Program-made: the position numbers and the translations under genes | In this document: one piece after another, positions 1 through 64,000 of the stretch | Position numbering within the stretch: position 1 is the stretch's first letter | Layout of the letters: each line of letters begins with the position of its first letter | The notes under the pieces: generated by a model | What the model was told of the DNA's origin: nothing | Database searches by the model: none | What the model saw: only the letters and a program-made list of their open reading frames with translations | Assembly (NCBI GenBank): GCA_030650395.1 | Contig: JAUSDY010000110.1 | Location: 1 to 64,000 of the forward strand | Direction of reading: 5' to 3' | Origin: Acidobacteriota bacterium | Lineage (GTDB): Bacteria > Acidobacteriota > Vicinamibacteria > Vicinamibacterales > UBA2999 | DNA length: 64,000 nt

Positions 1-1
1 G

Positions 2-1081
2 TCGAAGCAATCGCCGCCCGACCTCGCGGCACCAGGGATCGCGGCCATCGAGCGCAACGCCTGGGCTCTGGCGCACATCATTGACGATCTGTTGGATATG
101 TCCCGCATCGCGACGGGAACCCTTCACATGGCGGCTCAGCCCGTCGATCTTGTCGCCTTGGCGCAGCGGGCGCTGGATACCGTCCGGCCGTTGGCGGTGA
201 CCAAGAACGTGCAGCTGGCGTTCTCCCCCGATCTCGCGGCCATCGAAACCGTCAGCGGAGACGCTGGCCGGCTAGAGCAGGTGATCTGGAATCTGCTCGC
301 GAATGCGATCAAGTTCACGCCTGCGGGCGGGCGTGTTGATGTCTTCATCGCACCCTCGAATGACCACATGGAGATCAGGGTCGTCGACACCGGCCAAGGC
401 ATCAGTCCTAACTTTCTGCCACACGTGTTCGCTCGCTTCCGCCAGGGTGATGGCGCGACGACGGGACGTCACACCGGACTCGGTCTTGGGCTGTCCATCG
501 TTCGGCAGCTCGTTGAGCTGCACAGGGGAACCGTGCAAGCGGCCAGTGAAGGGGTGGGGCGCGGCGCGACATTCACCGTCCGTCTGCCGATTGCAGCCGG
601 CGCGGCTCAAGCAGGGCAAGCGGCCGCGCTCAGAGAGCGGCGGACCGCGGTTTCGACGGCCTCGCCGATACGGCGCCTACCAGAACTCGATCAGCTGCGC
701 ATCCTGGTCGTCGATGACAGTGCCGACGGGCGCGCGCTGACGTCGTTGGTGCTGACGCAGGCGGGCGCCAACGTGAAGGCGGTGGCGTCGGCCCGAGAAG
801 CGCTTGTGATGCTCGAACTGGAGATGCCCGACGCGTTGGTGACCGAGATCGCCCTCCCGGGTGAGGACGGCTACGATCTGATCCGACAGGTTCGACAGTA
901 TGAAGCTGACCACGGAGGTCTTCTCCCCGCGGTCGCGCTGACAGGGTATGCGCGCGCCGAGGATCGGGTTCGAATCCTCGCGGCAGGGTTTCAGGCGCAT
1001 GTCCCGAAGCCCGCTGAGCCAGTCGACCTCACGACGGCGATCGCGACCATTACGCGCCATCTGCGAAACAGTGCACCCTGA
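2..1081 (+). CDS. Hybrid sensor histidine kinase with C-terminal receiver domain (5' end outside window)
   Basis: The frame is open from base 2, so this is the last 359 residues of a longer protein. The end of the dimerisation helix (DDLLDMSRI) is followed by a HATPase_c domain with N box (NLLANAIKFTP), G1 (VDTGQGIS), F box (HVFARFRQ) and G2 (GLGLGLSIVRQL). A receiver domain begins near residue 233 with the acidic pair (RILVVDDS), the conserved Thr (ALTGY) and Lys (HVPKP). The usual phospho-acceptor Asp is Glu (ALVTEIALPGEDGYDL, codon 845-847), which may make the receiver a fixed or phosphorylation-independent module. Its input domain and partner cannot be seen. It runs convergently into the esterase at 1101. 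Confidence 0.93.
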   Translation, partial: SKQSPPDLAAPGIAAIERNAWALAHIIDDLLDMSRIATGTLHMAAQPVDLVALAQRALDTVRPLAVTKNVQLAFSPDLAAIETVSGDAGRLEQVIWNLLANAIKFTPAGGRVDVFIAPSNDHMEIRVVDTGQGISPNFLPHVFARFRQGDGATTGRHTGLGLGLSIVRQLVELHRGTVQAASEGVGRGATFTVRLPIAAGAAQAGQAAALRERRTAVSTASPIRRLPELDQLRILVVDDSADGRALTSLVLTQAGANVKAVASAREALVMLELEMPDALVTEIALPGEDGYDLIRQVRQYEADHGGLLPAVALTGYARAEDRVRILAAGFQAHVPKPAEPVDLTTAIATITRHLRNSAP

Positions 1082-1100
1082 CGGTGAGGCACTGACGAGT

Positions 1101-2099
1101 CTAGAGCAGTGACCTCTGCGGATACAGCCATTCGAGCATCGGACCTACGCGCGTCGCCCACGCGCCTTCACTGTGCGTGGCGCCCTCGTACTCGGCGTAA
1201 TGCAGGTCCTGCCCTTCGACGAACCCGGCGCCCACCAGCGCCGCCTTCAATAACCTCGCATCGTCCAGGCCGCGGCGGCCTTCGGCGGTGCCCATGTCGA
1301 CCCAGATCTTGAGCGGCGGCTTCGGACGCGTGCTGCGCACCGTCCGCAAAATCGCGCGACGGTCCCACCACACTGACGGCGAGAGCACCGCCAGTCGGCC
1401 AAACACGTTCGGGTACTTGTAGCCAAGGTGAAGCGTCACGAGCCCACCGAGCGACGAGCCGCCGAGGCCGGTCTGCGACGGCTCCGGTAACGTGCGGTAG
1501 GTCCGGTCGATCAACGGCTTGAGCTCTTCGACGATCAACCGCCCGTACGCGTCTGCCAGCCCGCCACCCAGACGCGCGTCGGCCGTCGGCGTGTACTCCT
1601 CGATGCGAGTGGTGCCGGTATTGTGGATGCCGACGACGATGAGCGGCTCGATGGTGCCGGCGGCGATGAGCTCGCCGGCGGTCTCGCCCACCCGCCAGTG
1701 CTGCCCCTTCTGAAAGGCCGTATCCGGATCGAACAGGTTCTGGCCATCATGCATATACAGGACGGGGTACCGTCGGTTCCTCACGGGGGTTCCAAACGAG
1801 GGTTCCTCACGAGGATTCCTCACGTGGGTTCCGGACGAGGGTTCCGCACGGGGGTTCCGCACGAGGGTTCCAGCTGAACTGTCGCGCGAACCTTCGTACG
1901 AACCTTCGCGGGAACCTTCGTGAGGAACCTCCGTGAGGAACCCCTGTGAGGAACCTCCGTGAGGAACCTCCGTGAGGAACCCTTGTGAGGAACCCTCGTC
2001 GTACCCCGGCGGGAGCCAAACGAGGACGTCGCGGTCGTCGGGAAGAAACGCGGAGTGAAACTGTTGGTGGCGCCGCAGGGCTGCGTTCGGAGGGTGCAT
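1101..2099 (-). CDS. Esterase-family alpha/beta hydrolase with a repeat-encoded insert
   Basis: This 332-residue protein resembles the putative esterase family (esterase D/enterochelin esterase fold). The nucleophile elbow is GGSSLGG and a C-terminal GATHSEGAW supplies a likely catalytic His. Between VWLPPGYD (about residue 34) and RRYPVLYMHDGQNLFD (about 109), which are normally close together, lies about 70 residues of low-complexity peptide (GSSQGFLTEVPH twice, then VRNPR-type repeats). That segment is encoded by the self-complementary array at 1775-1998, which keeps frame and has no stop codon. No signal peptide is evident. It is divergent from the ATP-grasp cluster that begins at 2167. 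Substrate is unknown. Confidence 0.88.
   Translation of the reverse strand: MHPPNAALRRHQQFHSAFLPDDRDVLVWLPPGYDEGSSQGFLTEVPHGGSSQGFLTEVPHEGSREGSYEGSRDSSAGTLVRNPRAEPSSGTHVRNPREEPSFGTPVRNRRYPVLYMHDGQNLFDPDTAFQKGQHWRVGETAGELIAAGTIEPLIVVGIHNTGTTRIEEYTPTADARLGGGLADAYGRLIVEELKPLIDRTYRTLPEPSQTGLGGSSLGGLVTLHLGYKYPNVFGRLAVLSPSVWWDRRAILRTVRSTRPKPPLKIWVDMGTAEGRRGLDDARLLKAALVGAGFVEGQDLHYAEYEGATHSEGAWATRVGPMLEWLYPQRSLL
1775..1998. repeat. Self-complementary word array inside an esterase gene
   Basis: The first half repeats GGTTCCTCACGAGG-like words and the second half repeats the complement (TGAGGAACCTCCG, a 13-bp period), so the whole 220 bp can fold back on itself. It lies in frame within the esterase coding region and adds about 70 residues. 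It is the longest array in the window that is fully inside a gene. Confidence 0.9.
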
Positions 2100-2166
2100 C
2101 AGGTCGCGTGATCAGTATAGGCTTGGGCTTGCCCACCGAAGCGCATGTGCGCGAAGGTGGGTGCCC

Positions 2167-2877
2167 ATGACCCGCGACCATCACAAGTGGTTCTCGCGCG
2201 CGCTGAACCGTGACATGGAGCTGCTCGTGTTCGGCCACGACGGCCCGCCGGTGATGGTGTTTCCGACCTCGATGGGCGCGTTCTTCGAGTACGAAGACCG
2301 CGGCATGATTACGGCGCTCGAAGACAAACTCGGGCGGGGCGCGCTGCGGTTGTTCTGCGTCTCGTCGGTCGACGGCGAAAGCTGGTACTGCAGGAAGATC
2401 CATCCCCGCCACCGCGTCGAGCGGCACCTCCATTACGAGGACTACATCCTCAACGAGGTGGTGCCGCTGGCGCGGCACATCACGCGCCACGACAGCATTG
2501 GCGTCACCGGCTGCAGCTTCGGCGCCTACCACGCGATGGCGCTCGCGCTGCGCCACCCCTACACGTTCACCTCGTGCGTCACCATGGGCGGCGCCTTCGA
2601 CATCACGCAGTTTCTCGACGGCTACTTCGACGAGGACTGCTACTTCCTGAACCCGCCGTCGTTTCTGCCCGGGCTGTCCGAAGACTATTACCTGGACCAG
2701 TTCCGCCGGAACAAGTGGGTGCTGGTCACGGGCGATCACGACATCTGCCGCACCCCTAACGAGCAGTTCTCGGGCCTGCTGCACGCCAAGGGCATCCCGC
2801 ACAGCCTGCACGTGTGGAACAACTCGAAACACGACTGGCCGTACTGGCGGCCGATGGCAGAGGCCTATCTGCCTTAA
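2167..2877 (+). CDS. Esterase-family alpha/beta hydrolase, first gene of the ATP-grasp cluster
   Basis: The 236-residue product has a nucleophile elbow GCSFGAYHA, an acid in VLVTGDHDICR and a catalytic His in NNSKHDWPYW, fitting the putative esterase family. ATG at 2167 is preferred to GTG at 2161 because AAGGTGGG lies just upstream. There is no signal peptide, so it should act in the cytoplasm. It is followed after 15 bp by an ATP-grasp ligase, and the next three genes also run in the same direction, so a role in trimming or releasing an acyl or amide metabolite made by the cluster is plausible. The substrate is not known. Confidence 0.88.
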   Translation: MTRDHHKWFSRALNRDMELLVFGHDGPPVMVFPTSMGAFFEYEDRGMITALEDKLGRGALRLFCVSSVDGESWYCRKIHPRHRVERHLHYEDYILNEVVPLARHITRHDSIGVTGCSFGAYHAMALALRHPYTFTSCVTMGGAFDITQFLDGYFDEDCYFLNPPSFLPGLSEDYYLDQFRRNKWVLVTGDHDICRTPNEQFSGLLHAKGIPHSLHVWNNSKHDWPYWRPMAEAYLP

Positions 2878-2892
2878 CATGAGCCTCACTCT

Positions 2893-3834
2893 ATGAAAAA
2901 GATCGGCATTCTCTTCGGGATGGAAAACACGTTCCCGGGCGCGCTCGTGGAGCGCATCAACGAGATGAACGTGACCGGCGTGACGGCGGCGTACGTGCAG
3001 ATCGGCGACGTGCGGATGGCCGAGTCGTGCGGCTACGACGTGATCGTCGACCGCATTTCGCACGACATCCCGTTCTACCGCGCGTATCTCAAGAACGCGG
3101 CGCTCTGCGGCACCAAGATCATCAACAACCCGTTCTGGTGGAGCGCGGACGACAAGTTTTTCAACTACGCCCTGGCCACCAAGCTGGGCGTGGCCATCCC
3201 GCCGACGGTGCTGCTGCCCCACAAGGAGCATCCGACCGGCACCACCGAGCGATCGCTGCGCAACCTCAAGTACCCGCTCGATTGGGAATCGATCTTCAAA
3301 TACGTCGGGTTTCCGGCGTTCCTGAAGCCGTTCGACGGCGGCGGCTGGCGCGACGTCTACAAGATCAACAACGCCGACGAGTTCTTTGTCGCGTATGACC
3401 AGACCAAGACGCTCTGCATGACGCTGCAGCGCGGCGTGAATTTCAAGGAGTACTTCCGCTGCTACGTCGTCGGGCAGGAGAAGGTCCTGATCATGCCCTA
3501 CGACCCGCGCGCGCCGTTTCATGAGCGCTACGTGCAGAACCCGCCGGCCTACCCGCAGGAGCTGCTCGCGCGCGTGGAACGGGATTCGCGCACGCTGTGC
3601 AAGGCGCTGGGCTACGACCTGAACACGGTCGAGTTCGCGGTCGAAGACGGCGTGCCGTACGCGATCGACTTCATGAACCCGGCGCCCGACGCCGACTTGC
3701 ACTCGGTGGGCCAGGCTAACTTCGACTGGATCGTCGAGGCGGTCGCGGACCTCGCCGTCAAGAAAGCCACCGAGCCGGCATCAGCCGGCCCTTACCGCTG
3801 GGATACCTTGTTGAAGGGTTCTGATGGGTTCTGA
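2893..3834 (+). CDS. RimK-like ATP-grasp ligase
   Basis: This 313-residue protein has the layout of RimK/D-Ala-D-Ala-ligase-type ATP-grasp enzymes: an N-terminal Rossmann-like part (KKIGILFGMENTFPGALVERIN), the nucleotide-binding Lys strand (FPAFLKPFDGGGWRDVYKI) and the Mg-binding end (NTVEFAVEDGVPYAIDFMNPAPD). ATP-grasp enzymes activate a carboxylate as acyl-phosphate and join it to an amine. The neighbours are a GCS2-type ligase, an aminopeptidase and another ATP-grasp-like protein, so it probably forms an amide or peptide bond in a shared pathway. Its last residues (KGSDGF) are encoded by the start of the array at 3814. Substrates unknown. Confidence 0.88.
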   Translation: MKKIGILFGMENTFPGALVERINEMNVTGVTAAYVQIGDVRMAESCGYDVIVDRISHDIPFYRAYLKNAALCGTKIINNPFWWSADDKFFNYALATKLGVAIPPTVLLPHKEHPTGTTERSLRNLKYPLDWESIFKYVGFPAFLKPFDGGGWRDVYKINNADEFFVAYDQTKTLCMTLQRGVNFKEYFRCYVVGQEKVLIMPYDPRAPFHERYVQNPPAYPQELLARVERDSRTLCKALGYDLNTVEFAVEDGVPYAIDFMNPAPDADLHSVGQANFDWIVEAVADLAVKKATEPASAGPYRWDTLLKGSDGF

Positions 3835-3917
3835 ACGGTTCAGAAGGGTTCGGAAGGGTTCGAACTTGTCGGAACCTTTCAGAACCGTTCAGAACCACTC
3901 AGAACCTTTCTGAACCA
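3814..3917. repeat. Inverted GGTTCAGAA/TTCTGAACC word array
   Basis: Copies of AGGGTTC and GGTTCTGAAC are followed by GGAACC, TTCAGAACC and CTTTCTGAACC, giving a foldback structure between the ATP-grasp and YbdK-like genes. It supplies the stop codon region of the upstream gene and ends 1 bp before the start codon of the next, so no Shine-Dalgarno sequence is visible for that gene. Confidence 0.88.
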
Positions 3918-5021
3918 ATGAAGCCGTCATTCAGCATCGGCATCGAAGAGGAGTACCAGACCATCGACCCGGTCTCGTACGATCTGCGATCGCACATCAA
4001 CGCCGAGATCATCGAGAAGGGCAAGCGGCAGCTCGACGAGCGCATCAAGGCGGAGATGCACCAGTCGGTCGTCGAAGTGGGAACCGGCGTGTGCCGCAAC
4101 ATGAAGGAAGCGCGCGCCGACATCCTCAACCTTCGCCGCGCCATGGTGAAGCTCGCCAGCGAGAACGGCTTGTTGCTGTGCGCGGGCGCGACGCATCCGT
4201 TCGCCGACTGGCGCGCGCAGGACATCTATCCCGACGAGCGTTACCTCCAGGTCGTCGAAGACATGCAGCTGGTGGCGCGCTCCAACTTGATTTTCGGCCT
4301 TCACGTCCACATCGGGATCGAAGACCGGGAAACGGCCATCCACCTGATGAACCAGGTGCGATACTTCCTGCCGCACCTGCTCGCCCTTTCGGCCAACTCG
4401 CCGTTCTGGATTGGGCTCAACACCGGCCTCAGGTCGTATCGCTGCAAGGTCTTCGACAAGTTCCCGCGCACCAACATTCCCGACACGTTCACGAGCTGGG
4501 CCGATTACGAGAGCTTCGTCAACCTGCTGGTCAAGACCAACAGTATGGACAACGCCAAGAAGATCTGGTGGGACGTCCGGCCGCACCCGTTTTTCTCGAC
4601 CGTTGAAGTGCGCATCTGCGACATCCCAATGCGCGCTGACGAAACGCTTGCCATCGCCGCGCTCATCCAGGCCTCGATGGCGAAGCTGTATAAGCTCCAC
4701 TCCCGCAACCAGGGCTTCCGGATTTACAGCCGCGCCTTGATCATGGAAAACAAATGGCGCGCCGCGCGCTACGGGCTCGAAGGCAAGCTGATCGACTTCG
4801 GGCAGGAAAAAGAAGTGCCGGCGCGCGAGCTGATGCTCGAATACCTCGACTTCGTGGACGATGTGCTCGATGAGCTGGATAGCCGGAGCGAGGTGGAGTA
4901 CATCCACACCATGCTGGAGCGGGGTTGCGGGGCCGAACGCCAGCTCAAAGTATTTGCGGAGACCGGTGACCTGAAGAAAGTCGTCCAGTACATGGTCGCC
5001 GAGACGCAGGCTGGGCTATGA
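3918..5021 (+). CDS. YbdK-type carboxylate-amine ligase (glutamate-cysteine ligase family 2)
   Basis: The N-terminus FSIGIEEEYQTIDP is the GCS2/YbdK signature holding the metal-binding Glu residues. Further family segments are FGLHVHIGIEDRE and WWDVRPHPFFSTVEVRICD. At 367 residues it has the usual length. YbdK enzymes have weak gamma-glutamylcysteine synthetase activity in vitro, but in clusters with ATP-grasp proteins they are thought to make other amino-acid conjugates. It starts directly after an inverted array with no clear ribosome-binding site, so leaderless or coupled translation is possible. Position between two ATP-grasp genes supports a shared biosynthetic pathway; the product is unknown. 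Confidence 0.92.
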   Translation: MKPSFSIGIEEEYQTIDPVSYDLRSHINAEIIEKGKRQLDERIKAEMHQSVVEVGTGVCRNMKEARADILNLRRAMVKLASENGLLLCAGATHPFADWRAQDIYPDERYLQVVEDMQLVARSNLIFGLHVHIGIEDRETAIHLMNQVRYFLPHLLALSANSPFWIGLNTGLRSYRCKVFDKFPRTNIPDTFTSWADYESFVNLLVKTNSMDNAKKIWWDVRPHPFFSTVEVRICDIPMRADETLAIAALIQASMAKLYKLHSRNQGFRIYSRALIMENKWRAARYGLEGKLIDFGQEKEVPARELMLEYLDFVDDVLDELDSRSEVEYIHTMLERGCGAERQLKVFAETGDLKKVVQYMVAETQAGL

Positions 5022-5053
5022 AATAACCAATAACCAATTAACAATAACCAAAG
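5022..5053. repeat. Single-arm AACCAAT (7-bp) array
   Basis: The 33-bp gap repeats ATAACCA with a 7-bp period. Unlike most arrays here it has no reverse-complement arm. The same word is used in both orientations at 24632-24747. Confidence 0.85.
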
Positions 5054-5054
5054 C

Positions 5055-6062
5055 ATGACGACCGCTTTTGACTTCGACCTCGTTCCCGGCGCGCGCAACG
5101 CGATTCGCGTCTGCCTTAATGTTCAGCCGCACGAGCGCGTGACGGTGGTGGCCGACCGCGACTGCGAAGAGATCGCCGCCAGCCTGGTGCACGAGATCGA
5201 GGAAGTGGGCGCGCCGTACCAGGCATTCATTCTCGAAGAGGTCGCGCCGCGGCCGCTCGTCGACCTGCCCGCGGTGATCGCCGAAGACATGGAGCGCAGC
5301 CAGGTCAGCATCCTGGCCGTGCACTGTCAGCAGAACGAGCTCCGCTCGCGCATGCAGCTCACCGACATCGTCAACCGCCGCAAGATGCGGCACGGGCACA
5401 TGGTGAACATCAATCACCAGATGATGCTCGAGGGCATGCGCGCCGACTTTCACAAGGTCGACCGCCTCAGCTCGAAGGTGATCGACATCGTTCGCAACGC
5501 CAGGCAGGTGCGGGCCACCACGAAGGGCGGCAGCGACTTCAAGGCCGATCTGAACCCGAACTATCGCTGGGTCAAGACCAGCGGCCTCATCAGCCCCGAC
5601 AAGTGGGGCAACCTGCCCGGTGGCGAGGTGTTCACGAGTCCCGGCAACGTCGAGGGCACGCTGGTGATCGACGGCGTGGTGGGCGATTACCTGTGCGAAA
5701 AGTTCGGCAGCCTGGCCGCGACGCCACTCATGCTTCGGGTCAAGGACAACCGGCTGGTCGAGGCGTTCAGCGAGAACAAGGTGCTCGAAGACGATTTCTG
5801 GAACTACACCCACACCGACGAGAACTCCGACCGCGTCGGCGAGTTCGCGATCGGCACCAACATCGAGCTCCGTGAGGTCATCGGCCACATCCTCCAGGAT
5901 GAAAAGTTTCCGGGCATCCACGTCGCGTTCGGCAACCCCTACGGCGTGCACACCGGCGCCGAGTGGTTCTCGTCAACGCACATCGATGTGGTCGCGACCC
6001 GGTTCGACATCTGGGTCGACGAGCGCCAGATCATGGCGGATGGCAAGTTCCTGATCGAATAA
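5055..6062 (+). CDS. M29-type (aminopeptidase T-like) metallopeptidase
   Basis: The 335-residue protein matches the aminopeptidase T/M29-like family: a likely metal-ligand Glu in NLPGGEVFTSP, a second in RVGEFAIGTN, and the C-terminal HVAFGNPYGVHTGAEW...SSTHIDVV block with His and Asp ligands. These cytoplasmic enzymes remove N-terminal residues using two metal ions. In this cluster of amide-forming ligases it could trim a peptide intermediate or recycle the product. It has no signal peptide. The start at 5055 follows the short AACCAAT array by 1 bp. Confidence 0.88.
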   Translation: MTTAFDFDLVPGARNAIRVCLNVQPHERVTVVADRDCEEIAASLVHEIEEVGAPYQAFILEEVAPRPLVDLPAVIAEDMERSQVSILAVHCQQNELRSRMQLTDIVNRRKMRHGHMVNINHQMMLEGMRADFHKVDRLSSKVIDIVRNARQVRATTKGGSDFKADLNPNYRWVKTSGLISPDKWGNLPGGEVFTSPGNVEGTLVIDGVVGDYLCEKFGSLAATPLMLRVKDNRLVEAFSENKVLEDDFWNYTHTDENSDRVGEFAIGTNIELREVIGHILQDEKFPGIHVAFGNPYGVHTGAEWFSSTHIDVVATRFDIWVDERQIMADGKFLIE

Positions 6063-6182
6063 ATAAGGTGCGTACGGTGCGTACTGTTCCAAACGTGCGT
6101 ACGGTGCTTTGAAAGCACGGAGCACCCCAAGCACCAGAGCACTGTTCGCACCTTAGGAACTGTACGCACGGTACGCACCGTC
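6063..6182. repeat. Inverted GTGCGTACG word array
   Basis: GTGCGTACGGTGCGTACTG on the left is answered by CTGTACGCACGGTACGCACC on the right, around a GCACC/GGTGC centre. It fills the whole gap between the M29 gene and the next gene and ends at its ATG, leaving no separate ribosome-binding site. Confidence 0.88.
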
Positions 6183-7376
6183 ATGATTCCAGCCCTGCGT
6201 CGCGCGTTCAACGAGTCGTGGACCGACGCGGCCTACCGCGATCTGGTTGCACGGCTCGACTCACGTACGGGCGCCACGCTCGGGTTCCCGATCAGCGAGA
6301 CACCCTGTTTTTTTCCGCGGTCCCTGATGGACCAGCTCGCCGACACCGGCGCGACGCTGGTCCGGCAACTCCTCGACAGCCCCACCGCGATGGCCGCGGC
6401 GGCGGCCGTGGTTCCTGAACGGTTTCGCGGGCCCAATGCGGGTGAGCGGCCGGTGTTCCTGCAGGTCGATTTCGGGTTGGTGCGCGGCGAAACGGGCGGC
6501 ATCGAACCGAAGCTGGTGGAGCTGCAGGCCTTTGCGTCGCTCTACGGTTTCCAACTGGTCGTGGCGGAAGCGTACCGCGACGCGTTTCATCTGTCGCCGG
6601 TGCTCGGGCTGTTTCTTGGCGGCCTCGATGCCGGCTCGTATCACAGCCTCGTCGGGCAGGCGATCACCAGCGGGCACGATCCGCGCGAGGTCGTGCTGAT
6701 GGAGATCGATCCGCAGCAGCAGAAGACCTGGCCCGACTTCGTCGTCACCGAGCAGATGTGGGGCGTGCGGGCGATCGACACCGCGGAAGTCACGCGCGAC
6801 GGGCGGCGGCTGTTCTACACGCGCGACGGGCGGCGAACGCCAATCACGCGCGTCTACAACCGCGTCATTCCCGACGAGCTCGAACGCAAGGGCGTTCAAT
6901 TGCCGTTCGACTATCGCGACGAGCTCGACGTCGAGTGGGCCGGCCACCCGGCGTGGTACTTCCGGATCAGCAAGTTCTCGATCCCGTTCCTGACGCACCC
7001 GTCGGTGCCGAAGACGTGGTTTCTGCACGAGCTCGATCGGTTGCCGGATGATCGAGACCGTTACCTGCTGAAACCGCTGTTTTCGTTTGCGGGCGGCGGA
7101 ATTATCTTCGCTCCGACCGATGCGCAGGTGGCGGCGATTCCTGCGGCCGAGCGATCGAATTATATTCTGCAGGAGCGCATCCAGTTCGAACCGGTGATCG
7201 AAACGCCCGATGGTCCCACGCAGGCCGAGATTCGGATCATGTACATCTACACGGACGCTGGGGAATTGAAGCCCGTGCTGCCGCTGATCCGCATGGGCCG
7301 CGGGAAGATGATGGGTGTCGATCACAATAAGGGGCTTCGCTGGGTGGGGGCTTCTGCCGGGCTCATTGCCGATTGA
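6183..7376 (+). CDS. ATP-grasp-like protein (possibly circularly permuted type), last gene of the cluster
   Basis: This 397-residue protein has weak ATP-grasp features: a Lys strand followed by a Gly-rich loop (YLLKPLFSFAGGGIIF, about residue 300), then an acidic EIRIMYIYTDAG segment and a final RMGRGKMMGVDHNKG. The order resembles the glutathionylspermidine-synthase-like or circularly permuted ATP-grasp proteins more than RimK. It is the last gene of a unidirectional five-gene run with RimK-like, YbdK-like and M29 neighbours, which supports a second carboxylate-amine ligation step. No transmembrane segment or signal peptide is visible. The family call is an inference from motif order and context. 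Confidence 0.68.
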   Translation: MIPALRRAFNESWTDAAYRDLVARLDSRTGATLGFPISETPCFFPRSLMDQLADTGATLVRQLLDSPTAMAAAAAVVPERFRGPNAGERPVFLQVDFGLVRGETGGIEPKLVELQAFASLYGFQLVVAEAYRDAFHLSPVLGLFLGGLDAGSYHSLVGQAITSGHDPREVVLMEIDPQQQKTWPDFVVTEQMWGVRAIDTAEVTRDGRRLFYTRDGRRTPITRVYNRVIPDELERKGVQLPFDYRDELDVEWAGHPAWYFRISKFSIPFLTHPSVPKTWFLHELDRLPDDRDRYLLKPLFSFAGGGIIFAPTDAQVAAIPAAERSNYILQERIQFEPVIETPDGPTQAEIRIMYIYTDAGELKPVLPLIRMGRGKMMGVDHNKGLRWVGASAGLIAD

Positions 7377-7492
7377 GGATTGACTGAATTAGTGACTGTT
7401 TTGTGATTGCCAATTGGCAATTGAACGAGTCGAATTGACGATTCAACAATCGCCAATCACCAGACAGTCGCCAAATCGGTCATTCGGCAATC
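7377..7492. repeat. Inverted GATTGCCAATTG-type array between convergent genes
   Basis: Words such as GATTGCCAAT, TTGACGATTC and AATCGCCAATC occur in both orientations across 116 bp. The array lies between two convergent genes and also encodes the last four codons of modC, so it may act as a bidirectional terminator, although there is no T tract. Confidence 0.75.
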
Positions 7493-8151
7493 GTCAATGT
7501 GTCGGAAGGCGCACCTGCCGCTAAAACGCGCCCAGCATCCAGGCGCAGCACGCGATCGGCGATCGCGGTGAGCTCCGCGGCATCGTGCGTCACGTAGACG
7601 AGCGGTACGTGCAGATCGCGGCGGATGCGGAGCACGTACGGCAGGATCAGCTCCCGGCGTGCGCGATCGACGCCGGCCAGCGGCTCATCGAGCAGCAACA
7701 CGGTTGGCCGCGTGATGAGCGCGCGGGCGACCGCCACGCGCTGTTTTTCGCCGCCCGACAAGTGCCGCACCCGGCGCGACAGCAGCGGATCAAGTTCGAG
7801 AATTTGAGTCAGCGACGGAAACAGGTCCGGCGGCGTGTCGCCTCGCTCGCCGTAGCGGATGTTCTGCTCGACATCCAGGTGCGGGAACAGCAACGCATCC
7901 TGCGGCACGTAGCCGATGTGCCGCTCGCGCGGCGCGAGGTTCACGCCTCCCTGCGAGGAAAACAGCACGCGATCGTTGATGCGGATCTCACCTTCGTCCG
8001 GCGTGCGAAGGCCCGCAATCGCTTCGAGCAGCGAGGTCTTGCCGCTGCCGGAGGGTCCGTACAGGCCGAGCACTTCCACCGACGCCGTCTCGCGAACCTC
8101 CAGGGTGAACGCCTGCTGGCGCAGCGTCACGTCGAGCGTGAGCGAGATCAC
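7480..8151 (-). CDS. modC: Molybdate ABC transporter ATP-binding protein
   Basis: Walker A is GPSGSGKTSL, the signature is LSGGEKQRVAVARAL and Walker B is VLLLDEPLAG, followed by the switch His in YVTHDAAEL. The start is GTG at 8151, because it gives a GTGA overlap with the modB stop; reading further upstream only adds an unrelated extension. At 223 residues it lacks the C-terminal TOBE/Mop domain of E. coli ModC (about 350 residues). The Mop domain occurs instead in the divergent regulator at 9695. It powers uptake of molybdate (or tungstate). Confidence 0.93.
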   Translation of the reverse strand: MISLTLDVTLRQQAFTLEVRETASVEVLGLYGPSGSGKTSLLEAIAGLRTPDEGEIRINDRVLFSSQGGVNLAPRERHIGYVPQDALLFPHLDVEQNIRYGERGDTPPDLFPSLTQILELDPLLSRRVRHLSGGEKQRVAVARALITRPTVLLLDEPLAGVDRARRELILPYVLRIRRDLHVPLVYVTHDAAELTAIADRVLRLDAGRVLAAGAPSDTLTIAE

Positions 8152-8816
8152 GCGCGCCCTGCTTGATCGACGAGCCGGTTCGAGACGTAGATGGCGCCGA
8201 ACGCCAGCAGCGCCGACACCGCCAGCAGCCCCCACGCGGCATCTTCGCGGCCGGTCTCGACGAACGTGTAAATGCCGACGGCCAGCGTCTGGGTGCGGCC
8301 GGGAATCGCGCCGGCCACCATGATCGTGGCGCCGAACTCGCCGAGCGCGCGCGAGAAGCCCAGGATCGCGCCGGCGATGATGCCGCGCGCGGCCAGCGGC
8401 AGCGTGATCGTCCGGAAGACGCGGAGCGGGCCGGCGCCGAGCGTCGACGCGATGTCTTCGAAGCGGCGATCGACCTGCTCGATGCCGGCGCGGACCGACC
8501 GCGCCACCAGCGGAAAACTAGTCACCATCATGGCGATCACGACCGCCTTCCACGTGAACACCACCTCGATGCCGGCGGCGTCGAGCGCCTGGCCGATCGG
8601 ACTGCGGCGGCCGAACAGCCACAGCAGCAGCAGGCCGGTGGCGACCGGCGGCAACACCAGCGGCAACGACACCAGCGTTTCCACCAGCGTCTTGCCAGGA
8701 AATGTCCGGCGGGCCAGCAGCCAGCCGGCCGCAACGGCCGGCGGCAGCACGAGCGCCGTCGCCACCACCGCCATCAGCACGGTGAAGCGCGCGATGGCCC
8801 ACGTGTCGGCGTTCAC
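8148..8816 (-). CDS. modB: Molybdate ABC transporter permease
   Basis: This 222-residue protein has about five hydrophobic segments and the cytoplasmic EAA-type loop (GAGPLRVFRTITLPLAARGIIAG split around residues 130-150) that contacts the ATPase. It resembles ModB of the molybdate importers. GTG at 8816 overlaps the modA stop by 4 bp (GTGA), and its own stop overlaps modC in the same way, so modABC is tightly coupled. Confidence 0.93.
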   Translation of the reverse strand: MNADTWAIARFTVLMAVVATALVLPPAVAAGWLLARRTFPGKTLVETLVSLPLVLPPVATGLLLLWLFGRRSPIGQALDAAGIEVVFTWKAVVIAMMVTSFPLVARSVRAGIEQVDRRFEDIASTLGAGPLRVFRTITLPLAARGIIAGAILGFSRALGEFGATIMVAGAIPGRTQTLAVGIYTFVETGREDAAWGLLAVSALLAFGAIYVSNRLVDQAGRA

Positions 8817-9571
8817 GGGTGAGGCCTGCCGAAGCCGCGGCGCATGAACACATCGCGCGCGGCCGCACTTTGCAGGAAGGCCAGCAAGCGCTTGCCATCA
8901 GCCTCGCTCGGTCCGCGGATCACGGCAGCGGGATTGACGATGGCGAGATCGGCCATCGCAGAGGCGCGGGGAATGAGGAGCGGCACTACGGCCGGGCGCC
9001 CGATGGCATCCGTCTGATAGACGATGCCGGCGTCGACCCGCCCCGCTTCGACGGCGGCCACCACCGCGCGCACGGTTGGAAACGGGATCACTTTCGGCGC
9101 CACGGCGGCCCACACACCCTCGTACTCGAGCCACTTCCGGCCGTAGACGCCCGCTGGCACGGAGGTCGGCTCGCCCATCGCCACACGCCGCACAGTCGGG
9201 CCGGCCAGGTCCGCGAACGAAATGGTCTTGCGTGTGCCGCCTGGGACGATGATGGCGAGGTTGTTCGTCAGCAGGCGCGTCCGCGTGCCGGGAACGAGCA
9301 GGCCTGCCTTCTCGACCGCGTCCATCTGGATCTCGTCGGCGCTGAGGAACAGCGCGACCTTCGCGCCTTCGACGATCTGGCGCGCCAGCGTGTTCGAACC
9401 GCCGGGGTTGAGCGATACAGCCACGCCCGTCGCCGCACGATACAGGCCAGCGATCTCGACGAGCGCTTCGTGAAGGCTCGATGCGACCGAAACGACCGGA
9501 CCGGGGGGCTGCGCAGCAACGGGCGTGCTGATCGCGAACAGAAATGTAACGCCGATCAGGAGCCGTTTCAT
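8813..9571 (-). CDS. modA: Molybdate ABC transporter periplasmic binding protein
   Basis: The 252-residue product has a Sec signal peptide (KRLLIGVTFLFAISTPVAAQ) and the ModA pattern: VASSLHEALVEIA with the substrate-binding Ser pair, GGSNTLARQIVEGAKVALFLSA, and VDAGIVYQTDA near the C-terminus. ATG at 9571 starts exactly at the signal peptide; an in-frame GTG 12 bp upstream is less likely. It captures molybdate outside the inner membrane for ModBC. The promoter should lie in the AT-rich gap shared with the divergent HTH-Mop gene. Confidence 0.93.
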   Translation of the reverse strand: MKRLLIGVTFLFAISTPVAAQPPGPVVSVASSLHEALVEIAGLYRAATGVAVSLNPGGSNTLARQIVEGAKVALFLSADEIQMDAVEKAGLLVPGTRTRLLTNNLAIIVPGGTRKTISFADLAGPTVRRVAMGEPTSVPAGVYGRKWLEYEGVWAAVAPKVIPFPTVRAVVAAVEAGRVDAGIVYQTDAIGRPAVVPLLIPRASAMADLAIVNPAAVIRGPSEADGKRLLAFLQSAAARDVFMRRGFGRPHP

Positions 9572-9610
9572 CACTTTTGTCACATCAAGTGCACGGTTTT
9601 TTCACCAACC

Positions 9611-9658
9611 AATTTAGTATGATTTAATGCGATTTAGTAAACGATTTGAGGTGATTCT
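9611..9658. promoter_or_regulatory. Phased direct repeats in the mod divergent promoter region
   Basis: AATTTA at 9611, GATTTA at 9621 and 9631, GATTTG at 9643 and GATTCT at 9653 form direct repeats spaced 10, 10, 12 and 10 bp, one per helical turn, in an unusually AT-rich stretch between modA and the HTH-Mop gene. BldC-type MerR-like domains bind direct repeats head to tail, so this is a candidate operator for the neighbouring regulator. Function is inferred. Confidence 0.5.
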
Positions 9659-9694
9659 TGTGCTAATGCGCAGAAGCGTGCAGCGGTCTGCCCG

Positions 9695-10159
9695 ATGAGC
9701 GAGCTGCTGACCGTGCGTGCGGCGGCGGATCGGCTGGGCGTCGGTTACTCAACGCTCAAGCAATGGATCTACGACGGCTCGGTCCGCACCACGCAGACCA
9801 ACGGCGGCCACCACCGCATCGCCGAGTCGGAGATCACGCGCTTGTTGTTGTCTGAAAAAAAGAAGTCTGCGTCATCTGCGTCATCCACCTCCGCGCTCCG
9901 CGCTTCGGTGGACAAGTCTGCGGCTCGCGGAGTCTTGGTGGCGTTGAGCGGCCGCAACCAATTGCGCGGCGTCGTTGATGAAGTGCGAAGCGAAGGACTG
10001 CTGTCGCAGGTGCGTCTGCGGATCGGCGATCAGATGCTGACAGCCGTGATCACTCGCGATGCCGTGACCGAGTTGAAGCTGAAACGCGGCGACGAAGCCG
10101 TCGCGATCATCAAATCAACCGAGGTGATGATCGGACGCGAGGAGATCAGAAGAAAGTAA
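9695..10159 (+). CDS. MerR/excisionase-type HTH regulator fused to a Mop (TOBE) domain
   Basis: Residues 1-55 form a helix-turn-helix of the MerR/excisionase type (LTVRAAADRLGVGYSTLKQWIYDGSVRT, with the wing NGGHHRIAESEI). Residues about 85-150 (GRNQLRGVVDEVRSEGLLSQ...DAVTELKLKRGDEAVAIIKSTEVMIG) are a Mop domain, which binds molybdate. It is divergent from modABC and most likely controls it in response to molybdate, a role played by ModE elsewhere. The linker between the two domains contains a palindromic repeat module (9884-9916) read in frame. Confidence 0.88.
   Translation: MSELLTVRAAADRLGVGYSTLKQWIYDGSVRTTQTNGGHHRIAESEITRLLLSEKKKSASSASSTSALRASVDKSAARGVLVALSGRNQLRGVVDEVRSEGLLSQVRLRIGDQMLTAVITRDAVTELKLKRGDEAVAIIKSTEVMIGREEIRRK
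9884..9916. repeat. Palindromic module in the linker of the HTH-Mop regulator
   Basis: TCCACC...GGTGGA ends flank a GCGCTCCGCGC centre, followed by CAAG. The ends resemble the module inside hisB (19490-19516: CCACCTCCGCC...GGCGGACAAG). It is translated within a flexible Ser/Ala-rich linker. Confidence 0.6.
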
Positions 10160-10229
10160 GGCAGAAGGCAGAAGGCAGAAGGCAGAAGGCAGAAATGTTT
10201 TGCCTTTTGCCTTGAGCCTTTTGCCTTCC
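10157..10229. repeat. Inverted GGCAGAA (7-bp) array
   Basis: Four GGCAGAA units are followed by TTTTGCC/TTCTGCC units, forming a foldback between convergent genes (HTH-Mop regulator and PEBP protein). The same 7-bp word recurs at 13680, 18356 and 33255. Confidence 0.92.
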
Positions 10230-10232
10230 GTG

Positions 10233-10823
10233 CTACTGCGGGCGGCGGAACAAGCCGACGTACACGGCTTTCCCGAGAATGTGCCCCTGCACGGCTTTCA
10301 TCACGTTGGCGCGCGTCTCGAACGCGTCTGCGGTGGCCGGCACGTCAAGCTTGGTGTCGAGCGCGTAGATCTCGAACGTGTAATGGTGCGGCGGTCCCGT
10401 GGCCGGCGCGCCGGGGCCGCGATACACCGGGCCGCTCGCGCTGATCTGCTGGCTGCCGTCGGCCAGCTTCTCGCCCTTGGGCACGCCTTCAGGAAGCCCG
10501 GTCGCAGTTCCCGGAATATTCCACACCAGCCAATGCACCTGCGTGTCGGTGGTCTTGTTGCGGGCGACGTCCGGGTCGTGCATGTGCAGCAGGAAGCTCT
10601 GCGTGCCCGGCGGCGTGTTGGTCCATTTCAGCTCGGGCGAGACCTGCTCGCCGGCCTGCGTAAAGCGCGCCGGGATTGGGTCGCCGTCCGGGAATGCCGT
10701 GGTTGTCAGCGTCATCGCCGGCCGCGGCGGCTGCGGCGGGGTCGCCGGCGCCTGCGCGAACACCACGCCCGTGATACTCGCGATCCCGGTAAACACACAT
10801 AGAACCTTGCGGACATTCGTCAT
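10233..10823 (-). CDS. YbhB/YbcL-family (PEBP, Raf-kinase-inhibitor-like) secreted protein
   Basis: After a signal peptide ending near VVFAQA, the protein has the PEBP fold signatures: LHMHDPDVAR with the DPD ligand-pocket motif, VHWLVWNIPG, and GPPHHYTFEIYALD. Length is 196 residues, typical of bacterial YbhB-like proteins. ATG at 10823 begins directly at the signal peptide; upstream in-frame codons are judged non-coding. The physiological ligand of bacterial PEBPs is not established. It is divergent from the Phd/VapC pair. Confidence 0.9.
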   Translation of the reverse strand: MTNVRKVLCVFTGIASITGVVFAQAPATPPQPPRPAMTLTTTAFPDGDPIPARFTQAGEQVSPELKWTNTPPGTQSFLLHMHDPDVARNKTTDTQVHWLVWNIPGTATGLPEGVPKGEKLADGSQQISASGPVYRGPGAPATGPPHHYTFEIYALDTKLDVPATADAFETRANVMKAVQGHILGKAVYVGLFRRPQ

Positions 10824-10869
10824 GGGGCCATCTCCGGTTGCCGAGAATATCAGAGCATCGACCACCTTT

Positions 10870-10894
10870 ACTTAGTCATCTTCACTTAGCTAAG
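10870..10894. promoter_or_regulatory. Candidate operator upstream of the antitoxin gene
   Basis: ACTTAG occurs at 10870 and 10884, and CTTAGCTAAG at 10885-10894 is a perfect 10-bp palindrome. It lies just upstream of the antitoxin start, where Phd-type antitoxins normally autoregulate. Assignment is inferred from position. Confidence 0.4.
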
Positions 10895-10903
10895 ATACGA
10901 GTT

Positions 10904-11137
10904 GTGAAAATGGTCACCGTGCATGAGGCCAAGACCAACCTGTCGAGGCTGATCGAGCGCGCCGAACACGGCGAAGAGATCATCATCGCGCGGCGAAAAA
11001 CCCCGGTCGCCAAGCTCGTCGGCTTGCACGTCGCCGTGCAAGCGCGCAAGTTTGGATCGATGCGCGGACAGGCCCGCGTTACGAACGCATTCTTTGAGCC
11101 GCTCCCGGCTACGGAGCTGGAGGGCTGGGAGGGCTAA
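10904..11137 (+). CDS. Phd/YefM-family antitoxin
   Basis: KMVTVHEAKTNLSRLIERAEHGEEIIIARRKTPVAKLV is the Phd/YefM N-terminal DNA-binding and dimerisation fold; the C-terminal part (FFEPLPATELEGWEG) would wrap the toxin. The start is taken as GTG 10904, giving MKMVTVHEAK and 77 residues; ATG 10910 is also possible. The toxin gene begins 1 bp after the stop. It should neutralise the PIN-domain toxin and repress its own promoter. Confidence 0.9.
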   Translation: MKMVTVHEAKTNLSRLIERAEHGEEIIIARRKTPVAKLVGLHVAVQARKFGSMRGQARVTNAFFEPLPATELEGWEG

Positions 11138-11138
11138 G

Positions 11139-11525
11139 GTGCGTCTGCTGCTGGATACCCACACGTTTCTCTGGTGGCTGGACGGCGATCGGCGGTTGCC
11201 CCCTCGAGTCAGGCGCCAGATGGCCGCGAATGGCAACACCATCTACGTGAGCGCGGCGTCAGCTTGGGAGATTGCAACGAAATTTCGCCTTGGGAAGTTG
11301 CCCGGAGCCGAGGCGGTCGCGCGGGATGTTGGGCTCACCGTTGCGAACCAGGGCTTTTCGGAGCTTGACATCACCGTGAGACACGCTGAACATGCCGGCC
11401 GGCTGGCCGGCACCCATCGCGACCCCTTCGACCGCATGCTGATCGCCCAGGCACAGCTGGAGAGAGTGTCGATCGCCAGTGGGGATGAAGTGTTCGAAGA
11501 GTACGGAATCCCCCTCTTTTGGTGA
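11139..11525 (+). CDS. PIN-domain ribonuclease toxin (VapC-like)
   Basis: The protein begins RLLLDTHTFLWWLDGD, where the first Asp is the catalytic PIN residue, followed by SAASAWEIATKFRLGKL with a conserved Glu and HRDPFDRMLIAQAQLE with the C-terminal Asp residues. It is 128 residues, a normal VapC length. GTG at 11139 is chosen because it gives one-base spacing from the antitoxin and GGAGGG lies upstream in the antitoxin end. VapC toxins cleave tRNA or rRNA; the target here is unknown. Confidence 0.92.
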   Translation: MRLLLDTHTFLWWLDGDRRLPPRVRRQMAANGNTIYVSAASAWEIATKFRLGKLPGAEAVARDVGLTVANQGFSELDITVRHAEHAGRLAGTHRDPFDRMLIAQAQLERVSIASGDEVFEEYGIPLFW

Positions 11526-11621
11526 GAAGCCAGCGCCAACTCCTCGGGGGTGAAACGCGCTAGAATCCCCGGCGTAGCGGCCGCCGCGAAGGTGGGCCGG
11601 CAACACTTTGAAGGAGGATCT

Positions 11622-13679
11622 ATGCGCCGCTTGCTCGTCGCTTTTGCCCTGGCGTCATGTCCCGCCGTGATCGCGGCCCAGAACGCTATTACTCAGAATA
11701 ACGTGGCCAACGACCGGCTCACCCTCGATCTCTACTGGGAGCTCGAGACCGTCTCCGATCCGCAACTGTCGCCCGACGGCTCGCAGATCATCTACACGCG
11801 CGGCTGGATCGACAAGGTCAACGACAAGCGCGAATCGTCCTTGTGGGTGATGCACGCCGACGGCGGCAAGAACCGTTTCCTGGTGCGCGGCAGCAACGCG
11901 CGCTGGTCGCCGACCGGCGACCGCATCGTCTACACCGCGCAGGGCGAGCCGAAAGGCTCGCAGATCTTCGTGCGCTACATGGACGCTGAAGGCGCCGTCT
12001 CGCAGATCACCCGCGTCGACAAATCACCGGCCAACGTGGCATGGGCGCCTGACGGACAGTCAATCGCTTTTGCGATGGAGGTCGAGAAGAAGAACAACTG
12101 GCCCATCAAGATGCCCGAGCGGCCCGAAGGCGCCAAGTGGACCGAATCTCCCCGCATCGTCGAGCGGCTCGACTACCGGCAAGACGGGCAGGGTTTCAAC
12201 GACGATGGGTTCCGGCATTTGTTCGTGGTGCCGGCCACCGGCGGCACGCCGCGGCAGTTGACCAACGGCGACTGGGATCACAACGGCGTCGAGTGGACGC
12301 CTGACGGCAAGCAGATTCTCTTCACGTCGCTGCGCATTGCCGACGCCGACTACCAGCACCGTGAATCGGAGATCTACGCCGTCACCGTCGAGACGGGCGC
12401 GATCGCCCAGCTGACCAACCGCAAGGGCCCCGACAACGGGCCGAAGGTGTCACCCGACGGCAAGCTCGTGGCCTACACGGGGATCGACGCCTCCCGCAAC
12501 ACCTGGACCGACAGCAAGGTCTACGTCATGAACATCGACGGCAGTAATCCGCATCTGGTCTCGGGCAACTGGGATCGCTCGCCGCAGGCGCTGCAGTGGA
12601 AGGCGGACGGCTCGGGTCTCTACTTCACCGCGCAGGACACCGGCGTGCAGAATCTCTACGTGCTGCCGATGGCGGGCGTGCGTGGCGATGCCGTGCAGCA
12701 GGTGACAAAGGGCACGCATATGTTGACCACGTCGAGCATCAGCAAGACCGGCAAGGCGGTCGGCGTGTCGACGTCGTTCCAGGCGCCGCCCGACATCGTG
12801 ACCTACGACATCGCGTCGCCGCAGAACATCAAGCAGCTGACGTGGGTCAACGACGACATTCTCAAGGGCAAGAAGCTGGGCGACGTGAAAGAGATCACCT
12901 ACACGTCGGCCGACGGCTTGAAGATCCAGGGCTGGTACATCACGCCGCCCGGATTCGACGCCACCAGGAAGTACCCGATGCAGCTGCACATCCATGGCGG
13001 GCCGCACAGCATGTACGGCGTCGGCTTCAACTACGGATGGCAGGAGCAGGCCGCCAACGGCTACGTGGTGCTCTACAGCAACCCGCGCGGCAGCACGGGC
13101 TACGGCAGCGCGTTCGGCAACCAGATCAACAACGCGTATCCGAGCAAGGATTACGACGACCTGATGGGCAGCGTCGACGAGCTGCTGAAGAAGGGCTTCA
13201 TCGACGAGCGCAACATGTTCGTCACCGGCTGCAGCGGCGGCGGCGTGCTGACGGCGTGGATCGTCGGCAAGACCGATCGCTTCGCGGCCGCATCGGCGAA
13301 CTGCCCGGTGATCGACTGGGTGAGCTTCGTCGGCACCACCGACAGCGCGGGGTGGTACTACAACTTCGAGAAGCTGCCGTGGGAGGATCCGGCGGAACAC
13401 TTCCGCCGCTCGCCCCTGAGCTACGTCGGCAACGTCAAGACGCCGACCATGCTGATGACGGGCGTGCAGGACCTGCGGACGCCGATGCCGCAGACCGAGA
13501 TGTTCTACAGCGCGCTCAAGATGCGGAAGGTACCGACGGCGATGCTGCGGATGAACAACGAGTGGCACGGCACCACTACCACGCCCTCGAACTTCATCCG
13601 CACGCAGCTGTACTTGCGGTACTGGTTCGACAAATACAAACGCGCGCCGGGCGTGACGACTACGGCGGTGCAGCAGTGA
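11622..13679 (+). CDS. Secreted S9-family peptidase (prolyl oligopeptidase/acylaminoacyl-peptidase type)
   Basis: A strong ribosome-binding site (AAGGAGG) precedes ATG 11622 and a signal peptide (RRLLVAFALASCPAVIAAQN). The first two thirds are WD40/TolB-like beta-propeller repeats (SPDGSQIIYTRGW, APDGQSIAFAME, TPDGKQILFTS). The C-terminal hydrolase has HIHGGPH, a nucleophile elbow GCSGGG rather than the more usual GxSYGG, the acid in GVQDLRTP and the His in NEWHGT. It should hydrolyse peptides in the periplasm. An array separates it from the M28 peptidase gene in the same direction, so the pair may serve protein catabolism. Confidence 0.93.
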   Translation: MRRLLVAFALASCPAVIAAQNAITQNNVANDRLTLDLYWELETVSDPQLSPDGSQIIYTRGWIDKVNDKRESSLWVMHADGGKNRFLVRGSNARWSPTGDRIVYTAQGEPKGSQIFVRYMDAEGAVSQITRVDKSPANVAWAPDGQSIAFAMEVEKKNNWPIKMPERPEGAKWTESPRIVERLDYRQDGQGFNDDGFRHLFVVPATGGTPRQLTNGDWDHNGVEWTPDGKQILFTSLRIADADYQHRESEIYAVTVETGAIAQLTNRKGPDNGPKVSPDGKLVAYTGIDASRNTWTDSKVYVMNIDGSNPHLVSGNWDRSPQALQWKADGSGLYFTAQDTGVQNLYVLPMAGVRGDAVQQVTKGTHMLTTSSISKTGKAVGVSTSFQAPPDIVTYDIASPQNIKQLTWVNDDILKGKKLGDVKEITYTSADGLKIQGWYITPPGFDATRKYPMQLHIHGGPHSMYGVGFNYGWQEQAANGYVVLYSNPRGSTGYGSAFGNQINNAYPSKDYDDLMGSVDELLKKGFIDERNMFVTGCSGGGVLTAWIVGKTDRFAAASANCPVIDWVSFVGTTDSAGWYYNFEKLPWEDPAEHFRRSPLSYVGNVKTPTMLMTGVQDLRTPMPQTEMFYSALKMRKVPTAMLRMNNEWHGTTTTPSNFIRTQLYLRYWFDKYKRAPGVTTTAVQQ

Positions 13680-13762
13680 ATTGAAGGCAGAAGGCAGAAG
13701 GCACAAGGCAAAAACGTTCTGCCTCGGCTTTCTGCCTTTTGCCTTTTGCCTTTTGCCTTTCA
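13680..13762. repeat. Inverted GGCAGAA (7-bp) array
   Basis: GGCAGAA units, drifting to GGCACAA and GGCAAAA, are followed by TTCTGCC and four TTTTGCC units. It lies between two co-directional peptidase genes and stops just before the AAGAGG ribosome-binding site of the second. Confidence 0.92.
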
Positions 13763-13775
13763 AGAGGATTCCCGT

Positions 13776-15383
13776 ATGAAACGCGCCTGTGCTCTCCTCT
13801 CTCTCGTTCTGCTTCTGGCCTCTTCCAAGAGTTCGGCCCAGGCGGGCGTCGACCTCGCCACCATCAACCGCATTCGCGGTGAGGCCATCACCCAGTCGCA
13901 GGCGATGGAGACCCACTGGTGGCTCTCGGAAGTGTTCGGGCCGCGCGCTACGGGCACACCCGCCTACACGCAAGGCGCCGAGTGGGTGATGAAGAAGTTC
14001 AGCGAGTGGGGGCTGAAGAACATCCACACCGAGCGCTTCCTGTTCGGACAGGGCTGGACCATCGATCGTTTCTCCGTCCACATGGTCGCACCGCAAACGG
14101 CATCGCTGATCGGGCAGCCGCGCTGGTACTCGCCGTCGACGAACGGACCGGTGCTTGCCGATGTCGTGCACGTGAAGGCGGCGAACGAAGCCGACTTCGC
14201 CAAATACAAGGGCCAGCTCCAGGGCAAGATCGTCGTGCTGCAGGGCCCGCGGGCGGTGCGCATGATCGAAGGCCGCGTCGTGCTGCGGATGAATGACAAC
14301 GACTGGGCCGAGGCGATGAAGACGCCGCCGCCTCCACAGGCGCCTGCGGCCGGCGCTGCGACGGCAAAGCCTGCACCGGCGCAAACCCCGCAGCAGTTCG
14401 CGCAGTCGGTGCAGAGATTCCTCGTCGCCGAGGGCGCCGCCGTCGTGCTCGATCGTGGCTCCGACACCGATTCGTCCGCGGGCGGCAGCGATTTGTCGTG
14501 GCAGACCCAGCGCGTCGACGGCGGCACGATCTTCCCCGGCAACGGCGGCAGCCGCGATCCCAAGGCGCCACAGCAAGTGCCGTCGGCGACGCTTGCCGTC
14601 GAGCACTACAACCGCATCGTCCGCCTGCTCGAGCGCGGGCAGCCGGTGCGGATGGAAGTGAACATCCAGACCAAGTTCCATCCCGAAACCGATCCCGCGG
14701 GCAATGCGTTCAACATCATCGCGGAGATCCCCGGCAGCGATCTCGCGAGCGAAGTCGTGATCATGGGCGCGCACTTCGACACCTATCCCTATGCGACCGG
14801 CGCCACCGATAACACCACGGGATCGGCGGCGATGATTGAAGCAGTGCGCGTCATCCAGGCGCTTGGCCTGAAGCCGCGCCGCACCATTCGCATCGCGCTC
14901 TGGGCGGCTGAAGAACAAGGCCTGCTTGGCTCACGCGATTACGTGCAGAGCCACTTCTACGATACGAAGATGACAGCCGCGAAGCCGGGACACGAAAACG
15001 TGCAGGCCTATTTCAATCTCGACAACGGCACCGGGCGCATTCTCGGCATCTGGGGCCAGGGCAACGCCGGCGCCATGAAACAGTTCGAGCAGTGGGGCGT
15101 GGCCTTGAAAGACCTGGGCTGGAAGAATGTCAGCCCGCGCTCGGTGACCCAGACCGATCATGCCTCGTTCGAAGAGGCGGGCATTCCGGGCTTTCAATTC
15201 GTGCAGGAGCGCCTCGAATACAACTCGCGCACGCACCACTCCAACATGGACACGTTCGATCACGTGCAGCGAGACGAGGTGATCCAGCAGGGCGCGGTCG
15301 CCGCCGTCTTCGCGTGGTACGCGGCCAACACGCCCGAGAAGCTCCCGCGCAAGCCGATGCCCGCGGCGAAACCGACGCAATAG
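13776..15383 (+). CDS. Secreted M28-family zinc peptidase with PA-type insertion
   Basis: A signal peptide (KRACALLSLVLLLASSKSSAQ) leads a 535-residue protein. The zinc ligands of the M28 family are visible: GAHFDTYPYATGATDNTTG (His, Asp), LWAAEEQGLLGS (catalytic and ligand Glu), YFNLDNGTG (Asp) and TDHASFEEAGIPGFQF (final His). Residues about 110-270 form a PA-like insert with a Pro/Ala-rich linker (PPPPQAPAAGAATAKPAPAQ). ATG 13776 has AAGAGG upstream. It probably removes amino-terminal residues in the periplasm. Confidence 0.93.
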   Translation: MKRACALLSLVLLLASSKSSAQAGVDLATINRIRGEAITQSQAMETHWWLSEVFGPRATGTPAYTQGAEWVMKKFSEWGLKNIHTERFLFGQGWTIDRFSVHMVAPQTASLIGQPRWYSPSTNGPVLADVVHVKAANEADFAKYKGQLQGKIVVLQGPRAVRMIEGRVVLRMNDNDWAEAMKTPPPPQAPAAGAATAKPAPAQTPQQFAQSVQRFLVAEGAAVVLDRGSDTDSSAGGSDLSWQTQRVDGGTIFPGNGGSRDPKAPQQVPSATLAVEHYNRIVRLLERGQPVRMEVNIQTKFHPETDPAGNAFNIIAEIPGSDLASEVVIMGAHFDTYPYATGATDNTTGSAAMIEAVRVIQALGLKPRRTIRIALWAAEEQGLLGSRDYVQSHFYDTKMTAAKPGHENVQAYFNLDNGTGRILGIWGQGNAGAMKQFEQWGVALKDLGWKNVSPRSVTQTDHASFEEAGIPGFQFVQERLEYNSRTHHSNMDTFDHVQRDEVIQQGAVAAVFAWYAANTPEKLPRKPMPAAKPTQ

Positions 15384-15472
15384 ACGTCGTGCGAAGTCGG
15401 GCTCACATTACCTCGTCAATTTGTACGCCCTCAGTCCTCTGCTTGGTGCGCGCCTGTAGGTCGGCCATGTCG

Positions 15473-15550
15473 GGCACCCCTTCCGCCTTCGCGCGAAGCG
15501 CGCCACGGCGAGACTCGCCGTAGCCTTGGCGGAGGCGGTTATGGGGTGCC
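15473..15550. repeat. Nested palindromic module upstream of the his leader
   Basis: GGCACCCC at 15473 pairs with GGGGTGCC ending at 15550. Inside are TTCCGCC/GGCGGAG and ACGGCGAG/CGCCGT pairs plus the GTAGCCTTGGCGGAGG motif also seen in hisB and beside the sigma-factor gene. In the 422-bp gap 15384-15805 this module, the his leader and the terminator are the recognisable features. Confidence 0.7.
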
Positions 15551-15603
15551 GGATACAGCTCTATTTGCAAAGCACGCTGCCGATGAATTACGCTCTGGAA
15601 GTC

Positions 15604-15678
15604 ATGTCGCTCGTCCACCACGCGCACGGCAGCCATCATCACCGTTCACAGAACGGCACGGCAGGAGTTTGCGCGTAG
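15604..15678 (+). CDS. hisL: Histidine leader peptide of the his attenuator
   Basis: A 24-codon frame starts with ATG 15604 (TGGAAG just upstream) and ends at TAG 15676. Codons 5-13 read HHAHGSHHH, that is six His codons in nine, which is far above chance. A hairpin and then a Rho-independent terminator follow, and the his structural genes begin 128 bp downstream. This is the classical arrangement in which ribosome stalling at His codons during histidine shortage prevents terminator formation. Confidence 0.85.
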   Translation: MSLVHHAHGSHHHRSQNGTAGVCA

Positions 15679-15748
15679 CTAGACGACGACATCCAACAAG
15701 ATTCGTTAGACGCAAAGGCCCGCTGTAACCAGCGGGCTTTTTGTTTTT
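15642..15748 (+). promoter_or_regulatory. his operon transcription attenuator
   Basis: CCGTTC (15642-15647) and GAACGG (15651-15656) form a hairpin right at the end of the His-codon run. TTTGCG (15668-15673) can pair with CGCAAA (15711-15716), immediately before the terminator stem. These give candidate pause and competing helices; the exact antiterminator was not modelled. Regulation by histidine supply is inferred from the leader peptide. Confidence 0.7.
15717..15748 (+). terminator. Rho-independent terminator of the his leader
   Basis: GCCCGCTG (15718-15725), loop TAAC and CAGCGGGC (15730-15737) form a GC-rich stem followed by TTTTTGTTTTT (15738-15748). It lies upstream of hisI in the coding direction, so it must be conditional. 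Confidence 0.9.
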
Positions 15749-15751
15749 AAG

Positions 15752-15802
15752 CGGGAGGGCACTCCTTGTCGGGAGGGCACCCCTGCCTGGTCGGGAGGTC
15801 AC
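15752..15802 (+). repeat. Three CGGGAGGKCAC copies before hisI
   Basis: CGGGAGGGCAC occurs at 15752 and 15770 and CGGGAGGTCAC at 15792. Each carries a GGGAGG core, and the last is placed as a ribosome-binding site for the GTG start of hisI at 15806. Confidence 0.75.
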
Positions 15803-15805
15803 TTC

Positions 15806-16198
15806 GTGTCGGGATCAAAAGTGATGGATTTTTCTAAACTCGACGGGCTCATCCCCGCGGTGGTGCAGGACGAGACCAGCAACGAGGTGCTGATGGTGGG
15901 CTTTATGAACGACGAGGCCTGGGCGCTGACCCAGCGCACCGGTTACGTCACGTTCTTCAGCCGCACGCGCAACAAGCTCTGGATCAAGGGCGAGACCTCG
16001 GGTAACCGGCTCGCGGTCCGGCAGATGTTCGTCGACTGCGACGACGACACGGTGCTGATCAAGGTCGCGCGCGAAGGCGATGGCAACGTGTGCCACACCG
16101 GCGAGCGCAGCTGCTTCTACAGGGTGATCGACAAACCTAAAGGTTTGTCGCCACAGGTAGCGCGGAACTTCAGTTCCGCGAATGAGGAAACCAAATGA
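15806..16198 (+). CDS. hisI: Phosphoribosyl-AMP cyclohydrolase
   Basis: The 130-residue protein has the HisI pattern: [36 protein letters not shown], and the metal-binding DCDDDT with Cys residues in [10 protein letters not shown]. It opens the purine ring in the third step of histidine synthesis. No HisE domain is fused, so that activity must be encoded elsewhere. GTG 15806 is supported by GGGAGG 8 bp upstream; ATG 15824 is an alternative. After the catalytic core the last 20 residues ([19 protein letters not shown]) come from two palindromic repeat modules. The stop overlaps hisG by 4 bp. Confidence 0.94.
16129..16150. repeat. Palindromic module encoding DKPKGLSP (in hisI)
   Basis: Arms CGACAAACCT and AGGTTTGTCG surround an AA centre. 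Read in frame it gives DKPKGLS(P). Near-identical palindromes give the same peptide in the TolC-like gene (42779-42800) and the PIG-L gene (51279-51300). Confidence 0.93.
16161..16180. repeat. Palindromic module with CGCGGAACT arms (in hisI)
   Basis: Arms CGCGGAACT and AGTTCCGCG surround TC, preceded by GTAG. The same palindrome with an AA centre lies at 26872-26891 at the end of the Sir2 remnant. In hisI it encodes the C-terminal ARNFSSAN. Confidence 0.9.
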
Positions 16199-17082
16199 AG
16201 TTGCGGCTCGGCATTCCAAAAGGCTCGCTGCAGGACGCGACCGTGCAGCTGTTCCAGCGCGCGGGCTACCAGATGCGCGTCGATTCGCGCTCCTATTTCC
16301 CTGCGATCGACGACCCCGAGATCGAGTGCATGTTGATCCGCGCGCAGGAAATGGCGCGCTACGTTGCCGACGGCGTGCTCGACGCCGGGCTGACGGGGCT
16401 CGACTGGATCGCCGAGCACGAGATCGGCCACCCCGAGCAGACGCCGCTCGCGCGCATCTGCGATCTGATTTACGCCAAGCAGAGTTTTGGCAAGGTCCGC
16501 TGGGTGCTGGCCGCGCCGGAAGATTCACCGTTCAAGACCGTGGCCGACCTCAACGGCAAGCGGATCGCGACCGAGCTGGTGCGGGTCACCAAGCATTACT
16601 TCACGACCAAGGGCATGGACGTCGACGTCGAGTTCTCCTGGGGCGCGACCGAAGTGAAGCCTCCCGTCCTCGCCGACGCCATCGTCGAAGCCACCGAAAC
16701 CGGCTCGACGCTCCGCGCCAACCGGCTCCGCATCATCGAAACGATCATGGAATCGAACACGCAGCTGATCGCGAATCAGCCGGCGATGGCCGATGCGTGG
16801 AAGAAGACCAAGATCGAAAACCTGGCGCTGCTGCTCAAGGCCGCGATCGAGGCGCAAGGGCGGGTTGGACTGATGCTCAACGCCAAGCGGGCGGACCTCG
16901 AGAAACTGATCGCGCTGCTGCCCGCGTTGCAGCGGCCCACCGTGTCGTCGCTGAGCGATCCCAAGTGGGTGGCGATCAATACGATCCTCGAGGAGAAGGT
17001 CGCGCGCGATCTGATTCCGAAGCTGAAGAGGGCGGGTGGACAGGGCATCGTGGAGTACCCGCTTAACAAGATCGTCGTCTAA
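16195..17082 (+). CDS. hisG: ATP phosphoribosyltransferase (long form)
   Basis: The protein begins [22 protein letters not shown] and contains [14 protein letters not shown] and the PRPP-binding region [12 protein letters not shown]. At 295 residues it is the long HisG form with a C-terminal regulatory domain ([20 protein letters not shown] and the end), so it should not need HisZ and is likely feedback-inhibited by histidine. It catalyses the first committed step. ATG 16195 overlaps the hisI stop. Confidence 0.96.
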
Positions 17083-17084
17083 AA

Positions 17085-17120
17085 GAAACCACGAAGAGGT
17101 CTTCGTGACCTTCGTGGTCT
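17085..17120. repeat. Short inverted CCACGAAG array inside the his operon
   Basis: ACCACGAAG is answered by CTTCGTG and TTCGTGGT across 36 bp, between hisG and hisD. The word recurs at 21468 and 37652. Confidence 0.85.
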
Positions 17121-17132
17121 AGTTTGGCCTTT

Positions 17133-18410
17133 ATGAAGATTGTGCCGTCAACCAACCGCCGCGCAGTCGACCAATTGCTGTCGGCGACGCGGGTGCGCGA
17201 TCGCGCCACCGAGCGGCGGGCGGCGGAGATTATCGCGCGCGTCCGGCGCGGCGGGGATGCGGCGCTGGCGCGCTACGCCCGCGACCTCGATGGCCATCGC
17301 GGCGCCATTGAAGTGCCGCGGCGCGCCTGGGAATCACGGGCGCGTCCGTTGGCGCCGGCGGCGCACGCGGCGATCAAGCGCGCCGCCTCGAACATCCGAA
17401 AGGTGTCGCGGCAGCAGGTTCCAACCGGGTGGCGGCTGAAGGTGGCAGCGGGCATCACCGTCGAGCAGCGCGTCGTTCCGATCGCCAGCGTCGGCTGCTA
17501 CGTGCCCGCGGGACGCTACCCCCTGCCCTCGTCTTTGTTGATGACGGCGATCCCGGCACGGGCGGCGGGTGTGCCGGAGGTGGTCGTCGCGTGCCCCAGG
17601 CCCGACGCCGCGGTGTTCGCAGCGGCGATCGAAGCCGGCGTCGACCGCTTCTTTCAAATCGGCGGGGCTCACGCGATTGCGGCGCTTGCTTATGGCACGC
17701 GGACGGTGCCGCGGGTCGACAAGATCGTCGGGCCCGGTAACCGGTGGGTCGCCGCGGCCAAGTCGCTCGTATCGGCGGACTGCGGCATCGACTTCTACGC
17801 CGGCCCGACCGAGATCCTGATCGTGGCTGCAAGCGGGTCCCCGGCATGGATCGCGGCCGACCTGCTCGCTCAGGCCGAACACGACCCAGACGCGCGGGCG
17901 GTCTTCATCACCACCAATCGACGGCTGGCAGACCGCGTCGCCGTCGAAGTCGAAGCGGCCATGCCGGCGTCAGGTCCCGCGCGCCAGGCGATCGCGCGGC
18001 ATGGCGGCATCATCGTGTGCCGCGGCATGAACGAGGCGATGGCACTGGCCAACACCGCCGCCCCGGAACACTTAGTGGTGGGAACCGAGGCACTGGCACG
18101 GCTCGTCTGGAATGCTGGTGCGGTATTCGTGGGCGGATGGACGGCGCAGGTGGCCGGCGATTACGCGATCGGATCGAATCACGTGCTGCCAACGGCCGGC
18201 GCCGCGCGCTATCGCGGCGGGCTGAACGCCGCCGATTTCGTCAAGCTGGTGTCGGTGCAGCGGATGACGAAGGCGGGCCTCGGGCGAATTGCGAAGACCG
18301 TCACGACCCTCGCCCGCGCAGAGGGATTGAAATGCCACGCACGTTCGATCGATGTAAGGCAGAAGGCAGACGCAAGGCAGAAGGCAAAAGGCAGAAGGCA
18401 AAAGCGATGA
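17133..18410 (+). CDS. hisD: Histidinol dehydrogenase with a repeat-encoded tail
   Basis: The HisD pattern is clear: GCYVPAGRYPLPSSLLMTA, IGGAHAIAALAYGTRTVPRV, GPGNRWVAAAK, FYAGPTEILI, AQAEHDPDA and NHVLPTAGAARY, which includes zinc-ligand and substrate residues. It oxidises histidinol to histidine in two steps. ATG 17133 is chosen over an upstream in-frame TTG. The last 20 or so residues ([19 protein letters not shown]) are strongly basic and encoded by the GGCAGAA array at 18356; they are not part of the HisD fold. The stop overlaps the hisC start (ATGA). Confidence 0.95.
   Translation: MKIVPSTNRRAVDQLLSATRVRDRATERRAAEIIARVRRGGDAALARYARDLDGHRGAIEVPRRAWESRARPLAPAAHAAIKRAASNIRKVSRQQVPTGWRLKVAAGITVEQRVVPIASVGCYVPAGRYPLPSSLLMTAIPARAAGVPEVVVACPRPDAAVFAAAIEAGVDRFFQIGGAHAIAALAYGTRTVPRVDKIVGPGNRWVAAAKSLVSADCGIDFYAGPTEILIVAASGSPAWIAADLLAQAEHDPDARAVFITTNRRLADRVAVEVEAAMPASGPARQAIARHGGIIVCRGMNEAMALANTAAPEHLVVGTEALARLVWNAGAVFVGGWTAQVAGDYAIGSNHVLPTAGAARYRGGLNAADFVKLVSVQRMTKAGLGRIAKTVTTLARAEGLKCHARSIDVRQKADARQKAKGRRQKR
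18356..18406. repeat. Single-arm GGCAGAA (7-bp) array forming the hisD tail
   Basis: About seven GGCAGAA/GGCAAAA units run to within 1 bp of the hisC start codon. There is no reverse-complement arm. Seven is coprime with three, so every frame of this strand reads the same basic heptapeptide (GRRQKAE or GKRQKAK) with no stop. Confidence 0.92.
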
Positions 18411-19486
18411 CCACGATTCAAGGTGTCCCCGATCTCGGCCCCGGCCTGCGGCTGCACCTCAACGAAAACACCGGCGGCTGTTCGCCGAAGGTCGTCGCCG
18501 CCGTCCGCGCGTTCGATGGGCCGCGCCTCGCGACCTATCCGGACTTCCGCGACGCCATCCTCGAAACGGCGGCCTTCCTCGGCGTCGATCCCGATCGCAT
18601 CGTTTTGACCAACGGACTGGATGAGGGCATCCTGCTCGCCTCGATCGGCTACCTGACCAGCCGCACGCCGGAAGCACTTGTCGAACTGGGCGCGCCGCTG
18701 ACCGCGCCGTCAGACACGCCGGAAATACTGGTGTCGCAGCCGGCCTTTGAACCGTACCTGAGCACTGCCCACGCGATGGGCGCGCGCGTGGTTTCGGTCC
18801 CGGCGGCAAAGGACTACTCGTACCCGGTCGATGCGGTGCTGCAGGCGCTCACGCCCAACACACGAATCGTGTACATCAACAATCCCAACAACCCGAGCGG
18901 GCGGCCGGTGCCGAAAGACGCGATTCACCGCGTGGCGCGGGACGCGGGTCATGCGCTCGTGTTCGTGGACGAGGCCTATCAGGATTTCCACGGCGAGAAC
19001 TTCCTGAAGGAAGCTGCCGAGTACCCAAACGTGCTGGTCGGGCGCACGTTTTCGAAGGCGTTCGGGTTAGCGGGCATGCGGGTCGGCGTGATGATCGCAT
19101 CGCCCGAAATACTCGAGCCGATCCGGCGCGCAATGCCGCTGTTCAACCTCAACGTCGTTGCCGTGGCCGCGTTGCGAGCCGCCATTGCCGATACGGAATT
19201 TCGATCGTGGTATCTCGCGCAGGCGGCGGAGTCGAAAGAGCTGGTGTACGCCGCGTGCGATCGCGCCGGCTTGAAATACTGGAAGAGCGCCACCAACTTC
19301 GTGCTGATCGACGGCGCCGGCCGGGCGCGCGAGCTGGTGGACGGCATGATCGCCAGGGGCGTGTTCGTTCGCGATCGCACGAAGGACCCGGCCTGCCCCA
19401 ATTGTTTCCGGCTCACCACCGGCGTGGTGGAACACACCCGCGCGGCGGTCGAGACGCTGGAGGCGTTATGCGCCCACCTTCGCTAA
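18407..19486 (+). CDS. hisC: Histidinol-phosphate aminotransferase
   Basis: The 359-residue PLP enzyme has [47 protein letters not shown], and the PLP-binding Lys in [16 protein letters not shown]. It transfers an amino group to imidazole-acetol phosphate. ATG 18407 overlaps the hisD stop and is preceded by the repeat array, so translation probably depends on coupling to hisD. A long upstream open extension in this frame is only a shadow of hisD. Confidence 0.95.
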
Positions 19487-20118
19487 AGCTTCCACCTCCG
19501 CCAAGGCTACGGCGGACAAGACGGCGGGCAAGCCGCAAAGCGGTAATCGATCGGCGGACCGCCGAAACGCAGATCAAGGTGACGCTGTCGCTCGACGGCA
19601 AGGGCAAGTTCCAGAATGCCACCGGCATCCGCTTTCTCGATCACATGCTGGATCTGGTGGCGCGGCACGGCGGGTTCGATCTGAAGGTCAAGGCCAGCGG
19701 CGATCTCGATGTCGACCAGCATCACACCGTCGAAGACGCCGGCATCGCGCTCGGCGAAGCTGTGCTGGCGGCCGTCGGCAACAAGCGCGGCATTAATCGC
19801 GCCGGCTACTTCGTGATGCCGATGGACGACACGCTCGCGGTCGCGGCGATCGACTTGAGTGGGCGACCGCATGCGGTGATCGATACGAAAGTCACCGTGC
19901 GGCTGGTCGGCGATCTCCAGACCGAGCTGGTGCACGACTTCTTCGAGGGCTTCGCCATGGCGGCCCGCGCCAACGTGCACCTCAAGGTCCTCTACGGCCG
20001 CTCGAATCATCACAAGATCGAAGCCTGCTTCAAGGCGTTCGCCCGCGCGCTGAGGGTGGCATGCTCGAAAGACAAGCGCATGGCGCGCATGCTCCCGAGC
20101 ACCAAGGGCCTGTTGTGA
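19468..20118 (+). CDS. hisB: Imidazoleglycerol-phosphate dehydratase with an N-terminal repeat insert
   Basis: The metal-binding HisB motifs are present: [35 protein letters not shown], and [22 protein letters not shown] with [17 protein letters not shown]. It carries only the dehydratase domain (216 residues), not the fused phosphatase. The family core starts near [14 protein letters not shown] (residue 27). The preceding Pro/Arg-rich residues come from a palindromic module. ATG 19468 overlaps hisC by 19 bp. The stop overlaps the hisH GTG. Confidence 0.94.
19490..19516. repeat. Palindromic TCCGCC/GGCGGA module at the hisB N-terminus
   Basis: TCCGCC (19497) and GGCGGA (ending 19516) flank AAGGCTAC, with CTTCCACC before and CAAG after. 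Related modules lie at 9884, 15473, 23083, 24012 and 42003. It is read in frame as a Pro/Arg-rich extension. Confidence 0.85.
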
Positions 20119-20720
20119 TCGCACTCGTCGACTACGGCGCGGGCAATCTCACGTCCGTGCGCAAGGCGCTTGCAGCACTCGGCGCGAGCGTGTGGACACC
20201 GACCGTGCCTGGCGAGCTCGCGCGCGCCCACGGCATCATCGTTCCCGGCGTCGGCCATTTCGATTCCACGCGCGGCCTCACCGCTGACTGGCGCGCGGCG
20301 ATCTCGGCGACCGTCGCCGACGGCACGCCGCTGCTCGGCATCTGCGTCGGCTTGCAGTGGCTGTTCGAGGGAAGCACTGAAGCGCCCGACGTCGCGGGGC
20401 TCGGGGTGTTTAAAGGAACCTGCTTCATTTTTACGGGATCCGAAAGCGCGCGTCTGAAAGTGCCACATGTTGGCTGGAACAGCCTCACCATGCCGCGCGC
20501 CACGCGGCTGATGGCCGGCGTCGCGCCGGGCACGCAGGTCTACTTCACGCATTCCTACGCCGCACCGGTCGTCGACGAGACGGCGGCCGTCTGTGAGTAC
20601 GGCACCGCCTTCAGCGCCGCGGTTGAGCGCGATCGGGTATCAGCGGTGCAGTTCCATCCTGAAAAGTCCGGGCCCTCAGGCCTCCACATTCTCGGCAATT
20701 GGCTGCGCGATGCTCGCTAA
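20115..20720 (+). CDS. hisH: Imidazole glycerol phosphate synthase, glutamine amidotransferase subunit
   Basis: [17 protein letters not shown], the nucleophile loop [15 protein letters not shown] with the catalytic Cys, [16 protein letters not shown], and VQFHPEKSG with the His-x-Glu of the class I amidotransferase triad identify HisH. GTG 20115 is used because it overlaps the hisB stop (GTGA) and gives the family start MIALVDYG. It passes ammonia to HisF. Confidence 0.95.
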
Positions 20721-21465
20721 GCGGATCATCGCGTGCCTCGACGTCCGCGACGGCAAGGTCGTCAAGGGGGTGAACTTCGAAGGTCTTCGAGACGCCGGCG
20801 ACCCGGCCACGCTCGCGCGCCGCTACAACACCGAAGGCATCGACGAGATCGTGATTCTCGACGTCACCGCCACGGTCGAGGCCCGCCAGGCGCGCGCCCA
20901 CACTATTGCCGCGGTCGCGCGCGAGATCTTCCTGCCCCTCGCCGTCGGCGGCGGCATTCGAAGCGAAGACGATGCGGCGGCAGCGATCGAGGCGGGTGCG
21001 GATAAGGTCAGCCTCAACACGGCGGCGATCAGTAATCCGGAGTTGATTACGACGCTGGCCAGGCGCTACGGCAGCCAGGCGGTGATCGTCGCAATCGATG
21101 CGAAGCTGCAGGACGGGCGGTTCGCCGTTTACGGCCGCAGCGGCCAGTCGGAAACGCCGCGCGACGCGGTCGAGTGGGCACGGGAAGCCACGGCGAGAGG
21201 CGCGGGAGAGATCCTGCTGACCTCGATCGATCGCGATGGGACGAAAGCCGGGTTCGATTGCGAGCTGACCGCGGCGGTCTCGGATGCTGTCAACATCCCG
21301 GTGATCGCCTCCGGCGGCGCGGGCTCGTTCGAACACTTCGCCGAGGTCTTCACCACCGGCCGAGCCGACGCCGCCCTCGCCGCATCGATTTTTCACTTCA
21401 ACGAAAAGAGCGTCACCGAGCTCAAACAGTTTCTCCACTCAAAGAACATTCCAGTGCGCCTGTGA
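20710..21465 (+). CDS. hisF: Imidazole glycerol phosphate synthase, cyclase subunit
   Basis: The TIM barrel shows [27 protein letters not shown] split across the first strand and loop, [14 protein letters not shown] with a phosphate site, [14 protein letters not shown] with the catalytic Asp, and [13 protein letters not shown] with the second phosphate site. Length is 251 residues. ATG 20710 overlaps the hisH end by 11 bp, matching their partnership. Confidence 0.96.
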
Positions 21466-21467
21466 AA

Positions 21468-21555
21468 AGGCAACCACGAAGAACACGAAGACCACGAAGA
21501 AAACCTCTTAGAATGTATTCCTTCGTGTCCTTCGTGCCCTTCGTGGTTGCATGGT
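21468..21555. repeat. Inverted CCACGAAGAACACGAAG array between hisF and hisA
   Basis: ACCACGAAGAACACGAAG words are answered by CTTCGTGTCCTTCGTG and CTTCGTGGTT around an AT-rich centre. It interrupts an operon, so it is unlikely to be a strong terminator. Confidence 0.92.
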
Positions 21556-21561
21556 GATTCC

Positions 21562-22260
21562 ATGCTTATCCCTTCAATTGATCTCCAGGGCGGCCGCGTC
21601 GTTCAGCTCGTACAGGGCGACAAGCTGGCCATCGCGTCCGACGATCTCGAGGGGTGGATCGCGAAGTTCTCCACGTTCCCGAAGGTGCAGCTGATCGATC
21701 TGGATGCGGCAATGTCGCGCGGCAACAACGACGCGCTGGTCCGCCAGATCGCCTCGCGGCTGCCCTGCCGCGTCGGCGGCGGCGTGCGCAGCGTGCGGCG
21801 CGCCGAAGAGCTGATCGCCGCCGGCGCGCAGGCCGTGATCGCCGGCTCGGGCCTGTTCCGGTGTGGCGACGGCACTGACATCAACCAGATGATCGACCAC
21901 GATTTCGCGCGGGCGCTGGCCGACCTGGTGGGGCCCGATCGCCTGATCGCCGCGGTCGATTCGAAGGCCGGCCGCGTGGTGATTCACGGTTGGAAAACCT
22001 CGCTGCCCCTGACCGCTGTGCAAGCGGTCGCCGCGCTCGAGCCGTACTGCGCCGAATTCCTCTACACCCATGTCGACAGAGAAGGCCTGATGCAGGGCAC
22101 TGACATGGGCGCGATCAGGGCCGTGGCGAAGGCCACCGGCCGGAAGCTGACCGCCGCCGGCGGCATCACGACGCGGGCCGAGATCGATGCGCTTGACGCC
22201 CTCGGCATCGACGCCGTCGTCGGGATGGCGATTTACACCGGATCGCTGGCTATCGACTGA
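21562..22260 (+). CDS. hisA: Phosphoribosylformimino-5-aminoimidazole carboxamide ribotide isomerase
   Basis: The barrel begins LIPSIDLQGGRVVQLVQGD with the catalytic Asp, and continues RVGGGVRSVRRAEE, TAAGGITTRAEIDALDALGID and GMAIYTGSL. Length is 232 residues. ATG 21562 is preferred to in-frame codons nearer the array. It is the last gene of the his operon; two large inverted-repeat elements follow. Confidence 0.93.
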   Translation: MLIPSIDLQGGRVVQLVQGDKLAIASDDLEGWIAKFSTFPKVQLIDLDAAMSRGNNDALVRQIASRLPCRVGGGVRSVRRAEELIAAGAQAVIAGSGLFRCGDGTDINQMIDHDFARALADLVGPDRLIAAVDSKAGRVVIHGWKTSLPLTAVQAVAALEPYCAEFLYTHVDREGLMQGTDMGAIRAVAKATGRKLTAAGGITTRAEIDALDALGIDAVVGMAIYTGSLAID

Positions 22261-22294
22261 GTGTCAGTCTGGCTGACCGCTCGGCGCACTGCGC

Positions 22295-22477
22295 GCGGAG
22301 AGAGACCGTTCCGTCGTTCGCTCTCACTCGGCGGTCAAATCGCCTTCGCCACATTAATCGCCCCGCTATGGACGCGCCAAAGACGGCAGGACGCCTGCGT
22401 GGGCTCCAGTCGATTTGACAGCGTGATGCTTGTCGTCGCCTCGTTCGAACGCTCACGCCGGAACGGCCTCTCTCCGC
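22295..22477. repeat. 183-bp element with 22-bp terminal inverted repeats (copy 1a)
   Basis: The ends at 22295-22316 and 22456-22477 are reverse complements with two mismatches (GCGGAGAGAG... and ...CTCTCTCCGC). The core contains GCTATGGACGC and GACGCCTGCGTGG, shared with the elements at 35026 and 37860. With 22489-22654 it fills most of the 458-bp gap 22261-22718. Confidence 0.88.
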
Positions 22478-22488
22478 TCTGCGCCCCC

Positions 22489-22654
22489 GCCGAGAGGCAC
22501 CGGCCCGAGCGAGCGTTCGAGTGAGCCGAGAGACAAACGGAGCGGAAGCTACGCAGGCGCCGTGCGGGTTTAGACGTCCATCGCTCGAGCGCTTGATGCG
22601 CTGAGCGACGTTTGTCCGGCGAACGAGAGCGAGCTCGGGCCGGTGCCTCTCGGC
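22489..22654. repeat. 166-bp element with perfect 22-bp terminal inverted repeats (copy 1b)
   Basis: The ends at 22489-22510 and 22633-22654 are exact reverse complements (GCCGAGAGGCAC... and ...GTGCCTCTCGGC). The core is roughly the inverted form of copy 1a. The matching element at 35236-35404 has different arm bases that still pair. Confidence 0.92.
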
Positions 22655-22718
22655 GAGGGCTCCTCCTCCAGGAGGCCGCCGCGGCAGGTTACTCGCACCA
22701 ACCTTTCTCGCCGCCAGC

Positions 22719-23063
22719 TCACGGGTGCCGCCGCATCCCGAACGCGACACACAGCCACGCTACCGTGAGGCATCCGAACGCCACGAACAGTGTCACCAGG
22801 GACTCGGCGGCCCCCACCGCCAGGATTCGAGCGGGCGGCGGCGGCTCGTTGATAAAGAACGACCGAAGCACGTTCATGAAGCCCAGCATCGTCCCACCGA
22901 GTCCGGCGAACAGGCCCGCGAGCGAGATCGGCCGCATCATCGCGAGGCGCTGTTCGGTCGGCCGAATCACGTATGCGACGCCGGCGGCCAACGGAAACAG
23001 GGTAACGAGCAGGCTCAAGAGGGCCGCGATACTGGCGTTGCCGAGCATGTCGATGAGTTCCAT
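22719..23063 (-). CDS. Small inner-membrane protein, possibly MotA/TolQ/ExbB-like
   Basis: The 114-residue product has three hydrophobic segments (IAALLSLLVTLFPLAAGVAY, ISLAGLFAGLGGTMLGF, SLVTLFVAFGCLTVAWLCV). The Gly-rich second segment and the overall plan are reminiscent of proton-channel proteins, but no decisive motif is present. ATG 23063 has AGGAAC upstream. It is divergent from the sigma-factor gene; any functional link is unproven. Confidence 0.6.
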   Translation of the reverse strand: MELIDMLGNASIAALLSLLVTLFPLAAGVAYVIRPTEQRLAMMRPISLAGLFAGLGGTMLGFMNVLRSFFINEPPPPARILAVGAAESLVTLFVAFGCLTVAWLCVAFGMRRHP

Positions 23064-23082
23064 GGTTGTTCCTCGCTCCCTT

Positions 23083-23111
23083 GTCCCCCGTAGCCCTTGG
23101 CGAAGGGGGAT
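23083..23111. repeat. Palindromic GTCCCCCGTAGCC...GGCGAAGGGGGA module
   Basis: GTCCCCC and GAAGGGGGAT flank a CCCTTGGC centre. A copy in the same orientation lies at 24012-24039, so the two bracket the sigma-factor pair. Confidence 0.8.
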
Positions 23112-23189
23112 GATCCGGATATAACGCCTCACGGGGCCGAACGTGACACGGTCGCTGGTCACTGGTCACAATTCGCGATCCCACGCGTT

Positions 23190-23786
23190 ATGACCTGTAT
23201 GGACCGGGAGTCCGAGCTCGAGCTCGTCGCGCGGCTGCGGGCCGGCGACGCCGGCGCCTTCGACGTCGTGCACGGCGCGTTCAATACCCGACTCTTCAAC
23301 TTCCTGGCGCGGCTCGCGCGCCGCCGGGATGTCGCCGAGGATCTGCTCGAAGAGACCTGGCTGCGGTTTGTCGACCGCGCGCCGCGGCTGCGCGACGAGA
23401 CGCGGCTCGGTCCGTTTCTATTCACGGTCGCTCGCAATCTCTACGTGAGTTATTGCCGATCGCGCCTGATCGAAGACTCGCACACGGTTGGCATGATCGG
23501 GCTGTGGCCGTCGGGAACGCCCTGGCCGTCGCCATTCGATGCCACGGTCGCCAGTGAAACCGAGCAACGCGTCGAGGCGGCGCTGGCGGCCCTGCCCGCG
23601 GTGGATCGAGAGGCGCTGCTGCTGGTCGCCGTCGAAGGAATGCGGCCGGCTGAGGCCGCAGAGATCTGCGGGATCGCACCGGTCGCCATGCGGCAGCGTA
23701 TCAGCCGCGCGCGTGCCAGGCTCGCGCGCACGCTCGACGAACGCAGCGAAGCGCGCCTGGTCGCGCTGAAGGAGGCAACGACATGA
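23190..23786 (+). CDS. ECF-type RNA polymerase sigma factor
   Basis: Region 2 is visible as DVVHGAFNTRLFNFLARLARRRDVAEDLLEETWLRF (split by family helices) with LGPFLFTVARNLYVSYCR, and region 4 as LAALPAVDREALLLVAVEGMRPAEAAEICGI followed by APVAMRQRISRARARL. Length is 198 residues. ATG 23190 is chosen; ATG 23199 is also possible and no clear ribosome-binding site decides. The next gene overlaps it by 4 bp and encodes a small membrane protein, as in sigma/anti-sigma pairs. Confidence 0.9.
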   Translation: MTCMDRESELELVARLRAGDAGAFDVVHGAFNTRLFNFLARLARRRDVAEDLLEETWLRFVDRAPRLRDETRLGPFLFTVARNLYVSYCRSRLIEDSHTVGMIGLWPSGTPWPSPFDATVASETEQRVEAALAALPAVDREALLLVAVEGMRPAEAAEICGIAPVAMRQRISRARARLARTLDERSEARLVALKEATT

Positions 23787-24007
23787 TCGAACAATTGCCG
23801 GTGTTGACACCCGACGCCGCGCGTGCCGAACGCGTCGCGGCCCGCTGCCGTGCCACGCTCGCGCGACATCGGCAACGAATCGAGGCCGCCGCAATGCCGC
23901 CGGGTCCGAGGATGCTCGCCCTCGAACGCGCGATGGTCCTGGGATTCTGCATGGTCTACCTCTCGGCCATCTTCCTGACCGCACTGGAGATGGCCGGCGC
24001 CCGTTAA
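23783..24007 (+). CDS. Small single-pass membrane protein, candidate anti-sigma factor
   Basis: The 74-residue product has an N-terminal soluble helix rich in Arg and Ala (AARAERVAARCRATLARHRQ) and one C-terminal transmembrane segment (AMVLGFCMVYLSAIFLTALEM). It overlaps the sigma gene by ATGA. The role is inferred from linkage and topology; it lacks a zinc-binding anti-sigma motif and is shorter than most anti-sigma factors. Confidence 0.65.
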   Translation: MIEQLPVLTPDAARAERVAARCRATLARHRQRIEAAAMPPGPRMLALERAMVLGFCMVYLSAIFLTALEMAGAR

Positions 24008-24011
24008 GCCT

Positions 24012-24039
24012 GTCCCCCGAAGCCTTGGCGAAGGGGGCG
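24012..24039. repeat. Palindromic GTCCCCCGAAGCC...GGCGAAGGGGGC module
   Basis: Second copy of the module at 23083, in the same orientation, right after the small membrane protein gene. Confidence 0.8.
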
Positions 24040-24069
24040 TGTTAGGATGAGCGCCGAAGGAGGGACCCC

Positions 24070-24630
24070 ATGGTCTCTATGCTGTCGTTGTTGATTCCCC
24101 TCGGCCTGTCCGCCGTGCTCGTGTTCATCGCCAGCTCGATCGTCCACATGATGACGCCGCTCCATAAGAACGACTTGAAGCGGTTGCCGAACGAAGACGC
24201 GGTCATGAACGCGCTGCGCCCGCTCAACCTCCCGCCGGGCGACTACGGGTTCCCGATGCCCCCCTCGCGAGCCGAGATGAGATCGCCCGAGTTTCTCGCC
24301 AAGTACAAAGCCGGACCAGTGGCGTTCCTGACGGTGCGGCCGGCCGGCGAGATGAGCATGACCAGCAACCTGATCAACTGGTTCATCTACTGCGTCGTGG
24401 TCTCGTTCTTCACCGCCTACGTCTCCAGCCGCGCAATGGGCCCCGGCACCGACTACCTGCGCGTGTTCCAGATCGCCGGTTGCGTCAGCTTCATGGGCTA
24501 TTGGCTGTCGCTGCCACAGAGCTCGATCTGGTGGAGCCGCAGCTGGGGGTGGACCTTCAGATCGGCCATCGACAGCCTGCTCTATGCCGGCCTGACTGGC
24601 GGCGCCTTCGGCTGGCTCTGGCCGAGCTGA
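24070..24630 (+). CDS. Conserved membrane protein of unknown function
   Basis: The 186-residue protein has an N-terminal membrane helix (SLLIPLGLSAVLVFIASSIVH), a Pro-rich cytoplasmic or periplasmic stretch (LNLPPGDYGFPMPPSRAEM) and about three further helices (NWFIYCVVVSFFTAYV, VFQIAGCVSFMGYWLSL, SLLYAGLTGGAFGWLW). AAGGAGGG lies upstream of ATG 24070, supporting this start. I do not recognise a named family and give no function. Confidence 0.82.
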   Translation: MVSMLSLLIPLGLSAVLVFIASSIVHMMTPLHKNDLKRLPNEDAVMNALRPLNLPPGDYGFPMPPSRAEMRSPEFLAKYKAGPVAFLTVRPAGEMSMTSNLINWFIYCVVVSFFTAYVSSRAMGPGTDYLRVFQIAGCVSFMGYWLSLPQSSIWWSRSWGWTFRSAIDSLLYAGLTGGAFGWLWPS

Positions 24631-24631
24631 A

Positions 24632-24747
24632 ATCACCAATAACCAATTACCAATAACCAAGGGGATTAGGGCCAAAGCGCGGCCTTCCCCTTTGGTTATT
24701 CGTAATGTGCTTTGGTTATTCGCAATTGGTTATTTGTTATTGTGGGT
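24632..24747. repeat. Inverted AACCAAT (7-bp) array
   Basis: ACCAATAACCAATTACCAAT on the left is answered by TTGGTTATTCG and AATTGGTTATTTG on the right, around a central AAGGGGAT...CCCCTT pair. It ends 2 bp before the next start codon. Confidence 0.92.
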
Positions 24748-24749
24748 AT

Positions 24750-25721
24750 ATGCGTTTCTTCCTGGTTCTGGCTCTAGCCTCCGGCATCGCCCTGTCCGCT
24801 CAGGAGCTGATCCCTGGCACCGCGCGGCCGATCGTCGACCCGAACGCGCCCGCCTCGACCAGCGGCTTCATCTGCCCGATGCACCCCAACGAGGTGAAGG
24901 CCGAGCCCGGCAAGTGCAGCATCTGCGGCATGACGCTCGTGCCCGGCGACCCGATGGCGACGGCCGACTACCGCATGAGCGTGGTGACTGAGCCGCGCGC
25001 GGTGAAGGCCGGAGAGAACACCAAGTTTCGTTTCACGATTACCCATCCGCTGACCGGCGAAACCGTGCGGCAGTTTGCCGACGTCCACGACAGGCTCTAT
25101 CACCTCTTCATCGTCAGCCGCGACATGACGCTGTTCAATCACGAGCACCCCGTCTTCGAGAAGGACGGCTCGTTCACGATCGAGCACACGCTGCCGAAAG
25201 CCGGTCATTACGTGTTCTTCAGCGATTTCATGCCGGTGGGCGGCGGGCCGCAGCTGATCGCGACGCCGATCGTGACCGCCGGGTATGAAGGCGACATCGC
25301 GTCTGATGCGGCCAACCTCACGGCCGACAAGTCGTGGGTGAAGTCAGTGGATGGCGTGACCGTCGACCTGCGGGTCGAGCCGGCCAAGCTCGTCTCGGGC
25401 GACGAGCTCGACGTCCCGATCCGATTCATCGACGAGAAGACCGAACAGCCGGTGACGAACCTGCAGCGCTATCTCGGCGCCTTCGGGCACGCGATGATGT
25501 TGAGCGAGGACATGATGGAGCACGTGCACGCGCATCCGGAAGAGCTGCTGGAAGGCACGAACATCACCGAGGGCGGCGGGCCGGACCTGACCTTCCACGC
25601 GCTCTTCCCGAAGCCGGGCCACTACCGGATCTGGCTGCAGTTCCTGCGGAACAACAAGCTGTCGACCGTGCCGTTTACGGTGCGAGTGTTGCGGGCGGGC
25701 GAGACGGCGGAAAAGCAGTAA
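24750..25721 (+). CDS. Secreted protein with heavy-metal-binding domain
   Basis: After a signal peptide (RFFLVLALASGIALSAQ) comes FICPMHPNEVKAEPGKCSICGMTLVP, a split heavy-metal-binding domain with the C-P-M-H-P and C-x-x-C-G-M motifs typical of copper/silver efflux partners. The rest is two beta-sandwich-like segments with His/Met pairs (LFNHEHPVF, GHAMMLSEDMMEHVHAHPEE), plausibly additional metal sites. Length is 323 residues from ATG 24750. It overlaps the convergent cytochrome gene by 47 bp. Confidence 0.86.
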   Translation: MRFFLVLALASGIALSAQELIPGTARPIVDPNAPASTSGFICPMHPNEVKAEPGKCSICGMTLVPGDPMATADYRMSVVTEPRAVKAGENTKFRFTITHPLTGETVRQFADVHDRLYHLFIVSRDMTLFNHEHPVFEKDGSFTIEHTLPKAGHYVFFSDFMPVGGGPQLIATPIVTAGYEGDIASDAANLTADKSWVKSVDGVTVDLRVEPAKLVSGDELDVPIRFIDEKTEQPVTNLQRYLGAFGHAMMLSEDMMEHVHAHPEELLEGTNITEGGGPDLTFHALFPKPGHYRIWLQFLRNNKLSTVPFTVRVLRAGETAEKQ

Positions 25722-26847
25722 CCGAGAGCGCCGGCCGCGCCTGCAGCGCGGCGTCGGTCACGTTGTCGTAGTAGGCGGTGCTGATCACGCGCGTGCCCGC
25801 CGGCAGCGTGACCGGCTCGCGAAAGACGTACGACGAGGGCCAGTCGGGCCGGTAATTCTTCAACCACAACAGCGGTTCCACAACGCCGTCCGGCTTGATC
25901 GCCGTGACCTCGATCGACTTCGCGCCGGCACCCAGCCTGGGCCACAACGCCGATGCGGTGGTCGCCGTCTTCAACACCGTTTCGGTGCGGACTTTCTCGC
26001 GGGTCTTGCCGGCGGCCACCGTGAACGGCGGCGCCGAAATCTCGAGCGGCATCGCCGCCTGCGGCGGACGCTTCTCCGAAAAATACAGGCCGAGCTCAGC
26101 GGCGCCCGAGACGGGTTCCTCCGTTCCCCGGTAACCGATCTCGACAGCAAGTCTTGCTTTCGCCGGCAACTGGATCCCGACGCCGGCAGGCAGGCTGTTG
26201 ACCGGATTGCTCGGCGTCCACGTGCCCAGCCACCGCCCGGACGCTGCTTCGTAGATCGCGGCGTAGCGAATGCCGCGACGATCGCCCGGGTTGAGTTGCA
26301 GCGCGCGCAGCCACCTCGATCGATCGAGGCCGGATGCGACCTCGAATCGCGCGGTGCGATCGGGTGAGCCGGCTGCGACTTTCTGATCCTTCGCCACGTT
26401 CACCACCGCGTCAGGCGTGCCTTGCTCCCATCCGTTCAGCGGGGGCACGAACACCGGCGGCTTGCTCTCGTCGGCCAGCAGCACGCCGCTTGGCGCGCCG
26501 CCATCGGCCCACGCCAGGATGAGGCTGACCTCGCGAGCCGTCAGGCTCATGTCGTTCGCAAAGTGGCCGTAGCCGTTGACCGCGCTCCACGGCGGCATGC
26601 GCCGCTCGAGGATCTCTTCCTTGATCGCCACCGCCCAAGGCCGCGCGTCCTTGTAGGTCGTGAGCGACATCGAGATGTTGCCGTCGGTGTGGCACTGGAA
26701 ACACTTGCGCTGGAAGATCCGCGCGATCTCTTTCTGGAACACGATGCTGGTCGTGATCGGGGTATGCGTGTAGACGGTCTCGGGCTTGAGCAGCAATGCT
26801 CCCGCCACAACCGATCCGGCCAGCACGACCCCGGTAACCCAACGCAT
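25675..26847 (-). CDS. Secreted c-type cytochrome-domain protein
   Basis: An N-terminal membrane anchor or signal (VTGVVLAGSVVAGALLL) is followed by a heme-binding motif CFQCHTDGNISMS and a partner Met region (RMPPWSAVNGYGHFANDMSLT), as in Acidobacteriota cytochromes that resemble peptidylglycine-monooxygenase-associated or DUF1587-type modules. The remainder looks like a beta-rich domain (RPDWPSSYVFREPVTLPAGT) found in copper type II ascorbate-dependent monooxygenase-like proteins. ATG 26847 gives 390 residues. The gene ends inside the metal-binding gene on the other strand. Confidence 0.82.
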   Translation of the reverse strand: MRWVTGVVLAGSVVAGALLLKPETVYTHTPITTSIVFQKEIARIFQRKCFQCHTDGNISMSLTTYKDARPWAVAIKEEILERRMPPWSAVNGYGHFANDMSLTAREVSLILAWADGGAPSGVLLADESKPPVFVPPLNGWEQGTPDAVVNVAKDQKVAAGSPDRTARFEVASGLDRSRWLRALQLNPGDRRGIRYAAIYEAASGRWLGTWTPSNPVNSLPAGVGIQLPAKARLAVEIGYRGTEEPVSGAAELGLYFSEKRPPQAAMPLEISAPPFTVAAGKTREKVRTETVLKTATTASALWPRLGAGAKSIEVTAIKPDGVVEPLLWLKNYRPDWPSSYVFREPVTLPAGTRVISTAYYDNVTDAALQARPALSVTAFPPSRPPATLAP

Positions 26848-26871
26848 GTTCGTATTATACGGCCCGTCCGT

Positions 26872-26891
26872 CGCGGAACTAAAGTTCCGCG
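26872..26891. repeat. Palindromic module with CGCGGAACT arms
   Basis: Arms CGCGGAACT and AGTTCCGCG surround AA. It supplies the stop codon of the Sir2 remnant and matches the module in hisI at 16161, including the adjacent GTAGC on the coding side. Confidence 0.92.
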
Positions 26892-27277
26892 CTACGGGTC
26901 GCATCCACTTCTGGCAGCACCACCTCGGCCGGGCCGCGCAGCACCAGATCCGCGATGCTCGACGCCGGCGTCGCCTCCGGGTTGATCTCGACCGTGAACG
27001 CTCCGTTCCGCCGTGCCTGCTCGATAAACGACGCCGCCGGGTAGACCACGGACGATGTCCCAATGGTCAGAAAGACGTCGCAGTCGGCGGCCGCTTCGGC
27101 TTGATCGAGCACGTCGGGATCGAGCGCTTCGCCACACCACACCACGCCGGGCCGGACCAGGCCGTTGCAATGCGGGCACGCGGGGGGAATCTGCGCGAAC
27201 GGCGCCGTGTCGTCGCGCCACCGCGGCGGCGAGCCGGGGCACTTCTTCCAGCACGACACGTCCCAGATCGATCCTGA
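26879..27277 (-). pseudogene. Sir2-family NAD-dependent deacylase, C-terminal remnant
   Basis: The zinc-binding and substrate half of a sirtuin is present: SGSIWDVSCWKKC, CPHCNGLVRPGVVWCGEALD, LTIGTSSVVYPAASFIEQA and the last Rossmann strand FTVEINPEAT. The first 110 or so residues, including the NAD-binding GAGxS and the catalytic His (the expected HGS reads SGS), are missing. The break lies at about 27278, directly at a TGA and then the AACTTTC array. It is therefore not functional as a sirtuin unless a partner supplies the rest. The C-terminus is cut by the palindrome at 26872. Confidence 0.85.
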
Positions 27278-27284
27278 TCAACTC

Positions 27285-27436
27285 AAGTTGAAAGTTGAAG
27301 GTTGAAAGTTGGAAGTTTCAGTTCCAAGTTCAGTTTCAAGTTCAAAGTGATCGGCGCGGAGCATAACTGTCAACTCCTAACTTTCAACTGAACTGAAAAC
27401 TGAAACTTCCAACTTTCAACTTTCAACTTTCAACTG
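27285..27436. repeat. Inverted AACTTTC (7-bp) array at the Sir2 breakpoint
   Basis: AAGTTGAAAGTTGAAGG words on the left are answered by AACTTCCAACTTTCAACTTT on the right around GATCGGCGCGGAGCAT. The left end abuts the truncated sir2 gene and the right end reaches the stop codon of the esterase gene. Confidence 0.93.
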
Positions 27437-28990
27437 TTACTGTTTGCTCGTGCCCGCCGGCGCGGCCTTCTTCTTTTGCGCGGCGAGAAACTCGAACGCC
27501 TTCGGCAGATTCGGGACGACGACGTCGGTGTGATTGCCGCCGGCAACTTCGACATACGTCACGTCGGCGCCCAGTTTCTTCAACGCCGCCACCATCGTCC
27601 GCGATCCCGACACGTTGACTGTCGGGTCGGTGTCGCCGTGCACCACGAACTGCGGAATGCCCTTCATCCGCTCCGCGAGTGCGGGCGAGCCGACGCCGGA
27701 GAACGGCACCAGCGCGGCCCAGATGTCCGGATACTTCGACGCGATCGCCCACGTCCCGATCGCGCCCATCGAGTGGCCGATCAGGTAAATGCGAGATTCC
27801 TCGACCTTGTAGTTGGTCTTCATCAGCCGAAGGACCTCCATCACGTCCTTCTCGCTGTATTCCATGCGGCGCCGCGCGGCCGCATCGCCCGAGCCCATGA
27901 TCGTCGAGCCGTAGAAACCGTCGACGCGGTAGCCGAGCGGCGCGGCCATCAGGAAGCCGTGCTTCTCTGCGAGCTGCGGCGGCAGTTTCGAGTACGAGTC
28001 GAAGAACGAATCTTCGTTCGCGCCGAGGCCGTGCAGCGCAATCACCAGCGGCAGCGCCGTGGCGCCGGTGTACGCCTTCGGCACGTAGACCCGGTACGGC
28101 ATGATCTCGTTGGCGCCCTCGAGCGGATGGTGCCGCTCCATGTCGCCGGTCTTGCCCTTGAACGGATCCTTGCCGCCCTTGGCAGCCGCCACCACCGCTT
28201 CAGCCGCGGCGATCTCGCTGGCGGCGTTGAACGTTCCGGGTGTGATCCGCCCGCGATTGATGTTCTTGATGAAGTCGGACGGGTAAAGAATGTCGGCGCG
28301 CACGGCCGGCGTGGCCGCGGCGGCGCTGGCTTCGAGCGCGCGCAGCTTCGCATCAAGCCCTTTCTGCAGCACGACGCCAAGCGTTGCGGTGCCGATCGAC
28401 GTCGTGCCGTCGAACAACTCGGTCTCGATCACGTAATTGCCGTCTTCGACTCCCGTCACGTCGAGCTCCATCGCCAGGGGCGATTCGCGGAGGTCGCGGC
28501 TGACGCCGTCGAACGTGCCCAGCTCGCGGGGCGGCGCCGGGGCGGGCGCGCTCGCGCCGCCGGCGGCCGGTGCCACGCGCCTGCGGAGGGTGACCTTCGC
28601 GGTGATGGCGGGTGTCAGCTCGATCGACGGGCTGTAGATCTGTTCGAGCCGCAGCGAGTACGGCGCCGACGAGTCGATCATCGTGCGCTCGCTGCGCAGC
28701 GCCAGCGAGCTCTGGAAATCGAGCGCGGGCGTCCAGGCCACGCCGTCGAGCAGCGCAAGCCCCTTCGCGACCTGCCGGCGAAGCTCGCCGATCTTGCCGA
28801 GGCGTTGCGCGTCGGCAATCTCTTTATCGACCGCGTCGACCTGCGCCTTGAGCTCGCCTTGCGGCTTCACCGTGGCCTTGCGCGTGTTGTAGCGCACCAT
28901 CGTCGAGCTGACGTTGGTCAGCGCCTGGCCGATCGCCAGCGACGGCATTAAGAGAAGGCTAATGAACGCGAAGGATCGGGCGATATTCAT
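27437..28990 (-). CDS. Secreted alpha/beta hydrolase (esterase/PHB-depolymerase-like)
   Basis: A signal peptide (ARSFAFISLLLMPSLAIGQ) precedes a 270-residue N-terminal region of unknown fold and a C-terminal hydrolase: oxyanion HG in VIALHGLGANED, nucleophile elbow IGHSMGAIG, acid in VHGDTDPTV and His in AGGNHTDVV. The pattern fits prolyl-oligopeptidase or PHB-depolymerase-like esterases. ATG 28990 gives 517 residues. The intact gene sits between two arrays, each of which borders a truncated gene. Confidence 0.9.
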   Translation of the reverse strand: MNIARSFAFISLLLMPSLAIGQALTNVSSTMVRYNTRKATVKPQGELKAQVDAVDKEIADAQRLGKIGELRRQVAKGLALLDGVAWTPALDFQSSLALRSERTMIDSSAPYSLRLEQIYSPSIELTPAITAKVTLRRRVAPAAGGASAPAPAPPRELGTFDGVSRDLRESPLAMELDVTGVEDGNYVIETELFDGTTSIGTATLGVVLQKGLDAKLRALEASAAAATPAVRADILYPSDFIKNINRGRITPGTFNAASEIAAAEAVVAAAKGGKDPFKGKTGDMERHHPLEGANEIMPYRVYVPKAYTGATALPLVIALHGLGANEDSFFDSYSKLPPQLAEKHGFLMAAPLGYRVDGFYGSTIMGSGDAAARRRMEYSEKDVMEVLRLMKTNYKVEESRIYLIGHSMGAIGTWAIASKYPDIWAALVPFSGVGSPALAERMKGIPQFVVHGDTDPTVNVSGSRTMVAALKKLGADVTYVEVAGGNHTDVVVPNLPKAFEFLAAQKKKAAPAGTSKQ

Positions 28991-29005
28991 CTTATGACCT
29001 CTTGA

Positions 29006-29123
29006 TGTGGTGATCAGTCGATCGAGCGGTTGAACTGTTGATGTTGTGATCTCGTGATCTAGATCTGGTGATCTTGGGAGCGGGTTGTCGACCTTGGCTC
29101 GGAAACCGGGCCGATCACCAGAT
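29006..29123. repeat. Inverted GTGATCT (7-bp) array
   Basis: GTGATCTCGTGATCT and GGTGATC words are answered by GATCACCAGATC at 29112. It forms the 3' end of the PQQ-dehydrogenase remnant and the upstream region of the esterase gene. Confidence 0.85.
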
Positions 29124-29370
29124 CCAAATTGTCGGGCGAGGCCCACCGCCACGCGATCGCCAACCTGCCGACGTTGTCTTTATTGATTTGATCTAATGGA
29201 GAGTATTTCTGGCTCGCGGCATTACCTCCGTAGTGTGTCCATTCACCGGCATTGGCCGAAGTGCCTATGGTGCCAACGGTGCCTTGGGTGCCAAAGAGGA
29301 TGGTGCCTAAGGTGCCTACAGTGCCAGGTGCGAAGAACGCGACGGCTAACGCGATGACTAATCGGCGCAT
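29059..29370 (-). pseudogene. PQQ-dependent dehydrogenase, N-terminal remnant
   Basis: After a signal peptide the sequence GEWTHYGGNAASQKYSPLDQ...NVGRLAIAWRWASPDN is the start of a PQQ-dependent (quinoprotein) dehydrogenase propeller, normally about 600 residues. The frame then runs into the GTGATCT array and stops after about 103 residues, so the enzyme is missing. The signal peptide itself contains GTVGTLGTILFGTQGTVGTI, encoded by one arm of the GGCACC array. ATG 29370 lies in the loop between the two array arms. Confidence 0.8.
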
Positions 29371-29475
29371 TGGATGCCTTTGAAAGTGGCGTCATGCTAG
29401 CACCATTGGCACCTGCACCTTTGGCACCATCCCCTTGGCACCTTAGGCACCATTTGGCACCGTAGGCACCGGATT
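29258..29475. repeat. Inverted GGTGCC/GGCACC array around a start codon
   Basis: GGTGCC-centred words (29262-29335) lie inside the signal-peptide code of the PQQ remnant and GGCACC-centred words (29397-29475) lie upstream; the start codon is in the loop. A transcript would be able to form a long hairpin that spans the start. Confidence 0.88.
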
Positions 29476-29509
29476 GGGGTAGCATGCAGGCCTCGGAGGA
29501 GGGTAGAAG

Positions 29510-29887
29510 ATGAAATCGATTATTCGTATCGTGGCTGGCGTGATCTTCGTTGTTGGGTTGCTTGCTTCCGCGCGGGTCGTGGGACAGGGCGCAAACATTA
29601 CCGGCGACTGGGTCTTCACCGTCCAGACCGATCAAGGCGGCGGAACGCCAACCATTACCTTCAAGCAGGATGGCGAAAAGCTGACCGGCAAGTACAACGG
29701 CCAGTTGGGCGCGGCCGACCTGACCGGCACGGTGAAGGGAAATGATGTGAAGTTCACCTTCACGGTCGATGTCCAGGGACAGCAAGCCCCTGTCACTTAT
29801 GCGGGAACTGTCGAGAAAAACACCATGAAAGGCACCTTGGACATCGGCGGGATGGCAACTGGCACCTTTACGGCGTCCAAGAAGTAA
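29510..29887 (+). CDS. Small secreted beta-rich protein of unknown function
   Basis: GGAGGAGGG lies upstream of ATG 29510. The 125-residue product has a signal peptide (IIRIVAGVIFVVGLLASARV) and a repeated beta pattern (GDWVFTVQTDQGGGTPTITF, GEKLTGKYNGQLGAADLTGT) that suggests a lipocalin-like or small barrel fold common in Acidobacteriota. Function unknown. Confidence 0.85.
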   Translation: MKSIIRIVAGVIFVVGLLASARVVGQGANITGDWVFTVQTDQGGGTPTITFKQDGEKLTGKYNGQLGAADLTGTVKGNDVKFTFTVDVQGQQAPVTYAGTVEKNTMKGTLDIGGMATGTFTASKK

Positions 29888-29961
29888 AACCTCTGCTACC
29901 CAGAAGCAAAACCTCTACCGTACCGATCCAAAAAGCCGTTCAGGGATCGGAGCTTTGTCCG

Positions 29962-29990
29962 TTGACAGCCACCCGCTGCTGCTGCCTAAT
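29962..29990 (+). promoter_or_regulatory. Candidate sigma-70-type promoter of the TonB receptor gene
   Basis: TTGACA (29962-29967) is followed after 17 bp by CCTAAT (29985-29990). It lies 120 bp upstream of the receptor start in a 222-bp gap. The gap also has a CCGATCC/GGATCGG stem at 29933-29950 that could end the preceding transcript. Confidence 0.4.
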
Positions 29991-30109
29991 GTGGCTTCAG
30001 TAAGGGGCTGTTTGCCCAACTGCCGTTGAAACCCGTTGTCGCTCCGTCGATAAGGCTCACCCATGCGCCGTGGGCTTAAGGGATGCAATTTGAAAGAGGG
30101 GGAATAGTG

Positions 30110-33100
30110 ATGCGTTCGCTCACGGTTCGGATTTTCATGCTCGCTTGTCTTGTCCTTGCGCCGGCACTTGCGTCAGCGCAAACCAGCTCCATCAGCGGCA
30201 CCGTCAAAGACGACACGGGCGCGGTCATGCCCGGCGTCACGGTGGAAGCCGCCAGCCCGGCGCTGATCGAAAAGGTCCGTTCGACCACGACGGGTGGCTC
30301 GGGCCAGTATTCGATTCTGGCGCTCAGGCCCGGTATCTACACGGTGACCTTCACGCTCCCCGGTTTCCAGACCGTGGTGCGCCAGGGCATCGAGCTGACG
30401 TCGGACTTCACCGCCACGATCAACGTGGACTTGAAGGTCGGCACGCTCGAGGAAACGCTGACGGTCACCGGTGAATCGCCGATCGTCGACACGCAGAGCC
30501 TGACGCAACGCGTGGTGATGACGGCGGAAGTGCGCGAGGCGTTGCCGACCGGCCGCAACATCCAGGCGGTCGGCATCATGATTCCCGGCACGACCATCGC
30601 GTTCGGCGGTGGCGGGGCGCTGTCGCGCGATGTCGGCGGCTCGGGCAACCTGCAGCAGTCGCCTCTTCAGTACCGCGGCTCTGCCGACACCGTGCAGACG
30701 ATTGAAGGCATTCGCCTGAACAACCTCTGCGCGCAAGGCGCCTACAGTGGCGTCTACTGGAACGATGCCAGCTTCGAAGAGTTCAGCTACGTGACCGGCG
30801 CCGACTCGGCCGAAATGGGCCAGGGCGGTATGCGCGTCAACATGGTACCCCGCGACGGTGGCAACTCCTTCCGCGGCTCCGTGATCGGCAACTATGCCGG
30901 TGAATCATTCGGCTCCGACAATTGCGGCTCGCCGGGCATCGGCCAGGCGTGCACCCGCTCGAACCTGAGCGGCAGCAAGTCGTTCAACCGGAACAACACG
31001 CTCACCAACGTGGACGTGATCCAGAAGATCTGGGATATCAACCCGCAGATCGGCGGTCCGATCATCAGGAACAAAGTGTGGTTCAACTACACTTTCAGGA
31101 ACTGGGGCTCGGAAAAGACGAAAGCCGACGCCTACTTCGACTCGAACCCCTCGCAGTTCGTCTACGCGCCCGACTTTACCAAGCCCGGCATCGACGATGG
31201 GCACCTCACCAGCAACGCAGGCCGCATCTCGTGGCAGGTCAGCAGCAAGGATAAGATCTCGGTCTACCACGACAACCAGCGCAAGTACCGCAATCACTGG
31301 GGTATTCAGGCGGCGATACCGCCCGAGGCAGCCGGTGTGCAGGTGACACCCACTAGCTTCGTCAACGTCACGAAGTGGCAGCGGACCGCCACCAACAGGC
31401 TGCTGCTTGAAGCTGGCTTCGGCATGTACAACCAAAACTACACCGAGCTGTATCAGGCGGAAGTCACCGGCGACAACAAGAAAGTCTGGGACGACGCGGC
31501 TATTCAGAATGCGCGCGTCTACAACGTGGTCGACGCCTCGAACAACCGCCAGGCCAACGCCTGGCCGAACCCGGCGGATCATTACTCGGTGCTCCGCACC
31601 TTCATGGGCGCGGCGTCATACGTGGCCGGGGCGCACAGCCTGCGGGTGGGCGGCACGCTGAGCAACGGCGATTGGAAGTTGCTCACCAGATGGACAGGCG
31701 ATATGCAGCCCATCGTCTATAACGCCGGCGCACCGGTGCAGGTGACGCTCCGCTTGCCGTCGGACCGCAACAACGGCATCAACCGCGACCTCGGACTCTA
31801 CGCGCAAGACCGCTGGTCGCTCGGCCGCGTGACGTTGAACCTCGGCCTGCGGTTCGACCAGTTCATCGGCGAGTCGCGAGAGAGCGAAGTGCTCGCCAGC
31901 CGCCTGAGTGGCGGCGCCAAGTTCGGCCTGTGCGACGATGGCAAGGTCGACCCCGGCGACCTGTGTGCCGGCAAGGTGCAGAACTGGAAGGACATCTCGC
32001 CCCGCGTCGGCTTCGCGATGGACGTGTTCGGCAATGGCCGCACCGCTCTGAAGGCCAGCTTCGCGCGTTACGTGGCGGGTCAGCAGATCGCCGTGGCCAA
32101 TCAGGTGAACCCGATCGGCGCGCTCACCGCGGCTGACACCCGGGTGTGGCGCGATTTGGACGGCAACGGCCTGCCGCTCGACAGCAACGGCAACATCCAG
32201 TTCAATGAGCTGACCAATTCGGCGGCGACGCCGACATTCGGCCGCCTCACCGTTCCGACCACTCAGTACGATCCCGCCGTCCTGAACGGCTGGGGCGCGC
32301 GCGGCTACAACAACGAGTTCACCGTCGCCGCGCAGCACCAGCTCGCGGACCGGATCTCGGTGAACGGCGGCTACTATCGCCGCACGTTCGGGAACGCCAC
32401 CTTCACCGACGATCTGCGCTACGACGAGAACAGCTACGACACCTTCTGCATCACGGCGCCCTCCGATCCCGACCTGCCCGGCGGCGGTAACTACCAGGTG
32501 TGCGGCGTCAAGGACCTCAAACCCGCAGTCTTTGCGCAGGGCCTGCCGGCGAACGGCCTGATCCGGTTCTCGGAGGACTTTGGCGGCGAGACCAATCTCT
32601 TTCAAGGCTACGACGTCAACCTCGAGGCGCGGTTCCGCAACGGCGCGTTCCTCAAGGGCGGCATCGCAGCCACGGCACGCACTTTCGACAACTGCAACCT
32701 GCTCAAGGCCGGTCTTGATGCGGTGGTGGGCGCGGCGGCGCAGGGCACCGAAATCTACGCGGACGGCACCACCGCGTGCCATCGCGAGTACGGGTATCGC
32801 CCGGACGCGAAGATGTCGGGTTCTTACAGTCTGCCTTGGGGCGTCCAGCTGGCGGGTACGTATCAGTTCACCCGTGGCGTGCAGTCGGGCGCCGCTGGTG
32901 GGTCCAGCATCGGCGCCAGCTGGGCGGTGACGAGCGCGGTGGCCGCGCCCATGACCGGTCGCGCCGCTTGGACCGGCGTCGGATCACGGACGGTTCAGTT
33001 GATCCGCGACGGTCTCGACTACGGCAAGTACAACCTCAACCAGCTTGACCTGCGTCTGGGCAAGCGCTTCGAGGCCGGCAGGGCCAAGCTGCGTGTCGAC

Positions 33101-33247
33101 TTCGACCTCTACAACGTGCTCAACAGCAGCTGGCCCTACACAGTCAACGGGGCCTATTCGACGTCGGCGGCGGCGGCCCAGTGGCTGCGTCCGACCAACG
33201 TGCTGCAGCATCGGTTCTTCAAGTTCGGAGCGCACGTCAGCTTCTAG
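30110..33247 (+). CDS. TonB-dependent receptor with carboxypeptidase-regulatory-like domain
   Basis: ATG 30110 follows GAGGGGG and starts a signal peptide (LTVRIFMLACLVLAPALASA). Residues about 25-100 are a CarboxypepD_reg-like domain (SISGTVKDDTGAVMPGVTVE), then a plug (ESPIVDTQSLTQRVVM) and a large beta-barrel ending in Phe (HRFFKFGAHVSF). At 1,045 residues it is of the OmpA/Oar-like type that is abundant in Acidobacteriota and imports large substrates using TonB energy. The substrate is not evident from neighbours. Confidence 0.94.
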   Translation: MRSLTVRIFMLACLVLAPALASAQTSSISGTVKDDTGAVMPGVTVEAASPALIEKVRSTTTGGSGQYSILALRPGIYTVTFTLPGFQTVVRQGIELTSDFTATINVDLKVGTLEETLTVTGESPIVDTQSLTQRVVMTAEVREALPTGRNIQAVGIMIPGTTIAFGGGGALSRDVGGSGNLQQSPLQYRGSADTVQTIEGIRLNNLCAQGAYSGVYWNDASFEEFSYVTGADSAEMGQGGMRVNMVPRDGGNSFRGSVIGNYAGESFGSDNCGSPGIGQACTRSNLSGSKSFNRNNTLTNVDVIQKIWDINPQIGGPIIRNKVWFNYTFRNWGSEKTKADAYFDSNPSQFVYAPDFTKPGIDDGHLTSNAGRISWQVSSKDKISVYHDNQRKYRNHWGIQAAIPPEAAGVQVTPTSFVNVTKWQRTATNRLLLEAGFGMYNQNYTELYQAEVTGDNKKVWDDAAIQNARVYNVVDASNNRQANAWPNPADHYSVLRTFMGAASYVAGAHSLRVGGTLSNGDWKLLTRWTGDMQPIVYNAGAPVQVTLRLPSDRNNGINRDLGLYAQDRWSLGRVTLNLGLRFDQFIGESRESEVLASRLSGGAKFGLCDDGKVDPGDLCAGKVQNWKDISPRVGFAMDVFGNGRTALKASFARYVAGQQIAVANQVNPIGALTAADTRVWRDLDGNGLPLDSNGNIQFNELTNSAATPTFGRLTVPTTQYDPAVLNGWGARGYNNEFTVAAQHQLADRISVNGGYYRRTFGNATFTDDLRYDENSYDTFCITAPSDPDLPGGGNYQVCGVKDLKPAVFAQGLPANGLIRFSEDFGGETNLFQGYDVNLEARFRNGAFLKGGIAATARTFDNCNLLKAGLDAVVGAAAQGTEIYADGTTACHREYGYRPDAKMSGSYSLPWGVQLAGTYQFTRGVQSGAAGGSSIGASWAVTSAVAAPMTGRAAWTGVGSRTVQLIRDGLDYGKYNLNQLDLRLGKRFEAGRAKLRVDFDLYNVLNSSWPYTVNGAYSTSAAAAQWLRPTNVLQHRFFKFGAHVSF

Positions 33248-33254
33248 CGATTAG

Positions 33255-33402
33255 GAAGGCAGAAGGCTAAAGGCAGAAGGCAGAATAGCGTTGTGAGACG
33301 CTCGTTGCTTTTCTGCCTTTTCCTTTTTGCCTTCTGCCTTCTGCCTTTTGCCTTCTGCCTTCTGCCTTCTGCCTTCTGCCTTCTGCCTTCTGCCTTTCGC
33401 CT
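33255..33402. repeat. Inverted GGCAGAA/TTCTGCC (7-bp) array forming a signal peptide
   Basis: About four GGCAGAA units, a 25-bp loop with GTG 33293, and then about twelve TTCTGCC/TTTTGCC units. The second arm is read as FCLLPSA repeats. All three frames of that arm encode the same heptapeptide. Confidence 0.93.
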
Positions 33403-34978
33403 TGTTCTCGCACAAAGCGGCCCCGCCCAGCATCAGCCCCACCGCGGCCCCAGCGTCCCGCAGGAATTACTCGAGCGGCCGGTTTCAATTCGCACAGCTA
33501 TCGGCGCGGCGCATGATCAAGTGACGACCGCGTCGGACGAGGCCCAGCGCTTCTACGACCAGGGCTTGTCGTACCTGCATTCCTTCGTCTGGATCGAAGC
33601 GGCCCGATCGTTTCACCAGGCGCTGCGAAGCGATCCGGGCCTGGCGCTTGCGCACGTGGGCTTGAGCTACGCCTACCTCGAGTTGAACAAGCCCGACGAA
33701 GCGCGGCGCGCGATCGAGCGGGCGCGTGCGTTGGCCCCAAAGGTGTCGGATCACGAGCGCCGGCACATCGAGGCGCGCGCGCTGCAGATGGCCGCGGAAG
33801 ACAACCCGCGCGATCAAGCTCGCCTCGTCGCTTACCGTCAGGCGCTGGATGCGGCGATCGCCGCCTTCCCTGCCGACGTCGAGCTGCTGCTCAAGCGCGG
33901 CATGGCGGAATCGCCCGACCCCGCGGATCGCGGGCAGGGTTCGGTGGCCGGCTCCGTACCGTTTTTTGAGCGCGCACTCAAAGCGTCGCCGAATCACTTC
34001 GCAGCCCGTCACTACCTGGCGCACGCGGCCGAGAACGCCGGCCGCATGGCCGACGCCTTGGCGCATGCGGCTTCATTTTCGACACAGGCGTCCGAGATTC
34101 CGCACGCGCGGCACATGCACGGCCACGAGCTGCGCCGGTCGGGCCGGCCGGCGGAGGCCATTGTCGAATTCGAGGCGGCCGATCGCCTGCAGCGCGCGTA
34201 CTTCACGCGTGAGAAGGTCGCAGCGGAGCTGGATTGGCATTTCCCGCACAATCTCGATTTGCTTGCTGCTTCGCACCAGTACGTCGGACAGATGCGAAAA
34301 GCCGAGCCGCTGTTGAAAGAATCGTTCGCGCTGCCGTCGAGCCTGCTCGTGCAAGTGGTGAACAAGCGCGAGTGGCCGGCGTTCCTGCTCGCGCGGAACC
34401 GGCCGGCGGAAGCGCTGGAAGCGGCGAAGGTGCTCGTCGCCCATCCCAACCCGGTGGTGCAGGCGACCGGCCACATCGAAGCCGGCTTTGCGCTGCTGGC
34501 GACCAAGCGTTTTGGCGATGCGGCCAACGAGTCGAACGCGGCGCTCAAGGCGCTCAGAGGCGCGGCCGACGGCCAGGCGCTGGCGGTGATCGCACTCGAA
34601 GCACTGCAGGGCGAGTTTCTGTTGCGGACCGCGCAGCGCGAAAAGGGGCGGCAGGGCATGGAGCGCGCCGCGCAGAAATGGCGCGCGCTGCCGGGCCCCG
34701 ACGCATGGAGCCAGGCGCTGTTCCGATTGGAAGCCATGGCCCGCGCCGCGCGCGGTGTCGGCGACTGGCCGTTTGCCGCGCGGCTCGCCCAGCTCATGCT
34801 CGAGCATGACGCGGCCTACGCCGGCACCCATTACGCGCTGGCCCTGGTCGCCGAGCACGATGGCAACACCGCCACCGCAAAGCGGGAGTTCGATCTGGCT
34901 GTGAAGGCCTGGGCCGCGGCGGACAAAGACCTGCCGGAGCTGGCCCTCGCCCGTAGGGGTCTGACCCCGAGCAAGTAG
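33293..34978 (+). CDS. Secreted TPR-repeat protein whose signal peptide is repeat-encoded
   Basis: The mature 520-residue part is a helical repeat protein with TPR-like units ([61 protein letters not shown]). It begins with a near-ideal signal peptide: MRR, a hydrophobic stretch containing [21 protein letters not shown] (residues 14-34), and LVLA/QS as cleavage site. This stretch is the 7-bp array. GTG 33293 is the only reasonable start. The C-terminal GLTPSK comes from a GGGGTCTGACCCC palindrome. A loss of the mature start is not seen. Role unknown, perhaps protein-protein scaffolding. Confidence 0.88.
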
Positions 34979-34997
34979 TTCCGAGGGGTCTGACCCC
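34956..34997. repeat. Two copies of the GGGGTCTGACCCC palindrome
   Basis: Perfect palindromes (GGGGTC-T-GACCCC) at 34956-34968 and 34985-34997; the first encodes the last residues of the TPR protein. The 540-bp gap 34979-35518 contains these and the two large elements below; no other gene was seen. Confidence 0.88.
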
Positions 34998-35025
34998 AAG
35001 CAGGAAGTGGCGAGGCGCCCGTCCT

Positions 35026-35204
35026 GGCGGAGACATGCGATTCGTCGTTCGCCCTCCTTCGCCGGACAAATTTCGCTCGCCACATTGGGCGCCCACGCTA
35101 TGGACGCCAGAACCGCAACTCGCCAGCGTAGGCTCCGCTCAATTTGTCGGAGGTCATGGGTATCGGCTCAGTCGGACGCTCACGACGAATCGCATGTCTC
35201 CGCC
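35026..35204. repeat. 179-bp element with 23-bp terminal inverted repeats (copy 2a)
   Basis: Ends at 35026-35048 and 35182-35204 are exact reverse complements (GGCGGAGACATGC... and ...GCATGTCTCCGCC). The core shares GCTATGGACGC with copy 1a (22295), but the arm bases differ while staying paired. Confidence 0.92.
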
Positions 35205-35235
35205 CAATCGCCCAGCGCCCAGGCGTCACCAGCCT

Positions 35236-35404
35236 CGCCGAGAGGCATAGTCCAGCGCGAGCGTTCGAGTGAGCCGAGAGACAAATGGAGCGGAGGCCAC
35301 GCAGGCGCCATTGCGGGTTTAGACGTCCATCGCGCCAGCGCTCAATGCGCCGAGCGACATTTGTCCGGCGAACGAGAGCGAGCGCTGGATTATGCCTCTC
35401 GGCG
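35236..35404. repeat. 169-bp element with 23-bp terminal inverted repeats (copy 2b)
   Basis: Ends at 35236-35258 and 35382-35404 are reverse complements with one mismatch (CGCCGAGAGGCAT... and ...ATGCCTCTCGGCG). It corresponds to copy 1b and contains GAGACAAATGGAGC and GACATTTGTCCGGCG in inverted orientation. Confidence 0.92.
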
Positions 35405-35518
35405 GGCTTCGGCGATGGACCTGGCGGAGGAGTGCCAGGGCGGAGGGGTCAAGCAGCTAAGCGGCGAACCGTGGCAACCCTCTGGAGCCCGCCCTCGTCT
35501 ATTTCAACCGAGGTGACC

Positions 35519-36250
35519 ATGACCCGCTCGGTTTTCGCCCTGATTTTCGCCCTCGTTCTCGCTGCCCCAGCGCCTGCCCTGAGCGCGGCTTCGGTCGCAC
35601 CGCGACCAGGCCGAGTCGAAGGGGCGCAGACCAACACGGAAACCGTGGACAAGACGCTCACGATGCAGCCCGGCGGCACGCTGAGGCTGAAGACCTTCTC
35701 CGGCCGCGTCCGGATCACCGGCGGCTCGGGCGACCAGGTCGTGATCCACGCCGTTCGCCGCGGCAAGCAGGACCGGCTTGACGACATCAAGCTCGAGATC
35801 ACGCAGAGCGGCAACACCGTCGAGGTCGACGCCAACCATCGACTCGTCGAGCGCCGCAACGACAACGTCGTCGAAACCGACTTCGAGATCCAGGTGCCGG
35901 CCCGCACCCGGCTCGACATCAAGACGTTCAGCGCGCCGGTCACGGTGATCGGCGTCAGCGAGAGCCAGAAGATCGACGGCTTCAGCTCCGACATCCGCGT
36001 CGAGGCATCGCAGTGGGGCGACGGCAACAACCTCGACATCAACACGTTCAGCGGCGACGTCCACCTGCGCCTGCCCGACAGCGCGAAGGGCGAGATCGAT
36101 TTCAACAGCTTCAGCGGCCGCTTCGAAAGCGACCTGCCGGTCACGCTGACCAACAGCAGCCGGCGCAACTTCCGCGGCGCGCTCAACGGCGGCGGCTCGG
36201 GGGATTTCCGGTTGAAGACGTTCAGCGGCTCCGTCTCAATTCGACGCTGA
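35519..36250 (+). CDS. Secreted DUF4097-like beta-repeat protein
   Basis: A signal peptide (RSVFALIFALVLAAPAPALS) leads a protein of repeated short strands (LRLKTFSGRVRITGGSGDQV, LDIKTFSAPVTVIGVS, LDINTFSGDVHLRL, FRLKTFSGSVSIRR) typical of the DUF4097 or putative adhesin solenoid family. A GCAC...GTCGAAGGGG palindrome-like module (35606-35630) lies just after the signal peptide and encodes APRPGRVEGA. AGGTGACC is close to the start. Length is 243 residues. Function unknown. Confidence 0.86.
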   Translation: MTRSVFALIFALVLAAPAPALSAASVAPRPGRVEGAQTNTETVDKTLTMQPGGTLRLKTFSGRVRITGGSGDQVVIHAVRRGKQDRLDDIKLEITQSGNTVEVDANHRLVERRNDNVVETDFEIQVPARTRLDIKTFSAPVTVIGVSESQKIDGFSSDIRVEASQWGDGNNLDINTFSGDVHLRLPDSAKGEIDFNSFSGRFESDLPVTLTNSSRRNFRGALNGGGSGDFRLKTFSGSVSIRR

Positions 36251-36261
36251 CCCTACCCACG

Positions 36262-36332
36262 CGAACCACCGAGAACACCGAGGACACAGAGAATATTTTT
36301 CTCTGTGTCCTTTGTGTCCTCTGTGGCTAACG
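36262..36332. repeat. Inverted ACCGAGAACACCGAGGACACAG array
   Basis: CCACCGAGAACACCGAGG and ACACAGAG words are answered by CTCTGTGTCCTTTGTGTCCT and CTGTGGC. It lies between two co-directional genes. Confidence 0.9.
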
Positions 36333-36352
36333 TACGTGTATTCTTCGGGCGG

Positions 36353-37651
36353 ATGATTGCCCGGCTAATGGCCCGCGTGGGCCTCGTGACGCCCGAGCAG
36401 CGCGCCTGGGCGTGGTACGACTGGGCCAACTCCGCCTTCTTCACCACCGTCGTCACGGCGGTGTTCCCGGGGTTTTTCGCGACCTACGCGGCGGCGGGCC
36501 TCGCGCCCGCGGAAGCCACCGCGCGTTTCGGCCTCATCACCACCGTGTCGATGGCGACGATCGCCATCTCGGCGCCCGTGCTCGGCGCGCTGGCCGACTA
36601 CAGTGGCGCCAGGAAACGGCTGCTCGGGTTGTTCATGGCCATCGGCGTGTGCGCCTGCGCGTCGATGGTCTTCATCGGCAGAGGCGACATCGGCCTTGCC
36701 TCGGTGCTGTTCTTCATCGCCAACATCGGCGTGTCGGGCTCGACCGTCTTCTACGACTCGCTGCTGCCGCACGTCGCCAAGCCGTCGGAAACCGATCGCG
36801 TGTCTGCCGCGGGCTACGCCATGGGCTACATCGGCGGCGGCGTTCTGCTCTTGATCAACCTGGCGTGGATTCTCAAGCCGGAGATGTTCGGGTTTGCGAG
36901 CCAGCCATCGGCGATCCGGGCTTCGTTCGTCTCGGTGGCCATCTGGTGGGCGGTCTTCTCGCTGCCGCTCTTCCGGGTCGTGCCCGAGCCGGCGACGGGA
37001 CCCAAGCCCGAAGGCGAATCGGGCGTGGCGATTTTCGCGGCATTCTCGCGACTCGCCACGACGTTGCGCGAGATCCGTAAGTACAAAAACGCGTTCTACC
37101 TGTTCGTGGCGATGCTGCTCTACCAGGACGGCATTCAGACGATCATCCGCATGGCCGGTGTCTACGGCGCGGAGGTCGGCGTGGAGCAGACCTCGCAGAT
37201 CGCGGCGTTTGTGATGGTGCAGTTCCTCGGCATTCCGTTTTCGTTCATGTTCGGAGCGCTCGGGACGCGCATCGGCACCAAACGCGCGATCTTTATTGCG
37301 ATCGCGGTGTACGCGCTGGCCACCGTGCTCGCCTACTTCATGACGACGGTGACGCACTTCTTCATTCTGGCGGCGATGATCGCAACGGTGCAGGGCGGCG
37401 CGCAAGCGCTCAGCCGCGCGCTGTTTTCGAGAATGGTGCCCGCCGATCGCACGTCAGAGTATTTCGGGTTCTTTGCGATTGCCGAGCGGTTCGCCACGAT
37501 CCTCGGGCCGCTCGTGTTCTATATCAGCGTCACGCTGACCGGGTCGAGCAAGGTCGCAATCCTGGTGATTCTGGGATTCTTCGTCGCGGGGGCGTCGGTC
37601 CTCAGTTTGGTCGACGAAGAAGAAGGCACCCGCGCCGCACAGGCATCATAG
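36353..37651 (+). CDS. MFS transporter of the UMF1/Atg22-like family
   Basis: The 432-residue protein has about twelve hydrophobic segments and the family start AWAWYDWANSAFFTTVVTAVFPGFF. Between segments 2 and 3 is LGALADYSGARKRLLGLFM, an MFS A-like loop. UMF1 proteins include Atg22-like effluxers and many bacterial transporters of unknown substrate. ATG 36353 is chosen over in-frame codons inside the array. Confidence 0.92.
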   Translation: MIARLMARVGLVTPEQRAWAWYDWANSAFFTTVVTAVFPGFFATYAAAGLAPAEATARFGLITTVSMATIAISAPVLGALADYSGARKRLLGLFMAIGVCACASMVFIGRGDIGLASVLFFIANIGVSGSTVFYDSLLPHVAKPSETDRVSAAGYAMGYIGGGVLLLINLAWILKPEMFGFASQPSAIRASFVSVAIWWAVFSLPLFRVVPEPATGPKPEGESGVAIFAAFSRLATTLREIRKYKNAFYLFVAMLLYQDGIQTIIRMAGVYGAEVGVEQTSQIAAFVMVQFLGIPFSFMFGALGTRIGTKRAIFIAIAVYALATVLAYFMTTVTHFFILAAMIATVQGGAQALSRALFSRMVPADRTSEYFGFFAIAERFATILGPLVFYISVTLTGSSKVAILVILGFFVAGASVLSLVDEEEGTRAAQAS

Positions 37652-37726
37652 AGAAGCCACGAAGAACACACGAAGGCCAGACTTCAAGAAACATTCTTCG
37701 TCTTCTTCGTGGCTTCGTGGCTAACT
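37652..37726. repeat. Inverted CCACGAAG array
   Basis: AGCCACGAAGAACACACGAAGG is present in the left arm (two words) and ATTCTTCGTC, TTCTTCGTGGC, TTCGTGGC in the right. With the element below it occupies the 495-bp gap 37652-38146, in which no gene was seen. Confidence 0.9.
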
Positions 37727-37859
37727 CAATCAGGTCCGCCGCGCGATCAGCGAAGATGCGTCCTCCGACGAATTCACCGCCTGGAGCAAACGTCTCGGCC
37801 GGGTCCTCTACAAAGGGCAACCGTAGATCGGAGCGCCGTCCGCCGTCGCTTAGCGCCCG

Positions 37860-38044
37860 TCCGCCGAGAGACACCGGCCCTCGCTCGCTCTCGTTCGCCG
37901 GACAAATGTCGCTCAGCGCATTGAGCACCCCACGCAGGCGTCGTGCCGTCTTTGGCGCGTCCATCGCTGGGGCGATTAATGTGGCGAAGGAGATTTGGCC
38001 GCCGAGTGAGAGCGAACGCCGGCACGGCCTCTCTCCGCGCGCTC
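37860..38044. repeat. Chimeric large inverted-repeat element (copy 3)
   Basis: Read on the minus strand, it begins like copy 1a (GCGGAGAGAGGCC, ATTAATCGCCCC, CGCGCCAAAGACGGC) and ends like copy 1b (GACATTTGTCCGGCGAACG, GGCCGGTGTCTCTCGGCG). Its two ends match each other poorly, as expected for a deletion joining an a element to a b element. Confidence 0.85.
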
Positions 38045-38146
38045 TGCCGCCGCAACGGCACTGACAGTTTGCTTTGCGGCCGACAATCCACGTTCCAATC
38101 AACACAAGCGCGGCGGCGAGGACGATGCGCGGCGACAGCGGTTCGC

Positions 38147-39268
38147 CTACCCAAGCCGCTTAGACGAGCGAAGGGTCGCCAGGGTGAGTACCACCGCTCC
38201 CCAGGTGAACAGCGCCAACGCCTGCGGCCAGAACGTCTCGAGCCCGACGCCCTTCAGGAAGATCCCCCGAACGATGACGAGGAAATAGCGGAGTGGAATC
38301 AGGTAGGTCAACGGCTGGATCCAGCCGGGCATGTTCTCGATCGGAAAGATGAATCCCGACAGATACATCATCGGCACCAGGAAGAAGAAAATCGCCGTCA
38401 TCATCGCCTGCTGCTGCGTTTGCGAGATCGTCGACACGAACAGTCCGAGGCCCAAGGTCGACATCAGGTAGATCAGGCACATCCCGAATAGCAGCGGGAT
38501 GCTGCCCAGCATCGGCACCTCGAACCAGTAGATCGCCACCACCAGCACCAAGATCACGTCAAGGATGCCGATGAGCGCGTACGGAAGCAGCTTGCCTGCG
38601 ATCAGCTCCCACCTCGCCAGCGGGGTGACGTTCAATTGCTCGAGCGTGCCGACCTCCTTCTCGCGCACAATGGCCATGGCCGACAGGTTGGTCGTGACAA
38701 CGAGCAGGAGCAGCGCAACGATGCCGGGGATCATGAAGTCCCGGCTTTCCAGGCGCGGGTTGAACCAGACGCGAATCTCCGGCCGCACCATTTCCTCGGC
38801 GGCGCCGGCCGGCGAGGCCGCCGTGGCCAGATCCTGGACGTACCCGCCGATCAACGTTTGCGCATAGCCGAGAGCGACCGTCGTGGAGTTGGAATCGGTG
38901 CCGTCAGCCACGATCTGCAGCGACGTCGAACGCGACGATGCAATGCGGTGGCCGTAATCGGCCGGGATGCTGATCGCCATCCAGGCATCGCCGCGGTCGA
39001 GATACCGATCGATCTCCGTTGTCGATCCGAGCAGGCCGACGATCTTGAAGTTCTCGGACGCTTCGAAGCGGTGAATCAGGTCGCGGCTCTGGGTCGAGCG
39101 GTCGGCATCGACGATCACGAGCGGCACATCCTTCACATCCGTCGTCGCCGCATAGCCCAGCACGGTGAGCTGGAGAATGGGCGCCAGGATGACGACCCCG
39201 AACAGCCGCGGATCCTGCCGGAGCTCCAACAGTTCCTTGCGAATGAGATGTAGTAATCGCACCATCAT
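38147..39268 (-). CDS. ABC-2-type transporter permease (YbhR/YbhS-like)
   Basis: The 373-residue protein has one N-terminal transmembrane segment (LFGVVILAPILQLTVLGY), a large periplasmic domain and five C-terminal segments, with the ABC-2 loop IVREKEVGTLEQLNVTPL. ATG 39268 shares a TAATG junction with the upstream permease. It belongs to a seven-gene efflux operon. Confidence 0.92.
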   Translation of the reverse strand: MMVRLLHLIRKELLELRQDPRLFGVVILAPILQLTVLGYAATTDVKDVPLVIVDADRSTQSRDLIHRFEASENFKIVGLLGSTTEIDRYLDRGDAWMAISIPADYGHRIASSRSTSLQIVADGTDSNSTTVALGYAQTLIGGYVQDLATAASPAGAAEEMVRPEIRVWFNPRLESRDFMIPGIVALLLLVVTTNLSAMAIVREKEVGTLEQLNVTPLARWELIAGKLLPYALIGILDVILVLVVAIYWFEVPMLGSIPLLFGMCLIYLMSTLGLGLFVSTISQTQQQAMMTAIFFFLVPMMYLSGFIFPIENMPGWIQPLTYLIPLRYFLVIVRGIFLKGVGLETFWPQALALFTWGAVVLTLATLRSSKRLG

Positions 39269-40485
39269 TAGGACCATTCCCTTCTGAGACGGAGCGACGC
39301 CAGCGTCAGCGCGACGGTGGCAAAGATCGCCAGCGCAACCAGATCCTGCCAGAAGGCGGCAAGGTCGGCGCCTTTCAGGACGATGGCGCGAAGCGCCACC
39401 AGGAAGTAGCGTGCCGGCACGATGTGGGTGATGCCCTGCACCACCGTGGGCATGCTCGAGATCGGGAAGATGAATCCTGACAGGATCATCGTCGGAAGCA
39501 ACGACGAGAGCAGCGCGACTTGGAAAGCGACCTGCTGAGTGTCCGCGATGGTGGAGATCAACAGGCCCTGCGCCTGTGCGCCGATCAGGAACAGGCCGAT
39601 CGACAGGCACAAGAGAGCCCACGACCCATTCATCGGCAGGTCGAAGAGTACCATCGCCGTCAGGATGATCAGCAGCGCCGACACGAACGAGATCACGAGG
39701 TACGGCAGTGTCTTGCCGAGGATGTAGGCAAGGGGATTAACCGGAGCCATCCGGACCTGTTCCATCGTGCCGCGCTCTTTCTCGCGGACGACCGATAGCG
39801 CCGTCGACACCACGGCCGTCAGCATCGAGATGTAGGCAATCAAGCCGGGGACCAGGAAGATCGTGCTGCGCAGCTGCGGGTTGTACCAGATGCGCGGTTC
39901 GATGGCGATCATCGCCATCGGGCTCCCTTCGACTCGGGCACCTCGGGAGTCGCTCAGGGCAGGCCGGACGAGCGCCATCTGCGCTGAGCTGTACTGGCCG
40001 ATCAGAATCCGCGCGTAGCCGGCGACGGTTGCGGCGGTATTCGCGTTGTCGCCATCGATCACAACCTGGACCACCACCGGACGGCCGAGCGCAAGATCGC
40101 GATCGAAGCCGGACGGAATCGACACGACCACTCGTGCTTCGCCGCGATCGATCAGCCGCTCGATCTCCTTGTCTGAATCGACGTATCCGACCAGCTCGAA
40201 GTAGCCGGAGTTCACGAACGACGACACCAGCTCCCGGCTCTTGGAGCTGCGATCGCGGTCTTGCACCGCCAGCCGGACGTTGCGAATGTCGAAGTTGAGC
40301 GCGTAGCCGTACAGCAGCAGGAAGAACGCCGGGATGAACAGCAGGATCAACAGCGTCCGCTGGTCGCGCAGGATCTGGCGAAGTTCTTTCGATGCGACGG
40401 CGAGGGCCTGCCATGAGGGAGCGGCAGCGCGACGAGCGGCCTGCGGCGAGCGAGCTGCCGCGAATCGAATGGCCTGGCTGATCAT
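39268..40485 (-). CDS. ABC-2-type transporter permease (YbhS/YbhR-like)
   Basis: A 405-residue partner with the same topology and the loop VVREKERGTMEQVRMAPVNP. It contains DSRGARVEG (residues about 175-185), encoded by a palindromic module, in the periplasmic domain. GTG/ATG 40485 overlaps the ATPase stop by 4 bp. With the other permease it should form the membrane pore of the exporter. Confidence 0.92.
   Translation of the reverse strand: MISQAIRFAAARSPQAARRAAAPSWQALAVASKELRQILRDQRTLLILLFIPAFFLLLYGYALNFDIRNVRLAVQDRDRSSKSRELVSSFVNSGYFELVGYVDSDKEIERLIDRGEARVVVSIPSGFDRDLALGRPVVVQVVIDGDNANTAATVAGYARILIGQYSSAQMALVRPALSDSRGARVEGSPMAMIAIEPRIWYNPQLRSTIFLVPGLIAYISMLTAVVSTALSVVREKERGTMEQVRMAPVNPLAYILGKTLPYLVISFVSALLIILTAMVLFDLPMNGSWALLCLSIGLFLIGAQAQGLLISTIADTQQVAFQVALLSSLLPTMILSGFIFPISSMPTVVQGITHIVPARYFLVALRAIVLKGADLAAFWQDLVALAIFATVALTLASLRLRREWS
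39925..39965. repeat. Palindromic CCCTTCGACTC...GCTCAGGGCAGG module
   Basis: GACTC (39931) and GAGTC (39947) pair within CCCTTCGACTC and CGCTCAGGGCAGG. The module is read in frame within the permease. Relatives lie at 35606, 51664, 58688 and in the acylase insert at 59488. Confidence 0.75.
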
Positions 40486-41429
40486 GCCGGCACCGCCACC
40501 CGCTCGACCACATCGAGAAACACGTCTTCGAGCGACGGCGACACCGGCGCCACGGAATTGACGTCGATGCCGGCGCTGCGAAGCGCATTTGCGAGCGCCT
40601 CCGGCGGTGTGCCGGCGTCGCGCAGCACCGCATGCACAGACGTGCCGAACAGGCTCGTCTTTTCGACCGCCGGCAGCGCGTCGAGCGCCTTCATCGCGTC
40701 AACCGGACGCGACGCGTGGATCTCGACGATCGGCCGCGACGAAAACACCTGCTTGAGCTCGTTGGCGGTTCCCAAGGCGGCAAGCTTGCCGGCGTGAATG
40801 ATGGCCAGGCGATGGCAGTGCTCGGCTTCGTCGAGATAGTGCGTCGTGACGAGCACCGTGATGCCGCGATGCGAGAGGTCCCCAATCAGATCCCAGAATC
40901 GGCGCCTCGACAGCGGATCGACGCCGCCCGTGGGCTCGTCGAGAAACACGATCGACGGCTCGTGGAGAATGGCGCAGCCCAGAGCGAGCCGCTGGCGCCA
41001 GCCGCCCGGCAGCTGGCTGGCCCGCGTCTTCTCGCGGCCGTGCAGCCCCGCCATCTCAACAACGAACCGGCGGCGCTCTTCGAAGCGTTGGCCTGACAGC
41101 CCATAGACGCCGCCGAAGAACTGGATGTTCTCGTCCACGGTGAGAAGCTCGTACAGCGAAAACTTCTGCGACATGTAACCGATGCGCCGCTTGACGCCCT
41201 CGGGATCCCGGCTGACATCCACACCGCCGACGATCGCCGTGCCGCTGGTCGGCCGGAGCAGGCCGCACAGCATTCGGATGGTGGTGGACTTCCCCGCCCC
41301 ATTGGCGCCGAGGAACCCGAAGATCTCGCCTTGCCGCACCGAGAACGACAGATCGTTCACCGCGACGAAGGCGCCGAACTTGCGCGACAGGCCGCGCACA
41401 TCGATGGCGACGCCGCCGGTTTCCGTCAT
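40482..41429 (-). CDS. ABC transporter ATP-binding protein (C-half equivalent of YbhF)
   Basis: Walker A is GANGAGKSTT, the signature is the variant LPGGWRQRLAL, Walker B is IVFLDEPTGGVDP and the switch is TTHYLDEA. A C-terminal extension (SPSLEDVFLDVVERV) is typical of ABC-2 exporters. In E. coli YbhF two ATPases are fused; here they are separate genes flanking tolC. It overlaps its neighbours by 4 bp. Confidence 0.93.
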   Translation of the reverse strand: MTETGGVAIDVRGLSRKFGAFVAVNDLSFSVRQGEIFGFLGANGAGKSTTIRMLCGLLRPTSGTAIVGGVDVSRDPEGVKRRIGYMSQKFSLYELLTVDENIQFFGGVYGLSGQRFEERRRFVVEMAGLHGREKTRASQLPGGWRQRLALGCAILHEPSIVFLDEPTGGVDPLSRRRFWDLIGDLSHRGITVLVTTHYLDEAEHCHRLAIIHAGKLAALGTANELKQVFSSRPIVEIHASRPVDAMKALDALPAVEKTSLFGTSVHAVLRDAGTPPEALANALRSAGIDVNSVAPVSPSLEDVFLDVVERVAVPA

Positions 41430-42868
41430 GGTTTCCCCAGGGCGCGATGCAGCCGCGCCTCAGCGAGCCGCACGTTTGCGAGCGCGCGCGTGCGGGCCAA
41501 CTCGCTTTCGAGCAGCGCCACTTGCGCAACCAGCACCTCGGTGCTGGTCGCCACTCCGGCATTGAATCGATCGGCGATGACCCGCCGGGCCTCCGCCGCG
41601 CTCACGACCGCATCACTCGCCGCCCGCACCATCGCGGCCGTCGAGTCGATGTCGAGCAGCCGTTGACGAACATCCGCGGCAGCCAGCGAATCGAATTCCG
41701 CGATGCGCTCGCGTGTCGCCGCCACGGCGGCCTCAGCCTCGGCGACCTGCGCCTTGGTGCGTCCCGAGTCCCACAAGGGCCAACTCACGTTGACGGAGAC
41801 GTCCCATGATTCCTGCCACTCGCCTTTGCGCGGGAAGATGCGCGGATTCGGATTCGCATAATCGACGCCGCCGCCCAACCCGATGGTCGGCTTGTTGCCG
41901 GTCATGGCCGCCTGCTGTCGCGCCTCGAGTCCACCCAGCCGCAGCGTCAGCGCTTTCCGCTCGGGCCGGTCAGCTACGGCCGTATCGATCGAACCTGGCG
42001 AATCCGCCTCCGCTCGCTGGGGTTCTAGCGAGCTACGGCGGGACCCGGCCGTAGCGGCCTCCGGCCGCGAAGGCGGGCCCGCATCGAGCACGTCCGCGAG
42101 CTCAACGATCGTCGCGGGCTCGACGCCAATCAGCCGCCGGAGGTCGATGAGCGTCGACTCGCGGATGTTGCCCGCTTCGATCAACTGTGCGCGCTCGCGC
42201 GATCGCTGCGCCTCGAGGCTCGACACCTCATTCGGCGGAATGAGCCCGACTTCGAACCGCCGCTTCGAGTCGTTGACTTGCGCGTCGGCCCGCGTCGCCG
42301 CTTCCTCGAGCACCTTGACCGCTTCGCGCGCGGTCGCCACCGCCCAGTACGCCCGCACGATCTCGAGCCGCAGATCCGCACGCGCCGTCTCGATGTCGGC
42401 CGCAATCGCCTGCGCTTCGGCCGACGCCGCCCGTTCCATCGCATCGACCCGGCCCGAAGTGTAAATCGGCCATTGAAATGCGACTCGCGTCACCGCGTTG
42501 TCGGGAATGTCCGGATAGACCACGAGCCGACTGCCGGACGGCTGAAGGAACCCGAACTCCGGCACGTGGTTGGTGCGCATGTAACCGGCCGTGGCAGACA
42601 CGATCGGCTTGTCGGCGACGTGGGCGCCGCGCACCGCCGCTTGCGCGCCTTGCTCGCGCGCCCTGATTTCGGCAAGCCGGTGACTGGCCTCGAAGCCGCG
42701 TGCGATGGCTTCGTCGAGCGTGAGCCGGATCACGGCCGGCGATTGCGCCGGCGAATGTGGTTGCGCCGGCGAATGTGGGGACAAACCTTTAGGTTTGTCC
42801 TGCGCCTGTGCCGTCACCGCTCCGGCGAGACACGCGAGAACAAGGACAGTGAGGGAAATGCGAATCAT
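41426..42868 (-). CDS. TolC-family outer-membrane efflux protein
   Basis: A signal peptide (LTVLVLACLAGAVTAQAQ) precedes two alpha-hairpin repeats of the OEP family (RLTLDEAIARGFEASHRLAE, AEARLHRALGKP). Just after the signal peptide are DKPKGLSP and a PHSPAQ repeat, encoded by a palindrome and a duplicated GCGCCGGCGAATGTGG word. A second module in the middle (42003-42042) encodes GSRRSSLEPQRAEAD. The 480-residue protein provides the exit duct of the exporter. Confidence 0.93.
   Translation of the reverse strand: MIRISLTVLVLACLAGAVTAQAQDKPKGLSPHSPAQPHSPAQSPAVIRLTLDEAIARGFEASHRLAEIRAREQGAQAAVRGAHVADKPIVSATAGYMRTNHVPEFGFLQPSGSRLVVYPDIPDNAVTRVAFQWPIYTSGRVDAMERAASAEAQAIAADIETARADLRLEIVRAYWAVATAREAVKVLEEAATRADAQVNDSKRRFEVGLIPPNEVSSLEAQRSRERAQLIEAGNIRESTLIDLRRLIGVEPATIVELADVLDAGPPSRPEAATAGSRRSSLEPQRAEADSPGSIDTAVADRPERKALTLRLGGLEARQQAAMTGNKPTIGLGGGVDYANPNPRIFPRKGEWQESWDVSVNVSWPLWDSGRTKAQVAEAEAAVAATRERIAEFDSLAAADVRQRLLDIDSTAAMVRAASDAVVSAAEARRVIADRFNAGVATSTEVLVAQVALLESELARTRALANVRLAEARLHRALGKP
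42003..42042. repeat. Palindromic TCCGCC...GGCGGGA module in tolC
   Basis: GCTCGCT and AGCGAGC pair inside TCCGCC and GGCGGGA, with the internal TACGGCGG motif also seen in hisB. It is read in frame in the OEP, in a loop between helices. Confidence 0.65.
42779..42800. repeat. Palindromic module encoding DKPKGLSP (in tolC)
   Basis: A perfect palindrome with arms GGACAAACCTT and AAGGTTTGTCC. On the coding strand it reads DKPKGLSP, as in hisI and the PIG-L gene. It lies after the signal peptide. Confidence 0.94.
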
Positions 42869-43803
42869 GGCGCTGAGGCCTCTTGTGAGACGGAAAGCTT
42901 CGCGATGAACACGTCTTCGAGGGACGGAACGATGGCGCGCACACCGGTTGCGTCGACCTGCGCGCGCGCCGCGGCCTGCTGAAATGCCGCCGCCGCCCCA
43001 GCCGCGTTGTCGTGGTCGAACCAGACGTGCAAGCGATCGCCGAACACTTGTGCGTTGGCCAGCCCGCCGGGATCTCTCAACCGATCCAGGGCTTCACGCG
43101 GTGACGGCACGAGCACTTCCAGCATCGTGCCCGGCAGGCTCGCGCGCAGCGCGCCGGGCTCGTCGAGCGCGAGCACGCGGCCTTCATGCAGCAGGACGAT
43201 CCGGCTGCAGCGCTCGGCTTCGTCCAGATAGGGCGTCGACATCAGGATGGTGATGCCCGATGCCAGGAACTGCGACAACAGCTTCCAGAACTCTCGCCTC
43301 GACACCGGATCCACGCCCGTCGTGGGCTCGTCGAGCAGGATCACTTGTGGCTCGTGCACGAGCGTGCAGGCCAGCGCCAGCTTCTGCTTCATGCCACCGG
43401 AAAGCTGATCGGCCAGCCGGCCGCGGAAGGGCGTGAGCTGCGTCATGTCCAGCAGGCGATCGCGCCGGCCGCGGTAATCGCGCACACCGTGAATCTCGGC
43501 GAAGAAGGCGATGTTCTCGTCGATGCTCAAGTCGCCGTACAGGCTGAAGCGTTGCGACAAGTAGCCGACCGATCCGGTGATCGCGCGGTGAGCCGTGACC
43601 GGATCTTTGCCAAGCACGCGAATCGATCCGGCGTCGACATGCAGCAGCCCGCAGATCGCGCGGATCGCTGTCGTCTTGCCGGCGCCATCGGGGCCGATCA
43701 AGCCGAACATCTCGCCGCGTCCGACGTTGAAAGACACGCCGCGCAGGGCCTCGACCGGCCCGTACCGCTTCTTGACGCTCGAAAACTCGATCGCGGAGTC
43801 CAT
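42865..43803 (-). CDS. ABC transporter ATP-binding protein (N-half equivalent of YbhF)
   Basis: Walker A is GPDGAGKTTA, signature LSGGMKQKLAL, Walker B VILLDEPTTGVDP, and the switch reads STPYLDEA (Thr-Pro in place of the usual Thr-His), so the switch His is missing. A missing His in one ATPase and a variant signature in the other suggest one asymmetric composite site. It overlaps tolC by 4 bp. Confidence 0.93.
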   Translation of the reverse strand: MDSAIEFSSVKKRYGPVEALRGVSFNVGRGEMFGLIGPDGAGKTTAIRAICGLLHVDAGSIRVLGKDPVTAHRAITGSVGYLSQRFSLYGDLSIDENIAFFAEIHGVRDYRGRRDRLLDMTQLTPFRGRLADQLSGGMKQKLALACTLVHEPQVILLDEPTTGVDPVSRREFWKLLSQFLASGITILMSTPYLDEAERCSRIVLLHEGRVLALDEPGALRASLPGTMLEVLVPSPREALDRLRDPGGLANAQVFGDRLHVWFDHDNAAGAAAAFQQAAARAQVDATGVRAIVPSLEDVFIAKLSVSQEASAP

Positions 43804-43862
43804 AACTTAAAACTGAAACTTAAAACTGAAACTTTGAACTTTGAACTCTTCAACTTTCAACT
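43804..43862. repeat. Inverted AAACTGAAACTT/AACTTTCAAC array inside the efflux operon
   Basis: Words such as AACTTAAAACTGAAAC and AACTTTGAACTTTGAAC run in one orientation between the ATPase and HlyD genes; the complement arm is weak. It reaches the stop codon of the HlyD-like gene. Confidence 0.8.
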
Positions 43863-44877
43863 ATTGCAGTCGCAGCTCGGCTTCAACAGGCATGCCCTGC
43901 TTGAGAACGCCGTCCTTGTTGTCGACGGCAATGCGGATCCGGTACACGAGCTTCGATCGCTCCTCAGCGGTTTGCACGTTGCGTGGCGTGAACTCGGCTT
44001 TCGGCGAGATGTACGACACGGTGCCCGCGATGCCTGCGCCACCCGCGTCGGTGAAGACCGAGGCCGCCTGGCCGACCTTGAGCCGTGGCACCGCCGGTTC
44101 GGGCACGAACACATCCGCCCAGGCGTGGTCGAGGTCGACGATGATGATGGCGGGTGCGCGGGGGGCGATCATCTCGCCGGCTTCGACGAGCTTTTCGGTG
44201 ACGATGCCGCCGACCGGCGCCACGAGTTTCGTGTCGCCGAGTTGTTTCTCGATCGTCGCAATCTGCACGGCGGTGGCCGCCACCCGGCTCCGCGCCGCTT
44301 CGATCTCCTCTTTCCGCGCGCCGGCACGCAAGCGCGCCAGCGTTTCTTCAGCCGCCCGCACTCGACTCGCCGCAGTTGCGACCCGGTCTTTCGCCACATC
44401 GCGCCTCGTCTCTGCATCGTCGCGCTGCTTGCGCGAGCCAGAGTTGTTCTTGAGCAGCGTTTCGAAGCGGTCGAGGTCCTGCTGGGCGCCGTCGAGCTCG
44501 GCTTGCGCCGCCGAGAGTTCGCCTCGAGCGGCCGCGATCTGCGCCTCGGCCTGGCGGATGTCTTCGGGCCGCGCGCTTGCCATCACGAGGCGCAGCTGCG
44601 CTTCGGCTTGCGATCGATCGGCCTTCGCGCGCTCAATCGCGAGCTCGACGTCGCGCGTGTCGAGCGTCAGCACGAGCTGGCCGGGTTGCACGCGGTCGCC
44701 TTCCTTGACCGTGAGCGTGAGCACGCGTCCACCCGCATCAGGCGCAAGCCGGACCTCGGTGGCTTCGACGTGCCCGGACACACGCAACACATCGCTCGGC
44801 GGTTCAGGTTGACACGCCGCGAGCACGACTACGAGCGGCAGGATGGCGACGGCGGATATGTATTGGATCTGCGTCAT
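43861..44877 (-). CDS. HlyD-family membrane fusion lipoprotein (YbhG-like)
   Basis: A lipobox (LVVVLAACQP) marks a lipoprotein. A biotinyl-lipoyl half-motif (AGGRVLTLTVKEGDRVQPGQLV) brackets a long coiled coil (AEAQLRLVMASARPEDIRQA and RVRAAEETLARLRAGARKEE), and DTKLVAPVGGIVTEKLVEAGE closes the lipoyl domain. It should link the inner-membrane pump to TolC. Length is 338 residues. The stop is inside the array at 43804; the start overlaps the TetR stop by 4 bp. Confidence 0.93.
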   Translation of the reverse strand: MTQIQYISAVAILPLVVVLAACQPEPPSDVLRVSGHVEATEVRLAPDAGGRVLTLTVKEGDRVQPGQLVLTLDTRDVELAIERAKADRSQAEAQLRLVMASARPEDIRQAEAQIAAARGELSAAQAELDGAQQDLDRFETLLKNNSGSRKQRDDAETRRDVAKDRVATAASRVRAAEETLARLRAGARKEEIEAARSRVAATAVQIATIEKQLGDTKLVAPVGGIVTEKLVEAGEMIAPRAPAIIIVDLDHAWADVFVPEPAVPRLKVGQAASVFTDAGGAGIAGTVSYISPKAEFTPRNVQTAEERSKLVYRIRIAVDNKDGVLKQGMPVEAELRLQ

Positions 44878-45515
44878 CTGGGTTCCAGCATGCGTTGCGC
44901 TGTCAGTTGAAGGTGGGCGATCAGGTCCTGATGGGGAATCGCGACGAACATGGGCAGTTGTGAACGCCCGGGTTCGGCGGCCATGCGTTCGCGGGCGGCG
45001 TTCATCAAGAGCGGGCCCACGATCGAGGTGTAGGCAAGCACGGGATGCACGGGCCGGAAGGTGCCGGCGGCCGCGCCGTCCGCGAGAATCTTCCCGAACC
45101 CCAGGAACACGGCCTTCATAAGAGTGAGGGTTTCCAGGTCGAGATGCGGAGCGCCCGCCGCGATCTCGCGGAGCATCAAGGTGGGGAACCAGGGCCGCGC
45201 ATCGGCGTGGCGCACGAACTGTTCGATGAAGCGATTGAGCTTGTCGGCCGGGGTGAGGTCGGCGGCGGCGATCTCGGTGACGGTGGTGCCGATCGTGGCG
45301 AGCATGTCGCCAACCACGGCGCGGTAGAGCGCGAGTTTGTCGGCGAAGTGGTAATAGATCATCGCCTTGTTCACCTTCGCGCGCTCGGCGATGTCATCCA
45401 CGCCGACGCCATCGAAGCCGCGGGCAGAAAACTCGGCGGCCGCCGCTTGAAAGACGGCGGTCCGGGTGTCGGGTCGGGGGCCCTTTGAGCCGGGCGAGGC
45501 GGTCCTGATAGCCAA
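44874..45515 (-). CDS. TetR/AcrR-family regulator (CecR-like)
   Basis: The N-terminal HTH (AAAEFSARGFDGVGVDDIAERAKVNKAMIYYHFADK) and 213-residue length fit TetR. It is the first gene of the operon, as CecR is for ybhGFSR in E. coli. The only possible start is TTG 45515, because TAG lies one codon further upstream; that codon sits inside the palindrome at 45514, so the protein likely blocks its own transcription start or ribosome access. Confidence 0.9.
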   Translation of the reverse strand: MAIRTASPGSKGPRPDTRTAVFQAAAAEFSARGFDGVGVDDIAERAKVNKAMIYYHFADKLALYRAVVGDMLATIGTTVTEIAAADLTPADKLNRFIEQFVRHADARPWFPTLMLREIAAGAPHLDLETLTLMKAVFLGFGKILADGAAAGTFRPVHPVLAYTSIVGPLLMNAARERMAAEPGRSQLPMFVAIPHQDLIAHLQLTAQRMLEPR

Positions 45516-45529
45516 CTAACTGGTTAGTT
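45514..45529. promoter_or_regulatory. Palindromic operator overlapping the TetR start codon
   Basis: AACTAAC-TG-GTTAGTT is a perfect 7-bp inverted repeat with a 2-bp centre, typical of TetR-type operators. It overlaps the TTG start of the first operon gene. Confidence 0.7.
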
Positions 45530-45606
45530 AATGCGAACCTGAACCGTATGTCAAGCCGCCGTGAATCGTCGCGCACGGCAACAGCGGGTGTCAGACACTA
45601 CTGTCG

Positions 45607-46530
45607 ATGACGATCGTGCTGGCCGGCGGATCCGGCTTTCTCGGGCGCAAGCTGGCCGCGCGGCTGGAACACGATCGCCACCAGGTCGTGGTGCTCACGC
45701 GCCGCCCGAGGAAAGACCGCCACAGCGACGTCGCCTGGCACCCCGACGGCTCGGCCGGCTCGCTCGCCGGCCATCTCGATGGCGTCGATGCCGTCGTCAA
45801 TCTCGCCGGTGAAGGCATTGCAGATCGGCGATGGAGTCGCGATCGCAAGACGGCGCTACGTGACAGCCGCCTGCTGGCCACGCGCGCCCTGGTGCGCGCG
45901 ATGGCGACCTGCCAGACGCCGCCGCGCGTGCTGGTGAGCGCATCGGGAGTCGGCTATTACGGGCCGCACGGCGACGAAGCGGTCACCGAGCGCACGCCGG
46001 CAGGCCCGGACTTTCTCGCGCGCTTGTGCGTCGAATGGGAACAGGAGGCGCGCGCCGCGGAGGGTCGGGCCACGCGGGTGGCGATGGTGCGCACGGGGCT
46101 CGTGCTCGACGCGAAGGGTGGCGCGTTGCCGCGGATGCTTCCGGCATTCCGATTGGGGCTGGGCGCCACGATTGGCTCAGGCCGGCAGTTCATGCCGTGG
46201 ATTCACGTTGCGGACTGGGTGTCGATGGTGTTGTGGCTGATCGAATCCGAGCGTGGCACCGGCGCATTCAACGCCACCGCGCCGGAGCCGGTGACCAATC
46301 GGGATTTCACGAGCACGCTCGGACGGGTGCTGCGGCGGCCGGCCGTGTTGCACGCGCCTGAATTCGCCCTGAAGCTTGGACTCGGCGACATGTCGTACCT
46401 TCTGATCGCGGGCCAGCGCGCGCTGCCGGCCCGCGCCGAGGAGCTGGGGTTCAGGTTCAGCTTCCGCGCGCTGGAACCGGCCCTTCAAGACATACTAAGT
46501 GTGCAAGGGGTCTCGGCCCCCCCACGCTAA
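45607..46530 (+). CDS. TIGR01777-type sugar-nucleotide-like epimerase (SDR)
   Basis: The extended-SDR start MTIVLAGGSGFLGRKLAARL, VDAVVNLAGEGIADRRWS, VSASGVGYYGPHGDE with the Tyr, and FMPWIHVADW identify the YfcH/TIGR01777 family. Length is 307 residues. The last residues (GVSAPPR) lie in the inverted repeat at 46507. Substrate unknown. Confidence 0.93.
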   Translation: MTIVLAGGSGFLGRKLAARLEHDRHQVVVLTRRPRKDRHSDVAWHPDGSAGSLAGHLDGVDAVVNLAGEGIADRRWSRDRKTALRDSRLLATRALVRAMATCQTPPRVLVSASGVGYYGPHGDEAVTERTPAGPDFLARLCVEWEQEARAAEGRATRVAMVRTGLVLDAKGGALPRMLPAFRLGLGATIGSGRQFMPWIHVADWVSMVLWLIESERGTGAFNATAPEPVTNRDFTSTLGRVLRRPAVLHAPEFALKLGLGDMSYLLIAGQRALPARAEELGFRFSFRALEPALQDILSVQGVSAPPR

Positions 46531-46550
46531 GTCCGCGTGGCGGGGACCCC
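46507..46550. repeat. GGGGTC...CACGC / GCGTGG...GACCCC inverted repeat
   Basis: The left arm encodes the end of the epimerase and the right arm lies before the SYLF gene. It could act as a terminator stem but lacks a T tract. Confidence 0.75.
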
Positions 46551-46573
46551 GACAGTCGACGCAGGAAAAACAC

Positions 46574-47254
46574 ATGAAGACACTTTTGACAGTCTCCGCA
46601 CTCGCTCTCAGTCTTACGGTTGCAACCGCGCAGCAGCAAACATCCGAGGACGAGGTCAAGCGCATCACCGATGCCGCAACCGTCCTCGACGAGATCATGG
46701 CGGCCGGCGACAAAGCCATCCCGCGCGCCATCCTCGAGAAGGCCCAGGGCATTGCCGTGTTCCCGTCGCTCATCAAGGGCGGCGTGTTTGTCGGCGGCCA
46801 GCGCGGCCACGGCATCCTGAGCGTGCGTGACGCATCGGGCGCGTGGTCGGCCCCAGGGTTTCTCACCCTCACCGGCGGCAGCGTCGGCGCGCAGTTCGGC
46901 CTCCAGGCGATCGACCTCGTGCTGGTGATCAACGACCGACGCGGGCTCGAGCAGTTGGTGAAGAACCAGATCAAGCTGGGCGCGGATGCCGGCATCGCGG
47001 CCGGGCCGCTCGGCCGTGAAGCCACCGCGCAGACCGACATTCAGATGCGCGCGAAGATCCTCGGCTACTCGCGCGCGCGTGGGCTGTTTGCAGGCGTGAC
47101 GCTAAACGGCTCGACGGTCCGCGCAGACCGCGACGCCAACAAGCGGTTCTACGGCACAGGCTTCCGTACCGGAGAGATCGTGTTCGATGGACTCGGCGGC
47201 GCGCCAGAGCCGGTGGCCGCCTGGCGCGACACGCTCGTCAAACACGCCAAGTAG
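46574..47254 (+). CDS. Secreted SYLF (Ysc84-like) domain protein
   Basis: The signal peptide (KTLLTVSALALSLTVATAQQ) leads a SYLF/Ysc84 domain: AQGIAVFPSLIKGGVFVGGQ, GAQFGLQAIDLVLVINDRR, and YSRARGLFAGVTLNGSTV with the acidic RADRDANKRFYG. SYLF domains bind phosphoinositides or other lipids in eukaryotes; the bacterial role is unclear. Length is 226 residues from ATG 46574. Confidence 0.92.
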   Translation: MKTLLTVSALALSLTVATAQQQTSEDEVKRITDAATVLDEIMAAGDKAIPRAILEKAQGIAVFPSLIKGGVFVGGQRGHGILSVRDASGAWSAPGFLTLTGGSVGAQFGLQAIDLVLVINDRRGLEQLVKNQIKLGADAGIAAGPLGREATAQTDIQMRAKILGYSRARGLFAGVTLNGSTVRADRDANKRFYGTGFRTGEIVFDGLGGAPEPVAAWRDTLVKHAK

Positions 47255-47256
47255 AA

Positions 47257-47284
47257 GGGTTCAGAACCTTTCAGAACCTTTCTA
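47257..47284. repeat. Short GGTTCAGAACC/TTTCAGAACC array
   Basis: GGTTCAGAACCTTTCAGAAC and CTTTCT lie between convergent genes. The same word is used at 3814 and 62757. Confidence 0.75.
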
Positions 47285-48541
47285 GAGGATCGCTGGCGCT
47301 CCGCCGCGGTAGTCACCACCAAGAATGGTGACTGAATTCGAGCCGAGCCAGCTGTCGAGGATCTTGGCGTAGACCGCGCGGAAGTCGGTTTCGTATTTCA
47401 CATCGGCCGCGCTGTTCTCGAGCGTCGGGTTGGCCGGATCGAGGCTGAGGTTGGGCGCTGTGCCGTAGATGCCGCCGCGCACCAGCCCGCCGAGCACCAT
47501 CATGTTGCCGCCGGCGCCGTGATCGGTGCCTGCGCTGCCGTTCTCGGTGATGCGGCGGCCGAACTCCGAATACACCAGCACGAGCGTGTTGTTCAGCAGG
47601 CCCTGCGCGTTCAGGTCGTCGTAGAACGCCTTGAGGCCGTCGCCGAGCGTCGCCATCAGGTTGAAATACGCACCTTGATTTGCGCCCTGCGTGGCGTGCG
47701 TGTCGAACCCGCCGGTCTGCACCCAGAACACCTTCGTGCCAATCTGCTTGTTCATGGCGCCGGCGACCGCCGTCAGCGCCTGGCCGAAGCCGTTGTTCGG
47801 GTAGGTGTTGGCCGGACGATAGGTCGCGACGGTGGCGACGCGATCGAGCGTGCCGAGCGCCGCTTGCGTCGTCGAGTTGACGAAGGCCAGGTGCGGACGA
47901 TCAACCGGGATGTGCGACGAAATCCGCGTCTGCGCGGTGCGTTCGTAGCCCGCTTCGGCGCCGCTGTTGGGGCTCGAGAACGCGTAGGTGGCCGGGCTGG
48001 TGATCGCCGGCACGCCGACCGTGCGCGCCAACAGGGGCCGCGGCGTTTCGCGCACGGTGTTCCAGGCCACGAGGGGATCGACCGGCGCCTGCAAGGTGTC
48101 GAGATAGCGGCCGAGCCATCCGGTGCCCGACGTGTTGCTGGTGCTGGCCGTGCCCCAAATGTCGTAGCCGGTGAAGTGCGAGCGGCTCTGGTTGGCGTAG
48201 CCGGTGCGCTGCACGATCGCCAGGCGTCCGCCGTCGAAGATCGCCTTGAGGCCGGTGAGTCGCGGGTGCAATCCGAGCTCGATGTTCGACGAGTCGCGGC
48301 CGATCTGCAACACGTTGCCGGCAGGAATCGCCAGCGTGGGACGGCGCGACGCGTAGCTCGGATCGCGATACGGGACGACCGTGCTCAGCGAATCGTTGCC
48401 GCCGCTGAGATACACCACCACCAGGTTGCGCGACGGCACGCCCTGCGCGAAGGCGATGTTGGCGATCATCTCCGGCGCCGCGAAGCCGAACGTGAATGCG
48501 GTGACGCCGCCCTTGACGAACTGTCGTCGTGAAAAACTCAT
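47282..48541 (-). CDS. DUF1501 protein (Tat-exported)
   Basis: The twin-Arg motif SRRQFVKGG with a following hydrophobic stretch marks Tat export. The family core appears as VVVYLSGGNDSLSTVVPYRD, GYDIWGTAS, QTGGFDTHATQGANQ, and YSEFGRRITENGSAGTDHGA, an alkaline-phosphatase-superfamily-like fold. Length is 419 residues. It lies 115 bp downstream of a DUF1800 gene; the two families regularly occur together in Acidobacteriota and Planctomycetes. The substrate is unknown. Confidence 0.94.
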   Translation of the reverse strand: MSFSRRQFVKGGVTAFTFGFAAPEMIANIAFAQGVPSRNLVVVYLSGGNDSLSTVVPYRDPSYASRRPTLAIPAGNVLQIGRDSSNIELGLHPRLTGLKAIFDGGRLAIVQRTGYANQSRSHFTGYDIWGTASTSNTSGTGWLGRYLDTLQAPVDPLVAWNTVRETPRPLLARTVGVPAITSPATYAFSSPNSGAEAGYERTAQTRISSHIPVDRPHLAFVNSTTQAALGTLDRVATVATYRPANTYPNNGFGQALTAVAGAMNKQIGTKVFWVQTGGFDTHATQGANQGAYFNLMATLGDGLKAFYDDLNAQGLLNNTLVLVYSEFGRRITENGSAGTDHGAGGNMMVLGGLVRGGIYGTAPNLSLDPANPTLENSAADVKYETDFRAVYAKILDSWLGSNSVTILGGDYRGGAPAIL

Positions 48542-48656
48542 TGGCGCTCCTAAAAGCCCAAACCCGGAAGTAACGTGCGAGTCATGATCTGTTCGACCTT
48601 TGCCAAGGCGGCCGCGACATCGGAGCGGCCGGCCGGGGTTGCGAGCGCGGTCTCCA

Positions 48657-50102
48657 TCAATTGAACTGGTACTCACCGGATCCCACGATCAGGCGCGTGA
48701 GGCCAGGCACTCTCTGCTGCAACTGCGCGTCGGTGCCGGTCCACGCGGTCGAGCGGAGATACTCCGACATCGCGACGGTGGCCGTGGACGAGAACCCCAT
48801 GTTTGGGAAGCGCGCGAGCATGTACTGGAGCACGCGGTCGGGCGACTGGCGGTACGGCTGCGCGTCGCGCGCCAGGTTGAAGCGCTGATTGGCCGCGAGC
48901 GTGGAGGAGAAGTTCATCCGTGCCAGCATCGACGAGGTCGAGATCCAGTCGGGACCGGTCGCCCAACCGTTGACGTCGGGCGGCTCGTACAGCTGCTGGC
49001 CCATGTTGGTCAGCGGCGTCATGGCGGTGGCGACCGAGAAGCCGTTCCAGCCGACTTCCTTGATGGCACGCACCGCGTACTCAATCGGCCATGAATAGCG
49101 TTGGAAGAAATTGGCCGGATTGAGGAACTGTGACGAGCGGAACAGCGTCTGCAGTGTCGCCTTGATGTTGTAGTTGCTCGACAGATAGGTCTGCGCCATT
49201 GCTTCGACCAGTGCCGCATCGGGGGTCGACGTTTCGTTGACGAAAAACTGGTAGAGCCTCGTCGCAAGCCGCCTCGCCGTAGCCGGATGACGGGCCACGG
49301 CGGTAATGAAATCCGCGGCGTCCTGCTCACCCGCCGCGGCCGCGCGCGCGGGAATGGTTCGGGTCCCGTCCGTGTAGATCGGAAAGCTGAACTCTTTTGC
49401 GTTGGTGTCGTGATCGTTCGGCCGGTAAAGGAACGTGTAGTAACTGGCCTGGGTGTTGGCGCGGTCCCCGACGATCTGCCAGTTGAAACCGGTGAACACG
49501 CGGGCGGCCGTGTAGACGTCTTGTTCGGTGTAGTTGCCGATGCCGAGGCTGAACAGCTCCATGATCTCGCGGCCGAAATTCTCCTGCGGCCGCGTCCGGG
49601 TGTTCAGCTGGCTGTCGAGCCAGTAGATCATGGCCGGGTCCTTCGCCATCGCCATCAGCATGTCGCGAAAGTTGCCGGTCGCGTAATGGCGCAGTGTCTG
49701 AATCTGTCCGGGCTGGCTGCCTGGGAGGCTCTGCGGATCGTTATCCATCATCCGCGTGGCGCGCTCCTGGCCGACGGCGCCGGCGATTTTGCTGTAAGCG
49801 GTCGCGAAGTGATTGTGCCAGAAGAGCGCCATCTTCTCTTCGAGCGGGCGCTGCGAGTGGATCATGCGGAACAGCCAGCGCTGCCGGGCATCGTTGATCA
49901 GCGTGTTCGCCGAAAAGGGCTGGCCCGCGGCTGTCGTGATGCCGACGTATGCGGCCTGACCGATCTTCACGTCGTGATCCGTCGAGAAATTCTCGTAGTT
50001 GAGCAGCCGGTCGATCACGGTGTCGATCGGCACACCGGCCCAGAAAGACAGATCGGCCGGACTTGCCCCGAACCCCATGCGGCGCAGAATGTGTTCGAGC
50101 AT
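48657..50102 (-). CDS. DUF1800 protein
   Basis: The start LEHILRRMGFGASPADL and the repeated core (MALFWHNHFATAYSKI, MAKDPAMIYWLDSQLNTRTR, PQENFGREIMELFSLGIGNY, TARRLATRLYQFFVNE, PPDVNGWATGPDWISTSSM) match DUF1800. ATG 50102 follows GGGA and is preferred over an upstream in-frame ATG at 50171. The product is 481 residues and precedes the DUF1501 gene. The 114-bp gap between them carries no array. Confidence 0.94.
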   Translation of the reverse strand: MLEHILRRMGFGASPADLSFWAGVPIDTVIDRLLNYENFSTDHDVKIGQAAYVGITTAAGQPFSANTLINDARQRWLFRMIHSQRPLEEKMALFWHNHFATAYSKIAGAVGQERATRMMDNDPQSLPGSQPGQIQTLRHYATGNFRDMLMAMAKDPAMIYWLDSQLNTRTRPQENFGREIMELFSLGIGNYTEQDVYTAARVFTGFNWQIVGDRANTQASYYTFLYRPNDHDTNAKEFSFPIYTDGTRTIPARAAAAGEQDAADFITAVARHPATARRLATRLYQFFVNETSTPDAALVEAMAQTYLSSNYNIKATLQTLFRSSQFLNPANFFQRYSWPIEYAVRAIKEVGWNGFSVATAMTPLTNMGQQLYEPPDVNGWATGPDWISTSSMLARMNFSSTLAANQRFNLARDAQPYRQSPDRVLQYMLARFPNMGFSSTATVAMSEYLRSTAWTGTDAQLQQRVPGLTRLIVGSGEYQFN

Positions 50103-50172
50103 ATGTAATCCCTTGTCTGCGCCAACTGTAGCCGCAACGAGGGCGTGCTGTAAACGCCTGAAAAGCGACATC

Positions 50173-50220
50173 GGATCACGGAACCGTGATCCCCGCGTCC
50201 TCGTGGGAAGAAGCGCGCAG
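50173..50220. repeat. GGATCACGG/CCGTGATCC palindrome followed by TGGGAAGAAGCGCGCAG
   Basis: A perfect 9-bp inverted repeat with AA centre (50173-50192) is followed at 50204-50220 by a 17-bp tag that is repeated exactly at 57421-57437, also beside an inverted array. The 171-bp gap 50103-50273 holds no gene. Confidence 0.8.
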
Positions 50221-50273
50221 TAGTTCCTTAGACCGGGGGGGAGTTCAGGAGGTTGAACGCCGAGTCCAAGAGG

Positions 50274-53108
50274 TCACGGCAGGCTGATCAGGTTAGCCAG
50301 CAGCCGGTAAGCCCCATCGGTGCCGGCGGGTAATTGCCGCCACAAACCAAGGCCAACGTAGATCCAGCGGCCCTTTCCGACCTCCGCCTCGACCAGCGCA
50401 CCGCGCTTGGCGCCCTGGTTGTACGCAAACGGCTCGGTGAATTCGATCAGATCGGTGTACTGCGGGTCGCGCGCGCCGGTGTCGAGGAAGTACAAACCAC
50501 GCTCCTGCACCCAACCCGCCCAGTCGGCGCGGCCGATCGCGTTCGGCGAGTTGAACACGGGGTGCTGCGGCGCCAGCAGCTTCATCTCGGCGTTCTCGTC
50601 GGTGACCCGCTCGCGGCCCACCTTCGCCGGATACGGCCCGTACTGCGCGTCGTTGAACTCGAACTTGTTGTACTGGACGATCACCCTGCCGCCGGCCTTC
50701 GCATAATCGATCAGGCGATGGTTGTAGGCGCGCAGATCGGCGCGGCGCTCGTACGCCCGCACGCCCGTCACGATCACGTCGTAACGCGAGAGGTCGCCCC
50801 ACGCCAGCTCGTCGGGCGTGATCATCGACAGCTTGACGCCGAGCTGCTCGAGCGCCGCCGGCACTTCGTCGCCGACCCCCATGACATAACCCACGGTGAG
50901 ATTCGGCTTCACGCTGACGTCGAGCGCTTTCACCGCGACCTGCGGAGCGCTCAACACGTGGCGGCGCGTCGTGTGCGGGTACTCGACCACCTGGTAACCC
51001 TGCTCGAAGCTCTTGCCCGACTGTTTAACGAGCGCGTTCACCTTGAACTGGTTGCCGCCCGGTTTCATCGCCGCAGCGGCCAGCACTGATTGCGCCGGCG
51101 GCTGCAACGTGAACTTCACGGTCATCGCTTCGTCTTCGCGCGAAAAGCTCACGCTTTGAGTCGGCGGCGTCGCGCGCCATCCCTGCGGCAGCGCAAGCGC
51201 GACCTCTGCCTGCGCGGCGCCTTTGGCGTGATTGGTCACGGTCACGCGAACGTCTCTGGCGCCGTGAGGCGTCTGTGGCGACAAACCTTTAGGTTTGTCG
51301 TCCTGCGCGGCGGCTCGAGTGGGAACGATCACGATCTCCGGCGTCGCTTTGACGGCAAACGACGGCACGACGTGAATCTCCTGTCGCTTCTCGCCCGCGA
51401 AAATATCGGCGTCGGACCTGGCCTGAACGGGCAGCGTGAGCGTGAAGGGCACGTTCTCGACCGACAGCGAAAAGGTCGCCGTGTACGGCGTCGGCCTGAA
51501 CGGCAGGCCGAATGGTACGTCCGGGTCGAACACGTAGCGCGCGCCCACCGGCCCGGTGCGGAAGTGAGCCGCAGTCAGGCGCGCATCGGCGGGAATGGTC
51601 AAGGTCTTGCCGCAATTGCGCGACGAGCCCGGCACGAGGGCGGTGCTCGATTCGCACGCCTGTCCTGAGCGAGCGGCGCTCTGAGCATCGCTCAGGGCGT
51701 CGCGAGTCGAAGGGCTCTGAGCGTCGCGATTCGAAGGGGCAAAGCCGTTGGCCGCAATCGCGAGGTCGACCGTGCTCTTGCCACGATTGGCGGCCATCAG
51801 GTCAACCTGCACGGGCTGGCCGGGAACGACCAGCCCATCACGCGCGACCGCGTCGATGCGTACGTCGGTCGCCAGCAGCATCGCCTGCGAGAATTGCGAT
51901 TCTTTCTGCGCCAACCGGAAATCGATCTCGTAGCGGCCCGATTCGCCGAGACCCATCGACGCCAGCGCGCCGCGAAGGTCGCGAACCAGTTTCAGGCCAC
52001 GCGACAGCGGTGCCACCGTCGCGCTCTCGCCGCTCGCCGCCATCGCGCTGCGGGCTTCGGTGACCGCCGCGCCAATGCGATCGAGCAGGCTCCCCAGCTC
52101 CGCCGGTGCATTCGGGGCATACGACAGCATGCTCCTGAGGCCGGTATTGACACCGTCGAACACCTCGCGGTCAGGCCGTGCCACGCCGCCGTCGAGCACG
52201 GTGTCGCGCAGCCGGTAGGCGCGAACGCCGCCGGGACCCATCGGCCCGCCGCCGCCGGTTGGCGCCGGCAACGGCAGCAGCTGCGACATGCCCTGGCACT
52301 TGTGCATGCTGCGCGCTTCGCCCGCGATCTCGTTGTAGGTGCGGCCAAGCACCGCGTCGAATTGATCGCCGCCGGCAAACTGCAGCAGCGTCGGCGCGCC
52401 TTCACCGGGCAATTCCCGACCGGCCCCACCCGCCCCACCCGCCCCAGGCGGAGGTCCGCCGAAGCCTGCGGTGTAATAGAACTTCTTCGGCTGCCACACG
52501 CGCAGGCCTTCCGCGAGCTGCACCGGAAACTTGGTCGGGTCGGCGGCCGCGCGGAATGCTTCGAGCGTCAAGCGAGAGGACGTCTGGTGGTGCTGGCCGC
52601 CGCCGTCACCGTCGAACACGAAGCCGACGATCACATCCGGCCGGATGGTGCGGATCATGCGGACGTAGTCGCCGAGGATCTCCTGGTGTCCCCACTTCTC
52701 CAGCGTTTCCTCAATGCTGAACGAGAAGCCGAAATCGATCGCGCGCGTGAAGAACTGCTCGGCGCCGTCGAACTTATGCGCGGCCAGCAGCTCCTCGGTA
52801 CGGAGAACGGCGAGCGCCTCGAACAGCTCCGGGCCAATCTCATTTTGCCCGCCCTCGCCATGCGTCGCCGTTACGAGCGTGGTCCGAAAACCCTTGCCGT
52901 GGGAGAAGTACGCCAGCATCGCGTTGTTCTCATCGTCGGGATGCGCCGTGGTCATCATGAAGCTGCCCACGGTGTCGAGCTTTCGCAGCGCAAGCTCGAG
53001 CGCCGGTGCGCCCTTCATCGTCGAGATCGGTTGGAGCTGATGCTGCGCGGTGGAATGCGCCGACGCGAATGCGATGAGCAGGATGCCGGAAAGAACGATC
53101 TTGCGCAC
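50274..53108 (-). CDS. Secreted PIG-L-type deacetylase fused to a C-terminal amidotransferase-like domain
   Basis: After a signal peptide comes MMTTAHPDDENNAMLAYFSH, the PIG-L/LmbE zinc motif (H-P-D-D), followed by ATHGEGGQNEIG and GGGQHHQTSS with further ligands (to about residue 250). A beta-rich middle (NEW3-like) contains two palindrome-derived inserts: DKPKGLSP and SPSTRDALSDAQSAARSGQA. Residues about 720-944 (LTVGYVMGVGDEVPAALEQL, DVIVTGVRAYERRADLRAYN) resemble a ThuA/GATase-like fold. At 944 residues it is a typical Acidobacteriota fusion. It likely de-N-acetylates an amino sugar substrate in the periplasm and is co-directional with the receptor at 53200. Confidence 0.88.
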   Translation of the reverse strand: MRKIVLSGILLIAFASAHSTAQHQLQPISTMKGAPALELALRKLDTVGSFMMTTAHPDDENNAMLAYFSHGKGFRTTLVTATHGEGGQNEIGPELFEALAVLRTEELLAAHKFDGAEQFFTRAIDFGFSFSIEETLEKWGHQEILGDYVRMIRTIRPDVIVGFVFDGDGGGQHHQTSSRLTLEAFRAAADPTKFPVQLAEGLRVWQPKKFYYTAGFGGPPPGAGGAGGAGRELPGEGAPTLLQFAGGDQFDAVLGRTYNEIAGEARSMHKCQGMSQLLPLPAPTGGGGPMGPGGVRAYRLRDTVLDGGVARPDREVFDGVNTGLRSMLSYAPNAPAELGSLLDRIGAAVTEARSAMAASGESATVAPLSRGLKLVRDLRGALASMGLGESGRYEIDFRLAQKESQFSQAMLLATDVRIDAVARDGLVVPGQPVQVDLMAANRGKSTVDLAIAANGFAPSNRDAQSPSTRDALSDAQSAARSGQACESSTALVPGSSRNCGKTLTIPADARLTAAHFRTGPVGARYVFDPDVPFGLPFRPTPYTATFSLSVENVPFTLTLPVQARSDADIFAGEKRQEIHVVPSFAVKATPEIVIVPTRAAAQDDKPKGLSPQTPHGARDVRVTVTNHAKGAAQAEVALALPQGWRATPPTQSVSFSREDEAMTVKFTLQPPAQSVLAAAAMKPGGNQFKVNALVKQSGKSFEQGYQVVEYPHTTRRHVLSAPQVAVKALDVSVKPNLTVGYVMGVGDEVPAALEQLGVKLSMITPDELAWGDLSRYDVIVTGVRAYERRADLRAYNHRLIDYAKAGGRVIVQYNKFEFNDAQYGPYPAKVGRERVTDENAEMKLLAPQHPVFNSPNAIGRADWAGWVQERGLYFLDTGARDPQYTDLIEFTEPFAYNQGAKRGALVEAEVGKGRWIYVGLGLWRQLPAGTDGAYRLLANLISLP
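51279..51300. repeat. Palindromic module encoding DKPKGLSP (in the PIG-L gene)
   Basis: A perfect palindrome with arms CGACAAACCTT and AAGGTTTGTCG, read on the coding strand as DKPKGLSP, third occurrence in the window. Confidence 0.94.
51664..51741. repeat. CCTGAGCGA/TCGCTCAGG module with GTCGAAGGG words (in the PIG-L gene)
   Basis: CCTGAGCGA (51664) pairs with TCGCTCAGG (51688). Two GCGTCGCGA(G/T)TCGAAGGG words follow. It is translated in frame as a Ser/Asp/Arg-rich linker. Confidence 0.8.
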
Positions 53109-53116
53109 TGGCGGAA

Positions 53117-53199
53117 CCTCTATCAGAGATCAGGTTTCAGGGATCAGCGGATCGGGATCAGCGTGCGCTGATCCCTGATCCCCGATCCCTGGTCCCATC
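53117..53199. repeat. Inverted GATCAGG/GATCCCT (7-bp) array
   Basis: ATCAGGTTTCAGGGATCAGCGG and GGGATCAGC words in two groups are answered by GCTGATCCCTGATCCC and CGATCCCTGG. It lies between the receptor gene stop and the PIG-L gene start. Confidence 0.9.
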
Positions 53200-56067
53200 C
53201 TAGAACGTGAATTTGAACCCAAGCTGAAACTGCCGCTGCTCGTAGCCGCCGTTGGGCACAAGGTCCTTGGCTGATGTCGGCAGCGGGTTTACCGGCACGC
53301 CCTGGGGGTTTGTGGTCACAACCGCTGTCACGCCGGAGGGTTGGACGGTGTTGAACACGTTCTTCATCTCCGCGATCACTTCCGCGGCCATGTTGCCCTG
53401 GATGCGGAAACGGCGCGAGTACCGGGCGTCGACGTTATAGCGCGTGGGCAGTTGCAGAGAGTTGCGCGGCACGTCGTTCGGACGATCGCTGGCCGTGCCG
53501 TCGTTGTTCAGCTCAAGGTTGCTGCGCAGGTTCACCGGAATTCCGCTCGCAAACTGCATGAGGACGCCGAACACGTTGTTGTTGAGGATCGCGCCCGCGG
53601 CGCCGTCTCTCTCGAACGTCGGCGTGGCGACGATGCTGCCGACGAAGGTGTGGCGCTGGTCGAGCACGTTCGGGCCGAGGTCGCGATCGAGGTTCGTCGG
53701 ATCAACGCGTCCGGCGTCACCCTGCACCGACAGGGTGCCAGTGATCGGCGCGTTGTCTTCGCTCTTACCCAGAGTGTAGGCGAGGTCGAAGCCGATGCCC
53801 TTGAAGCGGCGGCGCGTCAGTTGCAGCGTCATGTTTTTGTAGGTCGAGTTGCCCAGCGACTGCGTGCTGTTGATGACGTTGTAGCGCGGATCGACGCGCG
53901 TCGAGGCGTTGACGGCGGTGGCGAAGATCGGCCGGCCGTCCGGCAGGGCGCCGGCCGGGTTGATCAGGTTGATGTTGGTCACCACCGGCAGGTTGTAGCC
54001 CTTCACGTAGGACGCGCCCGCGCTCACCGAGTAGCGATCGTTCAGGGCGCGCTCGAACTGCAGGTTGTTCTGCCAGGACCGCGCCACCTTGAAGCCGGGG
54101 TCGACTGTCCACGCCAGGTTGGGCTGGGCGCCGGCGCCGGCGCTCAGGACGGCCGGAAACACCGGCGCGCCCGCTTGGGTCGGCGTGAACGACGCCGACG
54201 CGCGGGCATTGGTGCCATCGTTCTGCAGCGCTTGCTCGTAGATGGCGTTGAGCGTCTGGTCGTACATCAGGCCCGAGTTGAAGCGCAACACCGACTGGCG
54301 CGACTCGCCGAGCGTCCATACCGCACCCATGCGAGGGGCGAAGTTGTTGTTCGACACCGGGAATTCCTGCGATGTCGCGACCGGCGCGTTCGGAATACCG
54401 TCAGGCACGCCGTAAATGTCATAGCGTACGCCGTAGAGCACCTTCAGGTCGGGCGTCACGCGCCAGTCGTCCTGGACGAAGAACCCGTACTGCCGCGTGT
54501 TGTACTCGAGGTTCGGCAGGCCGAAGTACTGCGTGAAGGTCGTGTAGCCGACACGGTTCGTGCCGTCACGCGCGGCGAGGTAGGCGGCCACGTTCGGGAA
54601 CGTGTAGGCCTGTGCCGCGGCCGACGTACGCGTGTCCTTGACGAACTGCAGGTCGAGGCCCGCCTTGAAGCCGTGGTTGCCGCGCAGCAGCGTCGTGCTG
54701 TTGTTGACCTGCGCCACGTTCTGCGTGAAGCCGAAACCCGAATCGGCCACACCGGCTACGGGCCCGCCGAAACTGGCGACGCCGGTGACGTTGATCGCCG
54801 GACCGGTGCCCGAGAGGGCGTTGGGCCCGCGGCCCTGCGCGCGCGTCGCGTACTGGACGCGCAGCTCGTTCAGCATCGACGATCCGATGGTCGAGATCAG
54901 CTGGGCGCCGGTCGAGTGCTGGCGATCGGCAAAGTCGGTCGCGCGCTGCACCGACGTCAGCCCGCCGCCGACGTTGGCCGTGATGAAGTTGTCGAAGAAC
55001 ATGTAGCGCGCCGACAGGCGATTGCCCGCGCTCAACTGGTGATCGACCTTGCCGATCGCAAACTCCGTGTTGAGCCCGCGGGGCATGTACGGCGCCTCGG
55101 TCAGGCCCAACAGGGCCTGGTTGGCCGGCGTGATGGTGATCACGCTCAGGCCAGACAGGTCACGCTCGGTGTGCTCGTAGCCGCCGAAGAAATGTGTCTT
55201 GTCCTTCACGACGGGACCGCCGATGTCGAAGGTGTAGACGTTGACGTCGGTGGGGGGCTTGGCCGCGCCGACGGCCGTGTAGAACGGGAGCGCCACCATC
55301 GGCTGGCGCTGCATGCGGTAGCTACCCTGGCCCTTGAAACGATTGGTGCCCGAGGGCGTAATCGCGTTGTAGACCAGGCCCATGGTCTGGCCGAACTCCG
55401 GGGCGTAGCCGCTCGTCACGACTTTCACTTCGCGGATCATCACTTCCGACATCGGCATCTGCCGCAGGCCGGCGCGATCTTTCTGCGTGTTGTTGCTGCC
55501 ATCCACCTGGTAGTTGACGCGCAGCAACGCGCCGTTGGCGGTGATGCGCGGCACGCCGAACTCGTTGGTCTCGAAGCCGACGACGCCGGGCTGCAGCAGC
55601 GCGAAGTTATAAGGGTTGCGCGAGGTGAGCGGCAGCGTCTTGATCTCCGCTTCGGTCAGCGTGCGGCCCTGTTCGATCTTGGCCAGGTCCACCAGCGGCG
55701 AATCGGCCGTCACCGTGATCGTCTCGGAGATGGTGCCGACGTTCAAGGTCACGTTGATCACGGCCGTCTGGCCGGCGCGGAGCGAGATGCCGGTCTGCTC
55801 GAATTTCTTGAAGCCTTGCAGCTCCGCCACCACACGGTAAGTGCCGAGCGACAGCAGCGGGGCGCGGTACAGGCCGTTCTCGTTGGTGACGACGCTGCGC
55901 TGCTCGCCGGTGTCGATGTTGGCGACGGTCACCGTGACGCCGGGCAGCAGCGCGCCCTGGTCGTCTTTCACGGTGCCTTCGATGGTGCCGTTGATGGCCG
56001 TCGACTGCGCGGCGGCCGACGCGACCATGGCAAAGCTGAGGATGAACGCCGTTAGGGTGCGGAGCAT
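53200..56067 (-). CDS. TonB-dependent receptor with carboxypeptidase-regulatory-like domain
   Basis: ATG 56067 opens a signal peptide (LRTLTAFILSFAMVASAAAQ). A CarboxypepD_reg-like domain (GTIEGTVKDDQGALLPGVTV) is followed by a plug (DSPLVDLAKIEQGRTLTEAE) and a barrel ending in Phe (QRQFQLGFKFTF). Length is 955 residues. It is upstream of and co-directional with the PIG-L fusion, so a shared glycan or amino-sugar substrate is plausible. The paralogue at 30110 is only distantly similar. Confidence 0.94.
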   Translation of the reverse strand: MLRTLTAFILSFAMVASAAAQSTAINGTIEGTVKDDQGALLPGVTVTVANIDTGEQRSVVTNENGLYRAPLLSLGTYRVVAELQGFKKFEQTGISLRAGQTAVINVTLNVGTISETITVTADSPLVDLAKIEQGRTLTEAEIKTLPLTSRNPYNFALLQPGVVGFETNEFGVPRITANGALLRVNYQVDGSNNTQKDRAGLRQMPMSEVMIREVKVVTSGYAPEFGQTMGLVYNAITPSGTNRFKGQGSYRMQRQPMVALPFYTAVGAAKPPTDVNVYTFDIGGPVVKDKTHFFGGYEHTERDLSGLSVITITPANQALLGLTEAPYMPRGLNTEFAIGKVDHQLSAGNRLSARYMFFDNFITANVGGGLTSVQRATDFADRQHSTGAQLISTIGSSMLNELRVQYATRAQGRGPNALSGTGPAINVTGVASFGGPVAGVADSGFGFTQNVAQVNNSTTLLRGNHGFKAGLDLQFVKDTRTSAAAQAYTFPNVAAYLAARDGTNRVGYTTFTQYFGLPNLEYNTRQYGFFVQDDWRVTPDLKVLYGVRYDIYGVPDGIPNAPVATSQEFPVSNNNFAPRMGAVWTLGESRQSVLRFNSGLMYDQTLNAIYEQALQNDGTNARASASFTPTQAGAPVFPAVLSAGAGAQPNLAWTVDPGFKVARSWQNNLQFERALNDRYSVSAGASYVKGYNLPVVTNINLINPAGALPDGRPIFATAVNASTRVDPRYNVINSTQSLGNSTYKNMTLQLTRRRFKGIGFDLAYTLGKSEDNAPITGTLSVQGDAGRVDPTNLDRDLGPNVLDQRHTFVGSIVATPTFERDGAAGAILNNNVFGVLMQFASGIPVNLRSNLELNNDGTASDRPNDVPRNSLQLPTRYNVDARYSRRFRIQGNMAAEVIAEMKNVFNTVQPSGVTAVVTTNPQGVPVNPLPTSAKDLVPNGGYEQRQFQLGFKFTF

Positions 56068-56105
56068 GTGGGGTAACCTCTCCAAATCCAAGCTAGTCAC
56101 GTGTT

Positions 56106-57335
56106 TCAAAGATTCCGTGCGAACGAAAAGTGCTCGTCTTCTGTTTCCGGCTTGCCGATCACGCCCCGCATCACGATCCGGCTGGCGAGATACGCGCGCG
56201 CCGGATCGTGCGAGGTGCCGAAGACAAACTGGTGATGCGGAAAATTGCGGTGCGCGCCCGCATACAACACGCTGTCGACCGGATGCGCCAGCGGCACGTC
56301 CCAGCCGTACGCCGGCGCCGTGCCGGAGATCGCCGGATAGAGCCGCGACAGTTCATACATCAACTGGCCCGTCCGCTGCACCAGCGTCTGGTTGCGCAGC
56401 CGCTCGGCCGGACGCTTCTGGTCGCCGCCGGCAAAGATCGCGCGATGGTCGCCGGTCAACCACAAGGAATGCGACGGCGTTTCGGTGTCGCACACAATCG
56501 CCGCGCGCTGTCCCAGCTCGGCGCGCACCGCCGCCGACAGCGGCTCGGTCAAGACCGCGTAGCGATCCTCGTGGCGCAAATGCCGCTTGAGCGGCTTGAA
56601 GAGATCGGTCGGCTCGCCGATGCAGATGATCAGGTTCTCGGTTGTGATCGCGCCGCCGCCGTCGAGCATCGCGGTGGCGTTCTTGCGGTTGAACGTGATC
56701 TTGCGCACGCGCGAACGCTCGAACACCTTGACGCCGCGCTTGGTGGCAGCGGAAAGAAAGCCGAGCGTCAGACGGTACGGATCGACGAATCCGAAGTCGT
56801 GCAGGCGCATCGCGCCCGCGGCGGGAATGGCGGTCTGCCTCGTCGTCGACGCCGGCACCACCCAGGAGGCGTCGAGTCGCACCGCTCGACGTTCGTCGAT
56901 TTCGCGCCGAATCAACTTGTCTGGTGTGCCCGCCGGCACGACCCGCAGCGCATCGCGCAGCTCGAGGCCCGCCTTGATGCCGAGCCGCTTGACCGCGGCG
57001 GCCAGCTCGCGGGGCGCGCGCTCGGAGGCTTCGAACACGGCCCGCGCGGCGCGACGGCCGGCGCGCGCTTCGAGCTCGCGGTACGACTCGCACGCTTCGC
57101 TCGATAGAAAACCGGTGGCGCGCCCGCTGCCGCCCTGCCCGATGCGATTGGCTTCGAGCAGGATCACCTTCACGCCGGCCGCGGCGCAGGCGTAGGCCGC
57201 CATCACGCCGGCCATGCCGCCGCCCACGATCACGGCGGCCGCGGTGCTCCCGCCGCGATAGGCCGGAAACTCTGGTCGCTTCTTGACTGGGACGGCGGCT
57301 GTCCAGGGGGAAACGCCGTAACGAATCGAACGCAC
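56106..57335 (-). CDS. FAD-dependent oxidoreductase (DAO family)
   Basis: The FAD-binding Rossmann motif AAVIVGGGMAGVMAAYACAA and the following Glu (VILLEANRIGQGGSGRATGF) identify the DAO/glycine-oxidase family. Further features are NLIICIGEPTDLF and YGWDVPLAHPVDSVLYAG near the C-terminus. The start is GTG 57335 with AAGG nearby; 409 residues. It is likely an amine oxidase or similar; the substrate is unknown. It precedes the TonB receptor in the same direction after 38 bp, so co-transcription is possible. Confidence 0.9.
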   Translation of the reverse strand: MRSIRYGVSPWTAAVPVKKRPEFPAYRGGSTAAAVIVGGGMAGVMAAYACAAAGVKVILLEANRIGQGGSGRATGFLSSEACESYRELEARAGRRAARAVFEASERAPRELAAAVKRLGIKAGLELRDALRVVPAGTPDKLIRREIDERRAVRLDASWVVPASTTRQTAIPAAGAMRLHDFGFVDPYRLTLGFLSAATKRGVKVFERSRVRKITFNRKNATAMLDGGGAITTENLIICIGEPTDLFKPLKRHLRHEDRYAVLTEPLSAAVRAELGQRAAIVCDTETPSHSLWLTGDHRAIFAGGDQKRPAERLRNQTLVQRTGQLMYELSRLYPAISGTAPAYGWDVPLAHPVDSVLYAGAHRNFPHHQFVFGTSHDPARAYLASRIVMRGVIGKPETEDEHFSFARNL

Positions 57336-57354
57336 CTTGGGATTCTAACCGGGC

Positions 57355-57437
57355 TCCGGGCTCCGGGCTCCGAGAACCGGCCGTCATCCGGCGCCCGGAG
57401 TTCGGCGCCCGGAGCCCGACTGGGAAGAAGCGCGCAG
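57355..57437. repeat. Inverted GGGCTCC (7-bp) array plus 17-bp tag
   Basis: Three GGGCTCC units and GAGAACCGG are answered by CCGGCGCCCGGAG and GGCGCCCGGAGCCC. It is followed by TGGGAAGAAGCGCGCAG, also found after the palindrome at 50173. It lies in the gap between two co-directional genes. Confidence 0.88.
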
Positions 57438-57451
57438 CCTTGGGCAGCCGG

Positions 57452-58579
57452 CTAAGCCCTCTTGGCCGGCTTCTGCTCTCGATCCAACAGGCGCTTCTTA
57501 CGGCCGGCTCCCCAACGGTAGCCGCCGGGTCCGCCGGCGGCCGGGACCACGCGGTGGCACGGCACGACGAGACACACCGGGTTGGTGGCACAGGCGCGGG
57601 CCACGGCCCTGACCGCCCTGGGCTTCCCAATCGCCCTGGCCACGTCCGCGTAGGCGCGGGTCTCGCCGTACGGGATCTGCTGCAACGCGCGCCACACCTT
57701 CCACTGGAAAGCGGTGGCCTGCACATCGATCGGCAGATCGAGCGACGCGGCCGCGCCGCGCAAGTGTTGGGCGACCGCTTTGACCCATTCGCTGCGCGGC
57801 TTGCGGTCTGCCGCGATCTCCGCTGACGGATACTCGCGGTGCAGATCGCGCACCAGCGCCGCCACGTTGTCGCCCAGCTTTACCGAACACACGCCGTGCT
57901 CGGTGGCCGCAACCAGGATGTGACCGACCGGGCTTGGCACGGCTGAATATCCGATCCGCATGCCCGCGCCGCCGCGCCGGTAATTCGACGGCGACATGCC
58001 GCGGCCCGTGGGAGGGTCTTCGTAGACCCGGCTTGGCGACCCGTAGCCGGCTTCGTAGATCGCGGTCGTCACGCTGCGACCGTCGCGCAAGCTGGCGCGC
58101 AGGCGCACCGCCCGCACCGCGGCTTGATACTCGCGGGGCGACACGCCGACGATGGCCTTGAATCGCCGCTGGAGGTGATCGGGACTCATCGCCGCGACGC
58201 GGGCGAGCCGGGCGAGGCTCACCGACCGATCGGCGTGAATGGCGAGATAGGCCGAGGCCCTGCGGATCGCTTCGACACCCGGCTGCGCCATGCCAATCGT
58301 GTCGGGTTTGCACCGTTTGCACGCGCGGAATCCTGCCTGACGAGCCTCGGTGGTCGTGTCGAAAAACTTCACACGATCGGCACGTGGCCGCCGGCTCGGA
58401 CAACTCGGACGGCAATAGATGCCGGTCGAAGTGACGCCATAAATAAAGGTGCCGTCGGCTCTTGCATCGCGGGTCGCAAGGGCCGCCCACCGCGGGTCGA
58501 GGCCCGCGATTGCGGTGCTCGCCGTGCGTACAGTGCCTGGAGTGCCTAGGGGGCGGGCCACGAGTTCATGCTGCATCAT
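57452..58579 (-). CDS. ada: Ada-type bifunctional methyltransferase and regulator
   Basis: The N-terminal Ada zinc domain has its four Cys (GIYCRPSCPSR and FRACKRCKPD); the first accepts methyl from phosphotriesters. An AraC-type HTH follows (SLARLARVAAMSPDHLQRRF), then the methyltransferase domain with active-site VVPCHRVVPAAG and the RNA/DNA-binding Arg region. It repairs O6-methylguanine and activates its own regulon when methylated. ATG 58579 is used; GTG 58588 is possible. The leader residues (RPLGTPGTVRTAST) come from an arm of GTGCGTAC/CTAGGCAC words. Confidence 0.92.
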   Translation of the reverse strand: MMQHELVARPLGTPGTVRTASTAIAGLDPRWAALATRDARADGTFIYGVTSTGIYCRPSCPSRRPRADRVKFFDTTTEARQAGFRACKRCKPDTIGMAQPGVEAIRRASAYLAIHADRSVSLARLARVAAMSPDHLQRRFKAIVGVSPREYQAAVRAVRLRASLRDGRSVTTAIYEAGYGSPSRVYEDPPTGRGMSPSNYRRGGAGMRIGYSAVPSPVGHILVAATEHGVCSVKLGDNVAALVRDLHREYPSAEIAADRKPRSEWVKAVAQHLRGAAASLDLPIDVQATAFQWKVWRALQQIPYGETRAYADVARAIGKPRAVRAVARACATNPVCLVVPCHRVVPAAGGPGGYRWGAGRKKRLLDREQKPAKRA

Positions 58580-58645
58580 GAGAGCCACGGTACGCCAGTC
58601 GTTCCTCCCGTCGCGATCCGCGGCTTGCGATCAGAGTGGATGGCG

Positions 58646-58740
58646 AGGGCTTGGGGACTAGGGGGCTTGAGGGCTTGAGGGCTTGAGCCTGCCCTGAGCG
58701 AGCGTGTGGCACGGGCCGGGCCGGGCGCGAGTCGAAGGGT
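58646..58740. repeat. GGCTTGAG array followed by the CCTGAGCGAG...GTCGAAGGG module
   Basis: Three GGGCTTGA(G) units with an 8-bp period are followed by GCCCTGAGCGAGCG and GCGCGAGTCGAAGGG. It lies upstream of the acylase gene. The last module is related to the ones in the PIG-L gene and in the acylase itself. Confidence 0.8.
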
Positions 58741-58751
58741 AAGATGGGCGC

Positions 58752-61265
58752 GTGAGACGGGTACTTCGTTACACGCTGATCCTGCTGGCAGTCATCATCG
58801 GGCTTATCGTCGGCGGCGGCGTTTACGCACGATCTCAGCTCAAGGCCAGCCTTCCCATCGTCGATGGTTCCTCTTCAGTACCGGGCCTGGCCGCGCCGGC
58901 GCGAGTCGAGCGCGACGCGCTCGGCGTGCCGACCATCACCGCCGGGTCCCGCGAGGACGCTGCGCGGGCCCTCGGTTTCCTGCACGCGCAGGATCGCTTT
59001 TTCCAGATGGATCTCCAGCGGCGCCAGCCGGCCGGTGAGTTGTCGGGCCTGGTTGGCATCCGGGCGCTCGAAGTAGACGAAGAGGCGCGCGTGCATCGCT
59101 TCCGCGATGTCGCGCATCGGGCACTCGAGCTCACCGAGCCCTCGTACCGCCGCATCCTCGACGCCTACGCCGAAGGCGTCAACGCCGGCCTCGGCGCGCT
59201 CGGCGCGGCGCCCTTCGAATACCTCGTGCTGCGCGCCGTGCCGGAGCCGTGGCAGGCGGAAGACTCGATCCTCACGGTGCTCGCGATGTTCAACACGCTG
59301 CAAGGCCGGCAGGCGTTGTTCGAGCGGACGCTCGGTGCGATTCAAGAGACGATGCCCGAACCGATGTTCCGGTTCCTGATGACGGCCGGATCCGAATGGG
59401 ACACGCCCGTGATCGGATCGGCGATCGCGCGCCCGCCGATACCAGGGCCCGAGGTGTTCGACCTACGTCACGGCCAGGCCACGGAAACACGGAAACACCC
59501 TTCGACTCCGCTCGCGAAAACGCGGGCGTCGCTCAGGGCAAGCGGGTGCAATGAGATCGCCTTGCTGGGGGCTTCGGTGTTTCTGCTTGCCCCGAGCGTA
59601 GTCGAGGGGTGTTTCCGTGATGAGCATGTGATCGCCGGCAGCAACAACTGGGCGGTCGATGCGGCGCACTCGGCGTCGGGCACGGCGCTTGTGGCTAACG
59701 ACATGCACCTGGCCATCAACGTTCCGATCATCTGGTATCGCGCCTCGATGGCGTATGCCGATTCGTCGCAGCCGAAAACGGCCGCGCGCGTCACCGGCGT
59801 CACGCTGCCGGGCCTGCCAAGCATCGTCGTCGGCAGCAACGGTCAGGTCGCGTGGGGATTCACCAACAGCGGCGGCGATTGGAGCGACCTGGTGCGGATC
59901 GATCCGGACCCCCGCGAGCCATCGCGGTACCTGACGCCCGAGGGACCGAAGCCGTTCGAGACCTTCAGCGAAACGATCTTGGCCAAAGGCGCGGCGTCGC
60001 AGACGGTGCAGGTGCGGTGGACGATGTGGGGACCGATTGTCTGGAAAGACGCGAAGGGCCGCGAATACGCGCAGCGGTGGATCGCGCACGATGCGCAGGC
60101 AATTTCGTCGGACGTGACCAGGCCGGAGCGCGCGCAGACGGTGGACGAGGTGCTCGCGGCCGTCGCCGGCCTCGGCATCCCGAATCAGAACGTCACGGCG
60201 GGTGACACGAGCGGCCGCATCGGGTGGACGATCGGCGGCGCCATTCCGCGCCGGGTGGGCCACGACGGTTTGACGCCGGCGTCGTGGGCCGACGGCACGC
60301 ATCGATGGGATGGCTACCTTCCCGCCGGCGAGTTCCCCCGCATTACCAATCCGGAGGGCGGCCGGATCTGGACCGCCAACGCTCCGGTAGTCGACGGCGC
60401 CATGCTGGCCACCATCGGCGAGGGCGGCTACGCGGACGGCATTCGCGCGCGCCTGATTCGCGATCGGCTGATGGCCATCGACAAGGCCACGCCGAAAGAT
60501 ATGCTGGCCATCCAGCTCGAAAACAAGGCGCTCTTCCTGGATCGGTGGCGGACGCTCGTGCTGGAAGCGTTGCAACGGCCGGACGCGATTGGGACGGGAC
60601 CGCACTCGCGCCAAAGAGCGGAGTTCGGGCGTCTCGTCGAGACAACCTGGACCGGACGCGCGTCACCGGATTCGGTCGCGTACCGGTTGGTGCGACAGTT
60701 CCGCGCGGCGCTGGTGCGTCGCGTGATGACGACGCTCACGGCGCCTGCCAGGCGTATCGATCCGGCGTTTGATTACACGCGATCGCTTCGCGGCGAAAGC
60801 CCGGTGTGGCAGCTGGTGAGCGAGAAGCCGGCGCATCTGCTCGATCCGCAGTTCAAGACGTGGGATGAACAGATCCTGTTTGCCGTCGATGTCGCGATTG
60901 GCGAGCTCGCCGAGGCCGGTCCCACGCTTGCCGATCGGACGTGGGGCGAATTTAATCGCGCGCAGATGTTTCACCCGCTCGCGTCGGGGATTCCGTTCTT
61001 CGGCCGCTATCTCAACATGCCGTCGGATCCGCTGCCGGGCGATGTCTACACGCCGCGCGCCCACTCACCGCGCGCCGGCCCGTCGCAGCGCATGGCGGTG
61101 TCTCCCGGTCTCGAGAAGGACGGGATTATGGAAGTGCCCACCGGCCAGAGCGGACATCCGCTCTCGCCGCATTACGGCGATCAATATCGCGCCTGGCTCA
61201 ACGGCGAGCCCTCGCCATTTCTGCCGGGGCCCACGGTGTCGACGCTCACGCTCACACCTCGCTAG
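58752..61265 (+). CDS. Penicillin-acylase-family (Ntn-hydrolase) protein with a repeat insert
   Basis: An N-terminal anchor or signal (YTLILLAVIIGLIVGGGVYA) is followed by the alpha-chain (RDALGVPTITAGSREDAARA, FFQMDLQRRQPAGELSGLVG), the autocatalytic junction AGSNNWAVDAAHS with the new N-terminal Ser, and the beta-chain (PSIVVGSNGQVAWGFTNSGG). The region just before the junction contains a 132-bp palindromic insert (44 codons) in the spacer that is normally removed. GTG 58752 is the only good start. It hydrolyses an amide, perhaps a beta-lactam, acylhomoserine lactone or similar; 837 residues. Confidence 0.93.
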   Translation: MRRVLRYTLILLAVIIGLIVGGGVYARSQLKASLPIVDGSSSVPGLAAPARVERDALGVPTITAGSREDAARALGFLHAQDRFFQMDLQRRQPAGELSGLVGIRALEVDEEARVHRFRDVAHRALELTEPSYRRILDAYAEGVNAGLGALGAAPFEYLVLRAVPEPWQAEDSILTVLAMFNTLQGRQALFERTLGAIQETMPEPMFRFLMTAGSEWDTPVIGSAIARPPIPGPEVFDLRHGQATETRKHPSTPLAKTRASLRASGCNEIALLGASVFLLAPSVVEGCFRDEHVIAGSNNWAVDAAHSASGTALVANDMHLAINVPIIWYRASMAYADSSQPKTAARVTGVTLPGLPSIVVGSNGQVAWGFTNSGGDWSDLVRIDPDPREPSRYLTPEGPKPFETFSETILAKGAASQTVQVRWTMWGPIVWKDAKGREYAQRWIAHDAQAISSDVTRPERAQTVDEVLAAVAGLGIPNQNVTAGDTSGRIGWTIGGAIPRRVGHDGLTPASWADGTHRWDGYLPAGEFPRITNPEGGRIWTANAPVVDGAMLATIGEGGYADGIRARLIRDRLMAIDKATPKDMLAIQLENKALFLDRWRTLVLEALQRPDAIGTGPHSRQRAEFGRLVETTWTGRASPDSVAYRLVRQFRAALVRRVMTTLTAPARRIDPAFDYTRSLRGESPVWQLVSEKPAHLLDPQFKTWDEQILFAVDVAIGELAEAGPTLADRTWGEFNRAQMFHPLASGIPFFGRYLNMPSDPLPGDVYTPRAHSPRAGPSQRMAVSPGLEKDGIMEVPTGQSGHPLSPHYGDQYRAWLNGEPSPFLPGPTVSTLTLTPR
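59488..59619. repeat. 132-bp in-frame element with 20-bp terminal inverted repeats
   Basis: CACGGAAACACCC..CGACT (59488-59507) and AGTCG..GGGTGTTTCCGTG (59600-59619) are inverted with two mismatches. The centre has CTCAGGGCAAGC and GCTTGCCCCGAG. The length is 44 codons and no stop is introduced. Confidence 0.88.
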
Positions 61266-62125
61266 AACTTCCAGACGAAATTGATGATCGGCGCGGCGAC
61301 GAATTCGCCGACGCCGATCGGTGACACCAGCCCGAGATCAACTGACAGTCGCTCGCCGAGAAATCGCAGGCCGCCGCTCGCCAATCCGCCGTCACGAAAC
61401 AGGTAGTTTTCGGTGACGAGCTTGATTCTGCGGCCGACCCGATGTTCGGCTCCCACCATCAACAGCGGTGAGCCCCCGTCATCGCCCTCTTCGCCGCTGC
61501 GCTCGTAGGCGTAACCCGCGCCAACGGTGAAGGCCGAATCGGCGCTGCCCGTCGTGACCACTCCGTACGCGATACCGAGGTTATAGTCCCCGACGTTGAA
61601 AAAGTGCAGGACGCCGAGCGACACCTCCGTGGACCTGGCCTTATAGATCTGCACCTTCGGTGTGACCCAGAACGGCAGGTCGTTGCTGCCGAAGATGAGC
61701 GGCGTGCCGCCACCGATCGAGATGCGATCGGTGATGCCGTATTGCACGAACGGCAGCAGGATCTCGTAGACGCCGAAGTAGGATTCGCCGCGTTTCAACG
61801 ATCGGCCGGTCGGCGCGAAAAACAGCCTCGTCGGATTCGGATCCGCTGTCCAGAATTCGCCGTTAACCACGCGGCCGGTCACCGGGCCGATGGCCTGCAC
61901 CATGGCCCGGTCCACCTCCATCGCGACGCCGGAAACGGTGCGGAAGGTGAAGCGCTCGCCGGTGACGGACTCAACGCGCCCAATCGCGCGTGTGCCGTCC
62001 TTTAATTCCAGCTGCTGCGTTTCTCCTTCCGCCGGCACAGCGATCAAGATCGTCGGCTGCGGCGAACTCTGTTGGGGAGACGCCGAGAGCGCCACGAGCA
62101 ACGACGCGAGCATCAATCCAGTCAT
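61262..62125 (-). CDS. Secreted beta-barrel protein of unknown function
   Basis: The 287-residue product has a signal peptide (TGLMLASLLVALSASPQQ), a SH3-like start (LELKDGTRAIGRVESVTGER) and a barrel-like C-terminal half of amphipathic strands (FGVYEILLPFVQYGITDRIS, LSVDLGLVSPIGVGEF) ending in Phe. A GGAAGG lies before ATG 62125. Outer-membrane location is inferred. It overlaps the acylase gene at the 3' end by 4 bp. Confidence 0.84.
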   Translation of the reverse strand: MTGLMLASLLVALSASPQQSSPQPTILIAVPAEGETQQLELKDGTRAIGRVESVTGERFTFRTVSGVAMEVDRAMVQAIGPVTGRVVNGEFWTADPNPTRLFFAPTGRSLKRGESYFGVYEILLPFVQYGITDRISIGGGTPLIFGSNDLPFWVTPKVQIYKARSTEVSLGVLHFFNVGDYNLGIAYGVVTTGSADSAFTVGAGYAYERSGEEGDDGGSPLLMVGAEHRVGRRIKLVTENYLFRDGGLASGGLRFLGERLSVDLGLVSPIGVGEFVAAPIINFVWKF

Positions 62126-62150
62126 GACCAACCTTCCAGTCCTTACTATT

Positions 62151-62681
62151 TCACTTTTTCCGCATGTTGAATCCGGCGAGCATGCTCACGCGCACGCCGG
62201 ACTTTGATGGCACGACGGCCAGGTTGACCGGAACATTGAGATGGCCGATGGGAAAGTTGACGCCGACCGCCGCAGCAAGAGCGACGCCGACCGGCGTGAA
62301 ATTCGGGCCGACGGCAAACTCGACGCCCTTCGCCGTCCGGGCGCCCACCAGCCAACTCAAACTCGGTATCACCACGCCTTGCTCCATCCCTCCGAACAGC
62401 AGTGCCCACTCGGTCACCGCCGTGAGCCCGTTGTCGCTGCTGTAAAATCTTTTCTCCCACTGCCAGCCGAACTGGCTGATGACCGAGCCGACACCGTCGA
62501 AGTCGCCGGCGAGGTCGTCGTGGAGTTTGCGCACGATCCCATCACTGAGAAACGTGACGCCTATGCGCGGTCCCGACAGTTTCATGACCTCGGGAGCTTG
62601 AGTTGCCGCGACCTGGGCCTGTGCCGATTGAGACGAAGCGGCGAGCGCGACGAGCAAGAAAACAGCGATTCGATTCACCAT
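62151..62681 (-). CDS. Secreted small beta-barrel-like protein of unknown function
   Basis: ATG 62681 follows GGAGG and opens a signal peptide (NRIAVFLLVALAASSQSAQA). The rest (LSGPRIGVTFLSDGIVRKLH, AVTEWALLFGGMEQGV, KSGVRVSMLAGFNMRKK) has alternating strands consistent with a small barrel. It precedes the previous gene by 25 bp in the same direction, so the two may act together. Function unknown. Confidence 0.84.
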   Translation of the reverse strand: MVNRIAVFLLVALAASSQSAQAQVAATQAPEVMKLSGPRIGVTFLSDGIVRKLHDDLAGDFDGVGSVISQFGWQWEKRFYSSDNGLTAVTEWALLFGGMEQGVVIPSLSWLVGARTAKGVEFAVGPNFTPVGVALAAAVGVNFPIGHLNVPVNLAVVPSKSGVRVSMLAGFNMRKK

Positions 62682-62756
62682 GACAACCTCCACCTGCATC
62701 ATGGCGAACGCCTGCGGGGGAGTCCTGAGACCTGAGTGAGTCTGGGCTGAGAAACT

Positions 62757-62812
62757 ATGAGGTTCAGAAGTTCAGAGGTTCAGAGGTTCAGAGGTTCGAA
62801 CCCCTGAACCTA
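62757..62812. repeat. Inverted GGTTCAGA (8-bp) array
   Basis: Four GGTTCAGA units and TTCGAACCCCTGAACC form a foldback. The right end reaches the stop codon of the TPR gene. Confidence 0.9.
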
Positions 62813-64000
62813 TGAGGCGCGGGCCGCGAGCTTGGCGAGAAGTTCCGGGTAACCTGGCGCAACGCGGACCGCCTCGAGCATCGGATCGACCGGGATAATC
62901 CAGCCGGCCGGGCCCGCCGGCGCATCTGCCAGCATGCGATCGAGCAGCTCCATCGCTGCGGCGGTCTGCCCTTCCACGATGCGCTGTCCCGCCGACACGA
63001 GCGCCGCTTCGACGTGGCGCTCACCCCGCATGAGGTCAGCGATGGCGTGCTCGGCTGCAGTCCTGGCGTTCTTGCATTCACGCGCGTCGGCGCCGCGGGT
63101 GGCCACGGCGTAAAGTCCCAGCGTGGCGCGCGGATGGGCCGGCGCTTCAGCCAGCGCTTGATTGAACGTGGCTGCCGCGGACGAAGAGTCGTTCATCGTC
63201 AGATGCATGAACCCGGTGGCCACGCGCGCATTGAGCACGAACTCGCGCGCATAAATGTGCCCGCTTGCGTCGGTGGTGCTCTCCTCATCAAGGCTCGACA
63301 GCGCGGCCGAGGTATCGCCGCGCGCCGCCAGCAGCAGACCTCGCAACCAGTGAAACCCAATGGCAGGCAACGGCGTGCGATCGCCGCGCTGCCGGCGTTG
63401 CGTCTCGGCGCCGACCGTGGCCTCGCGCTCGGCGCGGTCGAGCGTGCCGCGCGCGATGAACACCATCGCCGAGAGCATGCGCACCGGAGCGGAACCCGGC
63501 ATCAGTGTCAGTGTACGCCCAGCAGCGCGTAGCCGTTCCTCGCCCCAGGCGCTGTACGCGAGACGGTACTGATGCCGCCAGTTATCGGGCTCGAGCGCAG
63601 CGGCGCGGCGGGCCGCGGCCTGCGCCTCTTCGGTCTTGCCGGCCGCCGACAACAAATATCCGAGCACCGCCCAGCCCTCGCCGAGCGATGGATCGACGGC
63701 GCACGCCTGCTTCGCCGCCGTCATCGCTCGCGTCAACAGGCCGCGGTCGGGTACGCTGCCCGATCTCGTCTGCTCGAATTGCATCAAGTACGCGTTGGCC
63801 AGCCCCGCATGTGCGGGTGCGTACGACGGCAGCTCCACCACCGCGCGCTCGAAGGCGGCGATCGCACCGGTCAGCTTCTCAAGATTCAGCGAGTCGAGCG
63901 CCAGCTTCCCCTGCACCCAGGACTGGAATGGATCCTCGCCGGTACTCTCACTCGCCCCGGTTGTCCCGCCCGTCTCAGCGGCCCCGACAAATCGAAAGCC
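62810..64000 (-). CDS. TPR-repeat protein (5' end outside window)
   Basis: The frame is open to the window edge with no stop, so the N-terminus is missing. Visible TPR-type units include AIAAFERAVVELPSYAPAHAG, GLANAYLMQFEQTRS and DPSLGEGWAVLGYLLSAAGKTEEAQAA, followed by less regular helices. The edge (GFRFVGAAETGGTTGASESTG) is a low-complexity linker, as found between a DNA-binding or kinase domain and TPRs in Acidobacteriota proteins; which one applies cannot be seen. 397 residues are inside the window. Confidence 0.82.
   Translation of the reverse strand, partial: GFRFVGAAETGGTTGASESTGEDPFQSWVQGKLALDSLNLEKLTGAIAAFERAVVELPSYAPAHAGLANAYLMQFEQTRSGSVPDRGLLTRAMTAAKQACAVDPSLGEGWAVLGYLLSAAGKTEEAQAAARRAAALEPDNWRHQYRLAYSAWGEERLRAAGRTLTLMPGSAPVRMLSAMVFIARGTLDRAEREATVGAETQRRQRGDRTPLPAIGFHWLRGLLLAARGDTSAALSSLDEESTTDASGHIYAREFVLNARVATGFMHLTMNDSSSAAATFNQALAEAPAHPRATLGLYAVATRGADARECKNARTAAEHAIADLMRGERHVEAALVSAGQRIVEGQTAAAMELLDRMLADAPAGPAGWIIPVDPMLEAVRVAPGYPELLAKLAARAS

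Follow-up and report, generated by a model that had tools for sequence, protein, structure and literature searches.

The positions of all elements at the locus are collected in Table 1. They lie on the forward strand of the window (the whole 64,000-nt stretch of DNA that was analysed), which comes from a genome assembly of 5.4 Mb in 180 contigs. Running 5′ to 3′, a promoter-like pair of boxes is followed closely by a leader ORF with six histidine codons in nine; a small hairpin lies where this His run ends. An intrinsic terminator hairpin with its U tract comes next, and then eight genes that are identified as hisI-G-D-C-B-H-F-A. A sequence-only reading of this DNA had described the 24-codon leader, the CCGTTC/GAACGG hairpin, a terminator with T-tract ahead of hisI and an eight-gene operon downstream, and each of these is present. 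Its assignment of the DNA to the phylum Acidobacteriota is also right, the named near neighbours being Acidobacteria/Vicinamibacterales.

Table 1. Features of the his leader and operon, in window coordinates
Feature	Position	Strand	Remark
−35 element TTGCAA	15565–15570	+	comparative promoter pattern, TTGnnn-N17/18-TAnnnT
−10 element TACGCT	15589–15594	+	ends 9 nt 5′ of the leader ATG
his leader ORF MSLVHHAHGSHHHRSQNGTAGVCA	15604–15678	+	ATG 15604, stop TAG 15676–15678, 24 codons
Regulatory His codons, 6 in 9 codons	15616–15642	+	unique in window; run kept in relatives
Small hairpin CCGTTC-ACA-GAACGG	15642–15656	+	at end of His run; covaries
Antiterminator 5′ arm (predicted)	15658–15673	+	inside last codons of leader ORF
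Antiterminator 3′ arm (predicted)	15711–15726	+	overlaps terminator 5′ arm
Intrinsic terminator hairpin (15714–15741) and U tract	15714–15748	+	stem 15714–15725/15730–15741, then TTTTTGTTTTT
hisI, phosphoribosyl-AMP cyclohydrolase	15824–16198	+	first operon gene; start ATG 15824 from relatives
hisG	16195–17082	+	
hisD	17124–18410	+	start approximate
hisC	18410–19486	+	start approximate
hisB	19480–20118	+	start approximate
hisH	20121–20720	+	
hisF	20710–21465	+	
hisA	21562–22260	+	start approximate

An in-frame ATG at 15583 is unlikely as the leader start because it falls between the −35 and −10 boxes. The hisI gene probably begins at ATG 15824, giving the MDFSKL start of its relatives, rather than at GTG 15806. 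No second run of six His within nine codons occurs in the 64 kb window when both strands are scanned, and dinucleotide shuffles of the intergenic region never gave more than four His in nine codons (n = 2000). The upstream regions of trpE and leuA in the same genome contain no analogous leader. The other his genes are present in this genome, with hisE (phosphoribosyl-ATP diphosphatase) not rising above the family cut-off; its best match is 23.8 bits, on contig C137. A tandem CGGGAGGGCACTCCT-type repeat (15752–15816) occupies the region between the terminator and hisI, and belongs to an interspersed element with roughly 30–40 similar copies in the genome. A second interspersed repeat (15500–15554) abuts the promoter upstream, and copies with 90–96% identity occur at ~10 other places in the genome.

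Conservation of the leader and its promoter

The regions upstream of hisI were compared at 110 loci from related genomes within the order Vicinamibacterales (Acidobacteriota). A leader was scored where at least 5 His fell within 12 codons, 60–400 nt upstream of hisI. Such leaders are found at 97 of the 110 loci; 63 of the 70 genera are represented, as are 12 of the 13 families. Of the other 13 loci, several are nevertheless matched by the covariance model, and in some the leader has 4 His. Across the relatives the leaders keep 5–8 His, encoded by 336 CAC and 286 CAT codons; since both codons are in use it is the amino acid that is conserved, and not a string of nucleotides. The median spacings are 33 nt from the last His codon to the stop codon, 33 nt from the stop codon to the terminator, and 112 nt from the first His to the 3′ arm of the terminator. 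The conservation of His codons and terminator on which the sequence-only reading depended is found across the order and in further families. R1, a covariance model for finding such his leaders, gives a single strong match in the genome of the window, located at the leader site (E = 7e-16), the next match having E = 0.06. Both hisI and the leader were undetected in four near-complete genomes of the same order (G045, G055, G061 and G071), which are possibly histidine auxotrophs.

Directly 5′ of the leader start a TTGnnn (TTGACA-like) box, a spacer of 17–18 nt and a TAnnnT box are present in 58 of 62 genera, compared with 0–1 of ~60 in control windows. The gap between the −10 box and the start codon is 7–12 nt in 56 of the 62 genera, where shuffles expect 0.22. 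The promoter is detectable by cross-genus comparison only; a single-sequence promoter scan of the window called none, and the layout from promoter to start is shared by none of the 51 long ORFs of the window. It recurs in families f23 and f72 and in records labelled as Bryobacterales, and is absent in families f18 and f31. TAnnnT signals ~10 bp 5′ of the start codon have been taken as a mark of leaderless genes (PMC3160421), and this is the arrangement found here. The leader mRNA is thus predicted to be leaderless or nearly so, and the conserved near-leaderless layout is the least expected feature of the attenuator.

The boxes might not be a real promoter, in which case the same attenuator would be preceded by a longer 5′ UTR and the mRNA would not be leaderless. 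Families f18 and f31 show longer gaps or a Shine–Dalgarno-like motif, and the 5′ end of the leader is a prediction from sequence. A longer 5′ UTR is nevertheless unlikely, given a box pair held at a fixed position so far beyond chance and the published mark of leaderless genes, and it would leave the attenuator itself unaffected.

Predicted alternative pairing within the leader RNA

Base pairing was analysed in 56 aligned sequences, almost every one from a different genus. The terminator is paired in 95% of cells, with both-sided changes in 6 of 10 pairs. Its 5′ arm, together with bases immediately upstream, could also pair with the final codons of the leader ORF, forming a putative antiterminator of 18 pairs. 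This element goes beyond the sequence-only reading, which named no antiterminator, and it holds a consistent register with covariation. Its cells are paired in 67.5% of cases, compared with 28–45% when the register is slid by 1–3 columns. The number of cells with two-sided changes exceeds that in each of 500 shuffles; as the sequences are related these shuffle counts are indicative only, and the slide controls are in agreement. Taken sequence by sequence, the antiterminator energy is better than shuffles (p ≤ 0.05) in only 55%, because the region is GC-rich. The reading frame provides a result that is independent of both the shuffle and the slide statistics. The antiterminator motif GGCAGGACTGCGC lies in frame 1 in 17 genera and in frame 2 in 15, and is translated as ..PAGLRA.. 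in some genera and as ..RQDCAR.. in others. Selection therefore acts on the RNA, and not on the peptide tail.

The small hairpin following the His run exhibits compensatory changes in 6 of 6 pairs, with 75% of cells paired compared with 29–45% when slid. It is not the antiterminator, and is possibly a pause or spacer hairpin.

Folding of the leader with the ribosome at paused and unpaused positions, put forward in the sequence-only reading, gives an antiterminator in the stalled state and none at the stop codon. The folds were made on transcripts extending to just before the 3′ arm of the terminator. All 85 MFE folds with a ribosome placed on the middle His codon have half or more of the terminator 5′ arm paired to the leader ORF; of 84 folds with a ribosome at the stop codon, none does. 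In partition-function folds the antiterminator is formed in 84 of 85 sequences when the ribosome is stalled mid-run and in 0 of 85 when it is at the stop codon; the pairing for the window itself is 0.77 and 0.00 respectively. Shuffling of the leader lowers the mean pairing of the arm from 0.81 to 0.56 (p = 2e-15). The antiterminator would form in 51 of 85 sequences without translation, and in the window the start of the ORF then pairs with the antiterminator arm while the terminator stays free. Because these untranslated folds are mixed, a conserved 1:2 protector helix is not established. Equilibrium folding of the complete window transcript favours the terminator also when the ribosome is stalled; antitermination therefore has to be kinetic, as is assumed for classical attenuators.

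Probable attenuation of the his operon

The elements of a his attenuator are found together at this locus. A short ORF with clustered His codons lies 5′ of his biosynthesis genes, an intrinsic terminator stands between that ORF and the first structural gene and, as judged by folding and covariation, a mutually exclusive antiterminator depends upon the position of the ribosome. We conclude that transcription of the his operon is attenuated at this locus by way of the translating ribosome, a reading to which we give a probability of about 0.93. That stalling of ribosomes at His codons would control the operon had been proposed from the sequence, and conservation, the predicted antiterminator, covariation and folding all lend this support.

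In the mechanism that we infer from these elements, a σ70-type promoter would start the transcript within ~0–5 nt of the leader AUG, and because the start is so near the AUG a ribosome could load almost as soon as the RNA emerges. When His-tRNA is scarce the ribosome would stall in the His run, and the final third of the leader ORF would stay open for pairing with the emerging 5′ arm of the terminator. Once the antiterminator had formed, the polymerase would go on into hisI-G-D-C-B-H-F-A. When His-tRNA is plentiful the ribosome would reach the stop codon at 15676, which adjoins the end of the predicted antiterminator helix, and would physically cover the antiterminator 5′ arm. The terminator could then form, and transcription would end at ~15748.

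Attenuation might act mainly on the translation of hisI or via Rho, rather than through intrinsic termination. Translational attenuators exist (PMC9413887), and the four leaders of family f10 (L048, L060, L071 and L099), which retain the His run as well as the antiterminator motif, have a terminator-like hairpin without a recognisable U tract, with more GC-rich segments beyond it. A strong GC stem and a U tract are nevertheless found in most sequences, and in the window. Moreover the U tract ends well before hisI and the hisI start is left uncovered, making control by either of these routes very improbable. That the ORF, which is conserved and looks translated in many genera, encodes a functional His-rich (e.g. 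metal-binding) peptide, with a terminator merely ending its own transcript and his regulation incidental, is scarcely credible, since the peptide is unconserved outside the His run, its C-terminal RNA motif lies in differing frames, the ORF accompanies his operons, those led by hisG or hisD among them, and of the 19 listed R1-negative genomes from the same family or order 18 likewise yielded no hisI. Transcription attenuation by the translating ribosome gives the his operon of this widespread soil phylum both a sensor and a mechanism, and the locus could serve as a clean system in which to study attenuation on leaderless mRNA.

Relation to known attenuators and range over the phylum

Leader-peptide attenuation is known chiefly in Proteobacteria, Actinobacteria and some Firmicutes. 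The known his attenuators are in Proteobacteria and some Firmicutes (PMC9413887; PMC2965389), the latter comprising the B. cereus group, Peptostreptococcaceae and Erysipelotrichales (PMC9413887), and in bacilli histidine leaders precede hisS/hisZ paralogues (PMC2965389). Within non-subscription literature we found no published his attenuator in Acidobacteriota; an earlier mention elsewhere is possible. The mechanism is an ordinary textbook one, well supported, in a phylum for which no earlier report was found.

At gathering thresholds no Rfam family matched in the window, the T-box riboswitch included. RF00514 (His_leader; gathering threshold 49 bits) had no listed match in the window with the cut-off relaxed to E ≤ 10, and scored the E. 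coli his leader, the positive control, at 131 bits. The E. coli leader gave a weak match with R1 (30.8 bits). Look-alikes to Leu, Trp and Thr leaders (Rfam, E ≤ 10) were weak and rested largely on the terminator, and were rejected. The locus shares with enterobacterial hisL (RF00514) a leader peptide with a His run before the his operon, an alternative antiterminator and terminator, and the coupling of translation to transcription. It differs in having an interrupted His run, an antiterminator arm placed within the leader ORF up to the stop codon, and a leader start predicted to be near-leaderless. In function and logic it is the same as known his attenuators, and it is not a member of RF00514.

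The his attenuators of Firmicutes are likewise lineage-specific His leader peptides with a terminator and antiterminator that were found by comparison, a likeness at the level of architecture; they belong to another phylum, and to few species there. Leaderless leader-peptide attenuators are known in Streptomyces lividans (leuL, trpL1 and ilvL; PMC8079986) and in Sinorhizobium meliloti (trpL; PMC7298713), where the leader ORF likewise begins at the transcript 5′ end or close to it. These serve other amino acids in other phyla, and their 5′ ends are experimental whereas that of the Acidobacteriota leader is predicted. We tentatively suggest, at somewhat less than even odds, that the Acidobacteriota have an ancestral class of near-leaderless his attenuators that evolved apart from the proteobacterial one, in which the finishing ribosome directly covers the antiterminator arm and a separate 1:2 protector helix is not needed.

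R1 has matches in 103 of 149 genomes of the class, and in 86 of 297 genomes sampled over the phylum. Forty of the phylum matches lying outside the order were inspected. In families f23, f31, f72, f18 and f74 there are His leaders 5′ of operons led by hisI, hisG or hisD. Many weaker matches in the phylum (E > 1e-4), and weak matches in sister orders, have no His run or no his genes and were discarded. A phylum-wide search for the His-run pattern was uninformative, almost all genomes giving a match. The leaders of family f18 (L239 and L246) lie 5′ of a hisD-led operon and have only four His and a Shine–Dalgarno-like motif, in which they are unlike the near-leaderless type.

Follow-up and report, generated by a model that had tools for sequence, protein, structure and literature searches.

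The window analyzed here, a 64,000-nucleotide stretch of an acidobacterial genome (G000), carries on its forward strand a TonB-dependent-receptor-like gene with an N-terminal carboxypeptidase-regulatory domain (30083..33247), followed by a gene for a predicted secreted TPR protein of 561 amino acids (33293..34978; Pfam TPR_17, TPR_19, TPR_2 and others). The TAG of the former (33245-33247) lies 45 nt before GTG 33293, the start codon of the latter, and a similar gene end also precedes the TPR orthologues within the genus. The junction holds a fold-back tandem array at 33255-33402. Its pyrimidine arm is a TTCTGCC array on the forward strand (33311-33396; TRF period 7, 12.3 copies, 89% matches) whose last six full units are identical. 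The inverse, purine-rich arm of AAGGCAG units (GAAGGCAGAAGGCTAAAGGCAGAAGGCAGAA; 33255-33285, forward strand) is 97% complementary to positions 33332-33362, and region 33255-33341 folds into a long hairpin. GTG 33293 falls in the loop between the two arms, and in the TPR gene the second arm alone is translated. Within the window, TTCTGCC dimers with at most one mismatch number 21, against 0.02 expected. Further fold-back tandem arrays, built from unrelated 7-10 bp units, lie at other gene junctions of the window (3812-3916, 21475-21545, 27285-27435 and 53122-53196). A first-pass annotation of this DNA had mentioned neither the fold-back with the start codon in its loop nor the AGAAT box, the truncation that a one-unit change brings about and the purine arm as a possible n-region, all of which are considered below.

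The signal peptide (SP) predicted at 33293..33412 (forward strand) shows the features of a Sec signal: a basic n-region (MRRS), an uncharged hydrophobic core (h-region, residues 5-35) and, after R36, small residues at -3 and -1 of a VLA/QS motif. On these features, the TPR protein would be exported through Sec and cleaved at VLA/QS, after residue 40. The N terminus reads MRRSLLF...FRLVLA/QS, and most of it, residues 7-35, is encoded by the array, which supports the original proposal that the repeat makes up the SP. The FCLLPSA-type heptads reported for residues 14-34 are indeed there, though the first of them reads FCLLPFA, and residues 7-13 ahead of them form a degenerate heptad, FCLFLFA. The SP is atypical in its 31-residue hydrophobic stretch, its three prolines and the arginine before the cleavage motif; this and all other SPs were called by a home-made hydropathy/charge/cleavage rule, not by SignalP.

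Because 7 is coprime with 3, the array remains stop-free and specifies the same residues in every frame. Translation confirmed that TTCTGCC gives FCLLPSA in all frames and its complement GRRQKAE, with no stops. Among 2340 heptamers, 50% contain no stop in either strand, and 68 (2.9%) combine a hydrophobic, uncharged product on one strand with a net basic product on the other, 29 of these 68 being pyrimidine-rich units. The cationic reading of the opposite strand, also anticipated, is real at the C terminus of a hisD-like gene (17124-18410, forward strand), where an array at 18356-18404 codes for a basic tail; the stop codon of that gene overlaps the ATG of the next gene at 18407.

Since 7 leaves a remainder of 1 when divided by 3, gain or loss of one TTCTGCC unit truncates the TPR protein, to 74-76 aa. 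Changes of +1, -1, +2 or -2 units give products of 69-81 aa, and +3 or -3 units restore the protein. Phase variation through one-unit slippage is therefore possible, and the site can be read as a contingency locus in which slippage turns the protein off and array length is maintained for the sake of switching. In Neisseria, the opa genes switch through slippage of CTCTT repeats located where the leader peptide is encoded (PMC3960869, PMC3745409). The two systems share a non-triplet repeat in the leader-coding part of an exported-protein gene, here a 7-nt unit with the array (33311-33396) inside the SP-coding region (33293-33412), and a frame that shifts as units come and go (PMC3960869, PMC3745409); the six identical units fit this reading too. 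However, phase variation has been demonstrated for opa, a single gene family with a single pentamer, whereas the present arrays concern numerous unrelated genes, consist of several heptamers unrelated to one another, are mainly intergenic and form fold-backs, switching being only possible. The same arrays also stand before genes without an SP, downstream of genes and in convergent junctions, so in general they do not serve switching, and proteins such as the POTRA protein described below are poor candidates for a switch. The two genomes compared for unit number, G000 and its relative G001, differ by 42 nt. A switch kept as such at the TPR gene appears unlikely.

Codon usage alone favors a start at 33521, which would turn the array into an untranslated leader and the TPR protein into a cytosolic one. 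Upstream of 33521, however, the only in-frame starts are GTG 33293 and TTG 33305, the stretch from the array to the conserved mature segment contains none, and a conserved QHxxH... segment, present in orthologues, is encoded before 33521. A start downstream of the array was rejected, since orthologues keep the GTG and the conserved N-terminal segment. The first-pass annotation had named an orthologue starting downstream of the array as evidence against its reading; G001, G002, G004 and G008 instead use the equivalent GTG. We consider a cytosolic protein with an untranslated array very improbable. Repeat mis-assembly or a decaying gene is scarcely credible: the genome is a draft of 180 contigs and the G003 orthologue has a stop, but G001, an independent assembly (also public contig MELE01000027.1), agrees in array, start and frame, and the open reading frame is intact. 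The differences between the G000 and G001 genes fall 87/64/205 on codon positions 1/2/3, a third-position excess that places the TPR gene under purifying selection.

The end of an array unit also makes a putative -10-like hexamer, CAGAAT (33281..33286, forward strand), 6 nt before the GTG; a consensus scan found no promoter at the TPR start. AGAAT followed by 6-7 nt and GTG is common to G000, G001, G002, G004, G008 and G031, the last of a different genus. The box reads TAGAAT in G002, G004, G008 and G031 and CAGAAT in G000 and G001, where it derives from the array-unit end. In the surveyed stretches of G000, G007 and G004, TANNNT is most frequent 6-7 nt ahead of start codons (34 and 22, compared with about 6 elsewhere), the arrangement expected for leaderless transcripts, pointing to common leaderless transcription in the genus.

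Clear TPR orthologues were found in seven genomes of the same genus (67-81% identical within the genus) and in two genomes of the family outside that genus, each of another genus or genera. The G005 orthologue has lost its N terminus at a contig end. That of G003 has an internal stop and lacks a good start, so one species at least can do without the TPR gene. SP-like N termini were recognized in G001, G002, G004, G007, G008, G029 and G031, mostly unrelated in sequence; GTG correspondence was read from unaligned sequences, MAFFT having misaligned the start region. G001 retains the GTG and an in-frame array that is 42 nt (6 units) shorter than that of G000. The array-free orthologue of G029 has an ordinary SP, MGCRAYVAFVTMGLLASASLAFA/QH. 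Comparison with array-lacking orthologues, as the first-pass annotation had proposed, upheld an SP at this place but points to the array as a replacement for an older SP. At the same position, G002, G003, G004, G007 and G008 have a GC-rich hairpin and then T-rich sequence. The SPs of TPR orthologues (L024, L025, L026, L027, L028) are coded across this terminator-like hairpin, which is common to the genus: in G002, G004, G007 and G008 the SP crosses it (GAAGAGCGGGAAG...CTTCCCGCTCTTT in G004), its purine arm coding for KSGKS and its pyrimidine arm for GFPLF.

Across G000, TTCTGCC yields 67 overlapping matches and about 25 places with at least three units, against 0 for a reversed-pattern control. 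Nearly all of these places are gene junctions, mostly with the purine strand as the coding strand after the upstream stop; such numerous intergenic copies are what is expected of an STRR-like repeat. A survey with a simple gene caller covered 0.86 Mb of G000 together with 0.40 Mb from each of G007 and G004, and census rows that were ordinary GC-rich coding repeats, above all those of G004, were left uncounted. Among paired arrays (units of 6-12 bp) at co-directional junctions, a purine arm followed by a pyrimidine arm outnumbers the opposite order 28 to 3. Targeting of arrays to secreted genes was rejected: the downstream gene had an SP in 49 of 140 cases (35%), against a baseline of 375 of 1007 (37%). 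Without enrichment before SP genes, the arrays are best taken as general gene-junction repeats that are not there to make SPs but that SPs can accommodate and incorporate. A hidden heptamer ancestry of SPs at large was likewise rejected, as lag-7 identity in unflagged SPs (0.262) is much the same as at control lags (0.263 at lag 4, 0.258 at lags 10 and 13); with no lag-7 excess outside flagged SPs, the process touches no more than a few percent of all SPs.

The fold-back could instead be kept as a nucleic-acid element (a terminator, 3'-end stabilizer, start-codon attenuator or cruciform) whose translation is incidental. The purine-first order of paired junction arrays, the long hairpin of 33255-33341 and the GC-rich hairpin with T-rich sequence at the same place in five relatives argue for such a role. 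Against it, many arrays are one-armed, consensus scanning returned only a weak terminator-like site (1 against 0.8 in shuffles), and a structural role does not account for the need of the downstream protein for GTG 33293. We hold this to be the less probable reading, albeit a serious one; it and the SP reading can both be true.

In G000, an array writes all or part of the SP of at least nine genes, namely the window TPR gene, three genes from TTCTGCC loci and five from the survey. Orthologues were compared for seven of the nine, in series picked because G000 carries the array. In each of the seven series, some species have a conventional SP and others an array-coded one, the latter being built from units such as TTCTGCC, GGTTATT, TTCTTTG or CCTTTTT, and the protein families include a POTRA protein, an FG-GAP/ASPIC lipoprotein, an SLT transglycosylase and an M14 peptidase. 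Two features of the M14 peptidase gene stay constant, a start codon that overlaps the stop of the preceding gene and a mature segment QEPxLWPGAKYD (QDLWPGAKYD in G007). Between them, the SP is GGTTATT-coded in G000 (MKRQQVWLLVIGYWLFLATPVAA), TTCTGCC-coded in G001 and G007 (MKRVLLFALCLLPSALAGA in G007), conventional in G003 (MMKRALYVCLCVVSLLGPAAASA) and CTCTGTGTC-like in G002, G004 and G005. The SP of the gene at L005 is written by TTCTGCC in G000 and G001, by CCTTTTT in G007 (MKRKKEKGKRTTRFVLCFSFFVFPFNFAQA) and by a 9-mer in G008, and is conventional in G004 and G005. For the SLT gene, an AATAACC/AATAACA fold-back supplies the SP in G000 and G001, TTCTTTG does so in G006, and in G008 a GAAGAAC fold-back surrounds the start; G003 and G004 have conventional SPs. 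The POTRA and FG-GAP genes carry an array in G000 only, the lipoprotein SP being ...FCLLPLGC there versus MRIRVVILVLCAAGC in G005, and the gene at C171:72044 has arrays in G000 and G007 that are absent in other species. When codon order was shuffled within each SP, all seven G000 SPs reached p=0.001, the floor of the test, and among the 43 orthologous SPs there were 14 with p<=0.002; only the 43 allow a fair count, because the seven series were chosen on G000.

The position of the start relative to the arms varies. In three genes of G000 (POTRA, FG-GAP and L005), as well as in the L005 gene of both G001 and G007, it is found within the purine arm or ahead of it. This gives n-regions such as MQKAETRR... 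and MKRKKEKGKR..., after which the pyrimidine arm supplies the core, which in the FG-GAP protein runs into a lipobox. Since the codons of the pyrimidine arm stand mainly for F, L, P and S, and those of the purine arm for K, R, E and G, the former translates into an h-region and the latter into an n-region. Array-free homologues have SPs in all seven series, so the arrays replaced the SPs of proteins that were already exported, and the replaced SPs still have the look of functional ones. With no preference for secreted genes either, the idea that the birth of an array creates localization signals finds no support in the form proposed; among the series compared, no gain of export by a cytosolic protein was found, only replacement.

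Signal peptides evolve fast, and Kaiser and colleagues reportedly found in 1987 that they tolerate wide sequence variation. With its TTCTGCC array as the pyrimidine arm, the gene junction holds a fold-back tandem-repeat element of a kind that is scattered through the junctions of the genus regardless of the neighboring protein. Given how loose SPs are in sequence, an array entering the 5' end of a gene for an exported protein could replace the old SP and, as the seven orthologue series suggest, be kept while the frame holds. The TPR gene would be one such case, shared with G001. Judging from sequence comparison, GTG 33293 very probably opens an exported TPR protein whose Sec SP is encoded by the junction fold-back TTCTGCC array.

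TTCTGCC was found in 20 of 162 genomes of the order, and its confinement to the clade was rejected, as arrays occur also in Cyanobacteria, Bacteroidetes, Verrucomicrobia, Nitrospira and others (L052-L131). Among the 80 loci listed, TTCTGCC-coded SPs precede at least three exported-family proteins in other phyla, namely a TolB-like protein of Nitrospira japonica, a glucosaminidase of Bacteroidetes and a CusB/HlyD lipoprotein of Niastella soli. The available portions of two studies describe heptamer arrays that are dispersed, lie near starts and stops and prefer one strand, including the Beggiatoaceae and cyanobacterial TAACTGA, the Xanthomonas and Nostoc GGGAATC and the Calothrix heptanucleotides (PMC4679880, PMC4692102); what is accessible of the former also covers frame-independent translation, tolerance at protein ends and the presence of TAACTGA in Cyanobacteria and Bacteroidetes (PMC4679880). 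TTCTGCC, like TAACTGA, forms arrays in distant phyla. The unit differs from TAACTGA and GGGAATC, the two compared; the present arrays form purine-to-pyrimidine fold-backs, and SPs from intergenic heptamers are not described in those portions (PMC4679880, PMC4692102). In Enterobacterales, orthologues differ by the insertion or deletion of entire SP regions, and transposable elements were sought there and not found, the accessible part of that study making no mention of repeat arrays as an SP source (PMC5952966). FCLLPSA, LLVIGYW and the array DNA had no match in the bacterial-repeat literature searched, nor did the portions of the literature covered by our search contain a description of recurrent SP overwriting by repeat arrays. 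Recurrent, repeat-driven SP turnover looks new.

To conclude, dispersing fold-back heptamer arrays are probably a recurrent source of new SPs, their arms serving in every frame as ready-made n- and h-regions. The heptamer that happens to spread in a lineage would repeatedly overwrite the SPs of unrelated secreted proteins, within the genus and, now and then, in other phyla. The start codons of genes with array-written SPs may be mispredicted by gene callers. The species series, in which the same start codon and the same mature protein enclose different repeats, give SPs a concrete source, and a simple rule of the genetic code, whereby an inverted repeat with purine and pyrimidine arms translates into a charged and then a hydrophobic stretch, yields the plan of a signal peptide.
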